Part shown: positions 1 to 64,000 of the stretch, one piece after another | How the letters are laid out: each line of letters starts with the position of its first letter | Numbering within the stretch: the first letter of the stretch is position 1 | DNA from: Candidatus Ruthia sp. Plio_17_S18 | GTDB taxonomy: Bacteria > Pseudomonadota > Gammaproteobacteria > PS1 > Pseudothioglobaceae | DNA length: 64,000 nucleotides | NCBI GenBank assembly: GCA_021730105.1 | Contig: CP072538.1 | Location: forward strand, 372,001-436,000 | Direction: 5' to 3' | The notes under the pieces: model-generated | Seen by the model: the letters and a program-made list of their open reading frames with translations, nothing else | Database searches by the model: none | Told to the model about the DNA's origin: nothing | Made by a program: the position numbers and the translations under genes

Positions 1-1308
1 TTAGCATTAGTTCAAGCCAAAGCAGCAGATAACAAAATTGCTTCAGGTAATGCAAATATATTAACAGGTATGCCGTACGCCCATAAAGACATCTTTTGTA
101 CCAAGGGTGTTAAAACCTCAGCAGGTTCTAAAATGCTAGATACTTTTGTATCACCTTATGATGCAACCGTAAGTCAAAAACTTAATCAAGCAGGTTTAGT
201 GATGTTGGGCAAGACTAATATGGATGAATTTGCTATGGGTTCTAGCAATGAAAATTCGTTTTATGGCGCAGTTAAAAATCCGTGGAACCGTTTAAAAATA
301 CCAGGTGGCTCATCAGGTGGTTCAGCGGCGAGTGTTGCGGGCGGATTAAGCTGTTTTTCCACAGGTACAGATACAGGTGGATCTATTCGTCAGCCTGCAA
401 GTTTATGCGGTATTACAGGCCTTAAACCTACTTATGGACGAATATCAAGATATGGCATGATTGCTTATGCATCAAGTCTTGATCAAGCAGGGCCGATGAC
501 CAAAACAGCACAAGATGCAGCCATTGTGTTAAATGTTATGGCTGGATTTGACGAGAAAGATTCAACCAGCGCTGAACAAAAAGTGCCAGATTATACAACC
601 CATCTTAATGATTCGATTAAGGGGCTAACTATTGGACTGCCAAAAGAATTTTTTTCATATGGCTTGGATAACGAAGTGGCTAGTAATATTATGACTGCTG
701 TTAAAGAGTTTGAAGCTATGGGTGCGATTGTTAAAGAGGTGTCGCTACCTAATTCAGCTTATGCCATTCCTGCCTATTATATTGTCGCACCTTGTGAATG
801 TTCCTCAAATTTATCGCGCCTAGATGGTGTTAGATATGGGTATCGTGCTAAAGATGTGAAAAATTTAGAAGATTTATATTTGCGTTCGCGCTCAGAAGGC
901 TTTGGTGAAGAGGTTAAGCGTCGTATTATGATTGGTGCTTATGCTTTATCAGCAGGTTATTATGATGCTTATTATCTTAAAGCACAGCAAGTACGTCATT
1001 TGATTAGCGATGATTTTAAAAAAGTATTTGAGCGGGTTGATGTGATTATGGGGCCAGTTTCCCCCACAACTGCATTTGATTTAGGCTCAGTCAAAGACCC
1101 AGTTTCTATGTATTTGGCAGATATTTATACACTCAGTGCCAACTTAGCAGGCTTGCCAGGTATGAGTATTCAGGCAGGTTTTGCGCAAAAATTACCAATA
1201 GGGTTGCAACTCATTGGTAACTACTGGTCAGAATCTAAGTTGCTTAATATCGCACACCAATTCCAATTACAAACTGACTGGCATTTAAAAACGCCACAGG
1301 AGTGTTAG
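1..1308 (+). CDS. gatA: Asp-tRNA(Asn)/Glu-tRNA(Gln) amidotransferase subunit A, 5' end outside window
   Basis: Amidase subunit of GatCAB, which releases ammonia from glutamine so that mischarged Glu-tRNA(Gln) or Asp-tRNA(Asn) can be amidated. The frame is open from base 1, and the bases before the first ATG at 70 encode normal GatA sequence ([15 protein letters not shown]), so the gene starts upstream of the window. About 435 of roughly 485 residues are present. The amidase-signature triad is visible: Lys in HKDIF (about nt 85), the cis-Ser in [11 protein letters not shown] (about nt 304-330) and the nucleophile Ser in [11 protein letters not shown] (about nt 384). It stops one base before gatB, as in a gatCAB operon; gatC should lie just upstream, outside the window. 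Confidence 0.97.
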
Positions 1309-1309
1309 C

Positions 1310-2740
1310 ATGGAATGGGAAACAGTCATTGGTTTGGAAATTCATGCGCAATTAAACACCAAATCTAAGATTTTTTCAGCTGCCTCAACTGAGTATGGTC
1401 AAAAGCCTAATTCACAGTCTTGCGCTGTTGATTTGGGATTACCAGGTGTTTTGCCTGTGCTTAATGTTGAAGTGGTTAATAAGGCAATCAAATTTGGCGT
1501 GGCGATTAATGCACATATTAATCAGCGTAATATATTTGATAGAAAGAATTATTTTTACCCAGATTTACCAAAAGGCTACCAAATTTCACAAATGGACTGG
1601 CCTATTGTGGGTGAAGGCAAGATTGAAATCACGCTTGGTGAGAAAACCAAGGTAGTTGGTATTACGCGTGCGCACTTAGAAGAAGATGCAGGAAAGTCTA
1701 TACATGATATGTTTGATGACGATACTGCAATTGACTTAAACCGTGCAGGCACACCATTACTTGAAATTGTCTCCGAGCCTGATATGCGCAGTGCTAAAGA
1801 GGCGGTAGTCTATGCTAAAAAAATTCATACCTTGGTGCAATATATTGATATTTGTGATGGCAATATGCAAGAAGGCTCATTTCGTTGTGATGCGAATGTC
1901 TCTATTCGCCCCAAAGGACAAAAAGAGCTTGGTACGCGTGCAGAATTAAAAAATATCAACTCATTTAAATTTTTAGAACGTGCGATTAATTTGGAAGTTG
2001 AACGCCAGCAAGACATTCTTGAAGAGTGTGGTAGTATTGTACAAGAAACTCGTTTGTATGATTCGGTGAAACATGAAACGCGTTCTATGCGCTCAAAAGA
2101 AGAAGCCAATGATTATCGTTATTTTCCAGACCCAGATTTACTACCTGTTGAGATTTCTGATGAATTATTAGAAAAAATAAGACAAACCTTACCAGAATTA
2201 CCAGCCCAGAAAAAAGCAAGGTTTGTTGCAGAATTAGGCTTAAGTGACTATGATGCAGATGTGCTTACCTTGCAAAAACCTTTGGCTGACTATTTTGAGA
2301 CCATGCTTGAGCATCATGCTAGCAATGCTAAGCTGTGTGCCAATTGGGTTATGGGTGAATTATCAGCCTCTTTGAACAAGCATCAAATTGACATTCAAAA
2401 CTCTCCCATTACTGCGCAAGCCTTATCGCTATTAATCAGTCGTATTAATGATGGTACCATTTCTGGAAAAGCCGCTAAAGACGTGTTTAAAGCCATGTGG
2501 GATAGTAAGGGCAATGCAGATGCAATTATTCAAGCTAAATGCCTAAAGCAAATAACTGACATGGGTGCAATTGAAGCAATTGTAGAACAAGTGATTGCTA
2601 ATAATGCGCCACAAGTAGCTCAGTTTAAATCGGGCAATGATAAGATTTTGGGATTTTTTGTTGGTCAAATTATGAAGCTTACTGCTGGCAAGGCCAATCC
2701 TAAACAAGTTAACGAACTGCTTAGAGATAAGTTGTCTTAA
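1310..2740 (+). CDS. gatB: Asp-tRNA(Asn)/Glu-tRNA(Gln) amidotransferase subunit B
   Basis: tRNA-binding and kinase subunit of GatCAB: it phosphorylates the glutamyl or aspartyl group and transfers the ammonia delivered by GatA. At 476 residues it is full length. The N-terminus [13 protein letters not shown] and the [18 protein letters not shown] block are family hallmarks, as is [16 protein letters not shown]. The C-terminal YqeY-like tRNA-binding tail (about residues 330-476) is present and ends with the usual [11 protein letters not shown]. The ATG lies 1 nt after the gatA stop with a GGAG-like site inside the gatA end (ccacaggagtgttagc), implying translational coupling. selO follows after 4 nt. 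Confidence 0.98.
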
Positions 2741-2744
2741 AAAC

Positions 2745-4118
2745 GTGCTAAATTTTGCCACGCTAGGTCGTGATTTTTTCTCAGACATTGATGTTCAATC
2801 ATTAAAACAACCTTTTTTAATTCATAAAAACCAAGCATTACAAGATAGACTTAAATTATCTATTAAGGATAATAAATTATTAAATATTGCTTCAGGCGAA
2901 AAGAAATTCCAACACACCCAACCCATTGCTAGTATTTATGCAGGGCATCAATTTGGTCATTTCGTGCCTCAATTAGGTGATGGTCGTTCTTGTTTAATAG
3001 GACAACTACAAGGCATTGAACTGTCACTTAAAGGTGCAGGACAAACGCCTTATTCACGTGGTGCAGATGGTCGTGCAGTATTACGCTCATCCATTCGTGA
3101 ATACTTATGCTCAATCGCTATGAAAGGCTTAAATATTCCCACTACAGAAGCGCTAACATTGGTTGGTAGTCATAGCGAGGTTTATCGAGAAAGTATTGAA
3201 ACAGGGGCGATTGTTATGCGTTGTGCACCTAGCCATATTCGTTTTGGTCATTTTGAACTGTTTGCTTCACGTGGTCAAACTTCTCAAGTGAAGCAATTGG
3301 CTGATTTTGTGATTGAACATCATTACCAATATTGTCAAGGTGAAAATCAATATGTTGCCTTTTTCAATGAAGTGGTACAGAAAACAGCAATTATGATTGC
3401 GCATTGGCAAGCGCAGGGTTTTGCACATGGGGTGATGAATACGGACAATATGTCAATTCTTGGATTGACGATTGATTATGGGCCATTTGGTTTTTTAGAA
3501 ACTTATAATCCTAAGTTTATCTGCAATCATTCTGATTATGATGGTCGTTACGGCTTTGATCAACAGCCAAATATTGCTTTGTGGAATTTATCTCGTTTGG
3601 CGGATAGTTTGTCAAGTTTAATCCATGCCAAACAAGCAAAATCAGTGTTAAATAAATATCAAAACTACTTAGTTGAGTCGTATTCTACATTGATGAGGAA
3701 AAAATTTGGCTTGCGTGAAAAAGACAAGCAAGATCATGTATTAATTGCGCAATTTTTTGACGTGTTATATAAACATAAAAAAGACCATACCAAGTCATTA
3801 AGGCAGTTAGCTGATGTGGATAAATTAGCCATTGATACTGATTTTAATGATTGGATTGAGTTGTATGATAAGCGCATATCTCAAGAAAATAATCGCAATA
3901 GAATCAGCATGATGAATGGCGTAAACCCTAATTATATTTTACGTAATTATTTAGCAGAGGTGGCAATTCGAAAGGCAGAAGATGACAAAGACTATACTGA
4001 AATAGCAATTTTGTTTGATTTATTAAATAAACCCTTTGAAGTTCACCAAGACATGATATCTTATACTCATGAAGCGCCTGATTGGGCGCAAGGGCTTGCA
4101 GTAAGCTGTTCTTCTTAA
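2745..4118 (+). CDS. selO: SelO/YdiU family protein adenylyltransferase
   Basis: SelO is a protein-kinase-fold enzyme that transfers AMP from ATP to Ser/Thr/Tyr residues of proteins, linked to redox control in E. coli. The 457 residues cover the whole family length (about 480 in E. coli). Diagnostic blocks are YAGHQFGHFVPQLGDGRS (residues about 65-82), GAGQTPYSRGADGRAVLRSS, the SHIRFGHFE block, HGVMNTDNMSILG (metal/catalytic loop), DYGPFGFLE and the Cys-containing C-terminus SCSS typical of the family. Start is GTG at 2745; this keeps the N-terminal block (NFATLGRDFFSD) and sits 4 nt after gatB, so it is probably the last gene of the gat operon. The 3' end overlaps the convergent M50 gene by 4 nt. 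Confidence 0.93.
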   Translation: MLNFATLGRDFFSDIDVQSLKQPFLIHKNQALQDRLKLSIKDNKLLNIASGEKKFQHTQPIASIYAGHQFGHFVPQLGDGRSCLIGQLQGIELSLKGAGQTPYSRGADGRAVLRSSIREYLCSIAMKGLNIPTTEALTLVGSHSEVYRESIETGAIVMRCAPSHIRFGHFELFASRGQTSQVKQLADFVIEHHYQYCQGENQYVAFFNEVVQKTAIMIAHWQAQGFAHGVMNTDNMSILGLTIDYGPFGFLETYNPKFICNHSDYDGRYGFDQQPNIALWNLSRLADSLSSLIHAKQAKSVLNKYQNYLVESYSTLMRKKFGLREKDKQDHVLIAQFFDVLYKHKKDHTKSLRQLADVDKLAIDTDFNDWIELYDKRISQENNRNRISMMNGVNPNYILRNYLAEVAIRKAEDDKDYTEIAILFDLLNKPFEVHQDMISYTHEAPDWAQGLAVSCSS

Positions 4119-4744
4119 ATAAGACCAGTAACGCTAAACATAAATTGCTGGATGATTTTAACAATGGGAAAGACAACCCATTGAAATACACCTAAAAACA
4201 ACAAACCTAACAAAATATACAAACCATAAGGCTCTAACTGGTCGTATTGATAAGATAGTTTTCTTGATAGTAATGAGCTTACAACGCGACCACCATCAAG
4301 CGGTGGCAAAGGCAATAGATTAAGTACGGCTAATATCAAGTTCATTTGAACACCCACTTGCCCCATATCAATTAGAAATTGGGAGTCAATATTAACTGCC
4401 AGTAAAATTATTATCAGCCATACAATTGCCATGATGAAATTTGACGCAGGCCCAGCAATCGCTACCCAAAGCATGTCTTTTTTAGGCGATCTAAGTGCAT
4501 TAAAATTAACAGGCACAGGCTTGGCCCAGCCAAAAATAAACCCTGAGGTAAAGTATAAAAATGCAGGTACTAAAATAGTACCAACCGGGTCAATGTGCTT
4601 GATAGGGTTAAGGGTAAGTCTGCCCATCATTCTAGCGCTATGATCACCCAGTTTTGAGGCAACCCAGCCATGCGCTGTTTCATGCACAGTGATTGCAAAT
4701 AGTACGGGAATTGTCCAAATTAAAAGTGTTTGAATATCGGGCAT
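4115..4744 (-). CDS. M50 family (site-2 protease-like) membrane metalloprotease
   Basis: Integral membrane zinc protease of the small M50B group related to SpoIVFB and YwhC. The zinc motif HETAH (HExxH) is at about residues 21-25, followed by GHxAR-like sequence and a second conserved block NLLPLPPLDGGRV, which supplies the third metal ligand. Four to five hydrophobic segments cover most of the 209 residues. No PDZ domain is present, so this is not RseP. The physiological substrate is unknown. It converges on selO (4 nt overlap) and diverges from proS across only 33 bp, which must hold both start regions. Confidence 0.88.
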   Translation of the reverse strand: MPDIQTLLIWTIPVLFAITVHETAHGWVASKLGDHSARMMGRLTLNPIKHIDPVGTILVPAFLYFTSGFIFGWAKPVPVNFNALRSPKKDMLWVAIAGPASNFIMAIVWLIIILLAVNIDSQFLIDMGQVGVQMNLILAVLNLLPLPPLDGGRVVSSLLSRKLSYQYDQLEPYGLYILLGLLFLGVFQWVVFPIVKIIQQFMFSVTGLI

Positions 4745-4777
4745 GGGTAAAATTGAGTATTTTTCTTGTTATTATAA

Positions 4778-6460
4778 ATGAAAACAACGAAGCTTTTAAT
4801 CCCGACTCAAAAAGAAGCGCCAAATGATGCGCAAATTATCTCGCATCAACTCATGATTCGAGCAGGTCTTATTTCTAAATTGGCATCGGGTTTGTACTCA
4901 TATTTGCCAATGGGGGTAAGAGTATTGCATAAAGTTGAAAGTATTATTCGACAAGAAATGAATAAATCAGGTGCCCAAGAAGTGCTTATGCCTGTTGCTC
5001 AGCCTGCAGAACTTTGGCAAGCTTCTGGCAGATGGGATAAATATGGTGCTGAGTTATTGCGTTTTACTGATCGCCACCAGCGTGAATTTTGCCTAGGACC
5101 AACTCATGAAGAAGTCATTACGCATTTGGCAGCGCAATATTTGCGTAGTTATAAACAACTACCCATGAATTTTTATCAAATTCAAACCAAATTTAGAGAT
5201 GAAATTCGTCCTCGTTTTGGGGTGATGCGTTTGCGTGAATTTATCATGAAAGATGCCTATTCATTCCATATTGACCAAGCTTCTTTACAACAAACTTATG
5301 AGCTGATGCATCAAACTTACTCAAATATTTTTGACCGATTGGGTCTTGATTATCGTGCAGTTTTGGCAGATTCTGGCTCAATTGGTGGAGATGCTTCGCA
5401 TGAATTTCATGTGTTGGCAGAAAGTGGAGAGGACACCATTTGTTTCTCAGATGAGTCAGATTATGCGGCTAATATAGAAAAAGTCGCTTTTTCAAAACAG
5501 GAGAAAACTTGTAAATCTACACTTACTGAGGAAAAAGTTCTAACCAAGAAGAAAACCAGCATTGAAGAAGTTGCTGAATTTTTGAATGTTAAGAAATCAG
5601 ATTGCGTTAAAACTTTAATTATTAAAACCAAAAGCGATTTTAAAGCTTTGGCATTGCGTGGCGACCATGAATTAAATGAAATAAAAGTGCATAATTTATT
5701 TGGCGATTTTGAGTTTGCAACAGAGGATGAAATTAAGAATTTAGATTTAAAGAAAGGTTTTATAGGTATTAAAAATTTAGACATTGATTTGATTGTTGAT
5801 TATTCAGCTGGTGTATTGTGTGATTTTGTTTGTGGTGCAAATGAGTGGGATTATCATCTAACTAGTGTCAATTGGCAGGGTATTGAATTTGTTGATGCTG
5901 ATTTACGCAACGCTGTAGAAGGAGACGATTCCCCAGAGGGAAAAGGAAAGTTGATGATTAAACGTGGTATTGAGGTGGGGCATATTTTTCAGCTGGGCAC
6001 TAAATATTCTAGTGCTATGAAAGCCAATGTTATTGGAGAATCTGGCAAGGCAGTTACAACCACAATGGGCTGTTATGGTATTGGTGTGACACGTATTATT
6101 GCAGCTTCTATTGAACAAAATTATGACAGCAGGGGGATTATTTTCCCTCAAGCGATTGCGCCTTTTAAAATTGTTATTGTGCCCATTAATTATAATAAAT
6201 CCACTCGTGTGAAAACATTGGCTGATAAGCTTTATCAGCAGTTTATTGAGGCAGATATTGAAGTCTTATTGGATGATAGAAAAGAGCGTGCTGGTATTAT
6301 GTTTGCTGATTCCGAACTATTTGGTATTCCACACAGAATAGTGATTAGTGACACACATGCTGATAATGGCAATGTGGAGTACAAGGCTAGAGATAGGGCA
6401 GATAAAATAGAAGTGACATTTGATGATGCCTTGTCATTTATTCAATCTAAGCTGATATAA
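4778..6460 (+). CDS. proS: Prolyl-tRNA synthetase (bacterial type with editing insertion)
   Basis: Class II aminoacyl-tRNA synthetase that charges tRNA(Pro). It has 560 residues, full length for the ProS type 1 family (about 570). The class II motifs are visible: motif 1 in [16 protein letters not shown], motif 2 in [17 protein letters not shown] (fRxE), and motif 3 near [14 protein letters not shown] YbaK-like INS editing domain lies between motifs 2 and 3 (about residues 230-390), containing the [16 protein letters not shown] and [12 protein letters not shown] blocks expected for hydrolysis of Ala-tRNA(Pro). The C-terminal anticodon-binding domain carries [20 protein letters not shown]. psd begins 6 nt after the stop, so the two are probably co-transcribed. 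Confidence 0.98.
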
Positions 6461-6466
6461 AAAAAT

Positions 6467-7279
6467 ATGATTTGGTGGCAGTACGTTATTCCTCAGCATT
6501 GGCTATCAAAGTTAATGTTTCGTTTTGCACGCATTAAAAATGTTTGGCTGAAAAATAGGTTTATTGCTTGGTTTGTGAAGTCTTACCAGGTCAATCTATC
6601 CGAAGCAGTGCGTGAAAATATTGAAGATTACCAGCACTTTAATGATTTTTTTACCAGAGCATTAAAACCAAATGCTAGAAAAATTGCTGACAGCTTGATT
6701 GTTTGCCCTGTTGATGGAAAAGTATCGAAAGTTGGCAATATTGATAACACTCAAATTATTCAAGCTAAAAACCATAGATATAGCGTTGGGCAGTTGCTGG
6801 GTAATGATGCTAGAAGTGTTGAATTTAAGTCTGGTTATTTTATTACTATTTATTTATCACCTAAAGATTATCATCGCATTCATATGCCTTATGACGGTAC
6901 GCTAATCTCAATGAGCTATATTCCAGGCGATTTGTTTTCAGTGAATCAAAACACTGTTGAAAATGTGGATGGGTTGTTTGCTAGAAATGAGCGTGTTGTG
7001 TGCTATTTTGAGACTGAATTTGGTTTGTGTACGTTTGTTTTAGTGGGTGCTATTTTTGTAGGTTCAATGCAAACTGTGTGGCATGGTCAAATTAATCCGC
7101 CTTATCAAAAGCAAATTCAATATTTTGATTATTCAAATGAAAGCATAAGCCTTAAAAAAGGCCAAGAACTGGGTCGATTTAATATGGGCTCAACTGTGAT
7201 TATGTTGATGCCAAATCAAACTAATAAATTTGCTTTAAAGGAGGCTGTGGTAGTTAGTATGGGGCAGGCTTTAGTCTAA
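6467..7279 (+). CDS. psd: Phosphatidylserine decarboxylase proenzyme
   Basis: Decarboxylates phosphatidylserine to phosphatidylethanolamine at the inner membrane. The proenzyme cleaves itself between Gly and Ser of an xGST motif to form the pyruvoyl group; here the motif is MGST (about residues 240-243, in RFNMGSTVIML), with Met where E. coli has Leu. The catalytic His/Asp blocks CPVDGKVSKVG and YLSPKDYHRIHMP are present, and the N-terminal FNDFFTRALKP is typical. Length 270 residues is close to the usual 280-320. It lies 6 nt after proS. The 3' end overlaps the convergent corB-like gene by 9 nt. Confidence 0.96.
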   Translation: MIWWQYVIPQHWLSKLMFRFARIKNVWLKNRFIAWFVKSYQVNLSEAVRENIEDYQHFNDFFTRALKPNARKIADSLIVCPVDGKVSKVGNIDNTQIIQAKNHRYSVGQLLGNDARSVEFKSGYFITIYLSPKDYHRIHMPYDGTLISMSYIPGDLFSVNQNTVENVDGLFARNERVVCYFETEFGLCTFVLVGAIFVGSMQTVWHGQINPPYQKQIQYFDYSNESISLKKGQELGRFNMGSTVIMLMPNQTNKFALKEAVVVSMGQALV

Positions 7280-8518
7280 TTTGGTCAGCTTAACCAGCTT
7301 AATAGTTTGCTCAGAAGTTTGCATAATTTCAATCAATACATTGTCAATTTTTAAACTAATACCACGCTTAGGAATGCTTTGTAATGTTTCTAAAATTAAG
7401 CCATTTAGGGTTTTTGCTTTAGTGACGGATAAGTTTAATTGTAATAAACTTTTTAATTCTCTTATACTAATTCTGGGGTCAATCAAGTAACTACCATCTT
7501 TTTGCTTAGTAATCTCATCAATACTTTCATTTTGATTTGAGGTGAATTGCCCTACAATTTCTTCTAAGATGTCTTCTAATACAATCATGCCACGCACTTC
7601 TCCATATTCATCCACAATCAAACCCAGTCGTCTTTTTTGTTGTTGAAAATGTGCCAATTGGTGAGCAAGGCTGGTACCTTCTGGCACAAAATAAGGCGTG
7701 CGAACCAATGCCAATGCATTGTCAATGCTAAAATCACCTTTGGCGTATAAATTTACAATATCACGCATGTGTAATACGCCAGTAATATTATCACTTGATG
7801 TATCATAAGTGATTAATCTGGTGTGTTGTATGCGCTCAAATTGTTTTAAAATTTCATCAGGCTTGTTAATATCAACGCTTATTAACTTGTGTCTAGGAAT
7901 CATAATATCTTCAACTTTAACTTTCTCTAAGTCAATAATATTAAGCAACATTTTTTGATAATTAGAAGCAATAATGGGCTTGGAATCACTCACCACCATT
8001 TTTAACTCTTCTGAGCTAATAAGGTTGTTGCGTGGTTCGTTTTTCATACCAAATAATGTTAATATTATCTTTGATAATTGGGCAATTAGCCAAACAAAAG
8101 GCTTAAACAACTTGATTAATGCTGCAACAATAATTGAGGCTGGTAGGGCAATCTTTTCAGGATTTTTAGCGGCAAATGTTTTAGGTGTTGTTTCTGCAAA
8201 AACCAAGATAATAAACGTTAACGCTAAAGAGGCCAATACAATTGAGCCCTCACCACATAGTTTAATGGCGAGTATAGTTGCAATACTAGAGGCAAAAATA
8301 TTAACAAAGTTGTTGCCCAATAGAATTGTACCAATGAGATGGTCTAAGTCATTAAGTAAATGTTCGGTACGTTTTGCATTTTTATTATTTTTGCTTAAGA
8401 CTTTCAGACGATAGCGATTAATTGCCATCATTGAAGTTTCAGCACTAGAGAAAAATGCGGAACTTAGTATCAGTCCAAAAAGGATGATACTAAGCCAAAA
8501 AGTTGACAGTGATTCCAA
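7271..8518 (-). CDS. CNNM/CorB-HlyC family membrane protein with CBS pair
   Basis: 415-residue membrane protein of the CorB (YfjD)/CNNM family, members of which are linked to Mg2+ and Co2+ transport. Domains in order: DUF21 transmembrane domain (about 1-180, starting with a hydrophobic segment and containing SSAETSMMAINRYRL and LLGNNFVNI), a pair of CBS domains (about 195-320; begins near VEDIMIPRHKL, which is the CBS entry motif), and a C-terminal CorC/HlyC domain (about 335-412). The order matches CorB rather than soluble CorC. It is the last gene of the dnaK-dnaJ-eno run on this strand, 35 nt after eno, and converges on psd. The exact ion cannot be read from sequence. Confidence 0.9.
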   Translation of the reverse strand: MESLSTFWLSIILFGLILSSAFFSSAETSMMAINRYRLKVLSKNNKNAKRTEHLLNDLDHLIGTILLGNNFVNIFASSIATILAIKLCGEGSIVLASLALTFIILVFAETTPKTFAAKNPEKIALPASIIVAALIKLFKPFVWLIAQLSKIILTLFGMKNEPRNNLISSEELKMVVSDSKPIIASNYQKMLLNIIDLEKVKVEDIMIPRHKLISVDINKPDEILKQFERIQHTRLITYDTSSDNITGVLHMRDIVNLYAKGDFSIDNALALVRTPYFVPEGTSLAHQLAHFQQQKRRLGLIVDEYGEVRGMIVLEDILEEIVGQFTSNQNESIDEITKQKDGSYLIDPRISIRELKSLLQLNLSVTKAKTLNGLILETLQSIPKRGISLKIDNVLIEIMQTSEQTIKLVKLTKLD

Positions 8519-8553
8519 TCAGTTGTGTTAACTTATTATATAAAGCGATGAGT

Positions 8554-10946
<2,393 letters not shown>

Positions 10947-10962
10947 GTTTTGCCTTATGATT

Positions 10963-11002
10963 AAAAAACCTTCCTTAAGTGCTATCTCTTAAGGAAGGTT
11001 TT
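10963..11002 (-). terminator. Rho-independent terminator/attenuator between dnaK and dnaJ
   Basis: A perfect 15-bp inverted repeat (10965-10979 with 10988-11002; arm AAAACCTTCCTTAAG) encloses an 8-nt loop. Read on the minus strand, the stem is followed by a run of six T. It lies about 20 nt after the dnaK stop and 17 nt before the dnaJ ATG, so it should reduce read-through and set a high DnaK:DnaJ ratio. The placement is seen; the regulatory role is inferred. Confidence 0.9.
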
Positions 11003-11023
11003 AGTGGTTAGGTTTTTAACCTT

Positions 11024-12931
11024 TTATTTATCGTCTTTAACCTCTTCAAAATCAGCATCAACCACATCGTCATCAGCATTTGACTCTTTTTGCGAGGTAT
11101 TTTTAGCACCTTCTTTGGTTTGTGCTTTTTCAGCTAATGGTTGTACTTTTTCACTTAAAGTTTGAACCTTGGCATCAATGGCTTCTTTATCATCGTCTTT
11201 AATGGCTTTTTCAAGCTCGGTAATGGCTATTTCAATCGCTGATTTTTCATCATCAGAAACTTCATTTTTTAGCTCTTCTAGCGTTTGCTTGGTTGAGTGT
11301 ATTAAGGAATCTGCCATGTTCTTACTGGTGACTAATTCTTGGAATGTTTTATCCTCATCAGCATGTGCTTCAGCATCTTTAATCATTTTTTCAACTTCCT
11401 CATCACTCAAGCCAGATGAGGCTTTAATGGTGATTGATTGCTCTTTACCAGTATTTTTGTCTTTGGCAGAGACATTCAAGATACCATCAGAATCAATGTC
11501 AAATGTTACTTCGACTTGAGGCTGGCCTTTGGGTGCATTGGGAATGCCTTCAAGGTTGAATTGACCTAATGATTTGTTGACACTAGCCGTATCGCGTTCA
11601 CCTTGTAATACATGTACAGTTACTGCAGATTGATTATCAGCCGCAGTTGAAAAAATTTGGCTTGCATTGGTAGGAATGGTTGTGTTTTTCTCAATTAGTT
11701 TAGTCATAATACCGCCCATGGTTTCAATGCCTAAAGATAATGGCGTTACATCTAATAACAATACGTCTTTAACATCACCATCTAATACACCTGCTTGAAT
11801 TGCAGCGCCCATCGCTACTGCCTCGTCAGGGTTGACATCTTTTTTAGGTTCTTTACCAAAGAAGTCTTGCACCATTTTTGTTACTTTAGGCATGCGTGTT
11901 TGACCACCTACTAAGATAACCTCATCAATATCACTTGCAGATAAATCTGCATCTTTAAGTGCAGTTTTACATGGTTCAATAGTGCGCTTGAGTAGGTCTT
12001 CAACTAATGATTCTAACTTAGCACGAGTGACTTTAATATTAAGGTGCTTAGGGCCTGATGCATCTGCAGTCACGTAAGGCAAGTTGACGTCAGTTTGTTC
12101 AGAAGAAGATAATTCAATCTTGGCTTTTTCAGCTGCTTCCTTTAAGCGTTGCAACGCCATGGGATCATTGGTTAAATCAACACCTTGGTCTTTTTTGAAT
12201 TCATCCACTAAATAGCCAATAATACGTTGATCAAAATCTTCGCCACCTAGGAAAGTATCACCATTGGTAGAGAGTACTTCAAAGTGTTTTTCACCATCAA
12301 TGTCTTCCATTTCAATGATAGATACGTCAAATGTACCACCACCTAAGTCATAAACAGCAACGGTTTTATCACCTTTAACTTTATCAACGCCATAAGCCAG
12401 TGCAGCAGCAGTTGGCTCATTAATAATGCGTTTAACATTAAGACCTGCAATCTTACCGGCATCTTTAGTTGCTTGGCGTTGCGAGTCGTTAAAGTAAGCA
12501 GGAACTGTAATGACCGCTTCGGTGACTTCTTCGCCCAAATAATCTTCAGCAGTTTTTTTCATTTTACCAATGACTTTTGCTGAAATTTCAGGCGCGGCCA
12601 TTTTTTTGCCTTTAACCTCAACCCAAGCATCACCATTGTCGGCTTTGACAATTTTATAAGGTACAAGATTGATGTCTTTTTGTACAGCATCTTCATCAAA
12701 ACGACGACCGATTAAACGTTTAATTGCGTATAGTGTATTTTCAGGATTGGTGACCGCTTGGCGTTTTGCTGGCTGACCAACCAAAACTTCTTCAGAGTCT
12801 TTTGGATAAGCGATAATAGACGGAGTGGTACGATCGCCCTCAGAGTTTTCAATGATTTTAACATTGCCACCATCCATAATGGCTACACATGAATTGGTTG
12901 TACCTAAGTCAATACCGATAATTTTTGACAT
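11024..12931 (-). CDS. dnaK: Chaperone protein DnaK (Hsp70)
   Basis: ATP-dependent Hsp70 chaperone of the cytoplasm. 635 residues. The nucleotide-binding domain (about 1-380) shows the phosphate 1 motif [31 protein letters not shown] and the adenosine motif [13 protein letters not shown]. The interdomain linker [11 protein letters not shown] (about residue 390) precedes the substrate-binding domain and the helical lid. The C-terminus ends in [11 protein letters not shown], as is usual for proteobacterial DnaK. grpE, often next to dnaK, is not present on either side. A sigma-32-type promoter lies 32 nt upstream of the ATG and the ribosome site is AAGGAATAAAAC-ATG. Confidence 0.99.
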
Positions 12932-12962
12932 GTTTTATTCCTTAGTATTTTAATATACGTCC

Positions 12963-12991
12963 TATATAGGGGTGGGCATTTTTTTTTCAAG
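12963..12991 (-). promoter_or_regulatory. Sigma-32 (RpoH) type heat-shock promoter of dnaK
   Basis: On the minus strand the sequence reads CTTGAA (12991-12986), a 13-nt spacer, then CCCCTATAT (12972-12964). This matches the RpoH consensus CTTGAA-N13-15-CCCCATNT closely in both boxes and in spacing. It is the only stretch between coaD and dnaK that can hold a promoter, and it places the start site about 25 nt before the dnaK ATG. Heat-shock control is inferred from the match. Confidence 0.85.
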
Positions 12992-13008
12992 GATTAAGGC
13001 TAAAAATT

Positions 13009-13488
13009 TTATAAGCGTTGTTTGAATAACGCATCTACTGATGCAGGTACAAAAATACTAATATCACCCCCTAGTACTAGAATTTCTCTTACCAAGGAAG
13101 AAGAGATATTGGCATACTGTTCAGCAGGTGTCATAAATAGAGTTTCAATGTTAGGATTGAGGTGTTTGTTCATGCCTGAAAGCTGAAATTCGTATTCAAA
13201 GTCACTAACAGCACGCAGTCCGCGCAAAATCACTTGTGCGTTTTGCTTATCTGCAAAGTCAACCAATAGCGTATTAAAGCTTAATACTTTAATATTGCTA
13301 ATATCTTTAAGTGCAGTATTGGTTGTGTTGATTCTATCGTCAATACTTAAAAAAGCTTTTTTTTTACTATTTTGAGTAATGCCAATAATAATTTCATCGA
13401 ATAATTTACTGGCGCGTTTAATTAAGTCAATATGACCATTGGTAATTGGATCAAACGAGCCTGGGTAAATTGCGATTTTTTTCATCAT
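13009..13488 (-). CDS. coaD: Phosphopantetheine adenylyltransferase
   Basis: Transfers AMP from ATP to 4'-phosphopantetheine to make dephospho-CoA, the fourth step of CoA synthesis. 159 residues, the normal length. The nucleotidyltransferase motif (T/H)xGH is seen as NGHIDLI in YPGSFDPITNGHIDL, and the ISSSLVREI motif near residue 130 is the second ATP-binding signature. Two ATG codons in tandem (13488 and 13485) could serve as start; family alignment favours the second (MKKIAIYPG). It follows rsmD by 20 nt; the rsmD-coaD order is common in bacteria. Confidence 0.97.
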   Translation of the reverse strand: MMKKIAIYPGSFDPITNGHIDLIKRASKLFDEIIIGITQNSKKKAFLSIDDRINTTNTALKDISNIKVLSFNTLLVDFADKQNAQVILRGLRAVSDFEYEFQLSGMNKHLNPNIETLFMTPAEQYANISSSLVREILVLGGDISIFVPASVDALFKQRL

Positions 13489-13508
13489 AAGGTGATTTAG
13501 TTAAGGTT

Positions 13509-14138
13509 TTATAATAGAGTTATTACGCAATAATGTACTTGCCCTGTATGTTTTTGTTTATTAATTTGAATGTTTGTTGACAACCATTCAGTTGTTTCAT
13601 TTTTTAAAATTTTAAATTCAGATTCTATATAGATTTTTGTATTTGAAGTCAAAAAATTACCTTTTGAAAGTGCTTTTAAAGTTTTTGGTAGGTAATTTTT
13701 ATTAAAAGGTGGGTCTAAAAAAACAAAATCAAAAATTTGTGTGCTTTTTTCAGACAAGAAGTTTAACGCATCTTGATTAAAAATACTCATTTTGTTTGTT
13801 TTTAATAGCGTTTTATTTTTTTTTAAACTTTGATAGGCGTTGAAGTCTTTTTCAATACTAACAACTTGTTTAGCACCATTAGATAGTGCTTCAAAACTTA
13901 GACTTCCACTGCCAGTAAACAAATCTAGGTAGGTTTTGTTGTGTGATTCAAATTGAATCCAATTAAATAAGGTTTCTCGGATTTTGCCTGATGTAGGTCT
14001 TAAACTAGGCGCATCAGGAAAGTTAAATTTTCTGCCCCGATATTCACCTGACACGATTTGGAAAGAATTATTGATGATAAGCGTTAAAAGAGTATTGAAG
14101 CTCTTTTTTGGCTTCAACAGAGTCGCCCCAGCCATCAA
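13509..14138 (-). CDS. rsmD: 16S rRNA (guanine(966)-N(2))-methyltransferase RsmD
   Basis: SAM-dependent methyltransferase for G966 of 16S rRNA. Family hallmarks are [28 protein letters not shown], the SAM motif [18 protein letters not shown] and the catalytic DPPF in [13 protein letters not shown]. The start is uncertain. Family homology begins at about QIVSGEYRG, but no ATG lies there: the nearest are ATGs at 14138/14135 inside ppa (a 71-nt overlap in another frame), or a GTG at 14054 that would begin at VSGEYRG. I give the longest frame. The body of the protein is intact and complete at the 3' end. Next gene is coaD, 20 nt on. Confidence 0.9.
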
Positions 14139-14598
14139 TTTTCACCCACTTGCCTTCTTCAAGGTCTTTATAGTAAGTAAAAAAGTGTTCGATTTGATTT
14201 TTAATGGTAACACCAACATCATCAATACATTTGATGTCATGATAAAATTTACATAATTTATCAATAGGCACGGCTAAAATTTTTGAATCTTTTCCAGCTT
14301 CATCAGTCATGCGTAAAACACCAATTGGGCGTACTGTAATAACACTATCATGGATTAGTGGATAAGGGGTAATCACCAAGACATCGGCTGGGTCACCGTC
14401 ATCTGCTAATGTTTCTGGCACAAAACCGTAATTGCAAGGGTAGAACATAGGTGTTGAAATAAAGCGATCTACAAACATTGCTCCTGTTTCCTTGTCAATC
14501 TCATATTTAATGGGTGATGAATTTGCTGGGATTTCAATAATAACGTTAATTTCATCAGGAATATTGCCTGCTGAGACCGGTTTTAAACTATTTTGCAT
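14068..14598 (-). CDS. ppa: Inorganic pyrophosphatase
   Basis: Soluble family I pyrophosphatase, which hydrolyses PPi and pulls biosynthetic reactions forward. 176 residues, normal for bacterial hexameric Ppa. The signature [10 protein letters not shown] carries the metal-binding aspartates, and [19 protein letters not shown] and [13 protein letters not shown] are conserved. It overlaps the end of rnd by 16 nt and the possible upstream start of rsmD, so rnd-ppa-rsmD-coaD look like one transcription unit. Confidence 0.98.
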
Positions 14599-15626
14599 TT
14601 TTCTAATTCCTCTTTTAAAAGATTAAAGCGCCAACCTGTTAAGAAAATAACTGAGTGGTCACCACGAATAAAACTCAATAATGATTTGCTGTTGGCAATA
14701 ATTTTATCGTCTAGATTATACTGATTTGCTATATTTTGTATCAGTTTTTGTAATTCATTTTTCTTTGCTTTTTCGGTTTTTGTTGGTAATGTATGCTTAT
14801 TCACAATAATTTCAGCATCATGCAGTTGTTCATTGTTCACTAAAAATTCATTAAATGTAGTTTTTATACCAGAGGGCAGTGATTCTTTTTTGAGAGCATA
14901 GTTGATTAATTTATCATCACTTATTATCCATTTTCTAGGTGTGTTCTTATGAATCGCTTGATGTTCTCTAAACATGGCTAATTGTGCTACAAAACGATGT
15001 GTGTTTTTAGCTAAGCGTGAAAATCCTTTGACGTTTTTCCATGCGTTTTTGATATCAGGATTATAAAGTTTAATGTCTAATAATAATTGACCCTCTTGTT
15101 CAATCCAGTGTGATTTATGCTCAGTTTTTAATTGGCTTTTAAGTCGGTAGAAATTTTTAAGTAAATATCGTACATCATCTAATGCATACTCAAGTGCCTC
15201 ATCTGGTAATGGACGTGTGGTCCAGTCTAGGCGGGTATAAGCTTTTTCTAAATAGACATTTTGCAATATTTGAGTCAGTGTTTGATAAGAAATTTGCATA
15301 GGATGACCAATTAAACTAGCTGCAATTTGAGTGTCAAACAAACGTTTAGGGAGTTGTTTAGACAAATAGTATATAGCCTCAATATCTTGGCGTGCTGAGT
15401 GCACAATCCACAAGCAATCTTTTTGATAAAGTTTTTCAAACAGTGGGTTTAAATCTTCAATTGCTAAGATATCGATACAATCAGTTGCACTTTTAGTGGA
15501 TATTTGTACCAAACACAGTACTGGATAGTAAGTATTAACACGCTTAAATTCGGTATCAATGGCTAGTTCAGTTTCGTGTTTTATTAAATCTAGAAACTGA
15601 CTTAGTTGTGTTTGTGTTTGAATCAT
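14583..15626 (-). CDS. rnd: Ribonuclease D
   Basis: 3'-5' exoribonuclease of the DEDDy family that trims tRNA 3' ends. Exo motif I is [11 protein letters not shown], motif II is in [16 protein letters not shown], and motif III with Tyr/Asp is in [15 protein letters not shown]. The HRDC domains follow (from about residue 200). At 347 residues it is close to E. coli RNase D (375). It is the first visible gene of the minus-strand rnd-ppa-rsmD-coaD run, and its start borders the fossil mannitol region. Confidence 0.95.
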
Positions 15627-15779
15627 TTGTCGTATTTTATACTGACCAAGTTACTTACTAGCCAAGTTATAAATTGGTTTTTTATGTGATTAATCTTAGA
15701 CTATAATTTTTTTAACTGTATTAAAAAATGCTATATGGAATAATGGTTTTACTAATATTTCAAAGTCTTTGATGCAAAT

Positions 15780-16681
15780 AGATATCATAATACTGTAATA
15801 ATGTATCGTGCTGATTTGGTTAAAGCAGCTGGCATGAGAATACCTGAAAACCCTACTTGGGATGATGTCATTAAAGTCATCCCTAAAATCCATGATCCTG
15901 AGAATGGTGTTTATGGTATTTGTTTGCGTGGCAAACCAGAATGGGGCGATAATATGGCATTCATTACGACGATGGCAAATAGTTATGGCGCTCAATGGTT
16001 TGATATGGAATGAGAGCTTCAACTTGAGTCAAAAGAATGGAAAGATGCAGTTACTCAATATGTTGATTTGTTGAATAAATATGGACCTACAGGGTCGTCT
16101 GCTAATAGTTTCAATGAAATTTTAGAGTTATTTAACGAAGGCAAATGTGGCATTTGGATTGGTGTAACCATTGCTGCGTCGTTTATTACTAACCCTTATC
16201 AAAGTAAGGTTGCAGATAAAGTGGCTTTTGCACAATCGCCAACTAAGAAAACGGCCAAAGGTGCCAACTGGTTATGGGCATGAGTTTTAGCAGTGCCTGA
16301 GTCTTCTAAAAAATCAGCAGCAGCATTACAGTTTATTGAGTGGGCAACGTCAAAGAATTATATCAACTTGGTTGGGAATAAATTAGGCTAGGGTAAAGTG
16401 TCAACAGGTACGCGCAGTTCAACTTATCAAAATAAGAATTTTTTGGCAGCTGCTAAGTTTGCTGATGCAGAACTAAAAGTGCAAAGCAAGATGATAGCAC
16501 ATTTAATCAATCACCTTATACAGGTGTACAGTTTGCAGCTATTCCAGAGTTTTAGTCAATCGGTGTGATTGTTGGTCAACAAATGAGTGCTGAATTGGCA
16601 GGTAAGATTTCTATTGACAAAGCACTTGGTTCTTCTCAAGCTGCTGCACGCATAATGGGAAGAGCGGGTTATTATAAGTAA
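15780..16681 (+). pseudogene. mtlE: Polyol ABC transporter substrate-binding protein, MtlE/SmoE type, decayed
   Basis: Relic of a family 1 periplasmic solute-binding protein of the mannitol/sorbitol ABC transporters (MtlE of Pseudomonas, SmoE of Rhodobacter). Readable pieces in order: MYRADLVKAAGMRIPENPTW, GVYGICLRGKPEWGDNMAF, a TGA at 16011, then NKYGPTGSSANSFNE and GIWIGVTIAASF, a TGA at 16281, PESSKKSAAALQFIEWATS, a TAG near 16390, a frameshift near 16490, and the C-terminal QMSAELAGKISIDKALG to RAGYYK at 16681. The N-terminal third (signal peptide and lobe 1) is missing. With at least four lesions it cannot make a working protein. First gene of the fossil operon. Confidence 0.85.
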
Positions 16682-16717
16682 TTAAGCCGCACTCCCACCC
16701 ATATTATGAGTAATTTT

Positions 16718-16763
16718 TACCAATGAGTGTTCGAGCAACATGCAAGCCTCATTGGTATTTTTT
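16718..16763 (+). terminator. Hairpin attenuator/terminator between mtlE and mtlF relics
   Basis: A perfect 10-bp stem (TACCAATGAG 16718-16727 with CTCATTGGTA 16748-16757) and 20-nt loop are followed by six T. Such hairpins are common after binding-protein genes of ABC operons, where they lower expression of the permease genes. It has stayed intact while both flanking genes decayed. Confidence 0.8.
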
Positions 16764-16780
16764 AATGTAGGAGATTTTTA

Positions 16781-17260
16781 ATGCCTTTAATGACACAGCC
16801 AAATCGCTGGATGCCTAGACTACTTTTAACACCAGCAGTAGCAACCTTATTACTGTGGATGATAGTTCCATTAGTAATGACGTTGTATTTTTCATTCATT
16901 CGCTACAATTTTATGCAGTCAGATATATCAGGGTTTGCAGGCTTGTCTAACTATGAATATTTTATTACCAATCCTGCCTTTATAGATGCAATATCAAACA
17001 TGCTTTTACTACTTGGGCAGTGTCGTTGTTATTACCATTGTGTTCGGCCTTGACATTGCACACTATTGATTAACGATCCATTTCCAGGCCGTCCATTAGT
17101 GCGCATGTTAATGATTTCACCATTTTTTGTCATGCATACAGTCAATGCTTTGTTATGGAAACATATGATGATGAACCCAATTGAGGTATTGGCACAATTT
17201 TGGCAATGGATGAGACTTACGCCTATCAATTGGTTAACTGATATACCTTACCGGTTTAAT
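16781..17260 (+). pseudogene. mtlF: Polyol ABC transporter permease, MtlF/SmoF type, truncated and frameshifted
   Basis: Relic of a MalF-like inner-membrane permease. The start is well preserved: AGGAG 8 nt before ATG at 16781, then WMPRLLLTPAVATLLLWMIV, a transmembrane segment. GFAGLSNYEYFITNPAF is followed by a frameshift around 17015-17050, after which the frame NDPFPGRPLVRMLMISPFFV and LLWKHMMMNPIEVLAQFWQW continues to TDIP near 17250. The remaining half of the protein, including the EAA loop, is absent, and the sequence runs directly into mtlD. The second permease (mtlG) and ATPase (mtlK) are also absent, which implies one large deletion. Confidence 0.83.
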
Positions 17261-18274
17261 TGAGGTGGTTATCAAGCCAAGCACACGAATCATCTCATTC
17301 ACAGTAACAGAAGCGGGTTATTATTTTGACCAAAACGACCAATTAGATTTAGGTTTTTCAGAGCTTCGAGGTGATGGCGACCCAATCACTTTGTTAAATT
17401 GTGATAATTTGAGCCATAATAGCAGTCGATTTTTGTCTGGATTTTTGCAGTTTTTACCTCAACAAGGCAGTCAAGAATTGCTTGATTGGGTGAAGCAAAA
17501 AACCTCATCTCCAAATGGCATGGTTGATCGAATTACGCCATGACCAACAAAATAAGTTGAGCAGCGAGTGCTTGAAGCAACGGGTCGTGTTGATAAGGTC
17601 TCAGTTATGAGAGAGGCATTTATTCAATGTGCGGTAGAGGATGATTTTATTAATGGTCGTCCAGCATAGGAGATGGTTGGTGTTGAATTAGTAGAGGATG
17701 TTGAGCCTTATGAAGAGCCAAAAATACTCTACTAAATGGCAGTCATTGTTGTTTTGCATGGGCAGGTGTTTTAAAAGGATTTAATTATATTCATGAAGAT
17801 GTGAGAGATAGTGAAATTTGGCAAATGGCCTATGATTATATGACTAATGATGTTATTCCTTGTCTTGAAATCAAATCAAATTCTACCCTTATCAATTTGA
17901 ATACCTATAGAGATATACTGTGTTAGATAGACTTAGTAATATTTATATACAAGACACTAATCAAAGAGTTGCAATGGATGGATTTTCTAAAATTAAAGGG
18001 TTTATTTTGCTGATACTGGAAGAGGCGCTAAATAATGAACGTAGTATTGATGATACTTCAGTGTTATTAGCCTTTGTGTCTTCTTGCTTTTTAAAAACGC
18101 CAACAGCGCAATGAGATTGGATTTATCTACGAAGATCAAAGCGTGGATTTCATTGTTATTGAAAAAATTTGCTTGGCTGAAAACGTTGTTCTTGCCTATG
18201 GCTCTTGCATTTTGTTATTTGGTAAATTAGCAGGTGATGTGCGTCTTATAAACTCGTTGCGTCAAGCTTTATAA
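17255..18274 (+). pseudogene. mtlD: Mannitol 2-dehydrogenase (MtlD/MtlK family), decayed
   Basis: Relic of the long-chain mannitol dehydrogenase that oxidises mannitol to fructose. Readable pieces: [71 protein letters not shown]-stop-EMVGVELVEDV, then after frameshifts [27 protein letters not shown] and a C-terminal stretch to RLINSLRQAL at 18274. About the first 100 residues, including most of the NAD-binding fold, are missing at the junction with mtlF. There are at least two in-frame stops (17541, 17667) and three frame changes. The enzyme cannot be functional. Confidence 0.87.
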
Positions 18275-18381
18275 AAAAGTGAACAAATTTTGTATAAATT
18301 CTCATTAATCAACTAATCAATGCCTTTCTTGTTGGAAAATATTTTGTTGACGTTAATATCTTGATGTATTAGACTGATATT

Positions 18382-18725
18382 ATGCCAATGTCTAAAATAA
18401 AATTAGTACGCAATTCAAAGATGAAGCACAGATTTCAACGCAATCCCAATCTTGGTTATGAACCTGAAGGCTCTTTTGGCTATGTGCGCTATTTAGAGCA
18501 TGGTGTGCCAAGCCCTTTAATGCGTTGGCATTATCATGAAGAGTATGAGTTGCATTACATTGTTAACACTTGTGGCAAAGTATTTGTGGGTGATTATATT
18601 GATCGTTTTAAGCCAGGTAATTTAATCTTGACAGGGCCGAGATTACCACATAATTGGCTTTCAACTGATATGCCAAAAGAGGGCGTTAAAATTCGTGATA
18701 GAGTGATACAGTTTTCTGATGAGAC
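18382..18725 (+). pseudogene. mtlR: AraC-family activator (MtlR type), N-terminal half only
   Basis: The open stretch encodes the N-terminal cupin sensor domain of an AraC-type regulator: GYVRYLEHGVPSPLMRWHYH, EEYELHYIVNTCGKVFVGDY and PGNLILTGPRLPHNWLS. In Pseudomonas MtlR has this architecture and activates mtlEFGKDYZ. At about 18725, within IQFSDETFL, homology ends and fructokinase sequence begins in another frame. The whole DNA-binding domain (about 180 residues) is therefore gone. Linking it to mannitol rests on its position in the operon. Confidence 0.78.
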
Positions 18726-18730
18726 TTTTC

Positions 18731-19207
18731 TTGGAGGCAAAAGCAGGGAGCTCGCCTTTTAATGTTGCTATAGGTTTGTCGAGGCTTGATAGGCGAAGTG
18801 CTCTTTTAACAGGCATTTCAAATGATTTTTTAGAAGAGCGCCTGATGGCAGTACTTGCTAAGGAGCGAGTGTTGGCCGAATTTATACAAAGAAAAAATGC
18901 GCCCACTACGACGGCATTGGTTCAGTTAGATGATAAAGGGTTTCCTGTTTATAGTTTTTATGGCTTAGGTGCTGCGGATAGGTTGTTAACTACTAGTGAT
19001 GTTGATATTGTCTTAAATGAAAAGACAGTTCTGCATCTTGGCTCCTACTCTATTGTGGTTCAACCCACAGCAGATGCGTTGTTTTCATTAGTGAAGAAAT
19101 ATACTCAGCGTTGTTTAATCTCTCTAGATCCTAATATCCGCCCAATAATTGAACCTAATATGGATATATTGGAGAAAGCGACTCAACCTACTCATTCCAT
19201 TGATTGA
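18731..19207 (+). pseudogene. mtlZ: Fructokinase (MtlZ type, PfkB family), truncated at both ends
   Basis: PfkB-family sugar kinase relic that would phosphorylate the fructose made by mannitol dehydrogenase. Conserved pieces are AGSSPFNVAIGLSRLDRRSA, LLTGISNDFLEERLMA, NAPTTTALVQLDDKGFPVY, SFYGLGAADRLL and LISLDPNIRPIIEPN. Roughly the first 30 residues are lost at the mtlR junction. It stops at 19207 after about 160 of roughly 310 residues, so the C-terminal half with the catalytic Asp and ATP site is absent. Confidence 0.84.
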
Positions 19208-19250
19208 CTTAAGTTGTCTTAAATTTATTAGTGTTATTGTAAAGGAGTTT

Positions 19251-19316
19251 ATTTATTGAGTTATACCACATTGGAATGTAAGGAGAGAGTGTGACACGGT
19301 CTATAACTCAATAAAT
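19251..19316. repeat. Perfect 15-bp inverted repeat with 36-bp spacer
   Basis: ATTTATTGAGTTATA (19251-19265) is repeated inverted as TATAACTCAATAAAT (19302-19316). It lies just after the truncated mtlZ, where the operon now ends. It could be a structured 3' end of the old transcript or the ends of a tiny element. No T run follows on either strand, and no target-site duplication is evident. Confidence 0.7.
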
Positions 19317-19335
19317 ATCAAATATTTTTTTAAAG

Positions 19336-19377
19336 CAAAGTCTTGAAGCAAACTTATGGGTTAATTTCAAGACTTTG
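19336..19377. repeat. Perfect 12-bp inverted repeat downstream of the porin gene
   Basis: CAAAGTCTTGAA (19336-19347) pairs with TTCAAGACTTTG (19366-19377) across an 18-nt loop. It lies about 70 nt beyond the porin stop codon on the minus strand and could stabilise or end the porin mRNA, but no clean T tract follows on either strand. Confidence 0.6.
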
Positions 19378-19446
19378 AAACTATTTTATAAAGGATTGCC
19401 ATGTTACTAACATGCATTTTCTTTTAACAAGATTGCTACAGTTTTG

Positions 19447-20361
19447 TTAAAAACTATAAGAAACTTTTAGCGTATTAGTAGTCACTGACGATGCGTCTTT
19501 TAACTTATTGCTTTCAAGAGAGATTTTTACACCCTCTGTTGGCATAATACTATAAGTAATACCTGTTTGTTTTTTATTGCCTGTTGCTGCATTTTCCTTG
19601 CTATAAGCTAAGGTTATTGAAGCATCTGTTGCCATGATTTGGTGTGCATAACTTGCTTCAATATGTGAAGCAGATTTTTTAACGCTAGTATCTTTGTTAG
19701 TTTTAACGTTTTCATAAACAACACTCAAGCCATTACTTACCTTGTAATCCAAGCGAATGGCTTTTGAGGCGCCAGCATCTTTTGTGCCGTCACTAGAAGC
19801 ACCATCAAAATAGTAAGCGCCTGCATTGAATGCCCCGTTAGTATAATTAGCTGATATGCCTTTACTTTTTCCTTGGTCTTTTTCGTTGGTATAAACTGAA
19901 ACTTTAATATCACCCAATGTTTTGGATAATATAAGTCCATTTCTATTGCCTTTATCAGAGTCAATATCTTTGGTTAAAGGGTTTGTTACCATGCCTGTGG
20001 CATAAGAACCAAAAGGCGTGCCAATTTTGCCGATTGAGGCATCAAAGTTTGTATTATGGTAATTAATCGCTGCAGCATCTAAAATTATGTCATCTTCTGT
20101 CGCTTTATCATCCCCACCTTTTCTTTGAATTGTAAAAAAGCCATCGAATTGTTCATTAACTGCGTGTGAAATGTGAAGTTTGATATCGCCTGGGGCGGTG
20201 CCTACTCCTTTTGATGCGTGTTTAACCTGAACCACACCACCAATTTTTGTCGCTGCTCTGGCTGCTTCTAATGCAGTAACACGCTCTCTTAGAGTCTCTG
20301 CAAATGCTTGTGATGTGCCTATAAGTAATAAGCTTAGTGTTATAATTTCAATTTTTTTCAT
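19447..20361 (-). CDS. Outer-membrane porin (LbtU-like beta-barrel)
   Basis: Signal peptide MKKIEIITLSLLLIGTSQAF-AE, a short LRERVTALEAARAA coiled stretch, then a barrel of alternating strands ending in the C-terminal KVSYSF; a final Phe is the usual outer-membrane insertion signal. About 304 residues. Closest in style to the LbtU-type porins common in marine gammaproteobacteria; the substrate is unknown. The start is the ATG at 20361, because it gives a proper signal peptide and has a strong GGGGGG ribosome site 7 nt before it; an upstream ATG at 20376 in the same frame would add five residues. It is intact, beside a fully decayed operon. Confidence 0.82.
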   Translation of the reverse strand: MKKIEIITLSLLLIGTSQAFAETLRERVTALEAARAATKIGGVVQVKHASKGVGTAPGDIKLHISHAVNEQFDGFFTIQRKGGDDKATEDDIILDAAAINYHNTNFDASIGKIGTPFGSYATGMVTNPLTKDIDSDKGNRNGLILSKTLGDIKVSVYTNEKDQGKSKGISANYTNGAFNAGAYYFDGASSDGTKDAGASKAIRLDYKVSNGLSVVYENVKTNKDTSVKKSASHIEASYAHQIMATDASITLAYSKENAATGNKKQTGITYSIMPTEGVKISLESNKLKDASSVTTNTLKVSYSF

Positions 20362-20428
20362 TATTATACCCCCCATATTTATTAGAAAATTAGTTTTTAT
20401 TGAGTGAAAGATTAACCAGCAAAACTAA

Positions 20429-20511
20429 TGGTACTATGTTATCTCAAAGTTTTATATAAAGTAATATGATATTGTTAAAAAGCGATACTACTTTGCTATG
20501 GCATAGTACCA
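20429..20511. promoter_or_regulatory. Inverted repeat flanking the predicted porin promoter
   Basis: The 409-bp gap between porin and ntrY holds a likely porin promoter on the minus strand: TTAACA (20478-20473), 16-nt spacer, TATAAA (20456-20451). It is bracketed by a perfect 10-bp inverted repeat, TGGTACTATG (20429-20438) and CATAGTACCA (20502-20511). The right arm overlaps a smaller palindrome, CTATGGCATAG. This could be a pair of operator half-sites. The rest of the gap (20512-20770) is AT-rich, with no gene that I can see, and must also contain the ntrY promoter. Confidence 0.45.
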
Positions 20512-20770
20512 ACACTAGAAAAAATTAATTCTTAATACCTTATGACCTTTTTGACTATTGCTAAAAGATAACTTACATGCGTATGATACATGTTTTACAT
20601 AAAAATAGAATAAATATTATTTATTTAGAATAAAGTAATTTTTCATTATAAATACAATCCTAGCAGCGACTTGAAAAACTTAAGTACAAAGATAATAAGC
20701 TACGTTATTTGGGTTATCTTTTAATGAAAAATTTGTGTAGTTGTATGCGATAATTACTCAAAAAGTATGA

Positions 20771-22951
20771 TTGTTCGCACTATTTTATATGATTCTTAAC
20801 CCATATTTGCATTTAAAAAAAAAACCACCTGCATGGGTTTGGGTGTTTGTTTTTTTACTGTCTATTTCTGGCACGTTTTATTTAGGACTTAACCCTGATT
20901 TTATTGCACACTGGTGGGGATATTTGGTTGGGTTTAATATCATCATGAGTCTGATTGCTATTTATTATGTTTATGTGGATGTATTACGCCTTAATCGCGA
21001 TGTTAAGGGTGATATTGTAGGCTCTAAATTTACTTGGTCGTTTGTTAAAATTGTGCCGGTTTTGGTGATTGTGCCAGTGTTATCTTTTTATATATTCTCA
21101 TTTCAAACGATTCAAAACAATGTTAAAGATTCAGAAAAAGCTTTTAATGTGTTCAGTCAAAATTTTATTCAACAAGTTAATGGCTTGTATAGCGGTGTGC
21201 AAAAAATTAGAGATGAGCGTTATACCGAACAAACAAAAAGATTACTAACTTTAATTACCTCTTTTGGCAGCTTTCAAAAAAATGCTGAAAATTATGCACA
21301 AAGTATGCAGATATTTCTTGATGGTTTGATTGATAAAGGCTGGGCTTGTCAAATTACATTGTTAAATGCTCAAGAAGAGGTGGTTGTCAAAACAGCAGAT
21401 GTGATTAATTGCATGGCAATTGAAGAGCAGCCATTGCCAGGTGCACAGCCACGTATGATTAACGAAGACGAGACTGCAAACGTTATTCAAGTAAAAATGT
21501 CAACACATTATCTTTCAAATACATCAAACCAAGATTTATTTGTGGTTGATGTGGTGTATGCAACTGACCCAGGGCTTTTAGGGTTTTTGTCACAAGTTAG
21601 AGGGTTTGCTAATGCAGCACAAAACATTAAATTTGAAATCAACACTTCAATCACTCAAAAACGTTTTATGATTGATTTTTCATCCACCGTACTACTGGCA
21701 ATACTGAGTGCGCTTATGGTGGTTTTTCGCATGATTGAACGGTTAATGAAGCCGCTGAATAACTTATCCATCGCCACGCAAGAAATTGCCAAAGGAAATT
21801 ATGATGTACGTATTGCCCAACAAAAAGAAAGTGAAGATGTGCGTAGTTTGATTGAACAATTTAACACCATGTCTAGACAAATCAAGGCATCTCGTGAAGG
21901 TTTAGATACGCACAATTTGTATTTGGAAACGATTCTTAAATATTCTTATGGCGTGATTGCGCTTGATCAAAATAGGAAGATACGCCTCATTAATCCAGTG
22001 ATTGGTACAATGTTGGGCATTAAAGATGAAAAGCTATTCATTGGTAAAAAATGCAACACTATTGTTGATCGCTATTCAAATTTAGAACCTCTGTTTTTAA
22101 TGACACAAGATAAATTTAAACGAGATGAAAGTGAATGGAGTGAAGAGATTGAAATTACTTTGGCTAGTCAACATTTGTTATTATCGTGCCAAGGCGCGGC
22201 ACTTAAAAATGACAATGAAACCTTGGGCTTTGTCATTGTGATTAAGGACATTTCGAAATTACACAGGGCTCAGAAAAAGGCTGCTTGGGGGGAAGTGGCA
22301 AAGCGCATGGCACACGAAATTAAAAATCCACTAACACCTATTTTATTATCTGCTCAGCGTCTTAGAAATAGATTGATGGGCTCTTTAGAGGGTAAAGATT
22401 TAGACATTATTGACAAAACTACAAATACCATTATTCACCAAGTTCAATCCATGGACACCATGGTAAGTGCATTTGCTGATTATGCTAACACGCCCCAAAT
22501 TGAAAGGAAGTCTTGTGATTTGAATGCGTTAATTAAACAATCTATCGCACTTTATGATGCACAAAGTAATATGAATATTGATTTTGATTTGTCTGCTGAT
22601 ATTCCACTACTACTTTTAGATAGTCATAGTATTTCTAGAGTGTTAATTAATTTAGTGAAAAACGCCAGTGAAACAATGGTTGACGGGCGTGATTTAAACG
22701 TTAAAATTACGACAGAATATTTACCAAAACAAGCCATTGTGCGTTTAAGTATCATAGATGATGGCGATGGCTTTGATAAGTATGTACTTGATAGGGTGTT
22801 TGAGCCTTATGTGACGACCAAAATTAAAGGTAGTGGTTTAGGCATGGCAATTGTGCAAAATATTATTAAGCAGCATGCAGGTGAAATATTTGCTGGCAAT
22901 GTTAAATCGCATGGTGCTATGATTACCATTGAGTTTAATTGTAAAAAATAA
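20771..22951 (+). CDS. ntrY: Sensor histidine kinase NtrY
   Basis: Membrane histidine kinase of the NtrY/NtrX two-component system, linked in other proteobacteria to nitrogen and redox control. 726 residues. N-terminal transmembrane segments (about 15-120), a periplasmic stretch, another membrane helix near 300, a HAMP domain (about 320-375, PLNNLSIATQEIAKGNYDV), a PAS domain (about 380-490), the HisKA box KRMAHEIKNPLTP (His near 515) and an HATPase domain with NLVKNASET, DDGDGF and GSGLGMAIV. Start is TTG at 20771 or, equally plausible, ATG at 20789. The response regulator gene follows 13 nt later. Confidence 0.93.
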   Translation: MFALFYMILNPYLHLKKKPPAWVWVFVFLLSISGTFYLGLNPDFIAHWWGYLVGFNIIMSLIAIYYVYVDVLRLNRDVKGDIVGSKFTWSFVKIVPVLVIVPVLSFYIFSFQTIQNNVKDSEKAFNVFSQNFIQQVNGLYSGVQKIRDERYTEQTKRLLTLITSFGSFQKNAENYAQSMQIFLDGLIDKGWACQITLLNAQEEVVVKTADVINCMAIEEQPLPGAQPRMINEDETANVIQVKMSTHYLSNTSNQDLFVVDVVYATDPGLLGFLSQVRGFANAAQNIKFEINTSITQKRFMIDFSSTVLLAILSALMVVFRMIERLMKPLNNLSIATQEIAKGNYDVRIAQQKESEDVRSLIEQFNTMSRQIKASREGLDTHNLYLETILKYSYGVIALDQNRKIRLINPVIGTMLGIKDEKLFIGKKCNTIVDRYSNLEPLFLMTQDKFKRDESEWSEEIEITLASQHLLLSCQGAALKNDNETLGFVIVIKDISKLHRAQKKAAWGEVAKRMAHEIKNPLTPILLSAQRLRNRLMGSLEGKDLDIIDKTTNTIIHQVQSMDTMVSAFADYANTPQIERKSCDLNALIKQSIALYDAQSNMNIDFDLSADIPLLLLDSHSISRVLINLVKNASETMVDGRDLNVKITTEYLPKQAIVRLSIIDDGDGFDKYVLDRVFEPYVTTKIKGSGLGMAIVQNIIKQHAGEIFAGNVKSHGAMITIEFNCKK

Positions 22952-22964
22952 ATAAAAGGAAGGG

Positions 22965-23543
22965 GTGATGGATGACACATTAGCCATTGGTAGAATTCTT
23001 ATTATTGATGATGAGAGTATTAATGCAGAAACTATGATGGATACATTGGAAGATGTTAATTATCATGTGGTTATTGTAGCTAATGCCAGTCATGCTAAAA
23101 CTATTATAAAAGATCAAATTTTTGACCTGGTTATGATGGATGTTTGGATGCCTGGTCAGGACGGTATGTCATTGTTAGAAGAATGGACTCAAGCTGGTTT
23201 TTCTACACCGATTGTGATGATGTCTGGGCATGCAGAACATCAAGATGTGGTCAAGGCAATTAAACTAGGTGCAGTTGATTTTTTGAAAAAACCACTACAT
23301 GATATTTTGCCATTGGTACGTAAAATTCTATCTGAACAAGTACTAGATAAATCTGAACACACTATTAGTGGCATTGAATTTAATGCACCTCTTAAAGAGG
23401 CAAGAAATATTTTTGAGGTACAATATTTCAATCACCATCTGCAAGAGAACAACCATAATATTGCCAAGGTTGCAACCCTTGCAGGGTTAGAAAGAACCAC
23501 TTTATATCGTAAGTTAAAAGATTTAGGCATTGATAAAAAATAA
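22965..23543 (+). CDS. ntrX: NtrX-type response regulator lacking the AAA+ domain
   Basis: 192 residues: receiver domain (about 9-130) with the acidic pocket DD in ILIIDDES, phospho-acceptor Asp59 in VMMDVWMPG, and the conserved Lys in FLKKP, followed directly by a Fis-type helix-turn-helix (about 150-190; AKVATLAGLERTTLYRKLKD). Canonical NtrX is about 450 residues, with a sigma-54-activating AAA+ domain between these parts. Here that domain is absent, although the linker PLKEARNIFEVQYFNHHL is what normally joins AAA+ to HTH. The frame is intact with a GGAAGGGG ribosome site, so it is probably a working short regulator acting like PrrA/RegA rather than with sigma-54. Confidence 0.88.
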   Translation: MMDDTLAIGRILIIDDESINAETMMDTLEDVNYHVVIVANASHAKTIIKDQIFDLVMMDVWMPGQDGMSLLEEWTQAGFSTPIVMMSGHAEHQDVVKAIKLGAVDFLKKPLHDILPLVRKILSEQVLDKSEHTISGIEFNAPLKEARNIFEVQYFNHHLQENNHNIAKVATLAGLERTTLYRKLKDLGIDKK

Positions 23544-23549
23544 AATAGT

Positions 23550-24923
23550 ATGAAAATCTTAATTTTAGGTGCAGGACAAGTTGGTGCAACATTAGCCAAA
23601 TATTTGGGTTCAGATAATGATAATGACATTACCATTATTGATAAAGATGAGTCTAATTTATCAAACCTACAACGTCATTTAGATGTTAAAACTGTGTGTG
23701 GTCATGCTTCATATCCTAATGTTCTAGAGGAGGCCGACATTAAGAACATGGACATGGTCATTGCGGTAACGCGATCAGATGAAGGCAATATGTTGGCTTG
23801 TCAGATGGCACACACTTTGTATCAAGTAGGGAAAAAAGTAGCTCGCATACGCACCGCTGAGTATTTGCACAGAAAGGAGTTATTTGCACCTGATGCTATT
23901 CCAATTGATTTTATTATTACACCTGAAGAATTGGTGACCAACTATATTAAGCGTGTTGTTGAAGAGTCGGGTGCTGAGCAGGTGTTTGAGTTTGAAAATG
24001 GGTTGGTTCAATTGGTAGAAACTAAAGCTTATGCGGGCACACCAATTGTAGGTCATCCTATTAAAGATCTACATGAACATTTGCCAAAAACACGAGTGCG
24101 TATTGTTAGCTTGTATCGCAACGGTAAAGCTATTCCCGCATCAGGAGAGACGGTCATTCGTGATGGTGATCGGGTTTATTTCATGACCAAAAAAGACAGT
24201 ATTTCTAAAGTGATAAAGCAATTCAGGCGTGAAGATAAAGCTTATAGAAATATTATTATTGCAGGCGGTGGGCGTATTGGTCTTAATTTGGCAAAGTTCT
24301 TAGAAAAGGATCACCATGTTCGCATTATTGAGATGAATAAAGAGCGTGTTAGTAAGATTGCTGATGAGCTTGATAATACATTAGTGCTTTTAGGCAACGC
24401 TTCTGACGAGGAATTGCTATTAGAAGAGGGTATTGAAAGTACAGATTTATTTTTAGCCCTAACGGATTCTGATGAAATTAACGTTATCGTTTCAATTTTA
24501 GCCAAACGCTTAGGCGCGCATAAGACGATTGCTTTGGTTAAACGTAATGTCTATGAAGATTTAGCCAAGCAAAGTGAAGATGTGGACATGGTCATATCGC
24601 CCGACCAAATTACAGTGAGTGGTATTTTAGCACATATTCGCAAGGGTGATACTATGATGGTGTACTCATTGCGCCAGGGTAAGTCAGAGGCAATTGAAGT
24701 TATTGTACATGGTGATAAACATCATTCGGATGTTGTGGGTAAAACCATTGAACAAATCAATTTGCCAGATGGTGTAGTCGTAGGTTCAGTTGTTAGAAAT
24801 CATGAAGTTATTATGGGGTCGCGTACTTTAGTTATCAAGGAAGGAGACCATGTGTTATTAGTGTTAACTGATGTGAGTAAAATTCATGAAGTGGAAGAGT
24901 TGTTTGAAGGGTATTTTGATTAA
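23550..24923 (+). CDS. trkA: Trk potassium uptake system regulatory protein TrkA
   Basis: Cytoplasmic NAD(H)-binding subunit that gates the TrkH/TrkG K+ channel. 457 residues with the double arrangement: Rossmann domain 1 (MKILILGAGQVGATLAKYL), RCK-C domain 1 (about 140-220), Rossmann domain 2 (IIIAGGGRIGLNLAKFLE) and RCK-C domain 2 ending at the C-terminus. It starts 6 nt after the ntrX stop, and trkH begins 12 nt after its own stop, so ntrY-ntrX-trkA-trkH form one likely operon. Confidence 0.97.
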   Translation: MKILILGAGQVGATLAKYLGSDNDNDITIIDKDESNLSNLQRHLDVKTVCGHASYPNVLEEADIKNMDMVIAVTRSDEGNMLACQMAHTLYQVGKKVARIRTAEYLHRKELFAPDAIPIDFIITPEELVTNYIKRVVEESGAEQVFEFENGLVQLVETKAYAGTPIVGHPIKDLHEHLPKTRVRIVSLYRNGKAIPASGETVIRDGDRVYFMTKKDSISKVIKQFRREDKAYRNIIIAGGGRIGLNLAKFLEKDHHVRIIEMNKERVSKIADELDNTLVLLGNASDEELLLEEGIESTDLFLALTDSDEINVIVSILAKRLGAHKTIALVKRNVYEDLAKQSEDVDMVISPDQITVSGILAHIRKGDTMMVYSLRQGKSEAIEVIVHGDKHHSDVVGKTIEQINLPDGVVVGSVVRNHEVIMGSRTLVIKEGDHVLLVLTDVSKIHEVEELFEGYFD

Positions 24924-24935
24924 TTTTTATTAAAC

Positions 24936-26384
24936 ATGCAATTTAGTATTGTTTTTAAAACCATTGGCTTATTGCTAATGGTATTCAGTCTAACGCAATT
25001 ACCACCCATTATTGTTGACTTTATTTATGCTCAAAACGAAGCCTCATCTTTTTTCGCCGCTTTTTCTTTAACATTGTTAAGTGGCTTTGTTTTATGGTTG
25101 CCTTTTAGAAAATCAACCAAAAATTTTAGGATTCGTGAAGGTGTGCTAGTAGTAGTGAGTTTTTGGTTTGTTTTATCCTTGTTTGCGACCACGCCATTTT
25201 TATTATCCACCTCTTTGGATATGTCTTTTAGTGATGCATTTTTTGAATCCATGTCAGGACTGACAACCACAGGTGCAACAGTACTTTCTGGGATAGATGA
25301 TTTACCTAAAGCACTGTTGTATTATCGTCAGCAACTTCAATGGCTGGGGGGCATGGGTATTATTGTTTTAGCAGTTGCTATCTTACCCATGTTAGGGGTT
25401 GGTGGTGTGGAGCTTTACCATGCAGAATCAAGCGGTATTTCTAAAGAAAGACTCATGCCAAAATTAGCTCAAACCGCTAAAGCACTATGGAAAATTTATA
25501 TTAGCTTGACCGTTGTTTGTGCGTTGGGTTATTACTTTGCAGGCATGAATGGGTTTGATGCAATTGGACATAGTTATGCAACTATTGCCATCGGTGGTTT
25601 TTCTACTCATGATGCGTCAATTGGCTATTTTAATTCTTATGCGATTGAGCTGGTAGCAATGATATTTATGCTTTTGGCAGGTATTAATTTTTCACTACAT
25701 TTTCTTGTTTGGCGTAAGCGTAATATATTTATTTATTTGAAAGATTCTGAATTCAAAACCTATTTGTTAATTCTAAGTACATCAATTTTATTAGTACCAA
25801 GTTATTTGTTTGATAAGGGCTACTATCAAACCATTGAAGAGGCGATTAGACATGGCGTATTTCAGAGTATTTCCATTATGACCACCACAGGCTTTGTCAG
25901 TACAGATTTTTCATTATGGCCATCCGTGTTGCCCGTGTTTTTAATTTTTGGTAGTTTTGTTGGTGCTTGTGCTGGCTCTACGGGTGGTGGCATTAAAGTT
26001 GTTAGAATATTATTGATGTTTAAATTAGCCATGAAAGAGATTAAAAAATTTATTCATCATAATGCACAAATCAATATCAAGCTTAATCAGAAAAGTGTTC
26101 CTGAGAATACCCTAGTTTCAGTTTGGGGTTTTTTCTCTTTATACGTAATTTCCTTTGTTATGATTATGATTATGTTGATGTTTACTGGTCTTGAACAGGT
26201 GAATGCGTTTTCAGCAACTGCAGCATCTATTAATAACCTAGGTCCAGGTTTGGGTGATGTTGCTGCTAATTATGGCAATATTAGCGATACAGCAAAATGG
26301 ATTCTAAGTTTTTCAATGTTATTAGGACGTCTAGAAATATTAACCTTAATGGCTTTGTTGCATAAGGCTTTTTGGCGTTTTTAA
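24936..26384 (+). CDS. trkH: Trk potassium uptake system membrane protein TrkH
   Basis: Inner-membrane K+-translocating subunit of Trk. 482 residues with about ten membrane segments and the four degenerate P-loops of the family; the first filter is seen in SGLTTTGATVLSG, and later ones in IGGFSTHDAS, MTTTGFVSTDF and NLGPGLGDVA. GSTGGGIKVVRILL marks the conserved intracellular gate loop. Works with TrkA encoded just upstream. Converges on dinG with 14 nt between the stops. Confidence 0.97.
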   Translation: MQFSIVFKTIGLLLMVFSLTQLPPIIVDFIYAQNEASSFFAAFSLTLLSGFVLWLPFRKSTKNFRIREGVLVVVSFWFVLSLFATTPFLLSTSLDMSFSDAFFESMSGLTTTGATVLSGIDDLPKALLYYRQQLQWLGGMGIIVLAVAILPMLGVGGVELYHAESSGISKERLMPKLAQTAKALWKIYISLTVVCALGYYFAGMNGFDAIGHSYATIAIGGFSTHDASIGYFNSYAIELVAMIFMLLAGINFSLHFLVWRKRNIFIYLKDSEFKTYLLILSTSILLVPSYLFDKGYYQTIEEAIRHGVFQSISIMTTTGFVSTDFSLWPSVLPVFLIFGSFVGACAGSTGGGIKVVRILLMFKLAMKEIKKFIHHNAQINIKLNQKSVPENTLVSVWGFFSLYVISFVMIMIMLMFTGLEQVNAFSATAASINNLGPGLGDVAANYGNISDTAKWILSFSMLLGRLEILTLMALLHKAFWRF

Positions 26385-26398
26385 ATCCACTGTAAAAG

Positions 26399-28453
26399 TT
26401 ACTCTACTATAATATTGTAGTTTGGCAAAGCGTTTAACAGTTGTTTGCCATAAAATTTAGAAACCAAACGGTTATCAAAAATGGTGATTTTTCCTGTGTC
26501 AATTTCTGTACGAATCAAACGACCACAGGCTTGAATGAGTTTAAGCGATGCGTCGGGTAGGGATATTTCCATAAAAGGATTTCGGTTTTGTGATTTGAGA
26601 TAAGTGGCTAATGTTTTATCAATGGGCAAAGTGGGTACACTAAAACGCAATTTGGCAATGACAACATGAGTAAGATTGTCTCTTTTTAAATCCACCCCTT
26701 CAGCAAAACTATCCAGTCCAAAAATAACACTACCTTTGCCTTGTTTGCGCAAGTCAATGTGTTTTTCTAAAATGTGCTTTTTAGGGTATTCGCCTTGAAC
26801 AAACAAAGTGCAACCTAGCTTTTGTTCTACCAAGTCTGCCACTATTTGCATTTGTTTATTAGAGGCAAATAGCACTAATGAGCCTTCATTGCTATCAAGT
26901 CGCTTAAGTAATTGTGATGCTACTTCTTGTGTATGCTCATACACTTGAGTTGGGCTGGATTTAAGTTTAGCAATAATGAAATCTATCTGGTCAAATACAA
27001 AGGGTGAGGGTAGGCGCAAGTATTGGTTTTCATTCTTTAGCAAGCCTAATTGTTTGTTTAAGCGCTCAAAACTACCCATCGATGTTAGTGTGGCCGAAGT
27101 AAGAATGGCGCCTGAAACTTTTGACCAAATAAGTTGGTCTAAATTTTTTGAAACATCGGTTTGAGCACTATTAAGCAAGTAATTGGTTTTTTTATTTGCA
27201 AGTGTGCTTTTTTCAATCCAGCGTGCATGTGGTGCTTTATTTGTCTCGTCCGTTTGCAAGAAAGATGAAAATAAAGCAATAATACTAAGCAAATGCTGTT
27301 CACATTCGCCAGCTGCATTGCTAATAGGGTTGCTGATGCTTTTATCTATAGCTGTTATTTTTAAATAGTCGCCCCAAGATTCTTTTAAAAGTGTGAATTT
27401 GGTTTGAACAGCGCCAATAAGTGTTAGAATATTTTCACTTATTTGTTTGATAGATTTATCAACAACACCTTGACTGAACAAATAAATATTGTCATTAAAT
27501 TCTAGATGTTTCACCAAGTGAATTAAATCAGCCAAATAATCATCAATTTGCTTGATGTTAATATCAGGTACATCTTGTTTGCTGATTTTGCATAATTGCT
27601 CACTAACTACCTTGGTTTGTCTCATTCTGGTTTTGATGAACTCAGTACTGGTGGTTAATGAAAAGTGCGACAGTGCCTTTGAATTTAAGTGGTGTGCCTC
27701 ATCAAAGATAAAGATTGATTCGCTAGCATCAGGTAGTGCGGTATTTCCTGTGCTAAGGTCAGCTAAGACTAAATCATGATTAGCGACAATAACATCTGCT
27801 TGGGTAATTTGTCGTCTGGCTTTAAAAAAAGCACAATCTTGATAAAACTCACAGCTTTTTGCGGTGCAAGTGAAGCGATTGCAAGCTATTTTTTGCCAAA
27901 TAGAATGATCTGGCGCGCGCATTAAATCATCAATTTCTCCATTCCATTTCTTAGTTGAGTAATCATTTCGCATCTCACTGAGTTGCTCTAATTGATATTT
28001 TCCTGGTGGCTTATCAAACAGTGGCATTGATTCAAATAAAGAATTGTCACTGGTGTTATCTTCACACACATTAATTAAATTGCGAATACAAAGGTAACGC
28101 GAGCGTCCCTTGACCAAGGCATACTCAAACTCAACTGAGCAATATTTTTGAGCTTGTTGCATGTCTTTAAAAAGCAATTGCTCTTGCAAGGCAACATTAG
28201 CACTAGAGATAATCAATTTCTTTTTATTGGCTTTGGCGATAGGAATACTGCCGAGCAAGTAAGCAAACGTTTTTCCTGTACCTGTAGGCGCTTCAACGCA
28301 TAAAATATTATTACCCCTGTATTCTCCTGATAAAGTTTTAGATATTTCAGCAATCATTTTGTTTTGTGCTTGGCGTACTTTAAAGCCATCCATGTCTTTT
28401 TTTAAGCTCATAAATGACTGGCGAATTTGAGCTTTTAGCTCATTTGAAAGCAT
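26399..28453 (-). CDS. dinG: ATP-dependent DNA helicase DinG-like (Fe-S, XPD family)
   Basis: Superfamily 2 5'-3' helicase that unwinds D-loops and R-loops. 684 residues (E. coli DinG 716). Walker A is APTGTGKT (about residue 57), the DEAH box is IFDEAHHLNSK, and between them lie the cysteines for a 4Fe-4S cluster (YLCIRNL then FTCTAKSCEFYQDCAFF). C-terminal motifs include GLDSFAEGVDL and the arginine-finger block QACGRLIRTE. The Fe-S cysteines separate it from helicases without a cluster; DinG versus its paralogue YoaA is harder to decide, and size plus the number of Cys favour DinG. ispB lies 4 nt upstream on the same strand. Confidence 0.9.
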   Translation of the reverse strand: MLSNELKAQIRQSFMSLKKDMDGFKVRQAQNKMIAEISKTLSGEYRGNNILCVEAPTGTGKTFAYLLGSIPIAKANKKKLIISSANVALQEQLLFKDMQQAQKYCSVEFEYALVKGRSRYLCIRNLINVCEDNTSDNSLFESMPLFDKPPGKYQLEQLSEMRNDYSTKKWNGEIDDLMRAPDHSIWQKIACNRFTCTAKSCEFYQDCAFFKARRQITQADVIVANHDLVLADLSTGNTALPDASESIFIFDEAHHLNSKALSHFSLTTSTEFIKTRMRQTKVVSEQLCKISKQDVPDINIKQIDDYLADLIHLVKHLEFNDNIYLFSQGVVDKSIKQISENILTLIGAVQTKFTLLKESWGDYLKITAIDKSISNPISNAAGECEQHLLSIIALFSSFLQTDETNKAPHARWIEKSTLANKKTNYLLNSAQTDVSKNLDQLIWSKVSGAILTSATLTSMGSFERLNKQLGLLKNENQYLRLPSPFVFDQIDFIIAKLKSSPTQVYEHTQEVASQLLKRLDSNEGSLVLFASNKQMQIVADLVEQKLGCTLFVQGEYPKKHILEKHIDLRKQGKGSVIFGLDSFAEGVDLKRDNLTHVVIAKLRFSVPTLPIDKTLATYLKSQNRNPFMEISLPDASLKLIQACGRLIRTEIDTGKITIFDNRLVSKFYGKQLLNALPNYNIIVE

Positions 28454-28457
28454 GATT

Positions 28458-29429
28458 TTATGACCGGCGTTGCAAGGAAAGGTCGCACAATAAAATCAAT
28501 GCGTCTTTATAATCTGAGTCAGGTATTAGCTCGAGTGATTGCTTGGCAAGTTGGGCTGATTTGTGTGCTTGATTGCGAGTATAGTCAAAGGCTTTAACCG
28601 ATTGTAGAATTTTAATCACTTGCGTTATTTTGGAATTATCTGCTTGGTTAATAGCATCTTCTAGAAGTTGCCTATCATCGCCATAAGTATGGGCAAGTGC
28701 ATAAATCATAGGTAGTGTGGTTTTCCCTTCACTTAGATCATCGCCCACTTCTTTGCCCATGGTTTTTGCATCTGACTCATAATCAAGCACATCGTCAATA
28801 ATCTGAAAAGCGTTGCCAAGGTGTAAGCCGTAGTCTTTTAATGCAGACTCTTGGGCTTTATCAACGTCTGATAGTAATCCGCCAATTTGAGTGGCGGCTT
28901 GGAATAAACACGCTGTTTTCCGCTCAATCACTGCGTAATATTCATCCTCGGTCAGTTCAGCATTTTGACAATTTAATAATTGCAATACTTCACCTTCAGC
29001 AATACTATTAGTGGTTTTAGAAAGAATACGCATGATGGGCATTGAATTAGGCTCAACCATCATTTCAAAAGCACGAGAATATAAAAAATCACCCACTAAA
29101 ACACTGGGTGCATTGCCCCAAACTTCGTTGACAGTGTTTTTTCCTCGGCGCGTTACAGACTCATCAACAATGTCATCGTGTAGTAAAGTGGCAGTGTGAA
29201 TTAATTCTATAACCACCGCCATAAGGTGATGATGCGTGCCTTGATATCCAGTTGCACGCGCACAAAGCAATAACAGCAATGGACGTAAGCGTTTGCCACC
29301 AGCGTAAATAATATAACGGCTCATTTGATTAATCAAAGCAACATTTGAACTTAAACGATTAATGAGTATGTCGTCTGTTTTTTGTAAATCTAATTTTAAG
29401 AGGGATTGAATATAGCTTAAACTTTTCAT
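28458..29429 (-). CDS. ispB: Polyprenyl (octaprenyl) diphosphate synthase
   Basis: Trans-prenyltransferase that elongates farnesyl diphosphate with IPP to the side chain of ubiquinone. 323 residues, as E. coli IspB. First Asp-rich motif LLHDDIVDE, the KRLRPLLLLLCAR block, and second Asp-rich motif FQIIDDVLDYESD are present, with GDDLSEGKTTLPMIYAL after it. Chain length (C40 or other) cannot be fixed by eye. It is followed at 4 nt by dinG and lies 59 nt after the rlmE stop. Confidence 0.94.
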   Translation of the reverse strand: MKSLSYIQSLLKLDLQKTDDILINRLSSNVALINQMSRYIIYAGGKRLRPLLLLLCARATGYQGTHHHLMAVVIELIHTATLLHDDIVDESVTRRGKNTVNEVWGNAPSVLVGDFLYSRAFEMMVEPNSMPIMRILSKTTNSIAEGEVLQLLNCQNAELTEDEYYAVIERKTACLFQAATQIGGLLSDVDKAQESALKDYGLHLGNAFQIIDDVLDYESDAKTMGKEVGDDLSEGKTTLPMIYALAHTYGDDRQLLEDAINQADNSKITQVIKILQSVKAFDYTRNQAHKSAQLAKQSLELIPDSDYKDALILLCDLSLQRRS

Positions 29430-29488
29430 GGTAGTTATTTTACACGTGGGCGGTATGTGTTATTAAAAAAACCAATGCTTGTATCACC

Positions 29489-30112
29489 TCAGGTTGGCTT
29501 TAATTTATTTGTAAGCAAGTACACTTCTTTAGACCTTGCTCTTGAGGCTTTTGGCTTGCGAATAGTAACAGAAGAAAAAGAAGATCTACACGACTTAACA
29601 AACTCGTCAAATCCATCTCCTTGAAAGACTTTGACAAAAAAATAGCCTGAAGGTGTTAAAGTTTTAATTGCCATATCTAGTGCCAGTTCACATAAATACA
29701 TAGATTTAGGGATATCAACTGAGAGTTGACCGCTCATATTAGGTGCCATATCGCTTAAAACAACATCAATTTTTTTACTCATAATGATATCTAAAAGCGC
29801 TTTATAAACACTATCTTCAGTGAAGTCACCATGTAAAAAATTAACCCCATCAATGATCTTTATGTCCAATATATCACTAGCAACAACTTGGCCAGATTTA
29901 CCCACAGTTTTTATTGCCACTTGGCTCCAGCCACCAGGGGCAGCGCCAAGATCAAGTACTTTATCCCCTGATTTGATAAATTTATCTTTGTCAATCATTT
30001 CTATAAGTTTGTAAACGGCCCGAGAACGATAGCCTGCCTTTTGTGCCTTTTTAACAAACTCATCGCTTAGATGTTCACTCATCCAACGTCCTGAACTGCC
30101 TTTTTTTGCCAT
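29489..30112 (-). CDS. rlmE: 23S rRNA (uridine(2552)-2'-O)-methyltransferase RlmE/FtsJ
   Basis: 2'-O-methylates U2552 in the A loop of 23S rRNA, helping 50S assembly. The start at 30112 gives [15 protein letters not shown], the normal family N-terminus; the longer open frame upstream to 30211 reads into the typA start and is not family-like. 207 residues. SAM motif [15 protein letters not shown], catalytic tetrad residues in YRSRAVYKL (Lys), LSDMAPN (Asp), FFVKVFQG (Lys) and SKEVYLL (Glu). ftsH, its usual partner, is not here. Divergent from typA with 70 bp between the two starts. Confidence 0.96.
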
Positions 30113-30182
30113 ATCAATAATTCCTAATATTGGAAGGTATTTTACGGGATAATAGTGTCTTTTTTGCATTGACCTGCACCGC

Positions 30183-32000
30183 ATGAATACTAAATTAAGA
30201 AACATTGCCATTATTGCTCACGTTGACCACGGTAAGACAACTTTAGTTGATAAATTGCTTGAGCAATCGCAAACGTTTGATGAGCGCTTTGAGTCAACCG
30301 ATCGAATGATGGATTCAAATGATCTTGAAAAGGAGCGTGGTATTACCATTTCTAGTAAAAATACTGCTATTAAATGGCATGATTATCATATTAATATTGT
30401 AGACACACCAGGACATGCTGATTTTGGTGGTGAAGTAGAGCGTGTCTTGTCTATGGTTGATAGTGTGCTTTTGCTTGTAGATGCGCAAGAAGGCCCAATG
30501 CCGCAAACACGCTTTGTGACGAAAAAAGCTTTTGACCAAGGTCTAAATCCTATTGTCGTTATTCATAAAATTGATAAATATGCAGCGCGCCCTGATTGGG
30601 TAATTGACCAAGTGTTTGATTTATTTGACCAACTGGGTGCAACTGATGAACAATTAGATTTCCCAATTATTTACGCTTCAAGTATTAATGGCTACGCCTC
30701 GTTAGAAGATGATGTGCGTTCAGGCGATATGACACCCATGTTTGAAACCATTATAAAACACGTTAAAGCGCCAGAAGTTGATATTGATGCGCCTTTGCAA
30801 ATTCAAGTCACCGCACTTGATTATTCCTCATTTGTTGGGGCAATTGCTATTGGTCGCATTACGCGTGGCACAATCAAGAAAAATATGCAAGTTGTAGTGG
30901 TTGACACACAAGGCAATGAGCACGAAGCCAAAATTGCAAACCTTCAAGGTTTTCTTGGTTTAGAAAAGATTGACACAGACAGTGCACAAGCAGGCAATAT
31001 TATTGCCATTACTGGCATCGAAGGCATTTCAATTTCAGATACAATTTGCGACCCTGAGATTATTGAGGCATTACCACCTTTGAGTGTAGATGAGCCAACC
31101 GTTTCTATGGCATTTCGCGTGAATGACTCCCCATTTGCTGGGCAGGATGGCAAGTTTATTACCTCACGAAATATTCGCGATCGTCTAGATAAAGAGCTCA
31201 TTTACAATGTTGCACTTCGAGTTGAGAACACAACCGATCCATCTGAATTTATTGTTTCAGGTCGTGGTGAATTACACTTGTCGATTTTAATTGAAACCAT
31301 GCGTAGAGAGGGTTTTGAACTGGCAGTGGGTCGTCCACAAGTTATTTTAAGAGAAATTGATGGCGTGATTTGTGAGCCATTTGAAGACTTAAGCGTTGAT
31401 GTAGAAACTCAACATCAAGGTACTGTGATGAAAAAGTTAGGCGAACGCAAGGCTGAACTAATCAATATGATGCTAGATGATAATGGCAGAGTAAAGTTGG
31501 ACTTTAATATTCCTGCACGTGGCTTGATTGGCTTGAGAACAGAATTTTTAACAGCAACGACAGGCACAGGACTGATGAATTCAACTTTTGATGCTTACAA
31601 ACCTCAAAAACAAGGGGAAATTGGTCAGCGTTCTAATGGCTCTTTGATTTCAATGAACCAAGGACAAGCAGTTGCTTATGCAATTTTTAATTTACAAAAA
31701 AGTGGTAAATTTTTTGTAGAACACAACACCGATATTTACGAAGGTATGGTGGTTGGCATTCATAAACGTGATAAAGATTTAGTGATTAATGTTATGAAGG
31801 GCAAGCAATTGACCAATGTACGTGCATCAGGTACTGACGAAGCCGTATCGCTAACACCTGCCATCAAGCTTGATTTAGAGCAAGCTCTAGAGTTTATTAA
31901 TGATGATGAATTGGTAGAAGTAACGCCACATAATATCCGCATTCGCAAGCGTTTATTAACAGAGAATGAACGCAAAAGGGCGCGTGGAAAACCTAAATAA
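30183..32000 (+). CDS. typA: GTP-binding protein TypA/BipA
   Basis: Translational GTPase related to EF-G that helps 50S assembly and growth under stress. 605 residues, complete. G1 is [10 protein letters not shown], switch I Thr in [10 protein letters not shown]3 [10 protein letters not shown]. The G4 motif reads IHKID where the consensus is NKID: the codon is CAT (His) in place of AAT (Asn), at about nt 30571. Domains II-V and the family C-terminal domain (about 485-600; [17 protein letters not shown]) are normal. The odd G4 residue could weaken guanine specificity, but the rest of the protein shows no decay. Confidence 0.96.
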
Positions 32001-32115
32001 AAGCCAGCTTTTGCTTGTTTGTATTTGATTAATCATGAGTTTATCAGCTGGGTAAAAAACTTTGGTGCAGGTTGTTAAGACTTAGTCAATAGGTTGTTTT
32101 CAAGTAGTGTTTGGT

Positions 32116-32273
32116 TTAGTATAACATTCGCTCACCATTTTCGTATTTATTAACAAAAGATTGTGGCTGGTTTAGCTTTTGGGCTAATTGGTTTTGTTTG
32201 ATGCCAGCATTTTTCTATGTTTGATTAGTAAATTCCTTAATATCTCTCGACGTTATGGATTTCGTTTGCTCAT
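32116..32273 (-). pseudogene. XRE-family helix-turn-helix regulator, relic
   Basis: Read on the minus strand from ATG 32273: MSKRNP, a TAA stop, RREILRNLLIKHRK, a one-base shift in an A run, then NAGIKQNQLAQKLNQPQSFV and NKYENGERMLY followed by TAA at 32116. The QNQLAQKLNQPQSFVNKYEN core is a textbook Cro/CI-type helix-turn-helix. One nonsense codon and one frameshift mean it is not functional. The C-terminal part is not recognisable. Its former target is unknown. Confidence 0.72.
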
Positions 32274-32279
32274 AATATA

Positions 32280-32531
32280 ATGGCAGTAGGCTTGGTGGTG
32301 ATGGATGCAGTTTCATCAACTACTTTGAAAAATAGTAAAGACTTTTGTGATGACAATAAAAAATACAATTTAGTGCCAACCGCTAATACGTACGTCTATG
32401 AGTCGTTAAACTTCGCCGCACTGAACAAAATACCTGCAAATGAGTATCTAAAATGTTTGCAACATGATTTCAGTAACAAAGAGTTACTGAGAATGGCAAA
32501 AGAACAGTTTATTATTAATCAGCAAGAATAA
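32280..32531 (+). CDS. Hypothetical 83-residue protein
   Basis: An open frame starting 6 nt beyond the start of the divergent XRE relic. No family recognised. It is moderately polar with no signal peptide or membrane helix (for example YNLVPTANTYVYESLNFAAL, then NEYLKCLQHDFSNKELLR). No clear ribosome site precedes the ATG. It may be a real small gene, or a fragment of a larger decayed one in this 5-kb erosion zone; the amino-acid makeup looks coding. Confidence 0.3.
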   Translation: MAVGLVVMDAVSSTTLKNSKDFCDDNKKYNLVPTANTYVYESLNFAALNKIPANEYLKCLQHDFSNKELLRMAKEQFIINQQE

Positions 32532-32543
32532 AACATAAAAAAA

Positions 32544-32858
32544 ATGGCACGAATGAATAGAAAATTTATCACATCAAAGTATTTGTTTGTAATGCTCTCT
32601 GGTGTCTCAGTGTTGTTTGGATTTACCAATGCAAGTAGCAACAATAACAGAAGTAAAAATTGCGATAATTTAAAAGTTGATTTGATAAAAGCAAAAGACG
32701 ATTTGTTCAGCTCAAAAGGTTATTATCGTCGAAAGGAGAAAAATCGATAAATGTGGTTAAACGCAGCAAGGAATTCAATTAATGTTTTGTACGGAGTGGA
32801 AACAGATAAAAGCAATATTTATGATGCAGAAGATCAATATGAAAGAGTTAAGTTTTAA
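32544..32858 (+). pseudogene. Small secreted protein, probably interrupted by a stop
   Basis: MNRKFITSKYLFVMLSGVSV resembles the start of a signal peptide (basic start, hydrophobic core, FTNASS), followed by KNCDNLKVDLIKAKDDLFSS. A TAA at 32748 interrupts the frame, which then continues in phase as NAARNSINVLYGVETDKSNI to a stop at 32858. The continuation looks coding, so I read this as one roughly 100-residue protein with a nonsense mutation. No family recognised. Confidence 0.35.
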
Positions 32859-32897
32859 TGGTGGAATATTATTAGACGGAAAGTATTAACAACTATT

Positions 32898-35166
32898 CTA
32901 GTTAGGTTGTATGGTGACAGTTTTGGGTGCTAGACACACCTTGTCGCTACAAGCTTGTAGGGTTAATTGTAAAGTTGGTGGACGATATTGTTTTGCATTA
33001 TTTGTAAGAGCGACTTTAATTTGTATTTTGTCTTTGTAAATAGAAATTTTTTCCTTTGAACAGCTTAAATCAACCAATTCACCTTGTGGATAAGTGATGT
33101 GATTTATCGTCCAATAATCGGTGTCAGTATTGACAATTTTAGTAGCAATTAAAGTATCTTGTAGAGGTTTATTAGAATTAATATGCCAAAGCGGTTGTAG
33201 TTCAAGGTTGATTAATAACTGATTATTATGAAAGCGAGAATGTACACGAATGCGCCCATTATAAATCGTTTGAATAGGGTTTAACTTTCCATGTAATTGG
33301 TTATTAATACCTAAAATAAATGAAGTGTGGCCGCTTGGATTTTGGTTGATTTGTTTAGCAAAAACGCTTAATAATTGAACTGCCTGTTGTTTAAAATCAT
33401 CTGTATTAATTCTATTACTTAGCTTTGTCAATACCTCATAAGCTGTTGCGTTGGTGGCTGGAATTGCACCATCAAAACTCTCTTTTTGGTTTGTGTTTAA
33501 ATATTTTGTGTTATTACTCATATTAAAGCCATGGTCTTGTTTATCCCAAAATTTTTCATTCATGATATTCACAAGGTTAACAGTTCTATCAAGCCATTTT
33601 TTATCATTGGTTTGGTCAAATACAGATAAATAAGCACTAGATAAATAAGCGTAGTCTTCAAATAGGGCGGAGAGGTTCCAAGTTCAGAGTTAATTAATAC
33701 TCTATAAAGCTGATTGTTTTTATTGAAAATGAGTGTTTAAGTAGTTGGCTAAGTTTATGCCTAATTGGGTGTATTTTTTTTCATCAAATACTGCACCCGC
33801 CTCAAGCAAACTACGAACCATTAGTGCATTCCATGATAGCAATATCTTGTTATCAGTAAGAGGTGGCACTCTTTTGTTTCTAATTTGGTATAACTTACTT
33901 AATAAGACATTAATTGCTTTGGTGTCTTTTGGGTTAACATTATTGACATCTTTAAAGCGAATGATATGACCACTATCAAAATCGGTATTGCTTGATAAAT
34001 CAAACCATTGTTTGAATTGCGCTAACATTTGTTGATTAAAAATAGTGTTTAGTTCATCAATTGACCAGACAAAAAACACGCCCTCTTCACCTTGGGAATC
34101 AGCATCAGTGGCAGAGAAAAATCCACCACTAGTATCTTGCAGCTCTGCTAATACGTAATTTACAGTTTGTTTAGAGATGCGTTTATACAAAGGTTTTTTG
34201 TTAGTGCATAGGCGCGAGTATAAACTAAAGAGAGTTGTGTTTGATTGTATAACATTTTTTCAAAGTGTGGCACAAGCCAGTCATTATCTGTTGAATACCG
34301 ATGAAAACCACCACCAACAACATATAAACCACCGCTTGCCATTGCATCTAACGTTGTTGTAATAGTGTTTAATTTATCTACACCAGGGTTTCGTCTTTGT
34401 TCATCGATAAGCAGCAGTAACATGGACTCATGTGGAAATTTTGGCGCTTGTCCACCCTCCTTCAAGTTCATCAAAGTCCTCCAATATAGCCTTAATAGCC
34501 TTGATAACAAGATTATTATCAACAATTTGGTGTGGTGCTGCTTTTGGTTGATTAAACATTTGACTAATTTTATTAGCTTGTTCGCTTAACCCATTCACTT
34601 TGTTTTTCCATAAATTTTGCACTTGCATCAAGATGTTTAGTAATTGCTTTTTAGGAAAATAAGCTCCTGCAAAAAATGCTTTACCATTAGGCAGTACAAT
34701 CGCATTGAGTGGCCAACCACCAGAGCCATTTAACAGTTGTGATACACTCATGTAAGTGCTATCAATATCAGGGCGAATCTCGCGATCTACTTTAATGGCA
34801 ACAAAATATTGATTAAGAAATGCCGCAACTTCAATATCATCAAAACTTTCCTCTTCCATGACGTGACACCAATGGCAAGTGGCGTAACCAATAGAAATAA
34901 AAACAGGTTTATTTTCACGCTTTGCTTTGTCAAAAGCCTCCTCTGAAAACTCATACCAATTAACAGGGTTATGGGCATGTTGCAATAAATAAGGCGAAAA
35001 TGCTAAAATTAGATGGTTGACAAATGAGCATGACCTTGCTCATTAAGATGTTGCGTTCTAGGCATATAGCTCTTGCCTTTGTCATGATAAGCTTGTTCTA
35101 ATTCATTCATAGGATGTGCCCATATTAACATGGGTAAAAAAACAAAGCTATTAATAATCTAGACAT
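32898..35166 (-). pseudogene. Thioredoxin-domain YyaL/DUF255 protein with DsbD-N-like tail, frameshifted
   Basis: Relic of a large secreted or periplasmic YyaL-type protein, read from high to low coordinates. A signal-like start at 35166 (MSRLLIALFF) is broken in a 7-T run; then [20 protein letters not shown], a shift, [20 protein letters not shown], the thioredoxin-like active site [17 protein letters not shown], and [18 protein letters not shown] shift near 34450 leads to [14 protein letters not shown] and GGGFHRYSTDNDWLVPHFEK; another near 34175 leads to DTSGGFFSATDADSQGEEGV. The last part carries YyaL sequence and then a domain like the N-terminus of DsbD, ending in LQACSDKVCLAPKTVTI. At least four frame breaks. 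The fusion of YyaL with a DsbD-N domain suggests a periplasmic redox role when it was alive. Confidence 0.82.
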
Positions 35167-35244
35167 GCTTTAAGATTTTTGGTGTTCATTCGAGTAAAAT
35201 TAAGATCGTTTTAATTGTAACATATGTTTTATATTGGAGAGTGT

Positions 35245-35454
35245 ATTGTCTACAATTGTGTTAATTCTTTCATTTCTAAAGTACACAACAAGCTTTATTT
35301 ATTAATACTATAGCTAGTGATAGTTTGCTAGAGCAAGCCTATTCAAGTATTTTGCAGTACAAAACAGAGCTGGATATAAAAAATAAAGCTGATTTAGTTT
35401 TTATCAAATCTAGTGCAGATGATTTTGGCAATCAACATTTATTCAATGCATAAA
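35245..35454 (+). pseudogene. Signal and propeptide-like fragment, possibly of the M4 protease
   Basis: TTG at 35245 opens STIVLILSF, which resembles a signal-peptide core. After a shift near 35285 the frame TQQALFINTIASDSLLEQAY, SSILQYKTELDIKNKADLVF, SADDFGNQHLFNA runs to a stop at 35454. The layout resembles the start of a secreted protease precursor, but no catalytic part follows directly; the lipoprotein relic begins at 35446 instead. Identity is tentative. Confidence 0.3.
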
Positions 35455-36295
35455 ATATTATTATTACTTTCTGTCTTCTTGCTTTCATCTTACGATGGTG
35501 GCGGTGGCCATGAAGATAGCGGCGTTAAAAAAGGTTATTTTAGAGATAGTGTGGCTAAGGATATAAGCTATGTTACTAATACCTATCAAGGAACTACCGA
35601 TGTAAATCGATACTTACAAATATCAAAAATGTGAGCGTATTAAATTTTATTTAGGTGATATGCTGTTAGAAGAAGCAAAAGCCAAGTTAGCTCTCTATCC
35701 TATTGATATTGTTACACGTACAGATTATGCCGTTAAAACCTCCCAAATTCTGCAAACACTGGATGTGGGATGGTAATCCAGATAATGGTATTGATGTAGA
35801 AGGGCAATCTAAAGACACACAAAATAAAAAATTCTTGATGGTGATTTAACACAAGAATTAATTGATGAAATCAGCACAGGAAAAATGCTTGTTGATGCGA
35901 GCATAGCAACACAACATATGCAAGATACGATTGATAGTGATGCAAATAATATCATTGGCTTTAATCAATTGCGTACAAACGAATCTGAAATTCATACTTT
36001 ATCTACTGTTGGCACAGGGTTTTTGAAATTAAAATGCAGACAGGTGCCTGTTTTGATGTGTCTTGTTGTCAGCTGTCCGTGAGTGGAGAGGGCAACATGC
36101 AAAAGGTTGTTGAGGATAAAGAAAGCTTTGTAAGATTAATTACATATACAAAGTAATGCTAGTGGTGATATTACATTGACAGTCAAACCCAAACTGTTAG
36201 TAGAGCGGTGTTATTATCTTGATCCTAGCATTATCAGAGCACGAGTGTTAGATGATTCTAAAACAAACATAATAGCAAAAGCTATGAGCATTTAG
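35446..36295 (+). pseudogene. Decayed lipoprotein-like secreted protein
   Basis: ATG at 35446 gives MHKILLLLSVFLLSSYDGGG: a lipoprotein signal sequence in which the expected lipobox Cys is Tyr (TAC for TGC). It continues with GYFRDSVAKDISYVTNTYQG and, after a shift near 35630, IKFYLGDMLLEEAKAKLALY-PIDIV and, after another near 35770, a DG-N-DNGIDVEGQ-like stretch. This resembles the 'FxDSxVxGxxYxTxT...LGD...LQTLDxDGNxxNGI' domain of many proteobacterial lipoproteins. Later pieces to about 36.3 kb have at least four more breaks. Not functional. Confidence 0.5.
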
Positions 36296-37287
36296 TAGTA
36301 ATCAAAACAGACAGTCGTTTTTATTTGCACGATATTAGTCGTCGTGATAATGGTCTTGCTACAAGTGCAAATATACAAACCTTAAAATCTATTGGATTAG
36401 TAGAACTTACTAGGCATAGTGCCAAGTGGGCCTAAGGTTTAGATCAATGAGGGGTTGATGCACATGCAAATTCTATTGTGGTTTATGATTATCTTAAAAG
36501 CATTTTAGTGTTGAATAGTTATGATAATCAAGGCTCTTCTATGGTAGCTGTTACTGGTTATCTGTTTCCTCATCCTGAGACTGACCCTAACCCAGGATCT
36601 CAGTTTAATGCTCTTTATTCTGATAATAGTGTTTATTACACACCTTCCATACCTGCTAAAGGATATGATAAAAGCTAATCTTCAATTGTCAATATCGACG
36701 CTCATGAGTGGGGATATGCCATTACTAGCAAGTACTCTAATTTAATATATTCACGTGAATCTGGTGCATTACATGGGGCTTTTCAGATTGGTTAGGTATT
36801 GCTGTAGAACGCTCTACAGGAACAGATAATTGGCTCATTGGTTTCTCAGATAATCCTTTTCGATCAATGAAAAACCCAGAAAGTAAGTACTACATATATC
36901 AGAATTATCAAAGATGGTGCTGTGTATCAGCCAGTGGCAGAGGAAAGGATTTATTACCCGAATACTGACAAAAGCGATAATTTGCTTGTAACAGATGCGA
37001 CTAATTGTACCACTCCAAGTGATTATAATGACCTGTGCGGCATTCTCATATCAATAGTTAGCGTGGCGAACAAAATGTTTTATTTGTTATCTGTAGGGGG
37101 CGTTATTGGTATTGGTATTACTAATGAAATCAGAATCGTTCTAAATGCTAATAAAAACCACTGGCTACGACATGGTACTTTTCACGTTGCCAAGACGGAC
37201 ATGATTAGTACTGCTTCTGGTTATGGCGATACTGAAGATGGGGTGGATATGCAAGAACAGGTTAGGACTGGCTTGAGAGGCAGTTGA
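36290..37287 (+). pseudogene. M4 (thermolysin/vibriolysin-like) metalloprotease, decayed
   Basis: Pieces in order match the M4 peptidase fold: SRFYLHDISRRDNGLATSAN (the LYDxTRGxGIxT block), GVDAHANSIVVYDYLKSILV after a TGA at 36448, DNQGSSMVAVTGYLFPHP, NIDAHEWGYAITSKYSNLIY after a TAA at 36676 (the zinc site; HExxH has become HEWGY), SRESGALHGAF, then after a shift NWLIGFSDNPFRSMKNPESK. The C-terminal domain follows: YYPNTDKSDN, the VHTNSG block degraded, VANKMFYLLSVGG and IGITNEI. The metal-binding His and several stops show it is dead. It would have been a secreted zinc endopeptidase. Confidence 0.75.
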
Positions 37288-37311
37288 TGTGACTGATGAT
37301 AATCAATAAAA

Positions 37312-37902
37312 TTATTTATTTTTAAGTGCTAGGCGAATAATATCTTCGGTGGAAAGTGTTTTGTCATTGATGACAGCCAACATCCTTTCAGACTCTTTGG
37401 CTTTAAACCCAAGTGCTTGTAAAGCAGCTGATGCTTGTTTAGTATTGGAGTTTGTGTTAGGATTTGTTTTGATATTTTGATGATTTTGATTGCTCAATTC
37501 TAGTTTTTCTAAACGGTCTTTAAGTTCTACAATGAGTTTTTGTGCTGTTTTTTTACCAATTCCTGGCGTTTTGGCCAGTAACACATCATCTTCATTGGCA
37601 ACAGCATTCATTAGTGAGACAATATCAAGGTGAGATAAAATAGCCAGCGCTACTTTGGGACCAATACCATTGACTCTGATTAGTTCTCTAAATAAGGTTT
37701 TTTCATCTTTAGAGACAAAGCCGTACAGGTCATGTGCATCTTCTTTAATTGATAAGTGAGTATATAGTGATAGCTGTTTTTCGTCGCTCATTGCATAAAA
37801 ACTGGACATTGGACATAGAATTTCATAGCCAATACCACCCACCTCAAGCAATATTTCAGGTGGGTTTTTTTCTAAAATAATACCTGTGAGTTTACCAATC
37901 AT
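37312..37902 (-). CDS. ruvA: Holliday junction ATP-dependent DNA helicase subunit RuvA
   Basis: Tetrameric DNA-binding subunit that holds the Holliday junction for RuvB branch migration. 196 residues, normal. N-terminal OB fold ([20 protein letters not shown]), two HhH motifs ([16 protein letters not shown] and [20 protein letters not shown]) and the C-terminal RuvB-binding UBA-like domain (about 150-196) after a flexible Asn-rich linker. It overlaps the leuD stop by 4 nt (ATGA), an unusual operon partner; ruvC and ruvB are not next to it. Confidence 0.97.
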
Positions 37903-38513
37903 AACCAGCTATATTTATTAAAATAGCCTTTCTCAAAGATTTTAATATCATCTGTATATTGCAAGGTTAAGTCAATATCATCAAGACCATTGAGTAGGCG
38001 TCTTTTTCGTTCTGTGTCTATTTCAAAAAGATAAGTTTTATTATTTACATGGATGCTTTGAGCATCAAGATTAATCGTTATTGCATCAGTTGAGGCAAAC
38101 AATTCATCCATAACATTGTTATCTTGCACAATAGGCAACATTCCGTTTTTAAAACAATTGTTATAAAAAATATCTGCAAAACTAGGGGCAATAATTGCCT
38201 TAAAGCCATAATCTTCTAATGCCCAAGGCGCATGCTCACGACTTGAACCACAACCAAAATTCTCTCGTACCAGTAGTATTTTTGCACCTTGGTATTTTTT
38301 CTGATTCAGCACAAAATTCATATTGAGCGGACGTTTAGAGTTATCCATACCAACTTCACCATGGTCTAGGTAGCGCCACTCATCAAATAAATTAACACCA
38401 AAACCAGAGCGTTTAATAGATTTTAAAAACTGCTTGGGAATAATTGCATCAGTATCAACATTGGCACGCTCAAGTGGTGCGGCTATTGAAGTAAATGTGG
38501 TAAATTTTTGCAT
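37899..38513 (-). CDS. leuD: 3-isopropylmalate dehydratase small subunit
   Basis: Small swivelling subunit of isopropylmalate isomerase in leucine synthesis. 204 residues. Blocks [36 protein letters not shown] and [20 protein letters not shown] are diagnostic. The start ATG shares one base with the leuC stop (TAATG), so the two are translationally coupled. leuB and leuA are not in the window. Confidence 0.97.
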
Positions 38514-39913
38514 TATTCAACCTTTGAAAAATGACCAGTAAGAGCACTTGCAGCCGCAATAGCAGGGCTAACTAAGTGAGTAAATGAGCCTTGACCTTGA
38601 CGACTTTCAAAGTTACGATTTGAAGTGCTTGCGCATCTCTCTCCGGCTTCTAGTTTATCAGCATTCATGGCTAAGCACATTGAACAACCTGCTTCACGCC
38701 ATTCAAAGCCGCTGTTTATAAAAATTTTATCCAACCCTTCTTTTTCGGCTTGTTTTTTAATTAGTCCTGAGCCAGGCACAACCAAGGCAAGTTTGATATT
38801 ATTGGCAATTTTTTTATCTTTTAAAACACTGGCTGCAATACGCAAGTCCTCAATTCGTGAGTTGGTGCATGAGCCAATAAAGACCTTATCAATTTTAATG
38901 TCTGATATTTTTGTATCAGCAGTGAGGTGAATATAATTAAGTGCATTTTCCCAGCTAACTTTTTCAGTCTGATTTTTAGCGTTAGTAGGGTTGGGTATAT
39001 ACCCATCAATTGCTACTACCATTTCTGGAGATGTACCCCAAGTAACTTGAGGTTTAATGTCTTGTGCATTAAAATGTACGATTTTGTCAAAGTATGCATC
39101 TTTATCAGAATGTAGTGTGTGCCAATATTCTACTGCTTTGTTCCATTTAACACCTGAAGGTGCTAGTGGGCGGCCTTTGACATAATCAATAGTTTTATCA
39201 TCAACGGCAACCATGCCTACACGTGCACCTGCTTCAATTGCCATGTTGCATAAGGTCATACGACCTTCAATGGATAAATCTTGAATGGTGCTGCCACTAA
39301 ATTCAATTGCGTAGCCTGTGCCACCCGCAGTGCCGATTTGACCAATAATGTAAAGGGCAATGTCTTTTGCACTGACGTGCTTATTAAGCTTGCCACTGAC
39401 TTCAATATTAAGATTTTTAGATTTAGATTGCCACAAACAACCTGTGGCTAACACATGTTCAACCTCGCTAGTACCAATGCCAAATGCTAATGCACCTAGT
39501 GCACCGTGGGTTGAGGTGTGTGAATCACCGCAGACAATGCTCATACCTGGCAGGGTGGCGCCTTGTTCAGGGCCAATGACATGTACAATGCCTTGGCGCA
39601 TGTCGTTCATGGGTATTTCATTAATACCAAAAGTTTTGCAGTTTTTGTCTAAGGTTTCAATTTGCAATTTTGAGATAGCATCGCTAATGCCACTAACGCC
39701 TGATGAACGATTGGTTGTTGGTACATTATGATCAGGCACTGCTAAGTTGGCACTTATGCGCCAAGGTTTTCTTCTTGCCATTGTCAAGCCTTCAAATGCT
39801 TGAGGTGAGGTTACTTCATGAATGAGTTGCCTGTCAATATAAATAAGTGTTGTTGAATCATCTTCGCGTACGACGTGTGCATCCATCAGTTTGTCATAGA
39901 GTGTTTGAGCCAT
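38513..39913 (-). CDS. leuC: 3-isopropylmalate dehydratase large subunit
   Basis: Aconitase-family 4Fe-4S subunit that isomerises 2- to 3-isopropylmalate. Start at 39913 ([15 protein letters not shown]) matches the family; a longer frame to 39946 adds 11 unrelated residues. 466 residues. Cluster-binding cysteines are seen in [13 protein letters not shown] and CSMCLAMN, and [19 protein letters not shown] is conserved. Divergent from asnO, with 54 bp between the two start codons. Confidence 0.97.
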
Positions 39914-39967
39914 TATTAATACACAATAATTGATAAAATAACCCATTTTACAGTTTCATTAAACTTT

Positions 39968-41740
39968 ATGTGCGGACTTTGTGGACAGTTAAGATTTGAT
40001 ACTCAAATGGTGAGTGATGATGGACTTAAGGTAATGATGCAAAAAATTGCGCGTCGTGGTCCTGATTCTAGTGGCCTATGGGTTGATGGTAGTATTGGCT
40101 TTGGGCATCAAAGGCTTGCTATTATTGACTTATCTAATCACGCCCATCAGCCAATGATTGATAAAAATCTTGGTTTGGTTTTGGTTTTCAATGGCACGAT
40201 TTATAATTATCAAGCTTTGCGTCAAGATTTAACAAAACAAGGTTATAAATTTTTCTCGCATTCTGATACTGAAGTAATTATCAAGGCTTATCATCATTGG
40301 GGTGAGGATTGTGTCACGCATTTAGATGGTATGTTTGCTTTTTGTATTTGGGATAAGACTCAAAACCAGTTGTTTGTTGCTCGTGACCGAATGGGGATTA
40401 AGCCACTTTATTTTAATTTAACAAATCAGGCGTTTAGTTTTGCCTCCAACGTACAAGCGCTAGTAACGCAAGACGTAGATAAAAGCATTAATCCTATCGC
40501 TTTGCAACAGCAACTTTCATTGCATGGTGTTGTGCCAGCGCCTAATACGATTATTAATGGCGTGAATAAAATTAAACCAGCAACCACGTTAACCATTAGC
40601 GTTAAGGGCAAGGTTGTTGAAAGAACCTATTGGCAGCCAAAGGCCATGCGCCCAAAAGAGATGTTGACAAATGAGCAGTTTATTCAACGCACGCACGAAC
40701 TTTTAACAGACAGTGTTTTAAAACGTATGAATGCTGCAGATGTGCCAATTGGCGTACTGCTTTCTGGCGGGTTAGATTCATCACTTTTAGTTGCATTACT
40801 TAGAGAAGCAGGGCGTGAAGATGTGCGTACATTTTCAATTGGTTTTGAAGATATTGATGATGAGGCTGGATCTGAATTTGAATATTCTGACCAAATTGTT
40901 GCTCAGTTTAAAACCCAGCATGAAAAATATGTCATTAGTAATTCACAAGTACTACCACGCCTTGGTGAGGCAGTCGCAAATATGAGCGAGCCAATGGTGG
41001 CTCAAGATGCAGTGGCATTTTATTTATTATCCGAACAAGTCTCTAAGCATATTAAAGTGGTGCTTTCTGGTCAAGGTGCAGACGAAACTTTTGCAGGTTA
41101 TTTTTGGTATGAGCGTATGCAAGCTCAGACAGGCTCTGAGATTGAGCGATTTACCAAGCATTATGTTGATAGACCACATGAAGAATATTTGCAAACGGTT
41201 AATCAGCAATATCACAGCGGTAATTATACCGAAACTTGGCTTCATCACGAATTTGCTAAGACAGGTGCAGATACGTTTATGGATAAAGTATTTCGCACTG
41301 ATATTACCCGTTTAGTGGTAGATGACCCTGTGAAAAGAGTGGATAACATGACAATGGCTTGGGGCTTGGAGGCGCGTGTACCATTTATGGATTATAAACT
41401 AGTAGAGCATGCTTTGAGTATACCACCGAGTTTGAAAATGCTTAATAAAGGTAAGCATCCTCTTAAACAAATTTCCAGAGGCTTGCTGCCCCATAGTGTA
41501 ATTGAGCGTAAAAAGGGCTACTTCCCAATGCCAGCACTTAAATATGTGCGTGGTGAATTTTTAGATTTTATGTCAGACATATTAACTTCAAGCAAATGCC
41601 TCAATCGTGGTGTGTTTAATCAGACATTTATTGCCAAAGTAATCAACAAACCACAAAATTATATGACCTCACTTAATGGCTCGCGTTTATGGCATTTGGC
41701 ATTATTGGAATATTGGCTACAAATAAATATTGATGAATAA
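39968..41740 (+). CDS. asnO: N-acetylglutaminylglutamine amidotransferase (asparagine synthase family)
   Basis: Class II glutamine amidotransferase fused to an asparagine-synthase domain, 590 residues. Cys2 of [10 protein letters not shown] is the glutaminase nucleophile; [22 protein letters not shown] and [11 protein letters not shown] follow. The synthetase half has the PP-loop [13 protein letters not shown] and [18 protein letters not shown]. Blocks such as SMEPMV-like [20 protein letters not shown] and [20 protein letters not shown] match the subgroup that makes the osmolyte N-acetylglutaminylglutamine amide (asnO of Sinorhizobium) better than asparagine synthase AsnB. That assignment is from memory of the subfamily; the partner gene ngg is not in the window, so plain asparagine synthase remains possible. 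Overlaps rnhA by 8 nt. Confidence 0.85.
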
Positions 41741-42173
41741 AATAATCATTTATACAGATGGTGGTTGCCGTGGTAATCCTGGTATTGGTGGTTGGGGCGT
41801 GTGGCTTAGATATGGCGATCATGATAAAAAACTTCAAGGTGCGCAACAAGATACCACCAACAATCGAATGGAGTTGACTGCAGCTATTAAAGCGCTGGAG
41901 GTAATTAAATCTAGCGACATTGCCATTGATTTATTTACCGATTCTAAATATGTAATAACAGGTATTAGTGAATGGATTAAAAACTGGAAAGCCAAAGATT
42001 GGAAAACTGCCAATAGAAAACCAGTGAAAAATATAGACTTATGGCGGCGCTTAGATGTGCTTAATAATCAGAACAATGTTGTTTGGCATTGGGTCAAGGG
42101 CCATAGTGGCGATAAAGGTAATGACATTGCGGATGCATTGGCTAATTTAGCCATGGATAAAATCAATAATTGA
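41733..42173 (+). CDS. rnhA: Ribonuclease HI
   Basis: Cleaves the RNA strand of RNA-DNA hybrids. Start ATG 41733 ([17 protein letters not shown]); an in-frame TTG one codon earlier is less likely. 146 residues. Catalytic DEDD residues: Asp in YTDGGC, Glu in [10 protein letters not shown], Asp in LFTDSKYV, Asp in [10 protein letters not shown], with His in KGHSGDKG. It begins inside the last codons of asnO (8 nt overlap), so it should be translated from the same mRNA. Confidence 0.97.
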
Positions 42174-42317
42174 GTTTAAATGTTTAATTAACAGTTGCTG
42201 ATTTGAGTGATTAATAAATTAGAATATTATAATATTTAAATAGTCTAAAAGAAACTTGCAATCAAAAATAGTTATGATATAACGGTAATTCTTGACTATT
42301 CAAATAGGAGATTGAGT

Positions 42318-42466
42318 GTGAGGAAATTAGTTGTATTGTTCGGATTTTTTTTAAGCTTTAACGCTTTTGCCGATGCAAAAGACGGGGTTCAAAACTATTA
42401 AATGCCAATCATACGGAAGCACAAAGACAAGTCATTCGCGACGCTGCAAAAGATTCTTGCGATTAA
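42318..42466 (+). pseudogene. Small periplasmic protein with a frameshift
   Basis: AGGAG (42306-42310) precedes GTG 42318, which opens MRKLVVLFGFFLSFNAFADA, a clear signal peptide, then KDGVQNY and a TAA at 42399. Reading on in the next frame gives LNANHTEAQRQVIRDAAKDS-CD and a stop at 42466, which looks like the natural end of a roughly 48-residue protein. One indel near 42395 explains both. No family recognised. Confidence 0.45.
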
Positions 42467-42554
42467 TCATAAGAATTTTTAGTTTTCACTATTTGGAAGG
42501 CTATCAATAAAAACTCAATAAAGAGTTATCTTTTATAATAAAGAGGAGAGAAGT

Positions 42555-42782
42555 ATGAAACTTCAAACATTAGTAATTAGCGCTGCATCAGTGGCATGGT
42601 TAGCATCAACAGCAGTTAGTGCCAAACAAGAAGATGAGTATGCTCAATTTAACGTTGCATCATTATTGTTAGAAAAAAACAAGGTCAAACAAGCGCATTA
42701 TTGGTTTAATCAAGAAGCTAAGAACAATCATTCTGGTGCTCAAGAAGCGTTGAAAAAATTAGGAGAGGTGTATGTTAAATAA
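42555..42782 (+). CDS. Small secreted protein with TPR/Sel1-like repeat
   Basis: 75 residues: signal peptide MKLQTLVISAASVAWLASTA-VSA, then a single helical pair, QFNVASLLLEKNKVKQAHYW and FNQEAKNNHSGAQEALKKLG, with the spacing of a Sel1/TPR unit. Good ribosome site (AAAGAGGAGAGAAGT before ATG). Its end overlaps the start of the next gene by 11 nt, which argues that it is real and co-translated. Function unknown; probably periplasmic. Confidence 0.65.
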   Translation: MKLQTLVISAASVAWLASTAVSAKQEDEYAQFNVASLLLEKNKVKQAHYWFNQEAKNNHSGAQEALKKLGEVYVK

Positions 42783-43650
42783 ATATTTATTGGCTTTTAT
42801 TGTGTTATTTTCTCAGGTGGGTATTGCGTTCATTCCCAATATATCACTATTACCAGAATTACCGATGTTTGGTGACTTTAACCCTAATCAGCTTAGAAGA
42901 AATTTCAATGAATTTGTAGGTGCTGAACCTGATTATGCGCGTGAAGCACGCACGGTTTCTCAAATTGAAGACGCTATTTTAGATGGGGAGGTTGAATACT
43001 TAAGTTTAAAAAATAAGCGTCAAGTTTTTAGTATTTACATGCAAAGCGAGTTAGATAAATTCAAGAGTGGTGGGGTGATTATTTTGCATAATCGTGGGCA
43101 ACACGCGAATTGGGGTGATTTGATTAAGCCACTTAGAATTGGGCTTGCAGAAAAAGGCTGGGATACTTTATCAGTACAAATGCCAGTATTGGATAAGCAG
43201 GCAACATATTACGATTACGTCCCTATTTTTCCATATGCTCATGAGCGCATAAAAGCAGCGATTAACTTTTATAAACGGCTCGGCATTGATAATATTATTT
43301 TAATAGGACACGGTTGTGGCGCACATATGTCAATGAGTTATATTGATAAGTTTGGTGATGATAAATTTTCAGCTTATGTTGGTATTGGCATGGGTGCTAC
43401 TGATTATAAGCAAAAAATGGTTAGGCCATTTCCATTGGATAAAATGCACATACCAGTATTAGATGTATTTGCTGAAAATGATTTTGCTGGTGTTATTCGT
43501 CTTGCAAAATCCAGGAAAGCTTTAATGGAGGCTGCTGGTAATACGCACAGTGCACAATTAGTTATTAAAAACGCAGGCCACTATTATCAAGAACAAGGCG
43601 CGGTTAAAAACCTAACTAATCAAGTGGGTATTTGGCTTGATACACTGTAA
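42772..43650 (+). CDS. DUF3530 family protein (alpha/beta-hydrolase-like)
   Basis: 292 residues with an N-terminal signal or anchor segment (MLNKYLLAFIVLFSQVGIAF). The body resembles DUF3530, an alpha/beta-hydrolase-fold family: GGVIILHNRGQHANWGDLI, the strand-elbow IILIGHGCGAHMSMSYIDKF, and a late His in VIKNAGHYYQEQ. The elbow has Cys (GHGCGAH) where a classic hydrolase has Ser, so catalysis is uncertain. It overlaps the preceding small secreted ORF by 11 nt. Substrate unknown; the location is probably periplasmic. Confidence 0.72.
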   Translation: MLNKYLLAFIVLFSQVGIAFIPNISLLPELPMFGDFNPNQLRRNFNEFVGAEPDYAREARTVSQIEDAILDGEVEYLSLKNKRQVFSIYMQSELDKFKSGGVIILHNRGQHANWGDLIKPLRIGLAEKGWDTLSVQMPVLDKQATYYDYVPIFPYAHERIKAAINFYKRLGIDNIILIGHGCGAHMSMSYIDKFGDDKFSAYVGIGMGATDYKQKMVRPFPLDKMHIPVLDVFAENDFAGVIRLAKSRKALMEAAGNTHSAQLVIKNAGHYYQEQGAVKNLTNQVGIWLDTL

Positions 43651-43653
43651 ATT

Positions 43654-44145
43654 TTATTGGATGTTGACATCCAACCCTCTAGCTTCAAGCACTCTAGGTA
43701 CCAATGCCATTCTTGCTAATACGTCATAGTCGGTATCTTTTGTCATTTTCAACAAGTCATTGTGTGCCTGAAAGTCACCATACTGATGTCCAATTTAATT
43801 AAATAATGATTAATCAAACTAAAGTGCTGAGATTCTTCAAAGGTGACTTATCCAGTCTTGATAGAATTTATCTGGCATATATTTGAATCGATAAACCGCA
43901 TCAAGTGCTAAATTAATGGCATTAAATTCAATATGGCAAATGGCATGAATGGTTTTAATAAACCCCATGTATGATTTATCTCGCTTAGGCACAGATTGAA
44001 ATCTGACTAAAATGGGCTTTTTTGGCTTGCCAGGTATGGGTATGGATTGTTGATGAAAACTTGATTGATAATCTAAAACTCTGTTGTTTTTAAAACCATT
44101 TAGTTGATTGACAAAATTGATTTTTTCATCAATTTCTGTACTCAT
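43654..44145 (-). pseudogene. DUF455 ferritin-like family protein, frameshifted and truncated
   Basis: Minus strand from 44145: MSTEIDEKINFVNQLNGFKN, SIPIPGKPKKPILVRF, then the DUF455 core IHAICHIEFNAINLALDAVY and YRFKYMPDKFYQDW, a shift and stops near 43840, and in another frame QYGDFQAHNDLLKMTKDTDY and ARMALVPRVLEARGLDV before TAA at 43654. Family members continue about 80 residues past this block with further metal ligands, which are missing here. Non-functional. Confidence 0.78.
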
Positions 44146-44173
44146 TCATACCTGATAAGCCAGTTCAAAAACG

Positions 44174-44672
44174 TTAATAAGCCCCTGGTTTTATATCTCC
44201 CAATTGCCAGTTTGAGATCTAATTAGTTGCAAAGCCAACATGGGCTGTCATACACCTAATTTGACGATTTTTACCTTCGGTAATGGTTAGCTCAATCCAA
44301 GAAGGGGATGTTCTTACGTATGCGTATGGGTGGCGTGAGATTCCACAGCCAATCTGGCTGGTTGATGGTTTTGACTTTCGCGGGTTTGGTTTTACCGTCT
44401 TTTAATACGATACCAAGCGTTAATCTATTGATAGCAGTATTAGTAATATTGCTATCAACTTGTACAATATAGGTTTTTTCCTTGTAAAATTTTGTATTAG
44501 AAATGTTATGTTGTAATTTGCAGTCATAAGTCAATATAACCAAACCTTCTGAGTCCTTATCTAGTCGTCCAGTAGGATAAATATCTTTAATGGAATATAA
44601 TAAGGTATTAACCATCCCACTAAATTGGCATAAAACGCCAAATGGCTTGTTAAATAGATAGGTTTTAGCCAT
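44174..44672 (-). pseudogene. rluE: 23S rRNA pseudouridine synthase, RluE type, frameshifted
   Basis: Relic of the enzyme that makes pseudouridine 2457 of 23S rRNA. From 44672: [37 protein letters not shown] (catalytic Asp in GRLD), KTYIVQVDS, LKDGKTKPAKVKTI, PPIRIRKNIP, then a one-base shift near 44298. The next frame reads WIELTITEGKNRQIRCMTAH and NWQLGDIKPGAY with an in-frame TAG between and a missing LRL-RxxIG stretch. Its start overlaps the ratA stop by 8 nt, so it was once in the same operon. Confidence 0.82.
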
Positions 44673-45096
44673 AGACTTGTTTGGCTCTTGCTACAAATGC
44701 ATCCAGTTGAGAGTTGGCAATTGATGTAAAAATAGGTGATATGGCAATGTCTACCAGTTTTGATGAAAAGCTAAATTCTAAGTTGAGTTCAATTTTGCAG
44801 ACGCTATTACTTAGTTTGGTGAACACCCAAGCACCACTTAGATGTTTAAATGGCCCTTTCTTAAGTTGCATATCAATTTTTTGATGTGGGGTTAACGTAT
44901 TGATTGTTGTGAAAGTTTGATTAAAAACCCCTTTATTAATCTTAACTGAGGCTATGATTTGACAATCAGATTGCTTTAAAATATAAGCATCTGAACACCA
45001 ATTAAGAAATTCATGGTATTGATTAACTTGATTAACCAATTGATACATTTGTTTACAAGAATAGGCAACAATGGCATTTTTAGAAATATGATGCAT
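44665..45096 (-). CDS. ratA: RatA/COQ10 START-like protein
   Basis: 143-residue member of the polyketide-cyclase/START group that includes RatA and the coenzyme-Q-binding protein COQ10. Hallmarks: [20 protein letters not shown] at the start, [14 protein letters not shown], and [20 protein letters not shown], then [20 protein letters not shown]. In E. coli it was reported to block 70S association, while other work links the family to ubiquinone; the true role here is open. The ATG at 45096 shares the bases CATG with the divergent smpB start. A longer frame upstream would lie inside smpB and is not used. Confidence 0.9.
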
Positions 45097-45580
45097 GGCT
45101 AAAAAAAATAAAAAAATAAAAACAAGTTCAAACACCATTGCACTTAATAAAAAGGCAAGACATGACTATTTTATCGAACAAACCTTAGAAGCTGGTTTAA
45201 GTTTAGAAGGTTGGGAGGTAAAAAGTTTGCGAGATTCTAAAGTCCAAATCAAAGAAAGTTATGTTATTTTAAAAAATAACGAACTGTTTTTGTTTGGCGC
45301 ACATGTTTCGCCACTTAAAAGTGCGTCAACACATGTTAATGCTGACCCTACACGCACTCGAAAATTATTACTTAATCGTTTAGAAATTAATCGTATTAAA
45401 GACAAGATTAACCAAAAAGGCGCTACCGTCGTACCACTCAAGCTTTATTGGACTAGAGGCAAGGTGAAGTTAGAAATTGGTGTTGCTAAGGGTAAAAAAT
45501 CTCATGACAAACGTCAAGACATTAAGTCAAGAGATTGGCAAAGAGACAAGCAAAGAGAGTTAAAAGAGACAAACAAATAA
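45095..45580 (+). CDS. smpB: SsrA-binding protein SmpB
   Basis: Binds tmRNA and brings it to stalled ribosomes in trans-translation. 161 residues, complete. [40 protein letters not shown] and [12 protein letters not shown] are family blocks, and the basic C-terminal tail [20 protein letters not shown] enters the decoding site. The start codon overlaps the divergent ratA start by 2 nt (CATG), so its promoter must lie inside the ratA coding sequence. The smpB-ratA divergent pair is also found in E. coli. The ssrA gene is not in the window. Confidence 0.97.
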
Positions 45581-45779
45581 AGGTTTTAGTCTTGATTGGT
45601 GGTTGTTTATTTTTTTGTAAATTTGTAATTTATTAAGAAAAATATCTTTATAATTAAGAAGGTTAAATGTTGAAGGCTGGCAATATATAGTTTTTATTTG
45701 CTTTTCATTCTCTACCTCCTTTTAATAGTCGACCTTTAGCATTTAGTACTTTTACCAATTAATTTTTCGAGGATAAAAA

Positions 45780-46055
45780 ATGAACAAATCAGAATTGATC
45801 GATGTAATTGCATCAGCAGTAAACTTATCTAAAGCAGATGCCTCTCGTGCATTAAATGCAACAACAGACGCTATTACTGGCGCTATGGCTAGTGGCGATG
45901 GTGTGCAACTTACTGGCTTTGGTAGTTTTGTTGTTAGAGATCGTGCAGCGCGTACAGGTCGCAATCCACAAACAGGTGCAACGATTCAAATCAAAGCATC
46001 AAAAGTGGCTGCTTTTAAAGCAGGCAAAGCATTAAAGGAGGCTGTGAATAAGTAA
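45780..46055 (+). CDS. hupB: DNA-binding protein HU
   Basis: Histone-like nucleoid protein. 91 residues; [40 protein letters not shown] (the DNA-clasping arm) and [16 protein letters not shown] match HU-beta. Ribosome site GAGG 9 nt upstream. The 199-bp gap after smpB holds a TATAAT (45649-45654), a possible -10 box, but no well-spaced -35 is clear. An ideal terminator follows the stop, so hupB is probably monocistronic. Confidence 0.97.
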
Positions 46056-46071
46056 ACTTATTAATCAGTCT

Positions 46072-46097
46072 AAAAAAGCACCTTTAGGTGCTTTTTT
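46072..46097 (+). terminator. Rho-independent terminator after hupB
   Basis: A perfect 11-bp stem AAAAAAGCACC / GGTGCTTTTTT with a TTTA loop (46072-46082 and 46087-46097), the T run forming the right arm. It lies 16 nt after the hupB stop. Because both arms end in A and T runs it can also work on the other strand. Confidence 0.93.
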
Positions 46098-46151
46098 ATG
46101 CCTGAAATCTGGTAAAATACTAGATTTATTTACGATTAGTAGAGATTTTAT

Positions 46152-46577
46152 ATGGAACGTACTTTATCAATTATCAAGCCAGATGCGGTTGCAAAAAACG
46201 TAATTGGTCAAATCTATTCTCGTTTTGAAAAGGCTGGTTTTAAAATTGTTGCCAGCAAAATGATTCATCTTGATAATGATTTGGCAAGTGGTTTTTATGC
46301 AGTGCATAAAGATCGTCCATTTTATGGTGAATTGGTTGAGTTTATGACTTCTGGTCCAGTAATGGTTCAGGTTTTAGAAGGTGAAAATACTGTTGCTAAG
46401 CATCGTGAAATTATGGGTGCTACTAATCCTAAAGATGCTGATGCTGGCACTATTCGTGCTGATTTTGCCAAGTCTTTAGATGAAAATGCAGTGCATGGCT
46501 CTGATTCTTTAGAAAATGCCGCTATTGAAATCGAGTATTTTTTTGGCAAAGATGGTGTGTGCCCAAGAACTAGTTAG
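46152..46577 (+). CDS. ndk: Nucleoside diphosphate kinase
   Basis: Phosphorylates nucleoside diphosphates from ATP by a phospho-His intermediate. 141 residues. [20 protein letters not shown], the active-site His in [16 protein letters not shown], and [10 protein letters not shown] near the end are diagnostic. The ndk-rlmN order is conserved in gammaproteobacteria. A hairpin without a T run (TCCTTGC, loop GTTAA, GCAAGGA; 46594-46612) sits between ndk and rlmN. Confidence 0.98.
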
Positions 46578-46628
46578 AGTTAGCGCACTTTCGTCCTTGC
46601 GTTAAGCAAGGATTAATGCAAAAAATGC

Positions 46629-47699
46629 ATGAATAAACAAAACCTTTTAAGTCTTAATCAAAATGCACTGAATGATTTTTTCGTGGGTTTGGGTGAAAAA
46701 CCTTATCGTACCAAGCAAATCATGAGGTGGATTTATAAAGCGCATGAATTTGATTTTGATAAAATGCTTAATTTTAGCAACCCCTTAAGAGAGGAGCTAG
46801 GTAGAGTAGCTTGTATTGAGTTTCCTAAAGTTATTAAACAAAACTTTGCTCTAGATGGAGTCATTAAATGGGTATTGGCATTGGGTGAATACAACCATAT
46901 TGAGATGGTTTATATTCCTGAGAAAGACCGTGGCACGCTTTGTATTTCTTCCCAAGTGGGTTGTGCTTTGGCTTGTACTTTTTGCTCAACTGGTATGCAA
47001 GGGTTTAATAAGAATCTCACAACAGCTGAGATTATTGCCCAAGTGTTGATTGCTAATCAATATCTCAATCCTAAAGCTAAGCGTATTTCCAATGTTGTGT
47101 TTATGGGTATGGGCGAGCCTTTGTTAAATGAACATGCAGTGTATAACGCTTGTGATTTACTACTTGATGATTTAGCGTTTGGCTTATCTAGACGCAAGGT
47201 TACTATTTCTACCTCTGGCGTGGTGTCAGCCATGCTCCGTATGAGTGAGCGAACGCCTGTGAGTTTGGCTGTTTCCTTGCATGCGCCTGATGATCACTTG
47301 CGAGATGAATTGGTGCCTATTAATCAAAAATATTCAATTGAAGAATTACTAAGAGCTTGCAAAGTATATTTGCATGCTGGCACTCAGGAGCGCCACATTT
47401 TGTTTGAATATGTCATGCTTAAGGGTGTGAATGATTCTACTGAACACGCTAATAAATTAGCAAAATTATTAAAAGGTATCTCGGCTAAAATAAACTTAAT
47501 TCCCTTTAATTCATTTGAACACACTCAATATCAAACATCAAGTGCACAGACCATTGATAAGTTTCAAAATATTTTATATCAGCAAGGTATCCGCACCATG
47601 ACGCGCCGTACCCGTGGTGAAGACATTGATGGTGCCTGCGGGCAATTGGCTGGAAAAGTGCTAGATAAAACCAAAAGAGTTCATGCTAGAAGGCATTGA
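46629..47699 (+). CDS. rlmN: Dual-specificity 23S rRNA/tRNA adenine C2-methyltransferase RlmN
   Basis: Radical SAM enzyme that makes 2-methyladenosine at A2503 of 23S rRNA and A37 of some tRNAs. 356 residues. The radical SAM motif CALACTFC (CxxxCxxC) lies in SSQVGCALACTFCSTGMQGF, with the GMGEPLLN SAM-binding block, the conserved Cys near the C-terminus (DGACGQLAGK) and N-terminal RTKQIMRWIYKAHEFDFDKM. The 3' end overlaps the next small ORF by 17 nt. Confidence 0.97.
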   Translation: MNKQNLLSLNQNALNDFFVGLGEKPYRTKQIMRWIYKAHEFDFDKMLNFSNPLREELGRVACIEFPKVIKQNFALDGVIKWVLALGEYNHIEMVYIPEKDRGTLCISSQVGCALACTFCSTGMQGFNKNLTTAEIIAQVLIANQYLNPKAKRISNVVFMGMGEPLLNEHAVYNACDLLLDDLAFGLSRRKVTISTSGVVSAMLRMSERTPVSLAVSLHAPDDHLRDELVPINQKYSIEELLRACKVYLHAGTQERHILFEYVMLKGVNDSTEHANKLAKLLKGISAKINLIPFNSFEHTQYQTSSAQTIDKFQNILYQQGIRTMTRRTRGEDIDGACGQLAGKVLDKTKRVHARRH

Positions 47700-47991
47700 T
47701 TACTACCCTAAAAAAAGTAATAAAAAGCTTAAATTAAAATGGTGGATGCTACTTCTTTTGGCTTTTATTGCAGGTATGTTTTGGTATTTAAATCAAAAAG
47801 ACAACACTCAAAAAGTAAAAGAAGCACCTGTTTTAATTATCATTAGCAAGGGTGAAAAAGAACAAAAAGAGATTGTGAACACCGTTATAATTGATAATCA
47901 TCCACTGCTTGGTTCTTATTCTAATAAAAATATTATTAACCCAAAGGAACTAGATGAAGCAATTCATAACTATACCAATAAGCATCAATGA
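47683..47991 (+). CDS. Small single-span membrane protein between rlmN and ispG
   Basis: 102 residues: basic N-terminus ([13 protein letters not shown]), one membrane helix [17 protein letters not shown] (about 24-40), then a polar, probably periplasmic tail. It overlaps rlmN by 17 nt and ispG by 4 nt (ATGA), so it is read as part of the rlmN-ispG operon and is almost certainly translated. In many gammaproteobacteria this position holds pilF/pilW and rodZ; I see no TPR or HTH here, so a truncated RodZ-type remnant keeping only the membrane span is one possibility, and a lineage-specific protein another. Confidence 0.65.
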
Positions 47992-49064
47992 AGTCAATAC
48001 ACACAATTCAAAGAAGAAAATCTAGGCAAATCTTTGTTGATGATGTTGCCATTGGTGGCAATGCACCAATTTCTGTACAGAGTATGACTAATACTGATAC
48101 GCATGATGTCAAAGCAACAGTTGCACAAATACAAGCCATTCAAAATGCAGGTGCTGATTTAGTGCGTGTCTCTGTACCAACAATGGATGCGGCAGAAGCT
48201 TTTAAAGAAATAAAAAAGCAGGTTAGTATTCCGCTCATTACCGACATTCATTTTGATTATAAAATTGCACTCAAAGTTGCCCAATATGGTGCTGATTGTC
48301 TACGTATCAACCCAGGTAATATTGGACGAGAAGATAGAGTAAAAGAAGTGGTAGCATCAGCATTGGATAATAATATCCCAATTCGTATTGGTGTTAATGC
48401 AGGCTCTTTGGAGAAAGATTTGCAAAAAAAATACACCGAGCCAACATCTGAGGCAATGGTTGAATCTGCCTTTCGACATATCGATATTTTAGATAAATTA
48501 AATTTTGATAATTTTAAGATTTCACTCAAAGCCAGTGAGGTTTTTATGACTGTGTTTGCTTATCAACAATTGGCCTCTCAAATTGACAATCCTCTACATT
48601 TAGGCATTACTGAGGCAGGATCGCTGCGTTCTGGTACGGTTAAGTCTTCGATTGGTTTGGGTTTGTTATTATCAGAAGGCATTGGTGATACAATTAGAGT
48701 TTCTTTAGCCTCTGATCCAGTTGATGAAGTGCATGTTGGTTTTGATATCTTAAAATCTTTAAACTTACGCCAAAAGGGCGTTAATTTAATTGCCTGCCCG
48801 TCCTGTTCTAGACAAAAATTTGATGTGATTAAGGTGGTTAATGAGTTGGAATCTCGTCTTGAAGACATTACCGCACCAATTGATGTGGCAGTGATTGGTT
48901 GTGTGGTTAATGGGCCTGGTGAAGCAAAAGCAGTGTCAGTTGGCTTAACAGGTGGTGAACCTAATCTTTTGTATCTTGATGGCAAAACTCATTCTAAAAT
49001 AACCAATGAAAACTTAGTAGATGAATTTGAAGCTCAGGTTAGAAACAGTCTTAAAAACCTTTAA
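47988..49064 (+). CDS. ispG: 4-hydroxy-3-methylbut-2-en-1-yl diphosphate synthase IspG
   Basis: 4Fe-4S enzyme of the MEP isoprenoid pathway that converts MEcPP to HMBPP. 358 residues. N-terminal TIM barrel: [40 protein letters not shown]. The C-terminal cluster domain has [10 protein letters not shown] and [16 protein letters not shown]. It starts within the stop of the preceding ORF (ATGA) and ends 14 nt inside the convergent DUF2062 gene. dxs of the same pathway lies next to it on the other strand. Confidence 0.97.
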
Positions 49065-49545
49065 CCCTTTTGTAAATTTTGTAGCGGTAAATAAATTGTA
49101 TCAATAAATAGCCAAGTACTGAGCTAGTGATAGAAACAACCAAGCATCCAAGTAAAAAAGGCTGCCAAATAACATCAAACACTTGCCAAACATATTCAAG
49201 TGACATCACAAAGTCCTTCTCGATGCCAACATCCAAAATCCAAGCACCAAGTTTATAGCAGCCATAAAAAATAACTGGCATGGTAATGGGGTTGGTGATC
49301 CAAACCAGGGCAATAGATAGTGGTAAGTTTGCACTAGATATAACCGCAATTGGTGCAGCCAATAGCATTTGGAAGGGCATGGGGATAAACGCACAAAACA
49401 ATCCAACTGCAAATGCTTTAGAGATAGACTTTCTATTAAGGTTCCACAAGCTTGAGTGGTTTAAATGCTTGTTAAGCCAACCTAAGTGCTTGTGATTTTT
49501 TAATTCATCTAGGTTAGGGCTGTAGCGTTTTAATAATTTTTTCAT
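49051..49545 (-). CDS. DUF2062 membrane protein
   Basis: 164 residues with three to four membrane segments. Typical DUF2062 sequence: the [20 protein letters not shown] block, [20 protein letters not shown] and [20 protein letters not shown]. Function unknown. It starts within the dxs stop (4 nt overlap), so it is co-translated with dxs, and it overlaps the end of ispG by 14 nt. Its place beside two MEP-pathway genes may be chance. Confidence 0.87.
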
Positions 49546-51344
49546 GAACGTGCAGCATTGATAATGCCCGTTTCATTTAATCCATACAAATCATACAATT
49601 CTTGTTGCTGGCCTTGCTCGCTGAACTTATCTGGCAAGCCTAAGATATTTAAAGGTGTGTTGATTTTTTTTTGATGTAGAAGTTCACTGATTGCACTGCC
49701 TGCACCACCTGTGATGGCATTATCTTCAATGGAGATAAGTTTGGCGTGTGAACTGGCTAATTTAATAATTAATGCTTCATCAAGTGGCTTAACAAAGCGC
49801 ATATCAACCACCGTTGCACCTAGTTTTTTACCTGCTACAAGTGCGCTTTTAACCATGATGCCAAAAGCAAAAATTGCTACACTAGAGCCTTTAAGTATGA
49901 CTTTTGCCTTGCCCAGTGAAATTTTCTCATCAGTGATGTAATTTTGAATGTCTGATGTGCCTCTAGGGTAGCGTATACAAATAGTGCTGTTGGTTTCAAA
50001 TGCAGTATTAAACATTTGATACATTTGCATTGCATTACTTGGCGTCATAATGGTTAAGTTAGGGATACACCTTAAGAAACTCAAATCAAAACTACCTGCA
50101 TGAGTTGCACCATCGCTACCCACTAACCCAGCTCGGTCAATTGCAAAAATAACACCTAGATTTTGCAGTGCAATGTCATGAATAAGCTGGTCATAACCAC
50201 GCTGTAAAAAAGTAGAATAGATAGCCACTATTGGTTTTAAGCCTTGAGTAGCAAGCCCACCTGCAAAAGTGATGGCGTGTTGTTCTGCAATACCCACATC
50301 AAAATATTGCTTGGGATAATTTTGTTCAAATTCACTCATACCAGATCCAGTACACATGGCGGGTGTAATGGCAATTAAATTTCTATGATGAAGTGCGGTG
50401 TTATTTAGCCAAGTACCAAATACAGCACTGTAACTGGGTAGATTGGAAGCATTTAATGAAGCGGGTGCTACACCATGAAACTTGCACGGGTCGTTTTCTG
50501 CTGCTTCAAGCCCGTAACCTTTTTTGGTAATAATGTGTAAAAGTCTTGGTTTTGTTTGCTGTTTTAGGTTTTGTAGCGTTTGTATTAAGGTCGGTAAATC
50601 ACGCCCATCAATAGGTCCAAAATAATCAAGCCCCAACTCCTCAAATAAAGTACTAGGCAGAACCATGCCTTTAAGGTGCTCTTCTGAGCGTTTGGCGAAT
50701 TCATGGATTTTAGGAATTTTTTCTAAAAACCCTAATGACTTTGATTTCATGGTTGAATAAACCTTGCTAGAGATAAGTTTGGTAAGGTATGTATTCATAG
50801 CACCCACATTTTTTGATATTGACATATCATTGTCATTTAGGATAATAAGCAGGTCTGCATCACTATCACCTGCATGGTTAAGCGCTTCAAATGACATGCC
50901 ACCTGTGAGTGCGCCATCGCCAATTACAGCAATAGATTTACCATTGATATTATTAATACTATTACCAATAGCAATGCCTAGAGCGGCACTGATTGAAGTT
51001 GATGAATGCCCAGCACCAAAGCTATCGTGCTCGCTTTCGCTACGTTTTGTAAAACCAGATAAGCCGCCTTTTTGACGCAACGTGTGCATTTTGTTAAGAC
51101 GACCTGTGAGGATTTTATGGGTATAGGCCTGATGCCCAACATCAAAGACAAAACTATCATAAGGTGTGTCAAACACATAATGCATGGCAATAGTCGTCTC
51201 TATTATACCAAGATTGGGCGCTAAGTGGCCACCTGTTTTTTGAATATTCTCAATTAAAAATGTACGCACCTCTTCAGCTAAAGACTGCAATTGTACAATG
51301 TCAAGTTGTTTAATATCTGCAGGGGACGTTATTGAATTTAACAT
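49542..51344 (-). CDS. dxs: 1-deoxy-D-xylulose-5-phosphate synthase
   Basis: Thiamine-diphosphate enzyme that joins pyruvate and glyceraldehyde 3-phosphate in the first MEP-pathway step. The start chosen is ATG 51344; a TTG one codon earlier is possible. 600 residues. VFDVGHQAYTHKILTGR, the ThDP motif GDGALTGGMSFEALNHAG to NDNDMSISKNVG, the SFDLSFLRCIPNL block and C-terminal transketolase domain are present. Slightly shorter than E. coli Dxs (620), as is common. Confidence 0.97.
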   Translation of the reverse strand: MLNSITSPADIKQLDIVQLQSLAEEVRTFLIENIQKTGGHLAPNLGIIETTIAMHYVFDTPYDSFVFDVGHQAYTHKILTGRLNKMHTLRQKGGLSGFTKRSESEHDSFGAGHSSTSISAALGIAIGNSINNINGKSIAVIGDGALTGGMSFEALNHAGDSDADLLIILNDNDMSISKNVGAMNTYLTKLISSKVYSTMKSKSLGFLEKIPKIHEFAKRSEEHLKGMVLPSTLFEELGLDYFGPIDGRDLPTLIQTLQNLKQQTKPRLLHIITKKGYGLEAAENDPCKFHGVAPASLNASNLPSYSAVFGTWLNNTALHHRNLIAITPAMCTGSGMSEFEQNYPKQYFDVGIAEQHAITFAGGLATQGLKPIVAIYSTFLQRGYDQLIHDIALQNLGVIFAIDRAGLVGSDGATHAGSFDLSFLRCIPNLTIMTPSNAMQMYQMFNTAFETNSTICIRYPRGTSDIQNYITDEKISLGKAKVILKGSSVAIFAFGIMVKSALVAGKKLGATVVDMRFVKPLDEALIIKLASSHAKLISIEDNAITGGAGSAISELLHQKKINTPLNILGLPDKFSEQGQQQELYDLYGLNETGIINAARS

Positions 51345-51405
51345 CAAATCAAGACTTAACTTAAAAAGACATCATTATACTGGTAATAATAAGGCTATTT
51401 TAAAA

Positions 51406-52761
51406 CTACCAAGAAGGGCGACGAATTTTTAGCGAAGGGTCTTTTTGAATATTTTTGTTTTTAATTTTAATCTTTTCGTCAAAATTTCTAGCAATAAAGC
51501 CAAGTTCTGGTTTAATTTTTTGCATAGGAATCAACACTCGATAACCGCTACCCTTAGCAACATCCAACACTTCGTTATGCTCAGTTAGCATGGACTCAAC
51601 CGTAGTATTAAAACACCCATCAGGCAAGATAACTTCAATAGAATCACCCACACTAAATTTATTTTTGGCTTCGATAAACGCCTTGCCATCTTTATAATCT
51701 AGAATTTCCCCTACCACTTGTTGTTTGTGTGAGCGTGAATAATTATCAAAATAAGTTTGCAATTCTTCTGGTTGGTGTCTTTGATAAAAGCCATCGGTAT
51801 ACCCTCGATTGGCAAGGTTTTCTAGCACACCGAAGGCATCTTTATCAAACTCACGACCAGCAACAGCATCATCAATGGCTCGTCGATATACTTGTGCTGT
51901 ACGTGCAACGTAGTAATGTGATTTGGTTCTGCCTTCAATTTTGAGTGAATCAATCCCCATGGCTGTGAGTGTATGTACGTGTTCAACGGCGCGTAAGTCT
52001 TTGGAATTCATGATATAAGTGCCATGTTCATCCTCCAAAGCGGGCATTAATTCACCAGGGCGACCTTGCTCTTCAAGTAACACAACTTGATTTTCAGGGG
52101 TTTTAATTTCAACTGCTTTGATATCTCCTTCAATGGTTTCTTCGGCTTTTTTAATGTCATACTTCCAACGACAAGAATTGGTGCACGAACCTTGGTTTGG
52201 ATCACGATGATTAAAATAGCCTGACAATAAACAACGACCAGAATAGGCAATACACAGCGCACCATGTACAAATACTTCTAATTCAATATCTGGGCATTCT
52301 TGGCGAATTTCTTTAACTTCATCTAACGACAATTCACGCGAAAGAATAATGCGACTAATGCCCGCATTTTTCCAAAATTTCACCGTTGCATAGTTAATCG
52401 CATTTGCCTGAACTGATAAATGAATCACTTGATTGGGGAATTTTTCTTTCACCATCATAATTAAGCCAGGATCTGCCATAATCAAAGCATCAGGATTAAG
52501 ATTAACAATAGGCTCAATATCCTTCATGTAAGTTTTAATCTTGCTATTGTGTGGAATGATGTTTGAGGCAACAAAGAATTTTTTATTGTTTGCATGTGCC
52601 TCAAGTATGCCTTGCTCTAAAGTTTTGGCATCAAATGAGTTATTACGCACCCTAAGGCTGTATCTTGGTTGCCCTGCATAGATAGCATCTGCACCATAAG
52701 CATAAGCGTATTGCATATGTTTAAGGCTGCCAGCAGGGGAAAGTAGTTCTGGTCTATTCAT
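51406..52761 (-). CDS. trhP: tRNA 5-hydroxyuridine synthase TrhP (U32 family, YegQ)
   Basis: U32 'peptidase' family protein; YegQ/TrhP makes 5-hydroxyuridine at U34 of tRNAs, using prephenate, the precursor step to cmo5U. 451 residues (E. coli 453). LSPAGSLKHMQYAYAYGADA, ELEVFVHGALCIAYSGRC (U32 signature), and the cysteines in GSCTNSCRWKYD that bind Fe-S are seen. SLKIEGRTKSHYYVARTAQV is conserved. Annotated historically as a protease; the tRNA role comes from work on E. coli. Stands alone, with start regions divergent from the methyltransferase relic. Confidence 0.92.
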   Translation of the reverse strand: MNRPELLSPAGSLKHMQYAYAYGADAIYAGQPRYSLRVRNNSFDAKTLEQGILEAHANNKKFFVASNIIPHNSKIKTYMKDIEPIVNLNPDALIMADPGLIMMVKEKFPNQVIHLSVQANAINYATVKFWKNAGISRIILSRELSLDEVKEIRQECPDIELEVFVHGALCIAYSGRCLLSGYFNHRDPNQGSCTNSCRWKYDIKKAEETIEGDIKAVEIKTPENQVVLLEEQGRPGELMPALEDEHGTYIMNSKDLRAVEHVHTLTAMGIDSLKIEGRTKSHYYVARTAQVYRRAIDDAVAGREFDKDAFGVLENLANRGYTDGFYQRHQPEELQTYFDNYSRSHKQQVVGEILDYKDGKAFIEAKNKFSVGDSIEVILPDGCFNTTVESMLTEHNEVLDVAKGSGYRVLIPMQKIKPELGFIARNFDEKIKIKNKNIQKDPSLKIRRPSW

Positions 52762-52820
52762 GCTAGTTTATTTTATCATCAGCAGTTTATTAAATACCCT
52801 TATGTATAATAGGGCGCTAT

Positions 52821-53385
52821 ATGTTTACAAAACAAGACATTCCAAGATTAAAGCAAGATTTAACCATTCAAACAAATCTACTTGGGGCTAATTTAACCAT
52901 AAAAACGCGATGTGGTATATTTAGCCCTAGCTCTATTGATGATGGCACTATATTATTCATAAAGCACTTAAAAATTGCTAATGATGACAAGTATCTTGAT
53001 TTAGGTTGTGGTTATGGCCCTATTGGTTTGGCAGTTGCTAGATCTTGTCAACAGGGAGAAGGACACATGGTGGATAAAGATTTTGTTGTCGTTGAGTTGT
53101 CAAACATCAATGCTGAACTTAACCATATTGGTAATGCTCAGGATTATTTGTCAGATGCATTTTTAAGTGTTAACAAAACAAATTATTTTGATCAAATATT
53201 ATCAAATGTACCTGCGAAAGTAGGCAAAGAGCAACTCAGTATTATTTTGTATGATGCGTTAAAACCAGGCGGTAAAATAACGTTTGTAACCATCAACGGT
53301 TAAAGACAATTTTAAATTCGTATTTGGTCATTATAAAAAACTCAAACAAGGGCAAAAATACACCATTTATCAGGCGGTTAAATAG
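52821..53385 (+). pseudogene. RsmC-like class I SAM methyltransferase with a 3' frameshift
   Basis: Small methyltransferase domain: RCGIFSPSSIDDGTILFI, SAM motif KYLDLGCGYGPIGLAVA, and SNVPAKVGKEQL in place of the NPPY motif of RsmC. A stop at 53301 follows TFVTING; reading one base out of frame gives VKDNFKFVFGHYKKLKQGQK-YTIYQAVK, with its natural stop at 53385. One indel or small deletion near 53300 thus removes the last 28 residues. The catalytic core is intact, so residual function cannot be excluded. Substrate unknown; the changed NPPY motif argues against simple RsmC identity. Confidence 0.7.
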
Positions 53386-53451
53386 AAATATGTGTAAAAT
53401 AATAATATATGAGTAAAATACTCAGCAATTAAACATTAAAGGAGTAATGCA

Positions 53452-53781
53452 ATGGACGTAATGGACAGAATTCAACAGCAAGTAGACAGTGCAGCAGTTG
53501 TGCTTTATATGAAGGGCACACCACAATTTCCACAATGTGGCTTTTCTGCTACAGCAGCGAAAACGCTTACCTCAACAGGAGTTGAGTTTGTCTATGTTAA
53601 TATTTTTGAAGACCAAGAAGTGTTTCAAAACTTACCTGCATTTGCAGATTGGCCAACATTCCCTCAAATTTATTTCAACTCAGAGTTAGTGGGTGGTGGT
53701 GATATTATTGTTGAAATGGCTGAGATGGGTACTTTAAAAGGCGAAATGGAAAAAGCCAGCGACAAGTTCGAAGCCAAGTAG
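53452..53781 (+). CDS. grxD: Monothiol glutaredoxin Grx4 (GrxD)
   Basis: Carries and transfers [2Fe-2S] clusters and works with BolA. 109 residues. The monothiol CGFS motif is in QFPQCGFSATAAKTL, with the GSH-binding VLYMKGT and WPTFPQIYFNSELVGGGDI blocks. Good ribosome site AAAGGAGTAATGCA before ATG 53452. A weak hairpin with T run lies about 80 nt downstream. Monocistronic by appearance. Confidence 0.97.
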   Translation: MDVMDRIQQQVDSAAVVLYMKGTPQFPQCGFSATAAKTLTSTGVEFVYVNIFEDQEVFQNLPAFADWPTFPQIYFNSELVGGGDIIVEMAEMGTLKGEMEKASDKFEAK

Positions 53782-53861
53782 TGTTTTTAATGCATTGATA
53801 CAATTACTATTTAATCAATACATGTAGTATCACTTTCAAAGGGTTTTATCTCTTTATTCTT

Positions 53862-53897
53862 AAAGTAGTGGAAGCTGCGTTTTTACTACTTTTATCA
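53862..53897 (+). terminator. Possible weak terminator after grxD
   Basis: AAAGTAGT (53862-53869) pairs with ACTACTTT (53885-53892) across 15 nt, followed by TTAT. The stem is AT-rich and only 8 bp. The rest of 53782-54006 shows no gene that I can support. Confidence 0.4.
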
Positions 53898-54006
53898 TAA
53901 CAATAATCAAGTCTCATCCTCCACCTCACCTCTATCATTGTATCTGTATAACTCTTGCCAACAATAACATTAACACCTAACCAATAAACACCCTTGACCA
54001 AACTAA

Positions 54007-54826
54007 ATGCAAGACTCCCTAGAGCACTTACATAGTAACAAACAAACCCATTTAAGGCGAATTCTCCAAGTCATCCGTGAAGAGCTTGATTCGGTTGTAA
54101 GTGCAGCATAAGGCAAAAGGAAAACAGGCAAACTCATTAATGTCATTCTTTATGGCTCACATGCTACAGGCAAGTGGGTGAACAAACCCACAGACTGGTT
54201 ATATCAGTGATTATGATATTTTAGTGATTGTTAACCAATTTGACTTAGTTACAAATTATGATTTGTGGGATTGCCCCTTGAGGATAAAGTTAAAATCTTC
54301 TTACCACCGCCTTCAGCGCACTTAAAGAAGGGCAATACTTCTTTACTGATATGAAAGTTTAATAGGAAGGAGTTGGCTGTACCGGGGAGCTTAACCCAAA
54401 AAGCATGTAAGAAAATGGAGATTAGAGATTATGATGAATGGTTTGATAGCGCCAACTCATTTGTAATTGATTGTGTTCATTGCATGGATAGAGAGGATTA
54501 TAAAAAAGCAGCCTTTGAACTCCACCAAGCTACTGAATACTATTACTCTTGCTCATCTTTAGTGCTGACTCAATACAAACCCTATACTCATAATTTACAA
54601 CAACTTGGCTCAATGGCAGTCCATCAAAATGAAGTATTAATTGATGTCTTCCCACAATTAAACGCCGTTGTTTTCAACTACTTAAACAAGCCTATGTTAA
54701 AGCACGTTTTACTCGGAACATTATAAAATCACAGAAGAAGAATTAAACTATTTAAGTGAAAGAGTGGCTTACTTGCAAACTTTAACCAAGCGGCTTTGTG
54801 AAGAAAAGATTAAGTCGTTTGATTAA
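54007..54826 (+). pseudogene. Nucleotidyltransferase-HEPN (MNT-HEPN) protein, decayed
   Basis: Relic of a roughly 270-residue protein with an N-terminal minimal nucleotidyltransferase and C-terminal HEPN domain. From ATG 54007: HLRRILQVIREELDSVVSAA, TAA at 54106, KLINVILYGSHATGKWVNKP (the GSxxxG motif), a shift, GYISDYDILVIVNQFDL (the DxD of MNT), another shift, ALKEGQYFFTDM, two stops, then the HEPN part YDEWFDSANSFVIDCVHCMD, KKAAFELHQATEYYYSCSSL and a last shift near 54720 to ITEEELNYLSERVAYLQTL. MNT-HEPN pairs are known as toxin-antitoxin modules; the single-chain type has no proven role. Dead here. Confidence 0.78.
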
Positions 54827-54847
54827 AAAACAAAATTCAGTTTATTC

Positions 54848-55507
54848 TTACAATCTTCTTAATTGATAGCCTTGTTCTTTGAGCCAGTGCTTGGCTTGAT
54901 GATAGTTAGGTAAAATAGACTCAACCAATTGCCAAAACTCACTTTGATGGTGCTTATGTTTGATATGGGCAAGCTCATGCACAATGACATAATCAATCAC
55001 ACTCATTGGTGCCATGATGAGTAGATAATTTAAGTTAATATTGTTAACGTGACTACAAGAACCCCATCGAGTTTTTTGTGCTTTAAGATACACCTTGTTA
55101 TAATTCAGTTGGTGTAAGTTGGCATAATAATCAAGTCTAGGTAGGGCAATGTTTTTAAATGAGTTTTTATACCACGTGTGAAAATGAGTTTCACCATCGC
55201 CACTTAGATAAAAATACGCACCATCAAAATGTATTTGTGGTTTTTGCATGTGTATGAGTTTAAGTGTGTAGGTGTTGCCTAAATACAAAAACGCTTCATC
55301 CTCATGATAGTGCATTTTTAGTTTGGTATTTTTAATCAGTGCTTGTTTTTTTTCAATCCAATATTGCTTTTCATGAATAAAACTTTCAATTTTTTTGATA
55401 CTTAGCCTGTTTGGTGCACGCACCAATAGTTCTGCATTGTCAGAAATTTGTAAGCTTAGCGTTTTTCGCTTAGAACGAATGAGTTGATACTTCATGAGTT
55501 GAGCCAT
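54848..55507 (-). CDS. YgjP/DUF45-type zinc metallopeptidase
   Basis: 219 residues with the SprT/WLM-like motif HELAHIKHKHHQSEFW (HExxH plus a downstream His/Glu). The preceding KTRWGSCSHVNNINLNYLLI block is typical of YgjP (M48-like, DUF45). In E. coli the family member has been described as a small metal-dependent enzyme; its substrate is unknown. ATG at 55507 or the in-frame ATG at 55495 could be the start (the second gives MKYQLIRSKRKTL). Intact between two decayed genes. Confidence 0.86.
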   Translation of the reverse strand: MAQLMKYQLIRSKRKTLSLQISDNAELLVRAPNRLSIKKIESFIHEKQYWIEKKQALIKNTKLKMHYHEDEAFLYLGNTYTLKLIHMQKPQIHFDGAYFYLSGDGETHFHTWYKNSFKNIALPRLDYYANLHQLNYNKVYLKAQKTRWGSCSHVNNINLNYLLIMAPMSVIDYVIVHELAHIKHKHHQSEFWQLVESILPNYHQAKHWLKEQGYQLRRL

Positions 55508-55616
55508 TTATTAATAGTGTTATTTTAATTTGTATATGAATGGGTAATGAGGTTTGATTTGACTTTACAATAGAACACATAAATTTTTTTAACTAAAATA
55601 TAGTGGAGTAACCCAC

Positions 55617-55914
55617 ATTGCAACAAATAATAAAAAGGCAGATAATACTAATATTCAAAATTATGAACCAATGAAACTAGAACATGAAATATATGTTGAT
55701 GGTGCAATGAGTGTTAGTTTGCGTTCTGGTGTGGCTAAGATTGATTTTTATCAAGCACTTGGCATGATTGATGGTGATGTAAAAAGAGATGCGTAAAGTA
55801 TCCCAACGCCTTGTAATGTCAGTTACTGGTTTGTTTGAGTTAAATGGCATTTTTGAAAAAATACTTAAAGCAATTAAAGACAGCGATACAAACCAAAAAC
55901 CAAGCACTAATTAA
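55617..55914 (+). pseudogene. Small DUF3467-like protein, start codon and frame lost
   Basis: A GGAG site (55604-55607) is followed after the right spacing by ATT at 55617 where ATG would be expected; the frame from there reads ATNNKKADNTNIQNYEP, MKLEHEIYVDGAMSVSLRSG, VAKIDFYQALGMIDGDVKRD, then a stop at 55796. Shifting one base gives RKVSQRLVMSVTGLFELNGI-FEKILKAIKDS to a stop at 55914. A roughly 97-residue protein with two lesions fits. Similarity to DUF3467 is weak and from memory. Confidence 0.5.
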
Positions 55915-55948
55915 TCACAACTTTATTAAATAATTGCCATAGTTTGTA

Positions 55949-58900
55949 TTAATCAACCCAAGCTCTAACGTTTTCAAACATTCTCATCCACGGGCTACGC
56001 TCATGCCAATTTTTTGGATGGTGTGAATTTTGTATTGTTCTGAACACCCTTTCTGGATGTGGCATCATAATGGTGACTTGCCCAGATTCACTGGTAACGC
56101 TTGCTGTGGCAAAATCTGAGCCATTTGGATTGTGTGGATAGTTTTGTGTTGGCTTGCCATCATGATCAACATACTGCATGATTGAATGGTTTTTATCTAT
56201 TTGAGGTGCAAAGCTTGCACGACCTTCGCCATGAGCAATGGCAATTGGCATGATTGAGCCTGCCATGTCTTTTAAGAAAATTGAGTTTGATTGTCTGATC
56301 TGAACTGAGGAAAAACGCGCTTCAAACTGTTCTGAAGTGTTGCGATGAAAACTTGGCCAGTGCGATGAGCCAGGGATAATATTTGTTAAGTTAGACATCA
56401 TTTGACAGCCATTACATACGCCGAGTGCAAAGCTGTCATTACGATTGAAAAAAGCCTCAAATTCGTCTTTAGCACGTGCATTATAAAGAATATAGCTTGC
56501 CCAGCCTCTACCAGCACCAAGCACATCACCATAGGAAAAACCACCACAAGCCACCAAGCCTTTAAAGTCAGTCAAAGATACTTTGCCAGATAAAATATCA
56601 CTCATGTGTACGTCAATGGCATCAAATGCAGCTTTGGTGAATGCAGCACCCATTTCTATCTGTCCGTTAATGCCTTGTTCTCTTAGAATGGCAATTTTTG
56701 GTTTGGTTGAGGTTTTGATATAAGGTGCTGATATAGATTGATTTATATCGAAACTTAAATCAATTTTTATGCCTGATGTGTTATCACTAATGTTATTAAA
56801 TTCTTCTTTGGCGCAATCTGGGTTGTCTCTTAACTTGGCGATCTCAAATGAGGTGGTTGACCATAAGGATTGTAGTTCAGCCCTTGATTTAGTGTAAATA
56901 ATTTTATTATTTGCAATGATTTCAATTGTATCAGTGCGATTAATCGAGGCAATTTTGTGTGTGCAGCTTGACAATCCAGCGTTGTTTAAGACATCAGCAA
57001 CTACCTGTTTGTTTTGTGCTTTAACTTGAATAACACAACCTAATTCCTCATTAAATAAATCTTCAACTCCACCATTAGAAGTAATGCACAAGCCACAATG
57101 TGAGGCAAACGCCATTTCCATTAAAGTGATGATAACACCGCCATCACTTCTGTCATGATAAGCACTGATTAAGCCATTTTTATTAAGTTGATTGATGACT
57201 GTAAAGAAGTTTTTAAATACAGAAGCGTCATCAAGATTAGGTGCATTTTTACCGATTTGGTTATAAACTTGTGCCAAGCAAGAGCCACCCATTCTGTTTT
57301 TTCCAAAGCCAAGATCAATCAACAACAACTCGTTATCTTGGTCTGTTTCAAGTAGTGGTGTAAGTTGCAAGCGAACATCAGGAGTTTTAGAAAAAGCAGT
57401 CATGATGAGCGAAAGCGGGGCAGTGACTGATTTATTCTCGCCTTGTTCCTTCCATGAAGTTTTCATGCTCATTGAGTCTTTACCCACAGGGACTGTCAAG
57501 CCTAATTCTGGACATAAATCCATGCCCACAGCCTTAACGGCTGAGAATAATTTTGCATCTTCAAATGCATGTCCATTGGCACTCATCCAGTTGGCACTTA
57601 AACTAATGTGGTGAATGTCTTCTACAAAGCCACCTAGCATATTGGTCAAAGCCTCGCCAATCGTCATTCTGGCTGCAGACTCAGCATTGCACAATGCCAA
57701 AGGTGTTTTTTCACCCAAAGACATAATTTCACCTTGATAACCTGTGTAATCTGCTAATGATATGGCACAATTAGCAACAGGCACTTGCCACGGCCCTACA
57801 AATTGGTCGCGTGCGACCAAGCCAGTGACACTTCTATCGCCAATGGTAATTAAGAAATTTTTACTGGCAATGGTTGGAAGTTGTAATAGTCTATAAATAG
57901 CGTCATCAATAGTGATATGACTAGTATCCAGATCATTAAGATGATCACTTGTTGAGCGTGCATTAATACTGGTTTTTGGTGGATTGCCAAGCAGTACGCT
58001 CATGGGCATATTAACGGGCTTGTTGTCAAATAATTCATCATTTAAGATAAGTATTTGTTCCTTAGTTGACTCGCCTAATACCGCAAAAGGTGTCCGCTCA
58101 CGAGTACAGATGTCTGTAAATGTTTTAAGGTTCTTTTCTTCAACTGCTAACACGTAACGTTCTTGTGATTCATTACACCAAACTTCAAGTGGTGACATTT
58201 TAAAATCATCATTGGGAATGGCGCGTAATTGGAATTGCCCACCTCTGCCAGAATCATTCATTAATTCAGGCAGACCATTAGATAAACCACCTGCACCAAT
58301 ATCGTGAATAGAAATAATCGGATTGTCTTTGCCCATATTGGTGCAACTATCAATCACTTCTTGGGCGCGCCTTTGCATTTCAGGATTGGCACGTTGCACT
58401 GAAGCAAAATCTAAATCCTCACTTTGCTCACCACTTTTAACACTTGATGCTGCACCACCACCCAAGCCGATTAACATTGCTGGGCCACCTAAAACGATAA
58501 TCTTACTGCCCACTGGAATGTTACCTTTTTTAATGTGTTGTTCTTGAATGTGTCCCAAACCACCTGCCAACATGATTGGTTTGTGATATCCACGTACGTC
58601 GCCATTTGGCATTTTTTGCTCAAACGTTCTAAAGTAGCCCAAGGTGTTTGGACGGCCAAATTCATTATTAAAACTAGCTGCCCCAATTGGCCCTTCAAGC
58701 ATAATATCAAGTGCTGATTTAATTTGATTAGGCTTGCCATAATCAACTTCCCAAGGTTGTTGGGCATTGTTAATGTTTAAATTAGAAACACTAAATCCAC
58801 ACAAGCCTACTTTAGGCTTAGAGCCTTGACCTGTTGCACCCTCATCACGAATTTCCCCACCAGAGCCTGTCGCTGCCCCTGGATGAGGTGCAATGGCAGT

Positions 58901-59773
58901 AGGGTGGTTGTGGGTTTCAACTTTCATTAAAATCGCTCGGTGTTCTTTTGAAGTGGTGTATTTATCCTTGGTGTCTGCATAAAAACGCTCACCTTGATAG
59001 CCCTCCATTACCGCTGAATTGTCTGAATAAACACTTAACAATCCTTCTGGATGCTGATGGTAAGTATTGCGAATCATAGAAAATAGACTTTTTGCTTGGT
59101 GCTCACCATCAATCATCCAATCAGCATTAAAGATTTTATGTCGACAATGTTCTGAGTTTGCTTGTGCAAACATCATCAATTCAATATCTGTAGGATTACG
59201 CTTTAACTCGGTAAAACTGGCTACTAAATAGTCAATTTCCCCACTCGATAATGCCAAACCCAATTCTGCGTTCGTGAGTTCTAGCGCAGATTTTCCTTCA
59301 GCTAAAATATCAATACTTGTTAGCGGTTGAGGCTCAAAATTGTCAAAAATTAAATGTGCATTATTCATTGAGACAAGTTCTGATTCAGTCATTTTGTCCA
59401 TAATAATAGACAAAATTGCTTTTTTATCTGTGATTATTTTATCAAAATGATAAATAATTCCCCGTTCAATACGACGCACTTTTTCAAGCCCGCACAAACG
59501 CAAAATATCACTCGCCTTTGACGACCAAGGCGAGATGGTGCCAAGACGTGGAATGACAATAACTTGCGCACTGTTCGTTATCTCAAGACGTGTACTATAA
59601 CTTAAAAGCCTTTCAAGTGTGGCTACTTCACTACTAGTTAGTATATTTTCACAATCTGTAAAATGCACAAATTCAGTGCTGATTAATTTAACGCCAAGGC
59701 GAGTTACTTTCTTACTAAGCAAATCTTGTTTAAAACTACTTAATGCTTGAATATATTGAATGGTTTTAATCAT
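55949..59773 (-). CDS. purL: Phosphoribosylformylglycinamidine synthase (large PurL)
   Basis: Fourth step of purine synthesis: FGAR + Gln + ATP to FGAM. 1274 residues, the single-chain gammaproteobacterial form (E. coli 1295). In order: N-terminal PurS-like domain, AIR-synthase-like halves with [38 protein letters not shown] and [16 protein letters not shown], then a C-terminal glutaminase domain with the nucleophile Cys in [13 protein letters not shown] and catalytic HGEGRASF. Start ATG 59773 is preceded by only AAAAG. Complete, and the largest intact gene in the window. Confidence 0.98.
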
Positions 59774-59779
59774 GATCTT

Positions 59780-59962
59780 TTAATGGTTTTGACTATCAAT
59801 CTCGTCTAATAATTTAATAATAATTACTTGGATTTCTTTATTGTTTTCTAAGATGCCAAGAATACAACCATTTGGCGTGGCATAATTTGGCTCTATATTT
59901 TTATTATCTTTAATAATTTTCTGCATCTTTTGATACCAATGATGAGGCAAATAAGGTTTCAA
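59780..59962 (-). CDS. Short ORF just upstream of purL
   Basis: 60 residues from TTG 59962 (KPYLPHHWYQKMQKIIKDNK, NYATPNGCILGILENNKEIQ), ending 6 nt before the purL ATG. The frame is open a little further, to about 59990. No family recognised. It may be the end of the decayed pentapeptide-repeat gene in another frame, or a small coupled ORF. The amino-acid sequence looks coding, but no convincing start signal is visible. Confidence 0.3.
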   Translation of the reverse strand: MKPYLPHHWYQKMQKIIKDNKNIEPNYATPNGCILGILENNKEIQVIIIKLLDEIDSQNH

Positions 59963-60763
59963 TTGCGTATTCGTTAATTTTGCCTTTAACTATTACGCAT
60001 AGTTCAGTGTTTTTGCCCAGCCTATTTTTTAAAGGTTTGTCCCTAGTATGGTCATAGGCGCCTTGGCGCTGCACCTCAATAAATTCAGCTCTTTGACAGT
60101 GCGCTCTATTAAACCAGGTTCCCTGGCATTATTGTTGCCCTAATAAAATCTGCGCCTACTAAATAGGCGTGAGATAAATCAGCCTTAGTAAAACTACTTT
60201 TTTTTGCGAAACTTTGAGCATATAAGCTTTTTTCTTTTGCAAATAAAAGATTAATTGTGGTTTGTATTTCATTTGATGGACGGTCTTTGTGTTGTGCTGA
60301 TAGGTATATTCATCTTGTTCATTTTTTTACTGTGTTTTTGATCGAATATGTGAGCATAAGATTTGTGCAATTTGTGAGCGATATTTTTCCTTATCCATTG
60401 ACAACTCATGTAATGCATAAATTGCCCCTGTGCGTGCTGCAGTTCTGCTCGCTGTTCAATTTGTTTTTTTAGACGTATAGAAAACAAAATTAAACCAATA
60501 ATTGCGATTACGCCTGCACCAACATTGCTTAGTTTTATTTCTTTGTCTGAATTAAGTATCCAATGGTAAATATCAGGAATTAAAGAATAAGCATAATAGC
60601 CAATAACCCAGCCAAGTGATAATCCAATGATATAAAAAGGAATATGATAACTTCGATTGTAGCATTTTATGTGGTTTTTGCTTGTCTTTATTAGGTTTTT
60701 TATTTTGATTTATAGGGCTATATCTTGTAGCCAGCTTTCAAGTTTAGAAAATTGATTTTTCAT
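59910..60763 (-). pseudogene. Two-span membrane protein with pentapeptide repeats, decayed
   Basis: Start ATG 60763 has a good ribosome site (AAAGGTGATGTGCAG). Pieces: MKNQFSKLESWLQDIAL and a stop; YHIPFYIIGLSLGWVIGYYA (membrane span 1); NVGAGVIAIIGLILFSIRLK (span 2); QIEQRAELQHAQGQF; then in another frame AIYALHELSMDKEKYRSQIA QILCSHIRSK; FTKADLSHAYLVGADFIRAT (pentapeptide A-D/N-L-x-x units); and after a shift RAEFIEVQRQGAYDHTRDKP to a stop at 59910. The span-span-'IYAL'-pentapeptide order is a known pattern of uncharacterised membrane proteins. At least four breaks. Confidence 0.68.
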
Positions 60764-60796
60764 CTGCACATCACCTTTATATTGCAAAAAACTACT

Positions 60797-61537
60797 TTAG
60801 AACTGCGCCATCACCTCATCATCAATATCAGCATTGTGATAGACCTCTTGGGTGTCATCTAAATCTTCTAAGCGGTCAACGAGTTTCATGAATTTTTCTG
60901 CATCACCCAAATTAAGTGCAACACGGTTGGCAGGTTCCATTGTTACTTCAGCGTGGCTTGGCTTGAGTCCTGCACTTGTGAGTGCATCTTTAACTATGAA
61001 AAAATCTTCAGGTGTGGTAATCACATCGATAGAGCCGTCGTCATTGGTGATGATGTCTTGTGCGCCTGCATCAAGTGCAACTTCCATGATTTGGTCTTCA
61101 TCACCCGCATCAAAGCTAATAAAACCTTGCTTAGTAAACAGATAAGATACTGAGCCATCTGTGCCTAAATTACCGCCGTGTTTTGAAAAAGCGTGGCGTA
61201 CGTCAGATACTGTGCGATTACGATTATCACTCAAACAATCAACCATAATAGCAGTACCACCTAAGCCGTAACCTTCATAACGGATTTCTTCATAATTATC
61301 TCCATCAAGATCGCCACTGCCACGTTTGACGGCATTTTTTATAGTGTCGCGTTTCATGTTTGCTGCCAAAGCTTTGTCAATCACCATTCTAAGAGAGGGG
61401 TTGTTTTCAATCACACCACCACCTGTTTTGGCAGCTATGACGATTTCTTTAATTAGTTTGGTGAATATTTTACCACGCTTGGCATCTTGCGCACCTTTTC
61501 GGTGTTGAATATTGTGCCATTTACTATGTCCTGCCAT
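60797..61537 (-). CDS. yebC: YebC/PmpR (TACO1) family protein
   Basis: 246 residues, complete. [40 protein letters not shown] and [20 protein letters not shown] are diagnostic. The family has been described as transcriptional regulators and, more recently, as ribosome-associated factors that relieve stalling at proline runs; TACO1 is the mitochondrial form. It often lies in an aspS-yebC-ruvC context; here aspS is on the same strand some 1.5 kb upstream, with nadA and two small ORFs between, and ruvC is not present. Confidence 0.95.
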
Positions 61538-61574
61538 AATGATACTCCGTTAGTGTTGGTATAAATTTTACCTT

Positions 61575-62516
61575 TTATGCGGTAAAGTCAAGTAATTTTT
61601 GAATTGCATTTTTTGCTTTTTTTCGAATATCGGTATTAATAAATATTTCGTTATTACCTGTTTTTAAGGTACTCAAACAATTTTCCAGTGTGTTCATTGA
61701 CATCCACTCACAATGTGCACATGATTCACAATCTGCACCTTCACCCATGGTGGGGGCTTCTATTAATTTTTTATTGGGGGCAACTTCATGCATTTTATGA
61801 AAAATGCCATTATCAGTTGCAATGATAAAAGTTTGTTCCTTTCTGTTTTTGACTGCATTAATCAGTGCAGTGGTTGAACCGACTACATCTGCCAAAGCAA
61901 CCACCTCTTGTGGCGATTCTGGATGAACTAAAACAGCAGCCTCAGGGTGTAATACTTTTAAGACTTTTAGCGCATCTGCTTTAAAACGTTCATGCACCAC
62001 GCAAGCACCTTGCCACAAGAGCATATCAGCATTTGTTTGGGTTTGCACGTAGTGCCCTAGGTGCTTATCAGGTGCCCATAAGATTTTTTTGCCATTGTCT
62101 TTAAGGTGTTTAACGACATTAAGTGCACTACCTGAGGTAACAACCCAATCAGCACGTGCTTTGACTTGTGCTGAGGTATTTGCATAAACCACCACAGTTC
62201 TATCGGGGTACTGGTCACAAAATGTTGAGAATTGATCAATCGGACAGTATTCATCAAGTGAGCAAGTTGCATGAGTGTCTAGGACTAATACTCTTTTTTC
62301 AGGCGAGAGAATTTTGGCAGTTTCTCCCATAAATTTAACCCCTGCAACAATAATAGTATCTACATCACAGTTTTGACCAAAGCGTGCCATTTCTAATGAG
62401 TCAGATACGATACCACCCGTTGTTTCTGCCAAGATTTGCAATTTAGCCTCTACATAATAGTGCGCAACTAAAACTGCATTTTTTTGTTTTAACAACTGTT
62501 TAATTTTTCCAATCAT
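61575..62516 (-). CDS. nadA: Quinolinate synthase A
   Basis: 4Fe-4S enzyme that condenses iminoaspartate with dihydroxyacetone phosphate to quinolinate for NAD synthesis. 313 residues. Triplicated fold with cluster cysteines in ATCSLDEYC and [13 protein letters not shown], and [18 protein letters not shown] and [11 protein letters not shown]-like [15 protein letters not shown] blocks. The visible cysteines are sufficient for the three-Cys site. nadB is not in the window. Confidence 0.96.
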
Positions 62517-62525
62517 TTTTTTAAA

Positions 62526-62702
62526 TTAGTATTGGCAAGTGTAGCTATTAGTATTAAAAAAATTAAAAATGGTTATCACTAACATATAAGTTTTATTGTC
62601 AGCTAAAAATATAACTATTGAATTAATACCAACAGCATTTCTTTTTGCATACCTTTGTAAATATTTTTGGTTTTCAATAGAGTTCAATACTTCAATTTTC
62701 AT
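62526..62702 (-). CDS. Small hydrophobic ORF overlapping the next upstream ORF
   Basis: 58 residues from ATG 62702: a polar start (MKIEVLNSIENQKYLQRYAK) and one likely membrane helix (INSIVIFLADNKTYMLVITI FNFF). It overlaps the stop of the 62692-63033 ORF by 11 nt, as in translational coupling. No family recognised. Could also be the frameshifted tail of that ORF. Confidence 0.35.
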   Translation of the reverse strand: MKIEVLNSIENQKYLQRYAKRNAVGINSIVIFLADNKTYMLVITIFNFFNTNSYTCQY

Positions 62703-63033
62703 ATCTTGATAAGGTTTTTCTAGTTAGATATTGATAATCAGTACTGTTATTACTCACCCTAAATAAAGTTTTAAAAAGAAACAAAGAACGCTGGCAATAA
62801 AATTCTTGATGCTGAATTTTTTCAAGACACGTATTTAAATATTGCAATGTGTGATTTGTTTGATTGAAATAGGCTTGTGTTTTGCTGTCGATAATTTCAT
62901 TGTCATGATCTATATGGAATTTTGCGTATAACGAAACAAGTGTTATCAATATGAACATAACCATACCAAAAGAAGCGATAGATAGGATTCTATTTCGTTC
63001 ATTTTGAAGAATTTTTTGCAATACTAAAAACAC
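62692..63033 (-). CDS. Hypothetical single-span membrane protein after aspS
   Basis: 113 residues: cytoplasmic N-terminus (LQKILQNERNRIL), one membrane helix (SIASFGMVMFILITLVSLYA, about 18-37), then a periplasmic-type polar region with two Cys (YLNTCLEKIQHQEFYCQRSL). It starts 4 nt after the aspS stop, so it is probably co-transcribed with aspS. No family recognised. Confidence 0.5.
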   Translation of the reverse strand: MFLVLQKILQNERNRILSIASFGMVMFILITLVSLYAKFHIDHDNEIIDSKTQAYFNQTNHTLQYLNTCLEKIQHQEFYCQRSLFLFKTLFRVSNNSTDYQYLTRKTLSRYEN

Positions 63034-63037
63034 AATC

Positions 63038-64000
63038 TTATTGCTTAGTACTTTTCCTAAGTTCGATATTTAACTCTCTTAGAGATTTTTTAGGCACACT
63101 AGCAGGTGCGTCGGTTAAAAGGCAAGCAGCAGTTTGAGTTTTAGGAAAGGCAATAACATCACGAATAGAATCTGCACCTGTCATAATCATTACCAAGCGG
63201 TCAAGACCAAATGCCATGCCACCATGAGGTGGACATCCATATTCTAGTGCATTCAGTAAAAAGCCAAATTTATCTTGCGCCTCTTGGTCGGAGATGCTTA
63301 GTAGTTTTAGGACGGTTTTTTGCATGTCAACTTGATGAATACGAATAGAGCCACCACCCACCTCAGAGCTATTAATGACTAAGTCATAAGCTTTAGATAG
63401 GGCGGTTGTGGCAGTTTTTTCTAAGGTTTTAACGTCAACACTAGGGGCAGTGAATGGGTGATGGATTGCATTCAATGAGCCGTCGTCACTTGCTTCAAAC
63501 ATTGGAAAATCAACCACCCATACGGCTGCCCATTGTTTGTCAAATAAGTCTAAATCTTTGGCAAGTTGTTCGCGTAAATTACCCAAAGCTTCATTAACAA
63601 TTTTGCTTTTATCAGCGCCAAAGAAAATGATATCCCCTGTTTTTGCATCGGTCATTTCGATAACTTTAGCGATTACTTCATCACCTAAGAATTTTAAAAT
63701 AGGGGAGGCTGGGCCATCCTCAGTAAGTTTGATATAAGCCAAGCCTTTTGCACCATAAATACTCACGTATTTTGTGTATTTATCAATATTTTTACGACTA
63801 ATACTAGCGCCACCTGGCACTTTTAAAGCAGCAACACGAGAGTTATCATTGTTAGCAGGACCTGAAAATACTTTAAAATCAACATCTTGCATTAGCTTAT
63901 CCATGCTGACTATTTGCATTGAAATGCGCATATCTGGGCGGTCTAGACCGTATTTTTCCATAGCATCTGCATAAGTAATGGTGGGAAAATTACCACCCAA
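63038..64000 (-). CDS. aspS: Aspartyl-tRNA synthetase, 5' end outside window
   Basis: C-terminal 320 residues of a bacterial-type AspRS (about 590 in full). The frame is open to the window edge and begins inside the catalytic domain ([22 protein letters not shown]), followed by the GAD insertion domain (about residues 30-160 of the visible part), then [33 protein letters not shown] and class II motif 3 [21 protein letters not shown]. The end [14 protein letters not shown] is the usual C-terminus. Whether it is the discriminating or non-discriminating form cannot be told; gatAB in the window would fit either. Confidence 0.97.

Follow-up and report, generated by a model that had tools for sequence, protein, structure and literature searches.

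NtrX regulators that lack the central AAA+ domain have already been described in betaproteobacteria. In PMC13001219, which cites Bonato et al. 2016, betaproteobacterial NtrX is described as being without AAA+, and Herbaspirillum seropedicae NtrX and Bordetella PlrR are the published AAA-less proteins named. In Bordetella, PlrR has the partner PlrP (DUF4390), and genetic evidence points to an essential role of phosphorylated PlrR (PMC13001219). We analysed a short ntrX gene of Candidatus Ruthia sp. Plio_17_S18 within a stretch of 64,000 nucleotides (contig CP072538.1, positions 372,001 to 436,000), which is called the window here.

The frame at window positions 22965-23543, which the original prediction had taken to be intact, is indeed open and intact, but its first codon, GTG 22965, is probably not the start. 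In relatives, a non-start Ile codon occupies this position and the next codon is Met. Together with the Shine-Dalgarno-like sequence AGGAAGGGG, this suggests that translation most likely starts at ATG 22968. The product consists of a receiver and a Fis-type HTH (Table 1). Pfam detects Response_reg and HTH_8/Fis (residues 156-186, E 5e-7), and no AAA+ match is found between the two; the direct junction of receiver and HTH that had been proposed is thus confirmed. In the predicted structure, a normal receiver is followed by a stretch of low confidence (residues 127-135), and the helices after it are a long one (143-161) and the two of the HTH (166-173 and 177-186). Among the NCBIfam profiles, NtrX (NF051870) is the best match. 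The score is 103 bits, with the best stretch over the receiver, as compared with a full-length cut-off of 600 bits, and the central AAA+ domain of canonical full-length NtrX is lacking. Judged from its sequence, the short protein is an NtrX by descent without the canonical full-length architecture.

The kinase gene directly upstream encodes a full-length NtrY-type protein of 726 aa with HAMP, PAS, HisKA and HATPase domains, as had been expected. In the alignment to gammaproteobacterial NtrY, it keeps HEIKNP and the ATP-binding motifs. The window locus has the arrangement typical of ntrX, with ntrY adjacent and trkAH downstream. Among 61 named loci, trkA adjoins the short ntrX in all, and NtrY is upstream in all but one, where the contig ends. 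In many relatives, the ntrX stop and the trkA start overlap by 4 bases. Two other sites near ntrY should be noted. At 18382-19207, there are two short overlapping frames, one AraC-like by eye without a Pfam match and the other a pfkB carbohydrate kinase fragment; they are probably remnants of two truncated genes. At 19447-20376 on the minus strand, divergent from ntrY, lies a gene for a porin-like protein of 309 aa without a Pfam match, a relative of which is found at the same site in one of the 61 named relatives (L133). It is a possible NtrYX target.

Table 1. Features of the ntrYX-trkAH locus (positions in the window)
Feature	Position	Strand	Description and basis
ntrY	20771..22951	+	membrane sensor histidine kinase, HAMP-PAS-HisKA-HATPase, phospho-acceptor His in HEIKNP; Pfam and NCBIfam
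Shine-Dalgarno-like AGGAAGGGG	22957..22965	+	ahead of ATG 22968; sequence read directly
short ntrX	22968..23543	+	191 aa, no AAA+; frame from GTG 22965 one codon longer; start (most likely) chosen from relatives
receiver domain of short NtrX	22995..23300	+	Response_reg (PF00072), residues 11-112 counted from GTG 22965, E 6e-25
phospho-acceptor D59 of short NtrX	23139-23141	+	residue number counted from GTG 22965
flexible linker, place of the missing AAA+	23331..23375	+	about residues 123-137; low confidence, relaxed substitutions, gap in the 5m7n match
NtrX-type C-terminal dimerisation helix and Fis-type HTH (PLKEARNIFE...LERTTLYRKLKDLGI)	23376..23540	+	HTH_8, HMM scores, predicted helices
trkA	23550..24923	+	potassium transporter regulatory subunit; NCBIfam TrkA, 638 bits; conserved linkage
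trkH	24936..26384	+	potassium transporter; NCBIfam TrkH, 538 bits; conserved after trkA

In a search of solved-structure sequences, full-length Brucella NtrX (5m7n) aligns with the short NtrX in exactly two stretches, 10-119 with 5-117 and 141-189 with 406-454, leaving out 5m7n residues 118-405. The receiver tree comprised the short NtrX, 41 gammaproteobacterial full-length NtrX proteins, 18 RegA-type regulators and 26 other activators. In this tree, RegA is a distinct clade (100/100), and the short NtrX lies inside the NtrX clade (100/99), where the Thioglobaceae receivers are on a long branch and their placement is only approximate. One activator with a long branch (L111) is placed next to the short forms, a kind of join that, according to a warning of the program, may be false. 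HMMs were built solely from full-length NtrX, solely from RegA or solely from other activators, with the short forms left out. All 31 short forms prefer the NtrX HMMs with both the receiver and the HTH. The window receiver scores 122 bits with the NtrX HMM versus 70 bits with that of RegA, and the window HTH scores 85.8 bits with the C-terminal HMM of full-length NtrX versus 21.4 bits with RegA. The C-terminal part also keeps the NtrX signature, L-x-E-A-R-x-x-F-E and ERT-x-LYRKL, and the order ntrY-ntrX-trkA-trkH is common to many gammaproteobacteria with full-length NtrX.

The two-piece Brucella match, the receiver tree, the HMM scores and the gene order agree and, at the level of sequence comparison, confirm that the receiver and the HTH both derive from NtrX, not from RegA/PrrA. 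The origin from NtrX by way of AAA+ loss, as originally predicted, is borne out in this respect for both domains, by the tree for the receiver and by the HMMs for each. Replacement of NtrX beside ntrY by a RegA/PrrA/RoxR-type regulator, with a likeness to NtrX that is positional only, would explain why the size and domain order equal those of RegA, and the whole-length matches, in sequence and in fold, include the RegA-like 3rqi. In the fold search, receivers dominate and NtrX is not separated from RegA. The trees and HMMs, however, reject such a replacement: both domains score far higher with the NtrX HMMs, RegA is a separate clade and the C-terminal signature is kept, which makes it very improbable.

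The NtrX of the window is the only one found in its genome (G000). Five receiver-domain matches were obtained there, in frames of 243, 211, 195, 194 and 135 codons, of which the 135-codon frame contains three stops, and no second, full-length NtrX, the possibility of which had been raised, is among them. One of them, a 194-aa receiver protein (L225:567-1151; G000:C1:306366-306950), is ANTAR/NasT-like by eye, has a CBS-domain-like neighbour and is conserved in the genus. It was rejected as a second short NtrX, since its C-terminus is ANTAR-like by eye without a Fis HTH. A response-regulator remnant with three stops lies outside the window at G000:C1:212402-212719 (L228; G000:C1:211500-213800). 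Genomes of the genus have three to five receiver-domain matches each, some of which are remnants. A 180-codon NtrX in G344 was rejected as a further short form because its frame runs off the contig end.

The order of the window is represented in the genome collection by one family of 83 genomes, Thioglobaceae/SUP05, which includes Ca. Ruthia, Ruthturnera, Vesicomyosocius, Bathymodiolus thiotrophic symbionts, Thioglobus and Pseudothioglobus. A short-NtrX match is found in 77 of these genomes; among the 49 good-quality ones, none lacks it. The original prediction had asked whether relatives share the short form, and they do; the loss is not specific to this genome, being family-wide with a published betaproteobacterial counterpart (PMC13001219). 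In 21 family sequences, down to 58% identity to that of the window, D16, D59, S87 and K109 are invariant and D15 is conserved in at least 90%. The pairwise dN/dS values of the short ntrX with three relatives are 0.06, 0.22 and 0.19, and in the comparison with one of the three, constraint is strongest in the HTH and relaxed in the linker. These values indicate that the short NtrX is under purifying selection.

A decaying gene, truncated in the course of genome shrinkage in a symbiont, might be considered, as the genome is just 1.23 Mb and holds other decayed genes, among them the remnant with three stops at G000:C1:212402. However, the short form is also carried by the free-living Thioglobus and Pseudothioglobus relatives, and it is therefore not a product of symbiotic genome reduction. 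Its family-wide occurrence, the invariant active-site residues and the dN/dS values well below 1 reject the pseudogene reading, which is barely credible, and uphold the earlier view that the gene has been remodelled rather than left to decay.

The original prediction further proposed a switch from sigma-54 activation to direct DNA binding through AAA+ loss. This proposal is not upheld, since GAFTGA is already absent from all 41 full-length gammaproteobacterial NtrX proteins, as compared with its presence in 20 of the 26 other activators. For the most part, the 41 proteins were chosen among those matching the query best, and they are not a random sample, and the count is that of one regular expression, checked by an alignment with 12 NtrX proteins, in all of which the GAFTGA loop is deleted. 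Walker A (GxxxxGK) is also missing in 12 of the 41. Caulobacter NtrX likewise has no GAFTGA (PMC10274813). The absence of GAFTGA from full-length NtrX, together with deletion of the loop in all aligned proteins, suggests that the ancestor of the short NtrX was probably not a sigma-54 activator, and that the sigma-54 contact was lost before, or independently of, the AAA+ domain.

As had been suspected, rpoN is missing from the genome of the window. The short NtrX thus has neither of the marks of a bEBP, an AAA+ domain with GAFTGA and rpoN in the genome. No sigma-54 activator domain was found in this genome; two Sigma54_activat matches, inside frames of 864 and 752 codons, were rejected as activators because they are weak and probably belong to Clp ATPases. 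The suggested tie between AAA+ loss and rpoN loss does not hold. In the family, rpoN is above the cut-off in 12 of the 83 genomes, and all 12 carry the short NtrX. Most rpoN-bearing betaproteobacteria-like genomes also carry a short NtrX, and most short-NtrX genomes of that group have rpoN. Since rpoN-bearing genomes of both groups have the short form, rpoN loss is not the cause of AAA+ loss. Two rpoN-bearing genomes of the same genus as the window (G043 and G044) also have a separate activator bearing GSFTGA. The distribution of rpoN in the family is patchy. Its distance from a sigma-54 activator gene is about 3 kb in G043, G044 and G054, a spacing that would suit a small cassette, whether acquired or retained.

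A phylum-wide search revealed AAA-less NtrX in frames of 218-289 codons beside ntrY in many genomes of the class, most of which are taken to be betaproteobacteria, given their make-up and the literature. In a careful tree of NtrY and NtrX, the Thioglobaceae and betaproteobacterial short forms are apart. A single AAA-less ancestor of the two, through descent or ntrYX transfer, instead of two losses, is not rejected by the AU test (p 0.65 for the joint short-form clade, the constrained tree being slightly better than the unconstrained quick tree). Against this, only about 6% of bootstrap trees contain a branch with all full-length forms on the same side, full-length NtrX is retained in many lineages of gammaproteobacteria and the median linker distance is 35 residues in Thioglobaceae versus 75 in the betaproteobacteria-like forms. 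In addition, DUF4390 (PlrP) is detected in none of the 83 Thioglobaceae genomes, whereas it is present in the betaproteobacteria-like genomes tested (12 of 12 outgroup genomes positive as the control). A shared AAA-less ancestor is thus possible but doubtful. A further AAA-less NtrX, in G166 (L047 / L108), follows an rpoC-like end without ntrY nearby. Its HTH is too diverged for Pfam, and DUF4390 is on another contig of this genome. It groups with the NtrX proteins of G174 and G430 (99/88), its nearest relatives among the genomes sampled, whose AAA+ regions lack Walker A and the loop, and it looks like a separate loss.

We consider the case evenly poised that NtrX loses AAA+ repeatedly and independently, in Thioglobaceae, betaproteobacteria and at least one other lineage, that of G166. 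The order would be the sigma-54 loop, then the ATP site and finally the whole domain, each loss leaving a RegA-like regulator, and the Thioglobaceae kinase would run without PlrP. What looks new is that an AAA-less NtrX is fixed in Thioglobaceae without the DUF4390 partner; in the open-access literature, no paper was found on NtrYX together with SUP05.

The phospho-relay residues and the HTH of the short NtrX are intact, the protein has no AAA+ domain, and the genome of the window has no rpoN. As the best explanation, which we hold with good confidence, the protein would be an NtrX-derived regulator that lost AAA+ after earlier erosion of the sigma-54 loop and that acts, when phosphorylated, directly at sigma-70-type promoters. 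The missing contact loop suggests that activation could probably do without AAA+ before the domain was lost. NtrY may phosphorylate D59, judging from the conserved residues, and the phosphorylated receiver would promote pairing of the C-terminal Fis-type domains via the C-terminal helix. The paired domains would bind sites already recognised by NtrX, and sigma-70-type promoters would be regulated directly, as by RegA/PrrA and presumably by PlrR in Bordetella. The essentiality of phosphorylated PlrR indicates that an NtrX without AAA+ can serve as a vital regulator that depends on phosphorylation (PMC13001219).

Potassium uptake and envelope functions are reasonable first guesses at what the short NtrX controls. 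The former is suggested by the linkage to trkAH and, in many relatives, by the 4 bases over which ntrX and trkA overlap, and envelope functions have been reported for Rhodobacter NtrYX (PMC7240162). The same near-universal linkage and overlap would also suit a protein whose main action is on the linked trk genes, or that works through protein contacts, rather than a transcription regulator of wider scope. This is unlikely, as the HTH is the most constrained part of the protein and trkA and trkH are dispensable for PlrSR-dependent persistence in Bordetella (PMC13001219). The chief interest lies in the staged, possibly repeated loss of AAA+ in NtrX: a member of the NtrC superfamily can turn into a simple two-domain regulator while its kinase partner and gene neighbourhood are kept. 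The name NtrX in gammaproteobacteria should not be read as meaning a sigma-54 activator or a nitrogen regulator. Thioglobaceae are abundant sulfur oxidisers of the ocean and symbionts of animals (clam or mussel), and the conserved NtrYX is a good lead on their regulation, since genomes of the window's genus have so few receiver-domain matches.

The short NtrX can be compared with three known systems. Full-length NtrX (Brucella 5m7n and the gammaproteobacterial proteins) shares the receiver, the C-terminal helix, the HTH and the ntrY partner, and the gammaproteobacterial genes also share the order through trkA and trkH. The full-length proteins keep AAA+, unlike the short NtrX, although those of gammaproteobacteria have no GAFTGA. 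RegA/PrrA/ActR/RoxR resemble the short NtrX in design, as originally predicted, with a receiver joined to a Fis HTH in the same order and about 180-190 aa in all, and by this analogy the two probably share a working principle. They are, however, a separate clade with low HMM scores and not close kin, and neither domain of the short NtrX is of the RegA type. The known partner kinases on the RegA side, RegB/PrrB/RoxS, belong to another kinase family. The betaproteobacterial AAA-less NtrX, such as Herbaspirillum NtrX and Bordetella PlrR, has the same arrangement as the short NtrX: an NtrX receiver joined to an NtrX-type Fis HTH without AAA+, next to an NtrY-type kinase gene, and sometimes with trkAH downstream. 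The two differ in the linker, which is short in Thioglobaceae and long and mostly Ala/Pro-rich in the betaproteobacteria-like forms, in DUF4390/PlrP, and in rpoN, which is mostly present in the betaproteobacteria-like short-NtrX genomes but in few of the Thioglobaceae.
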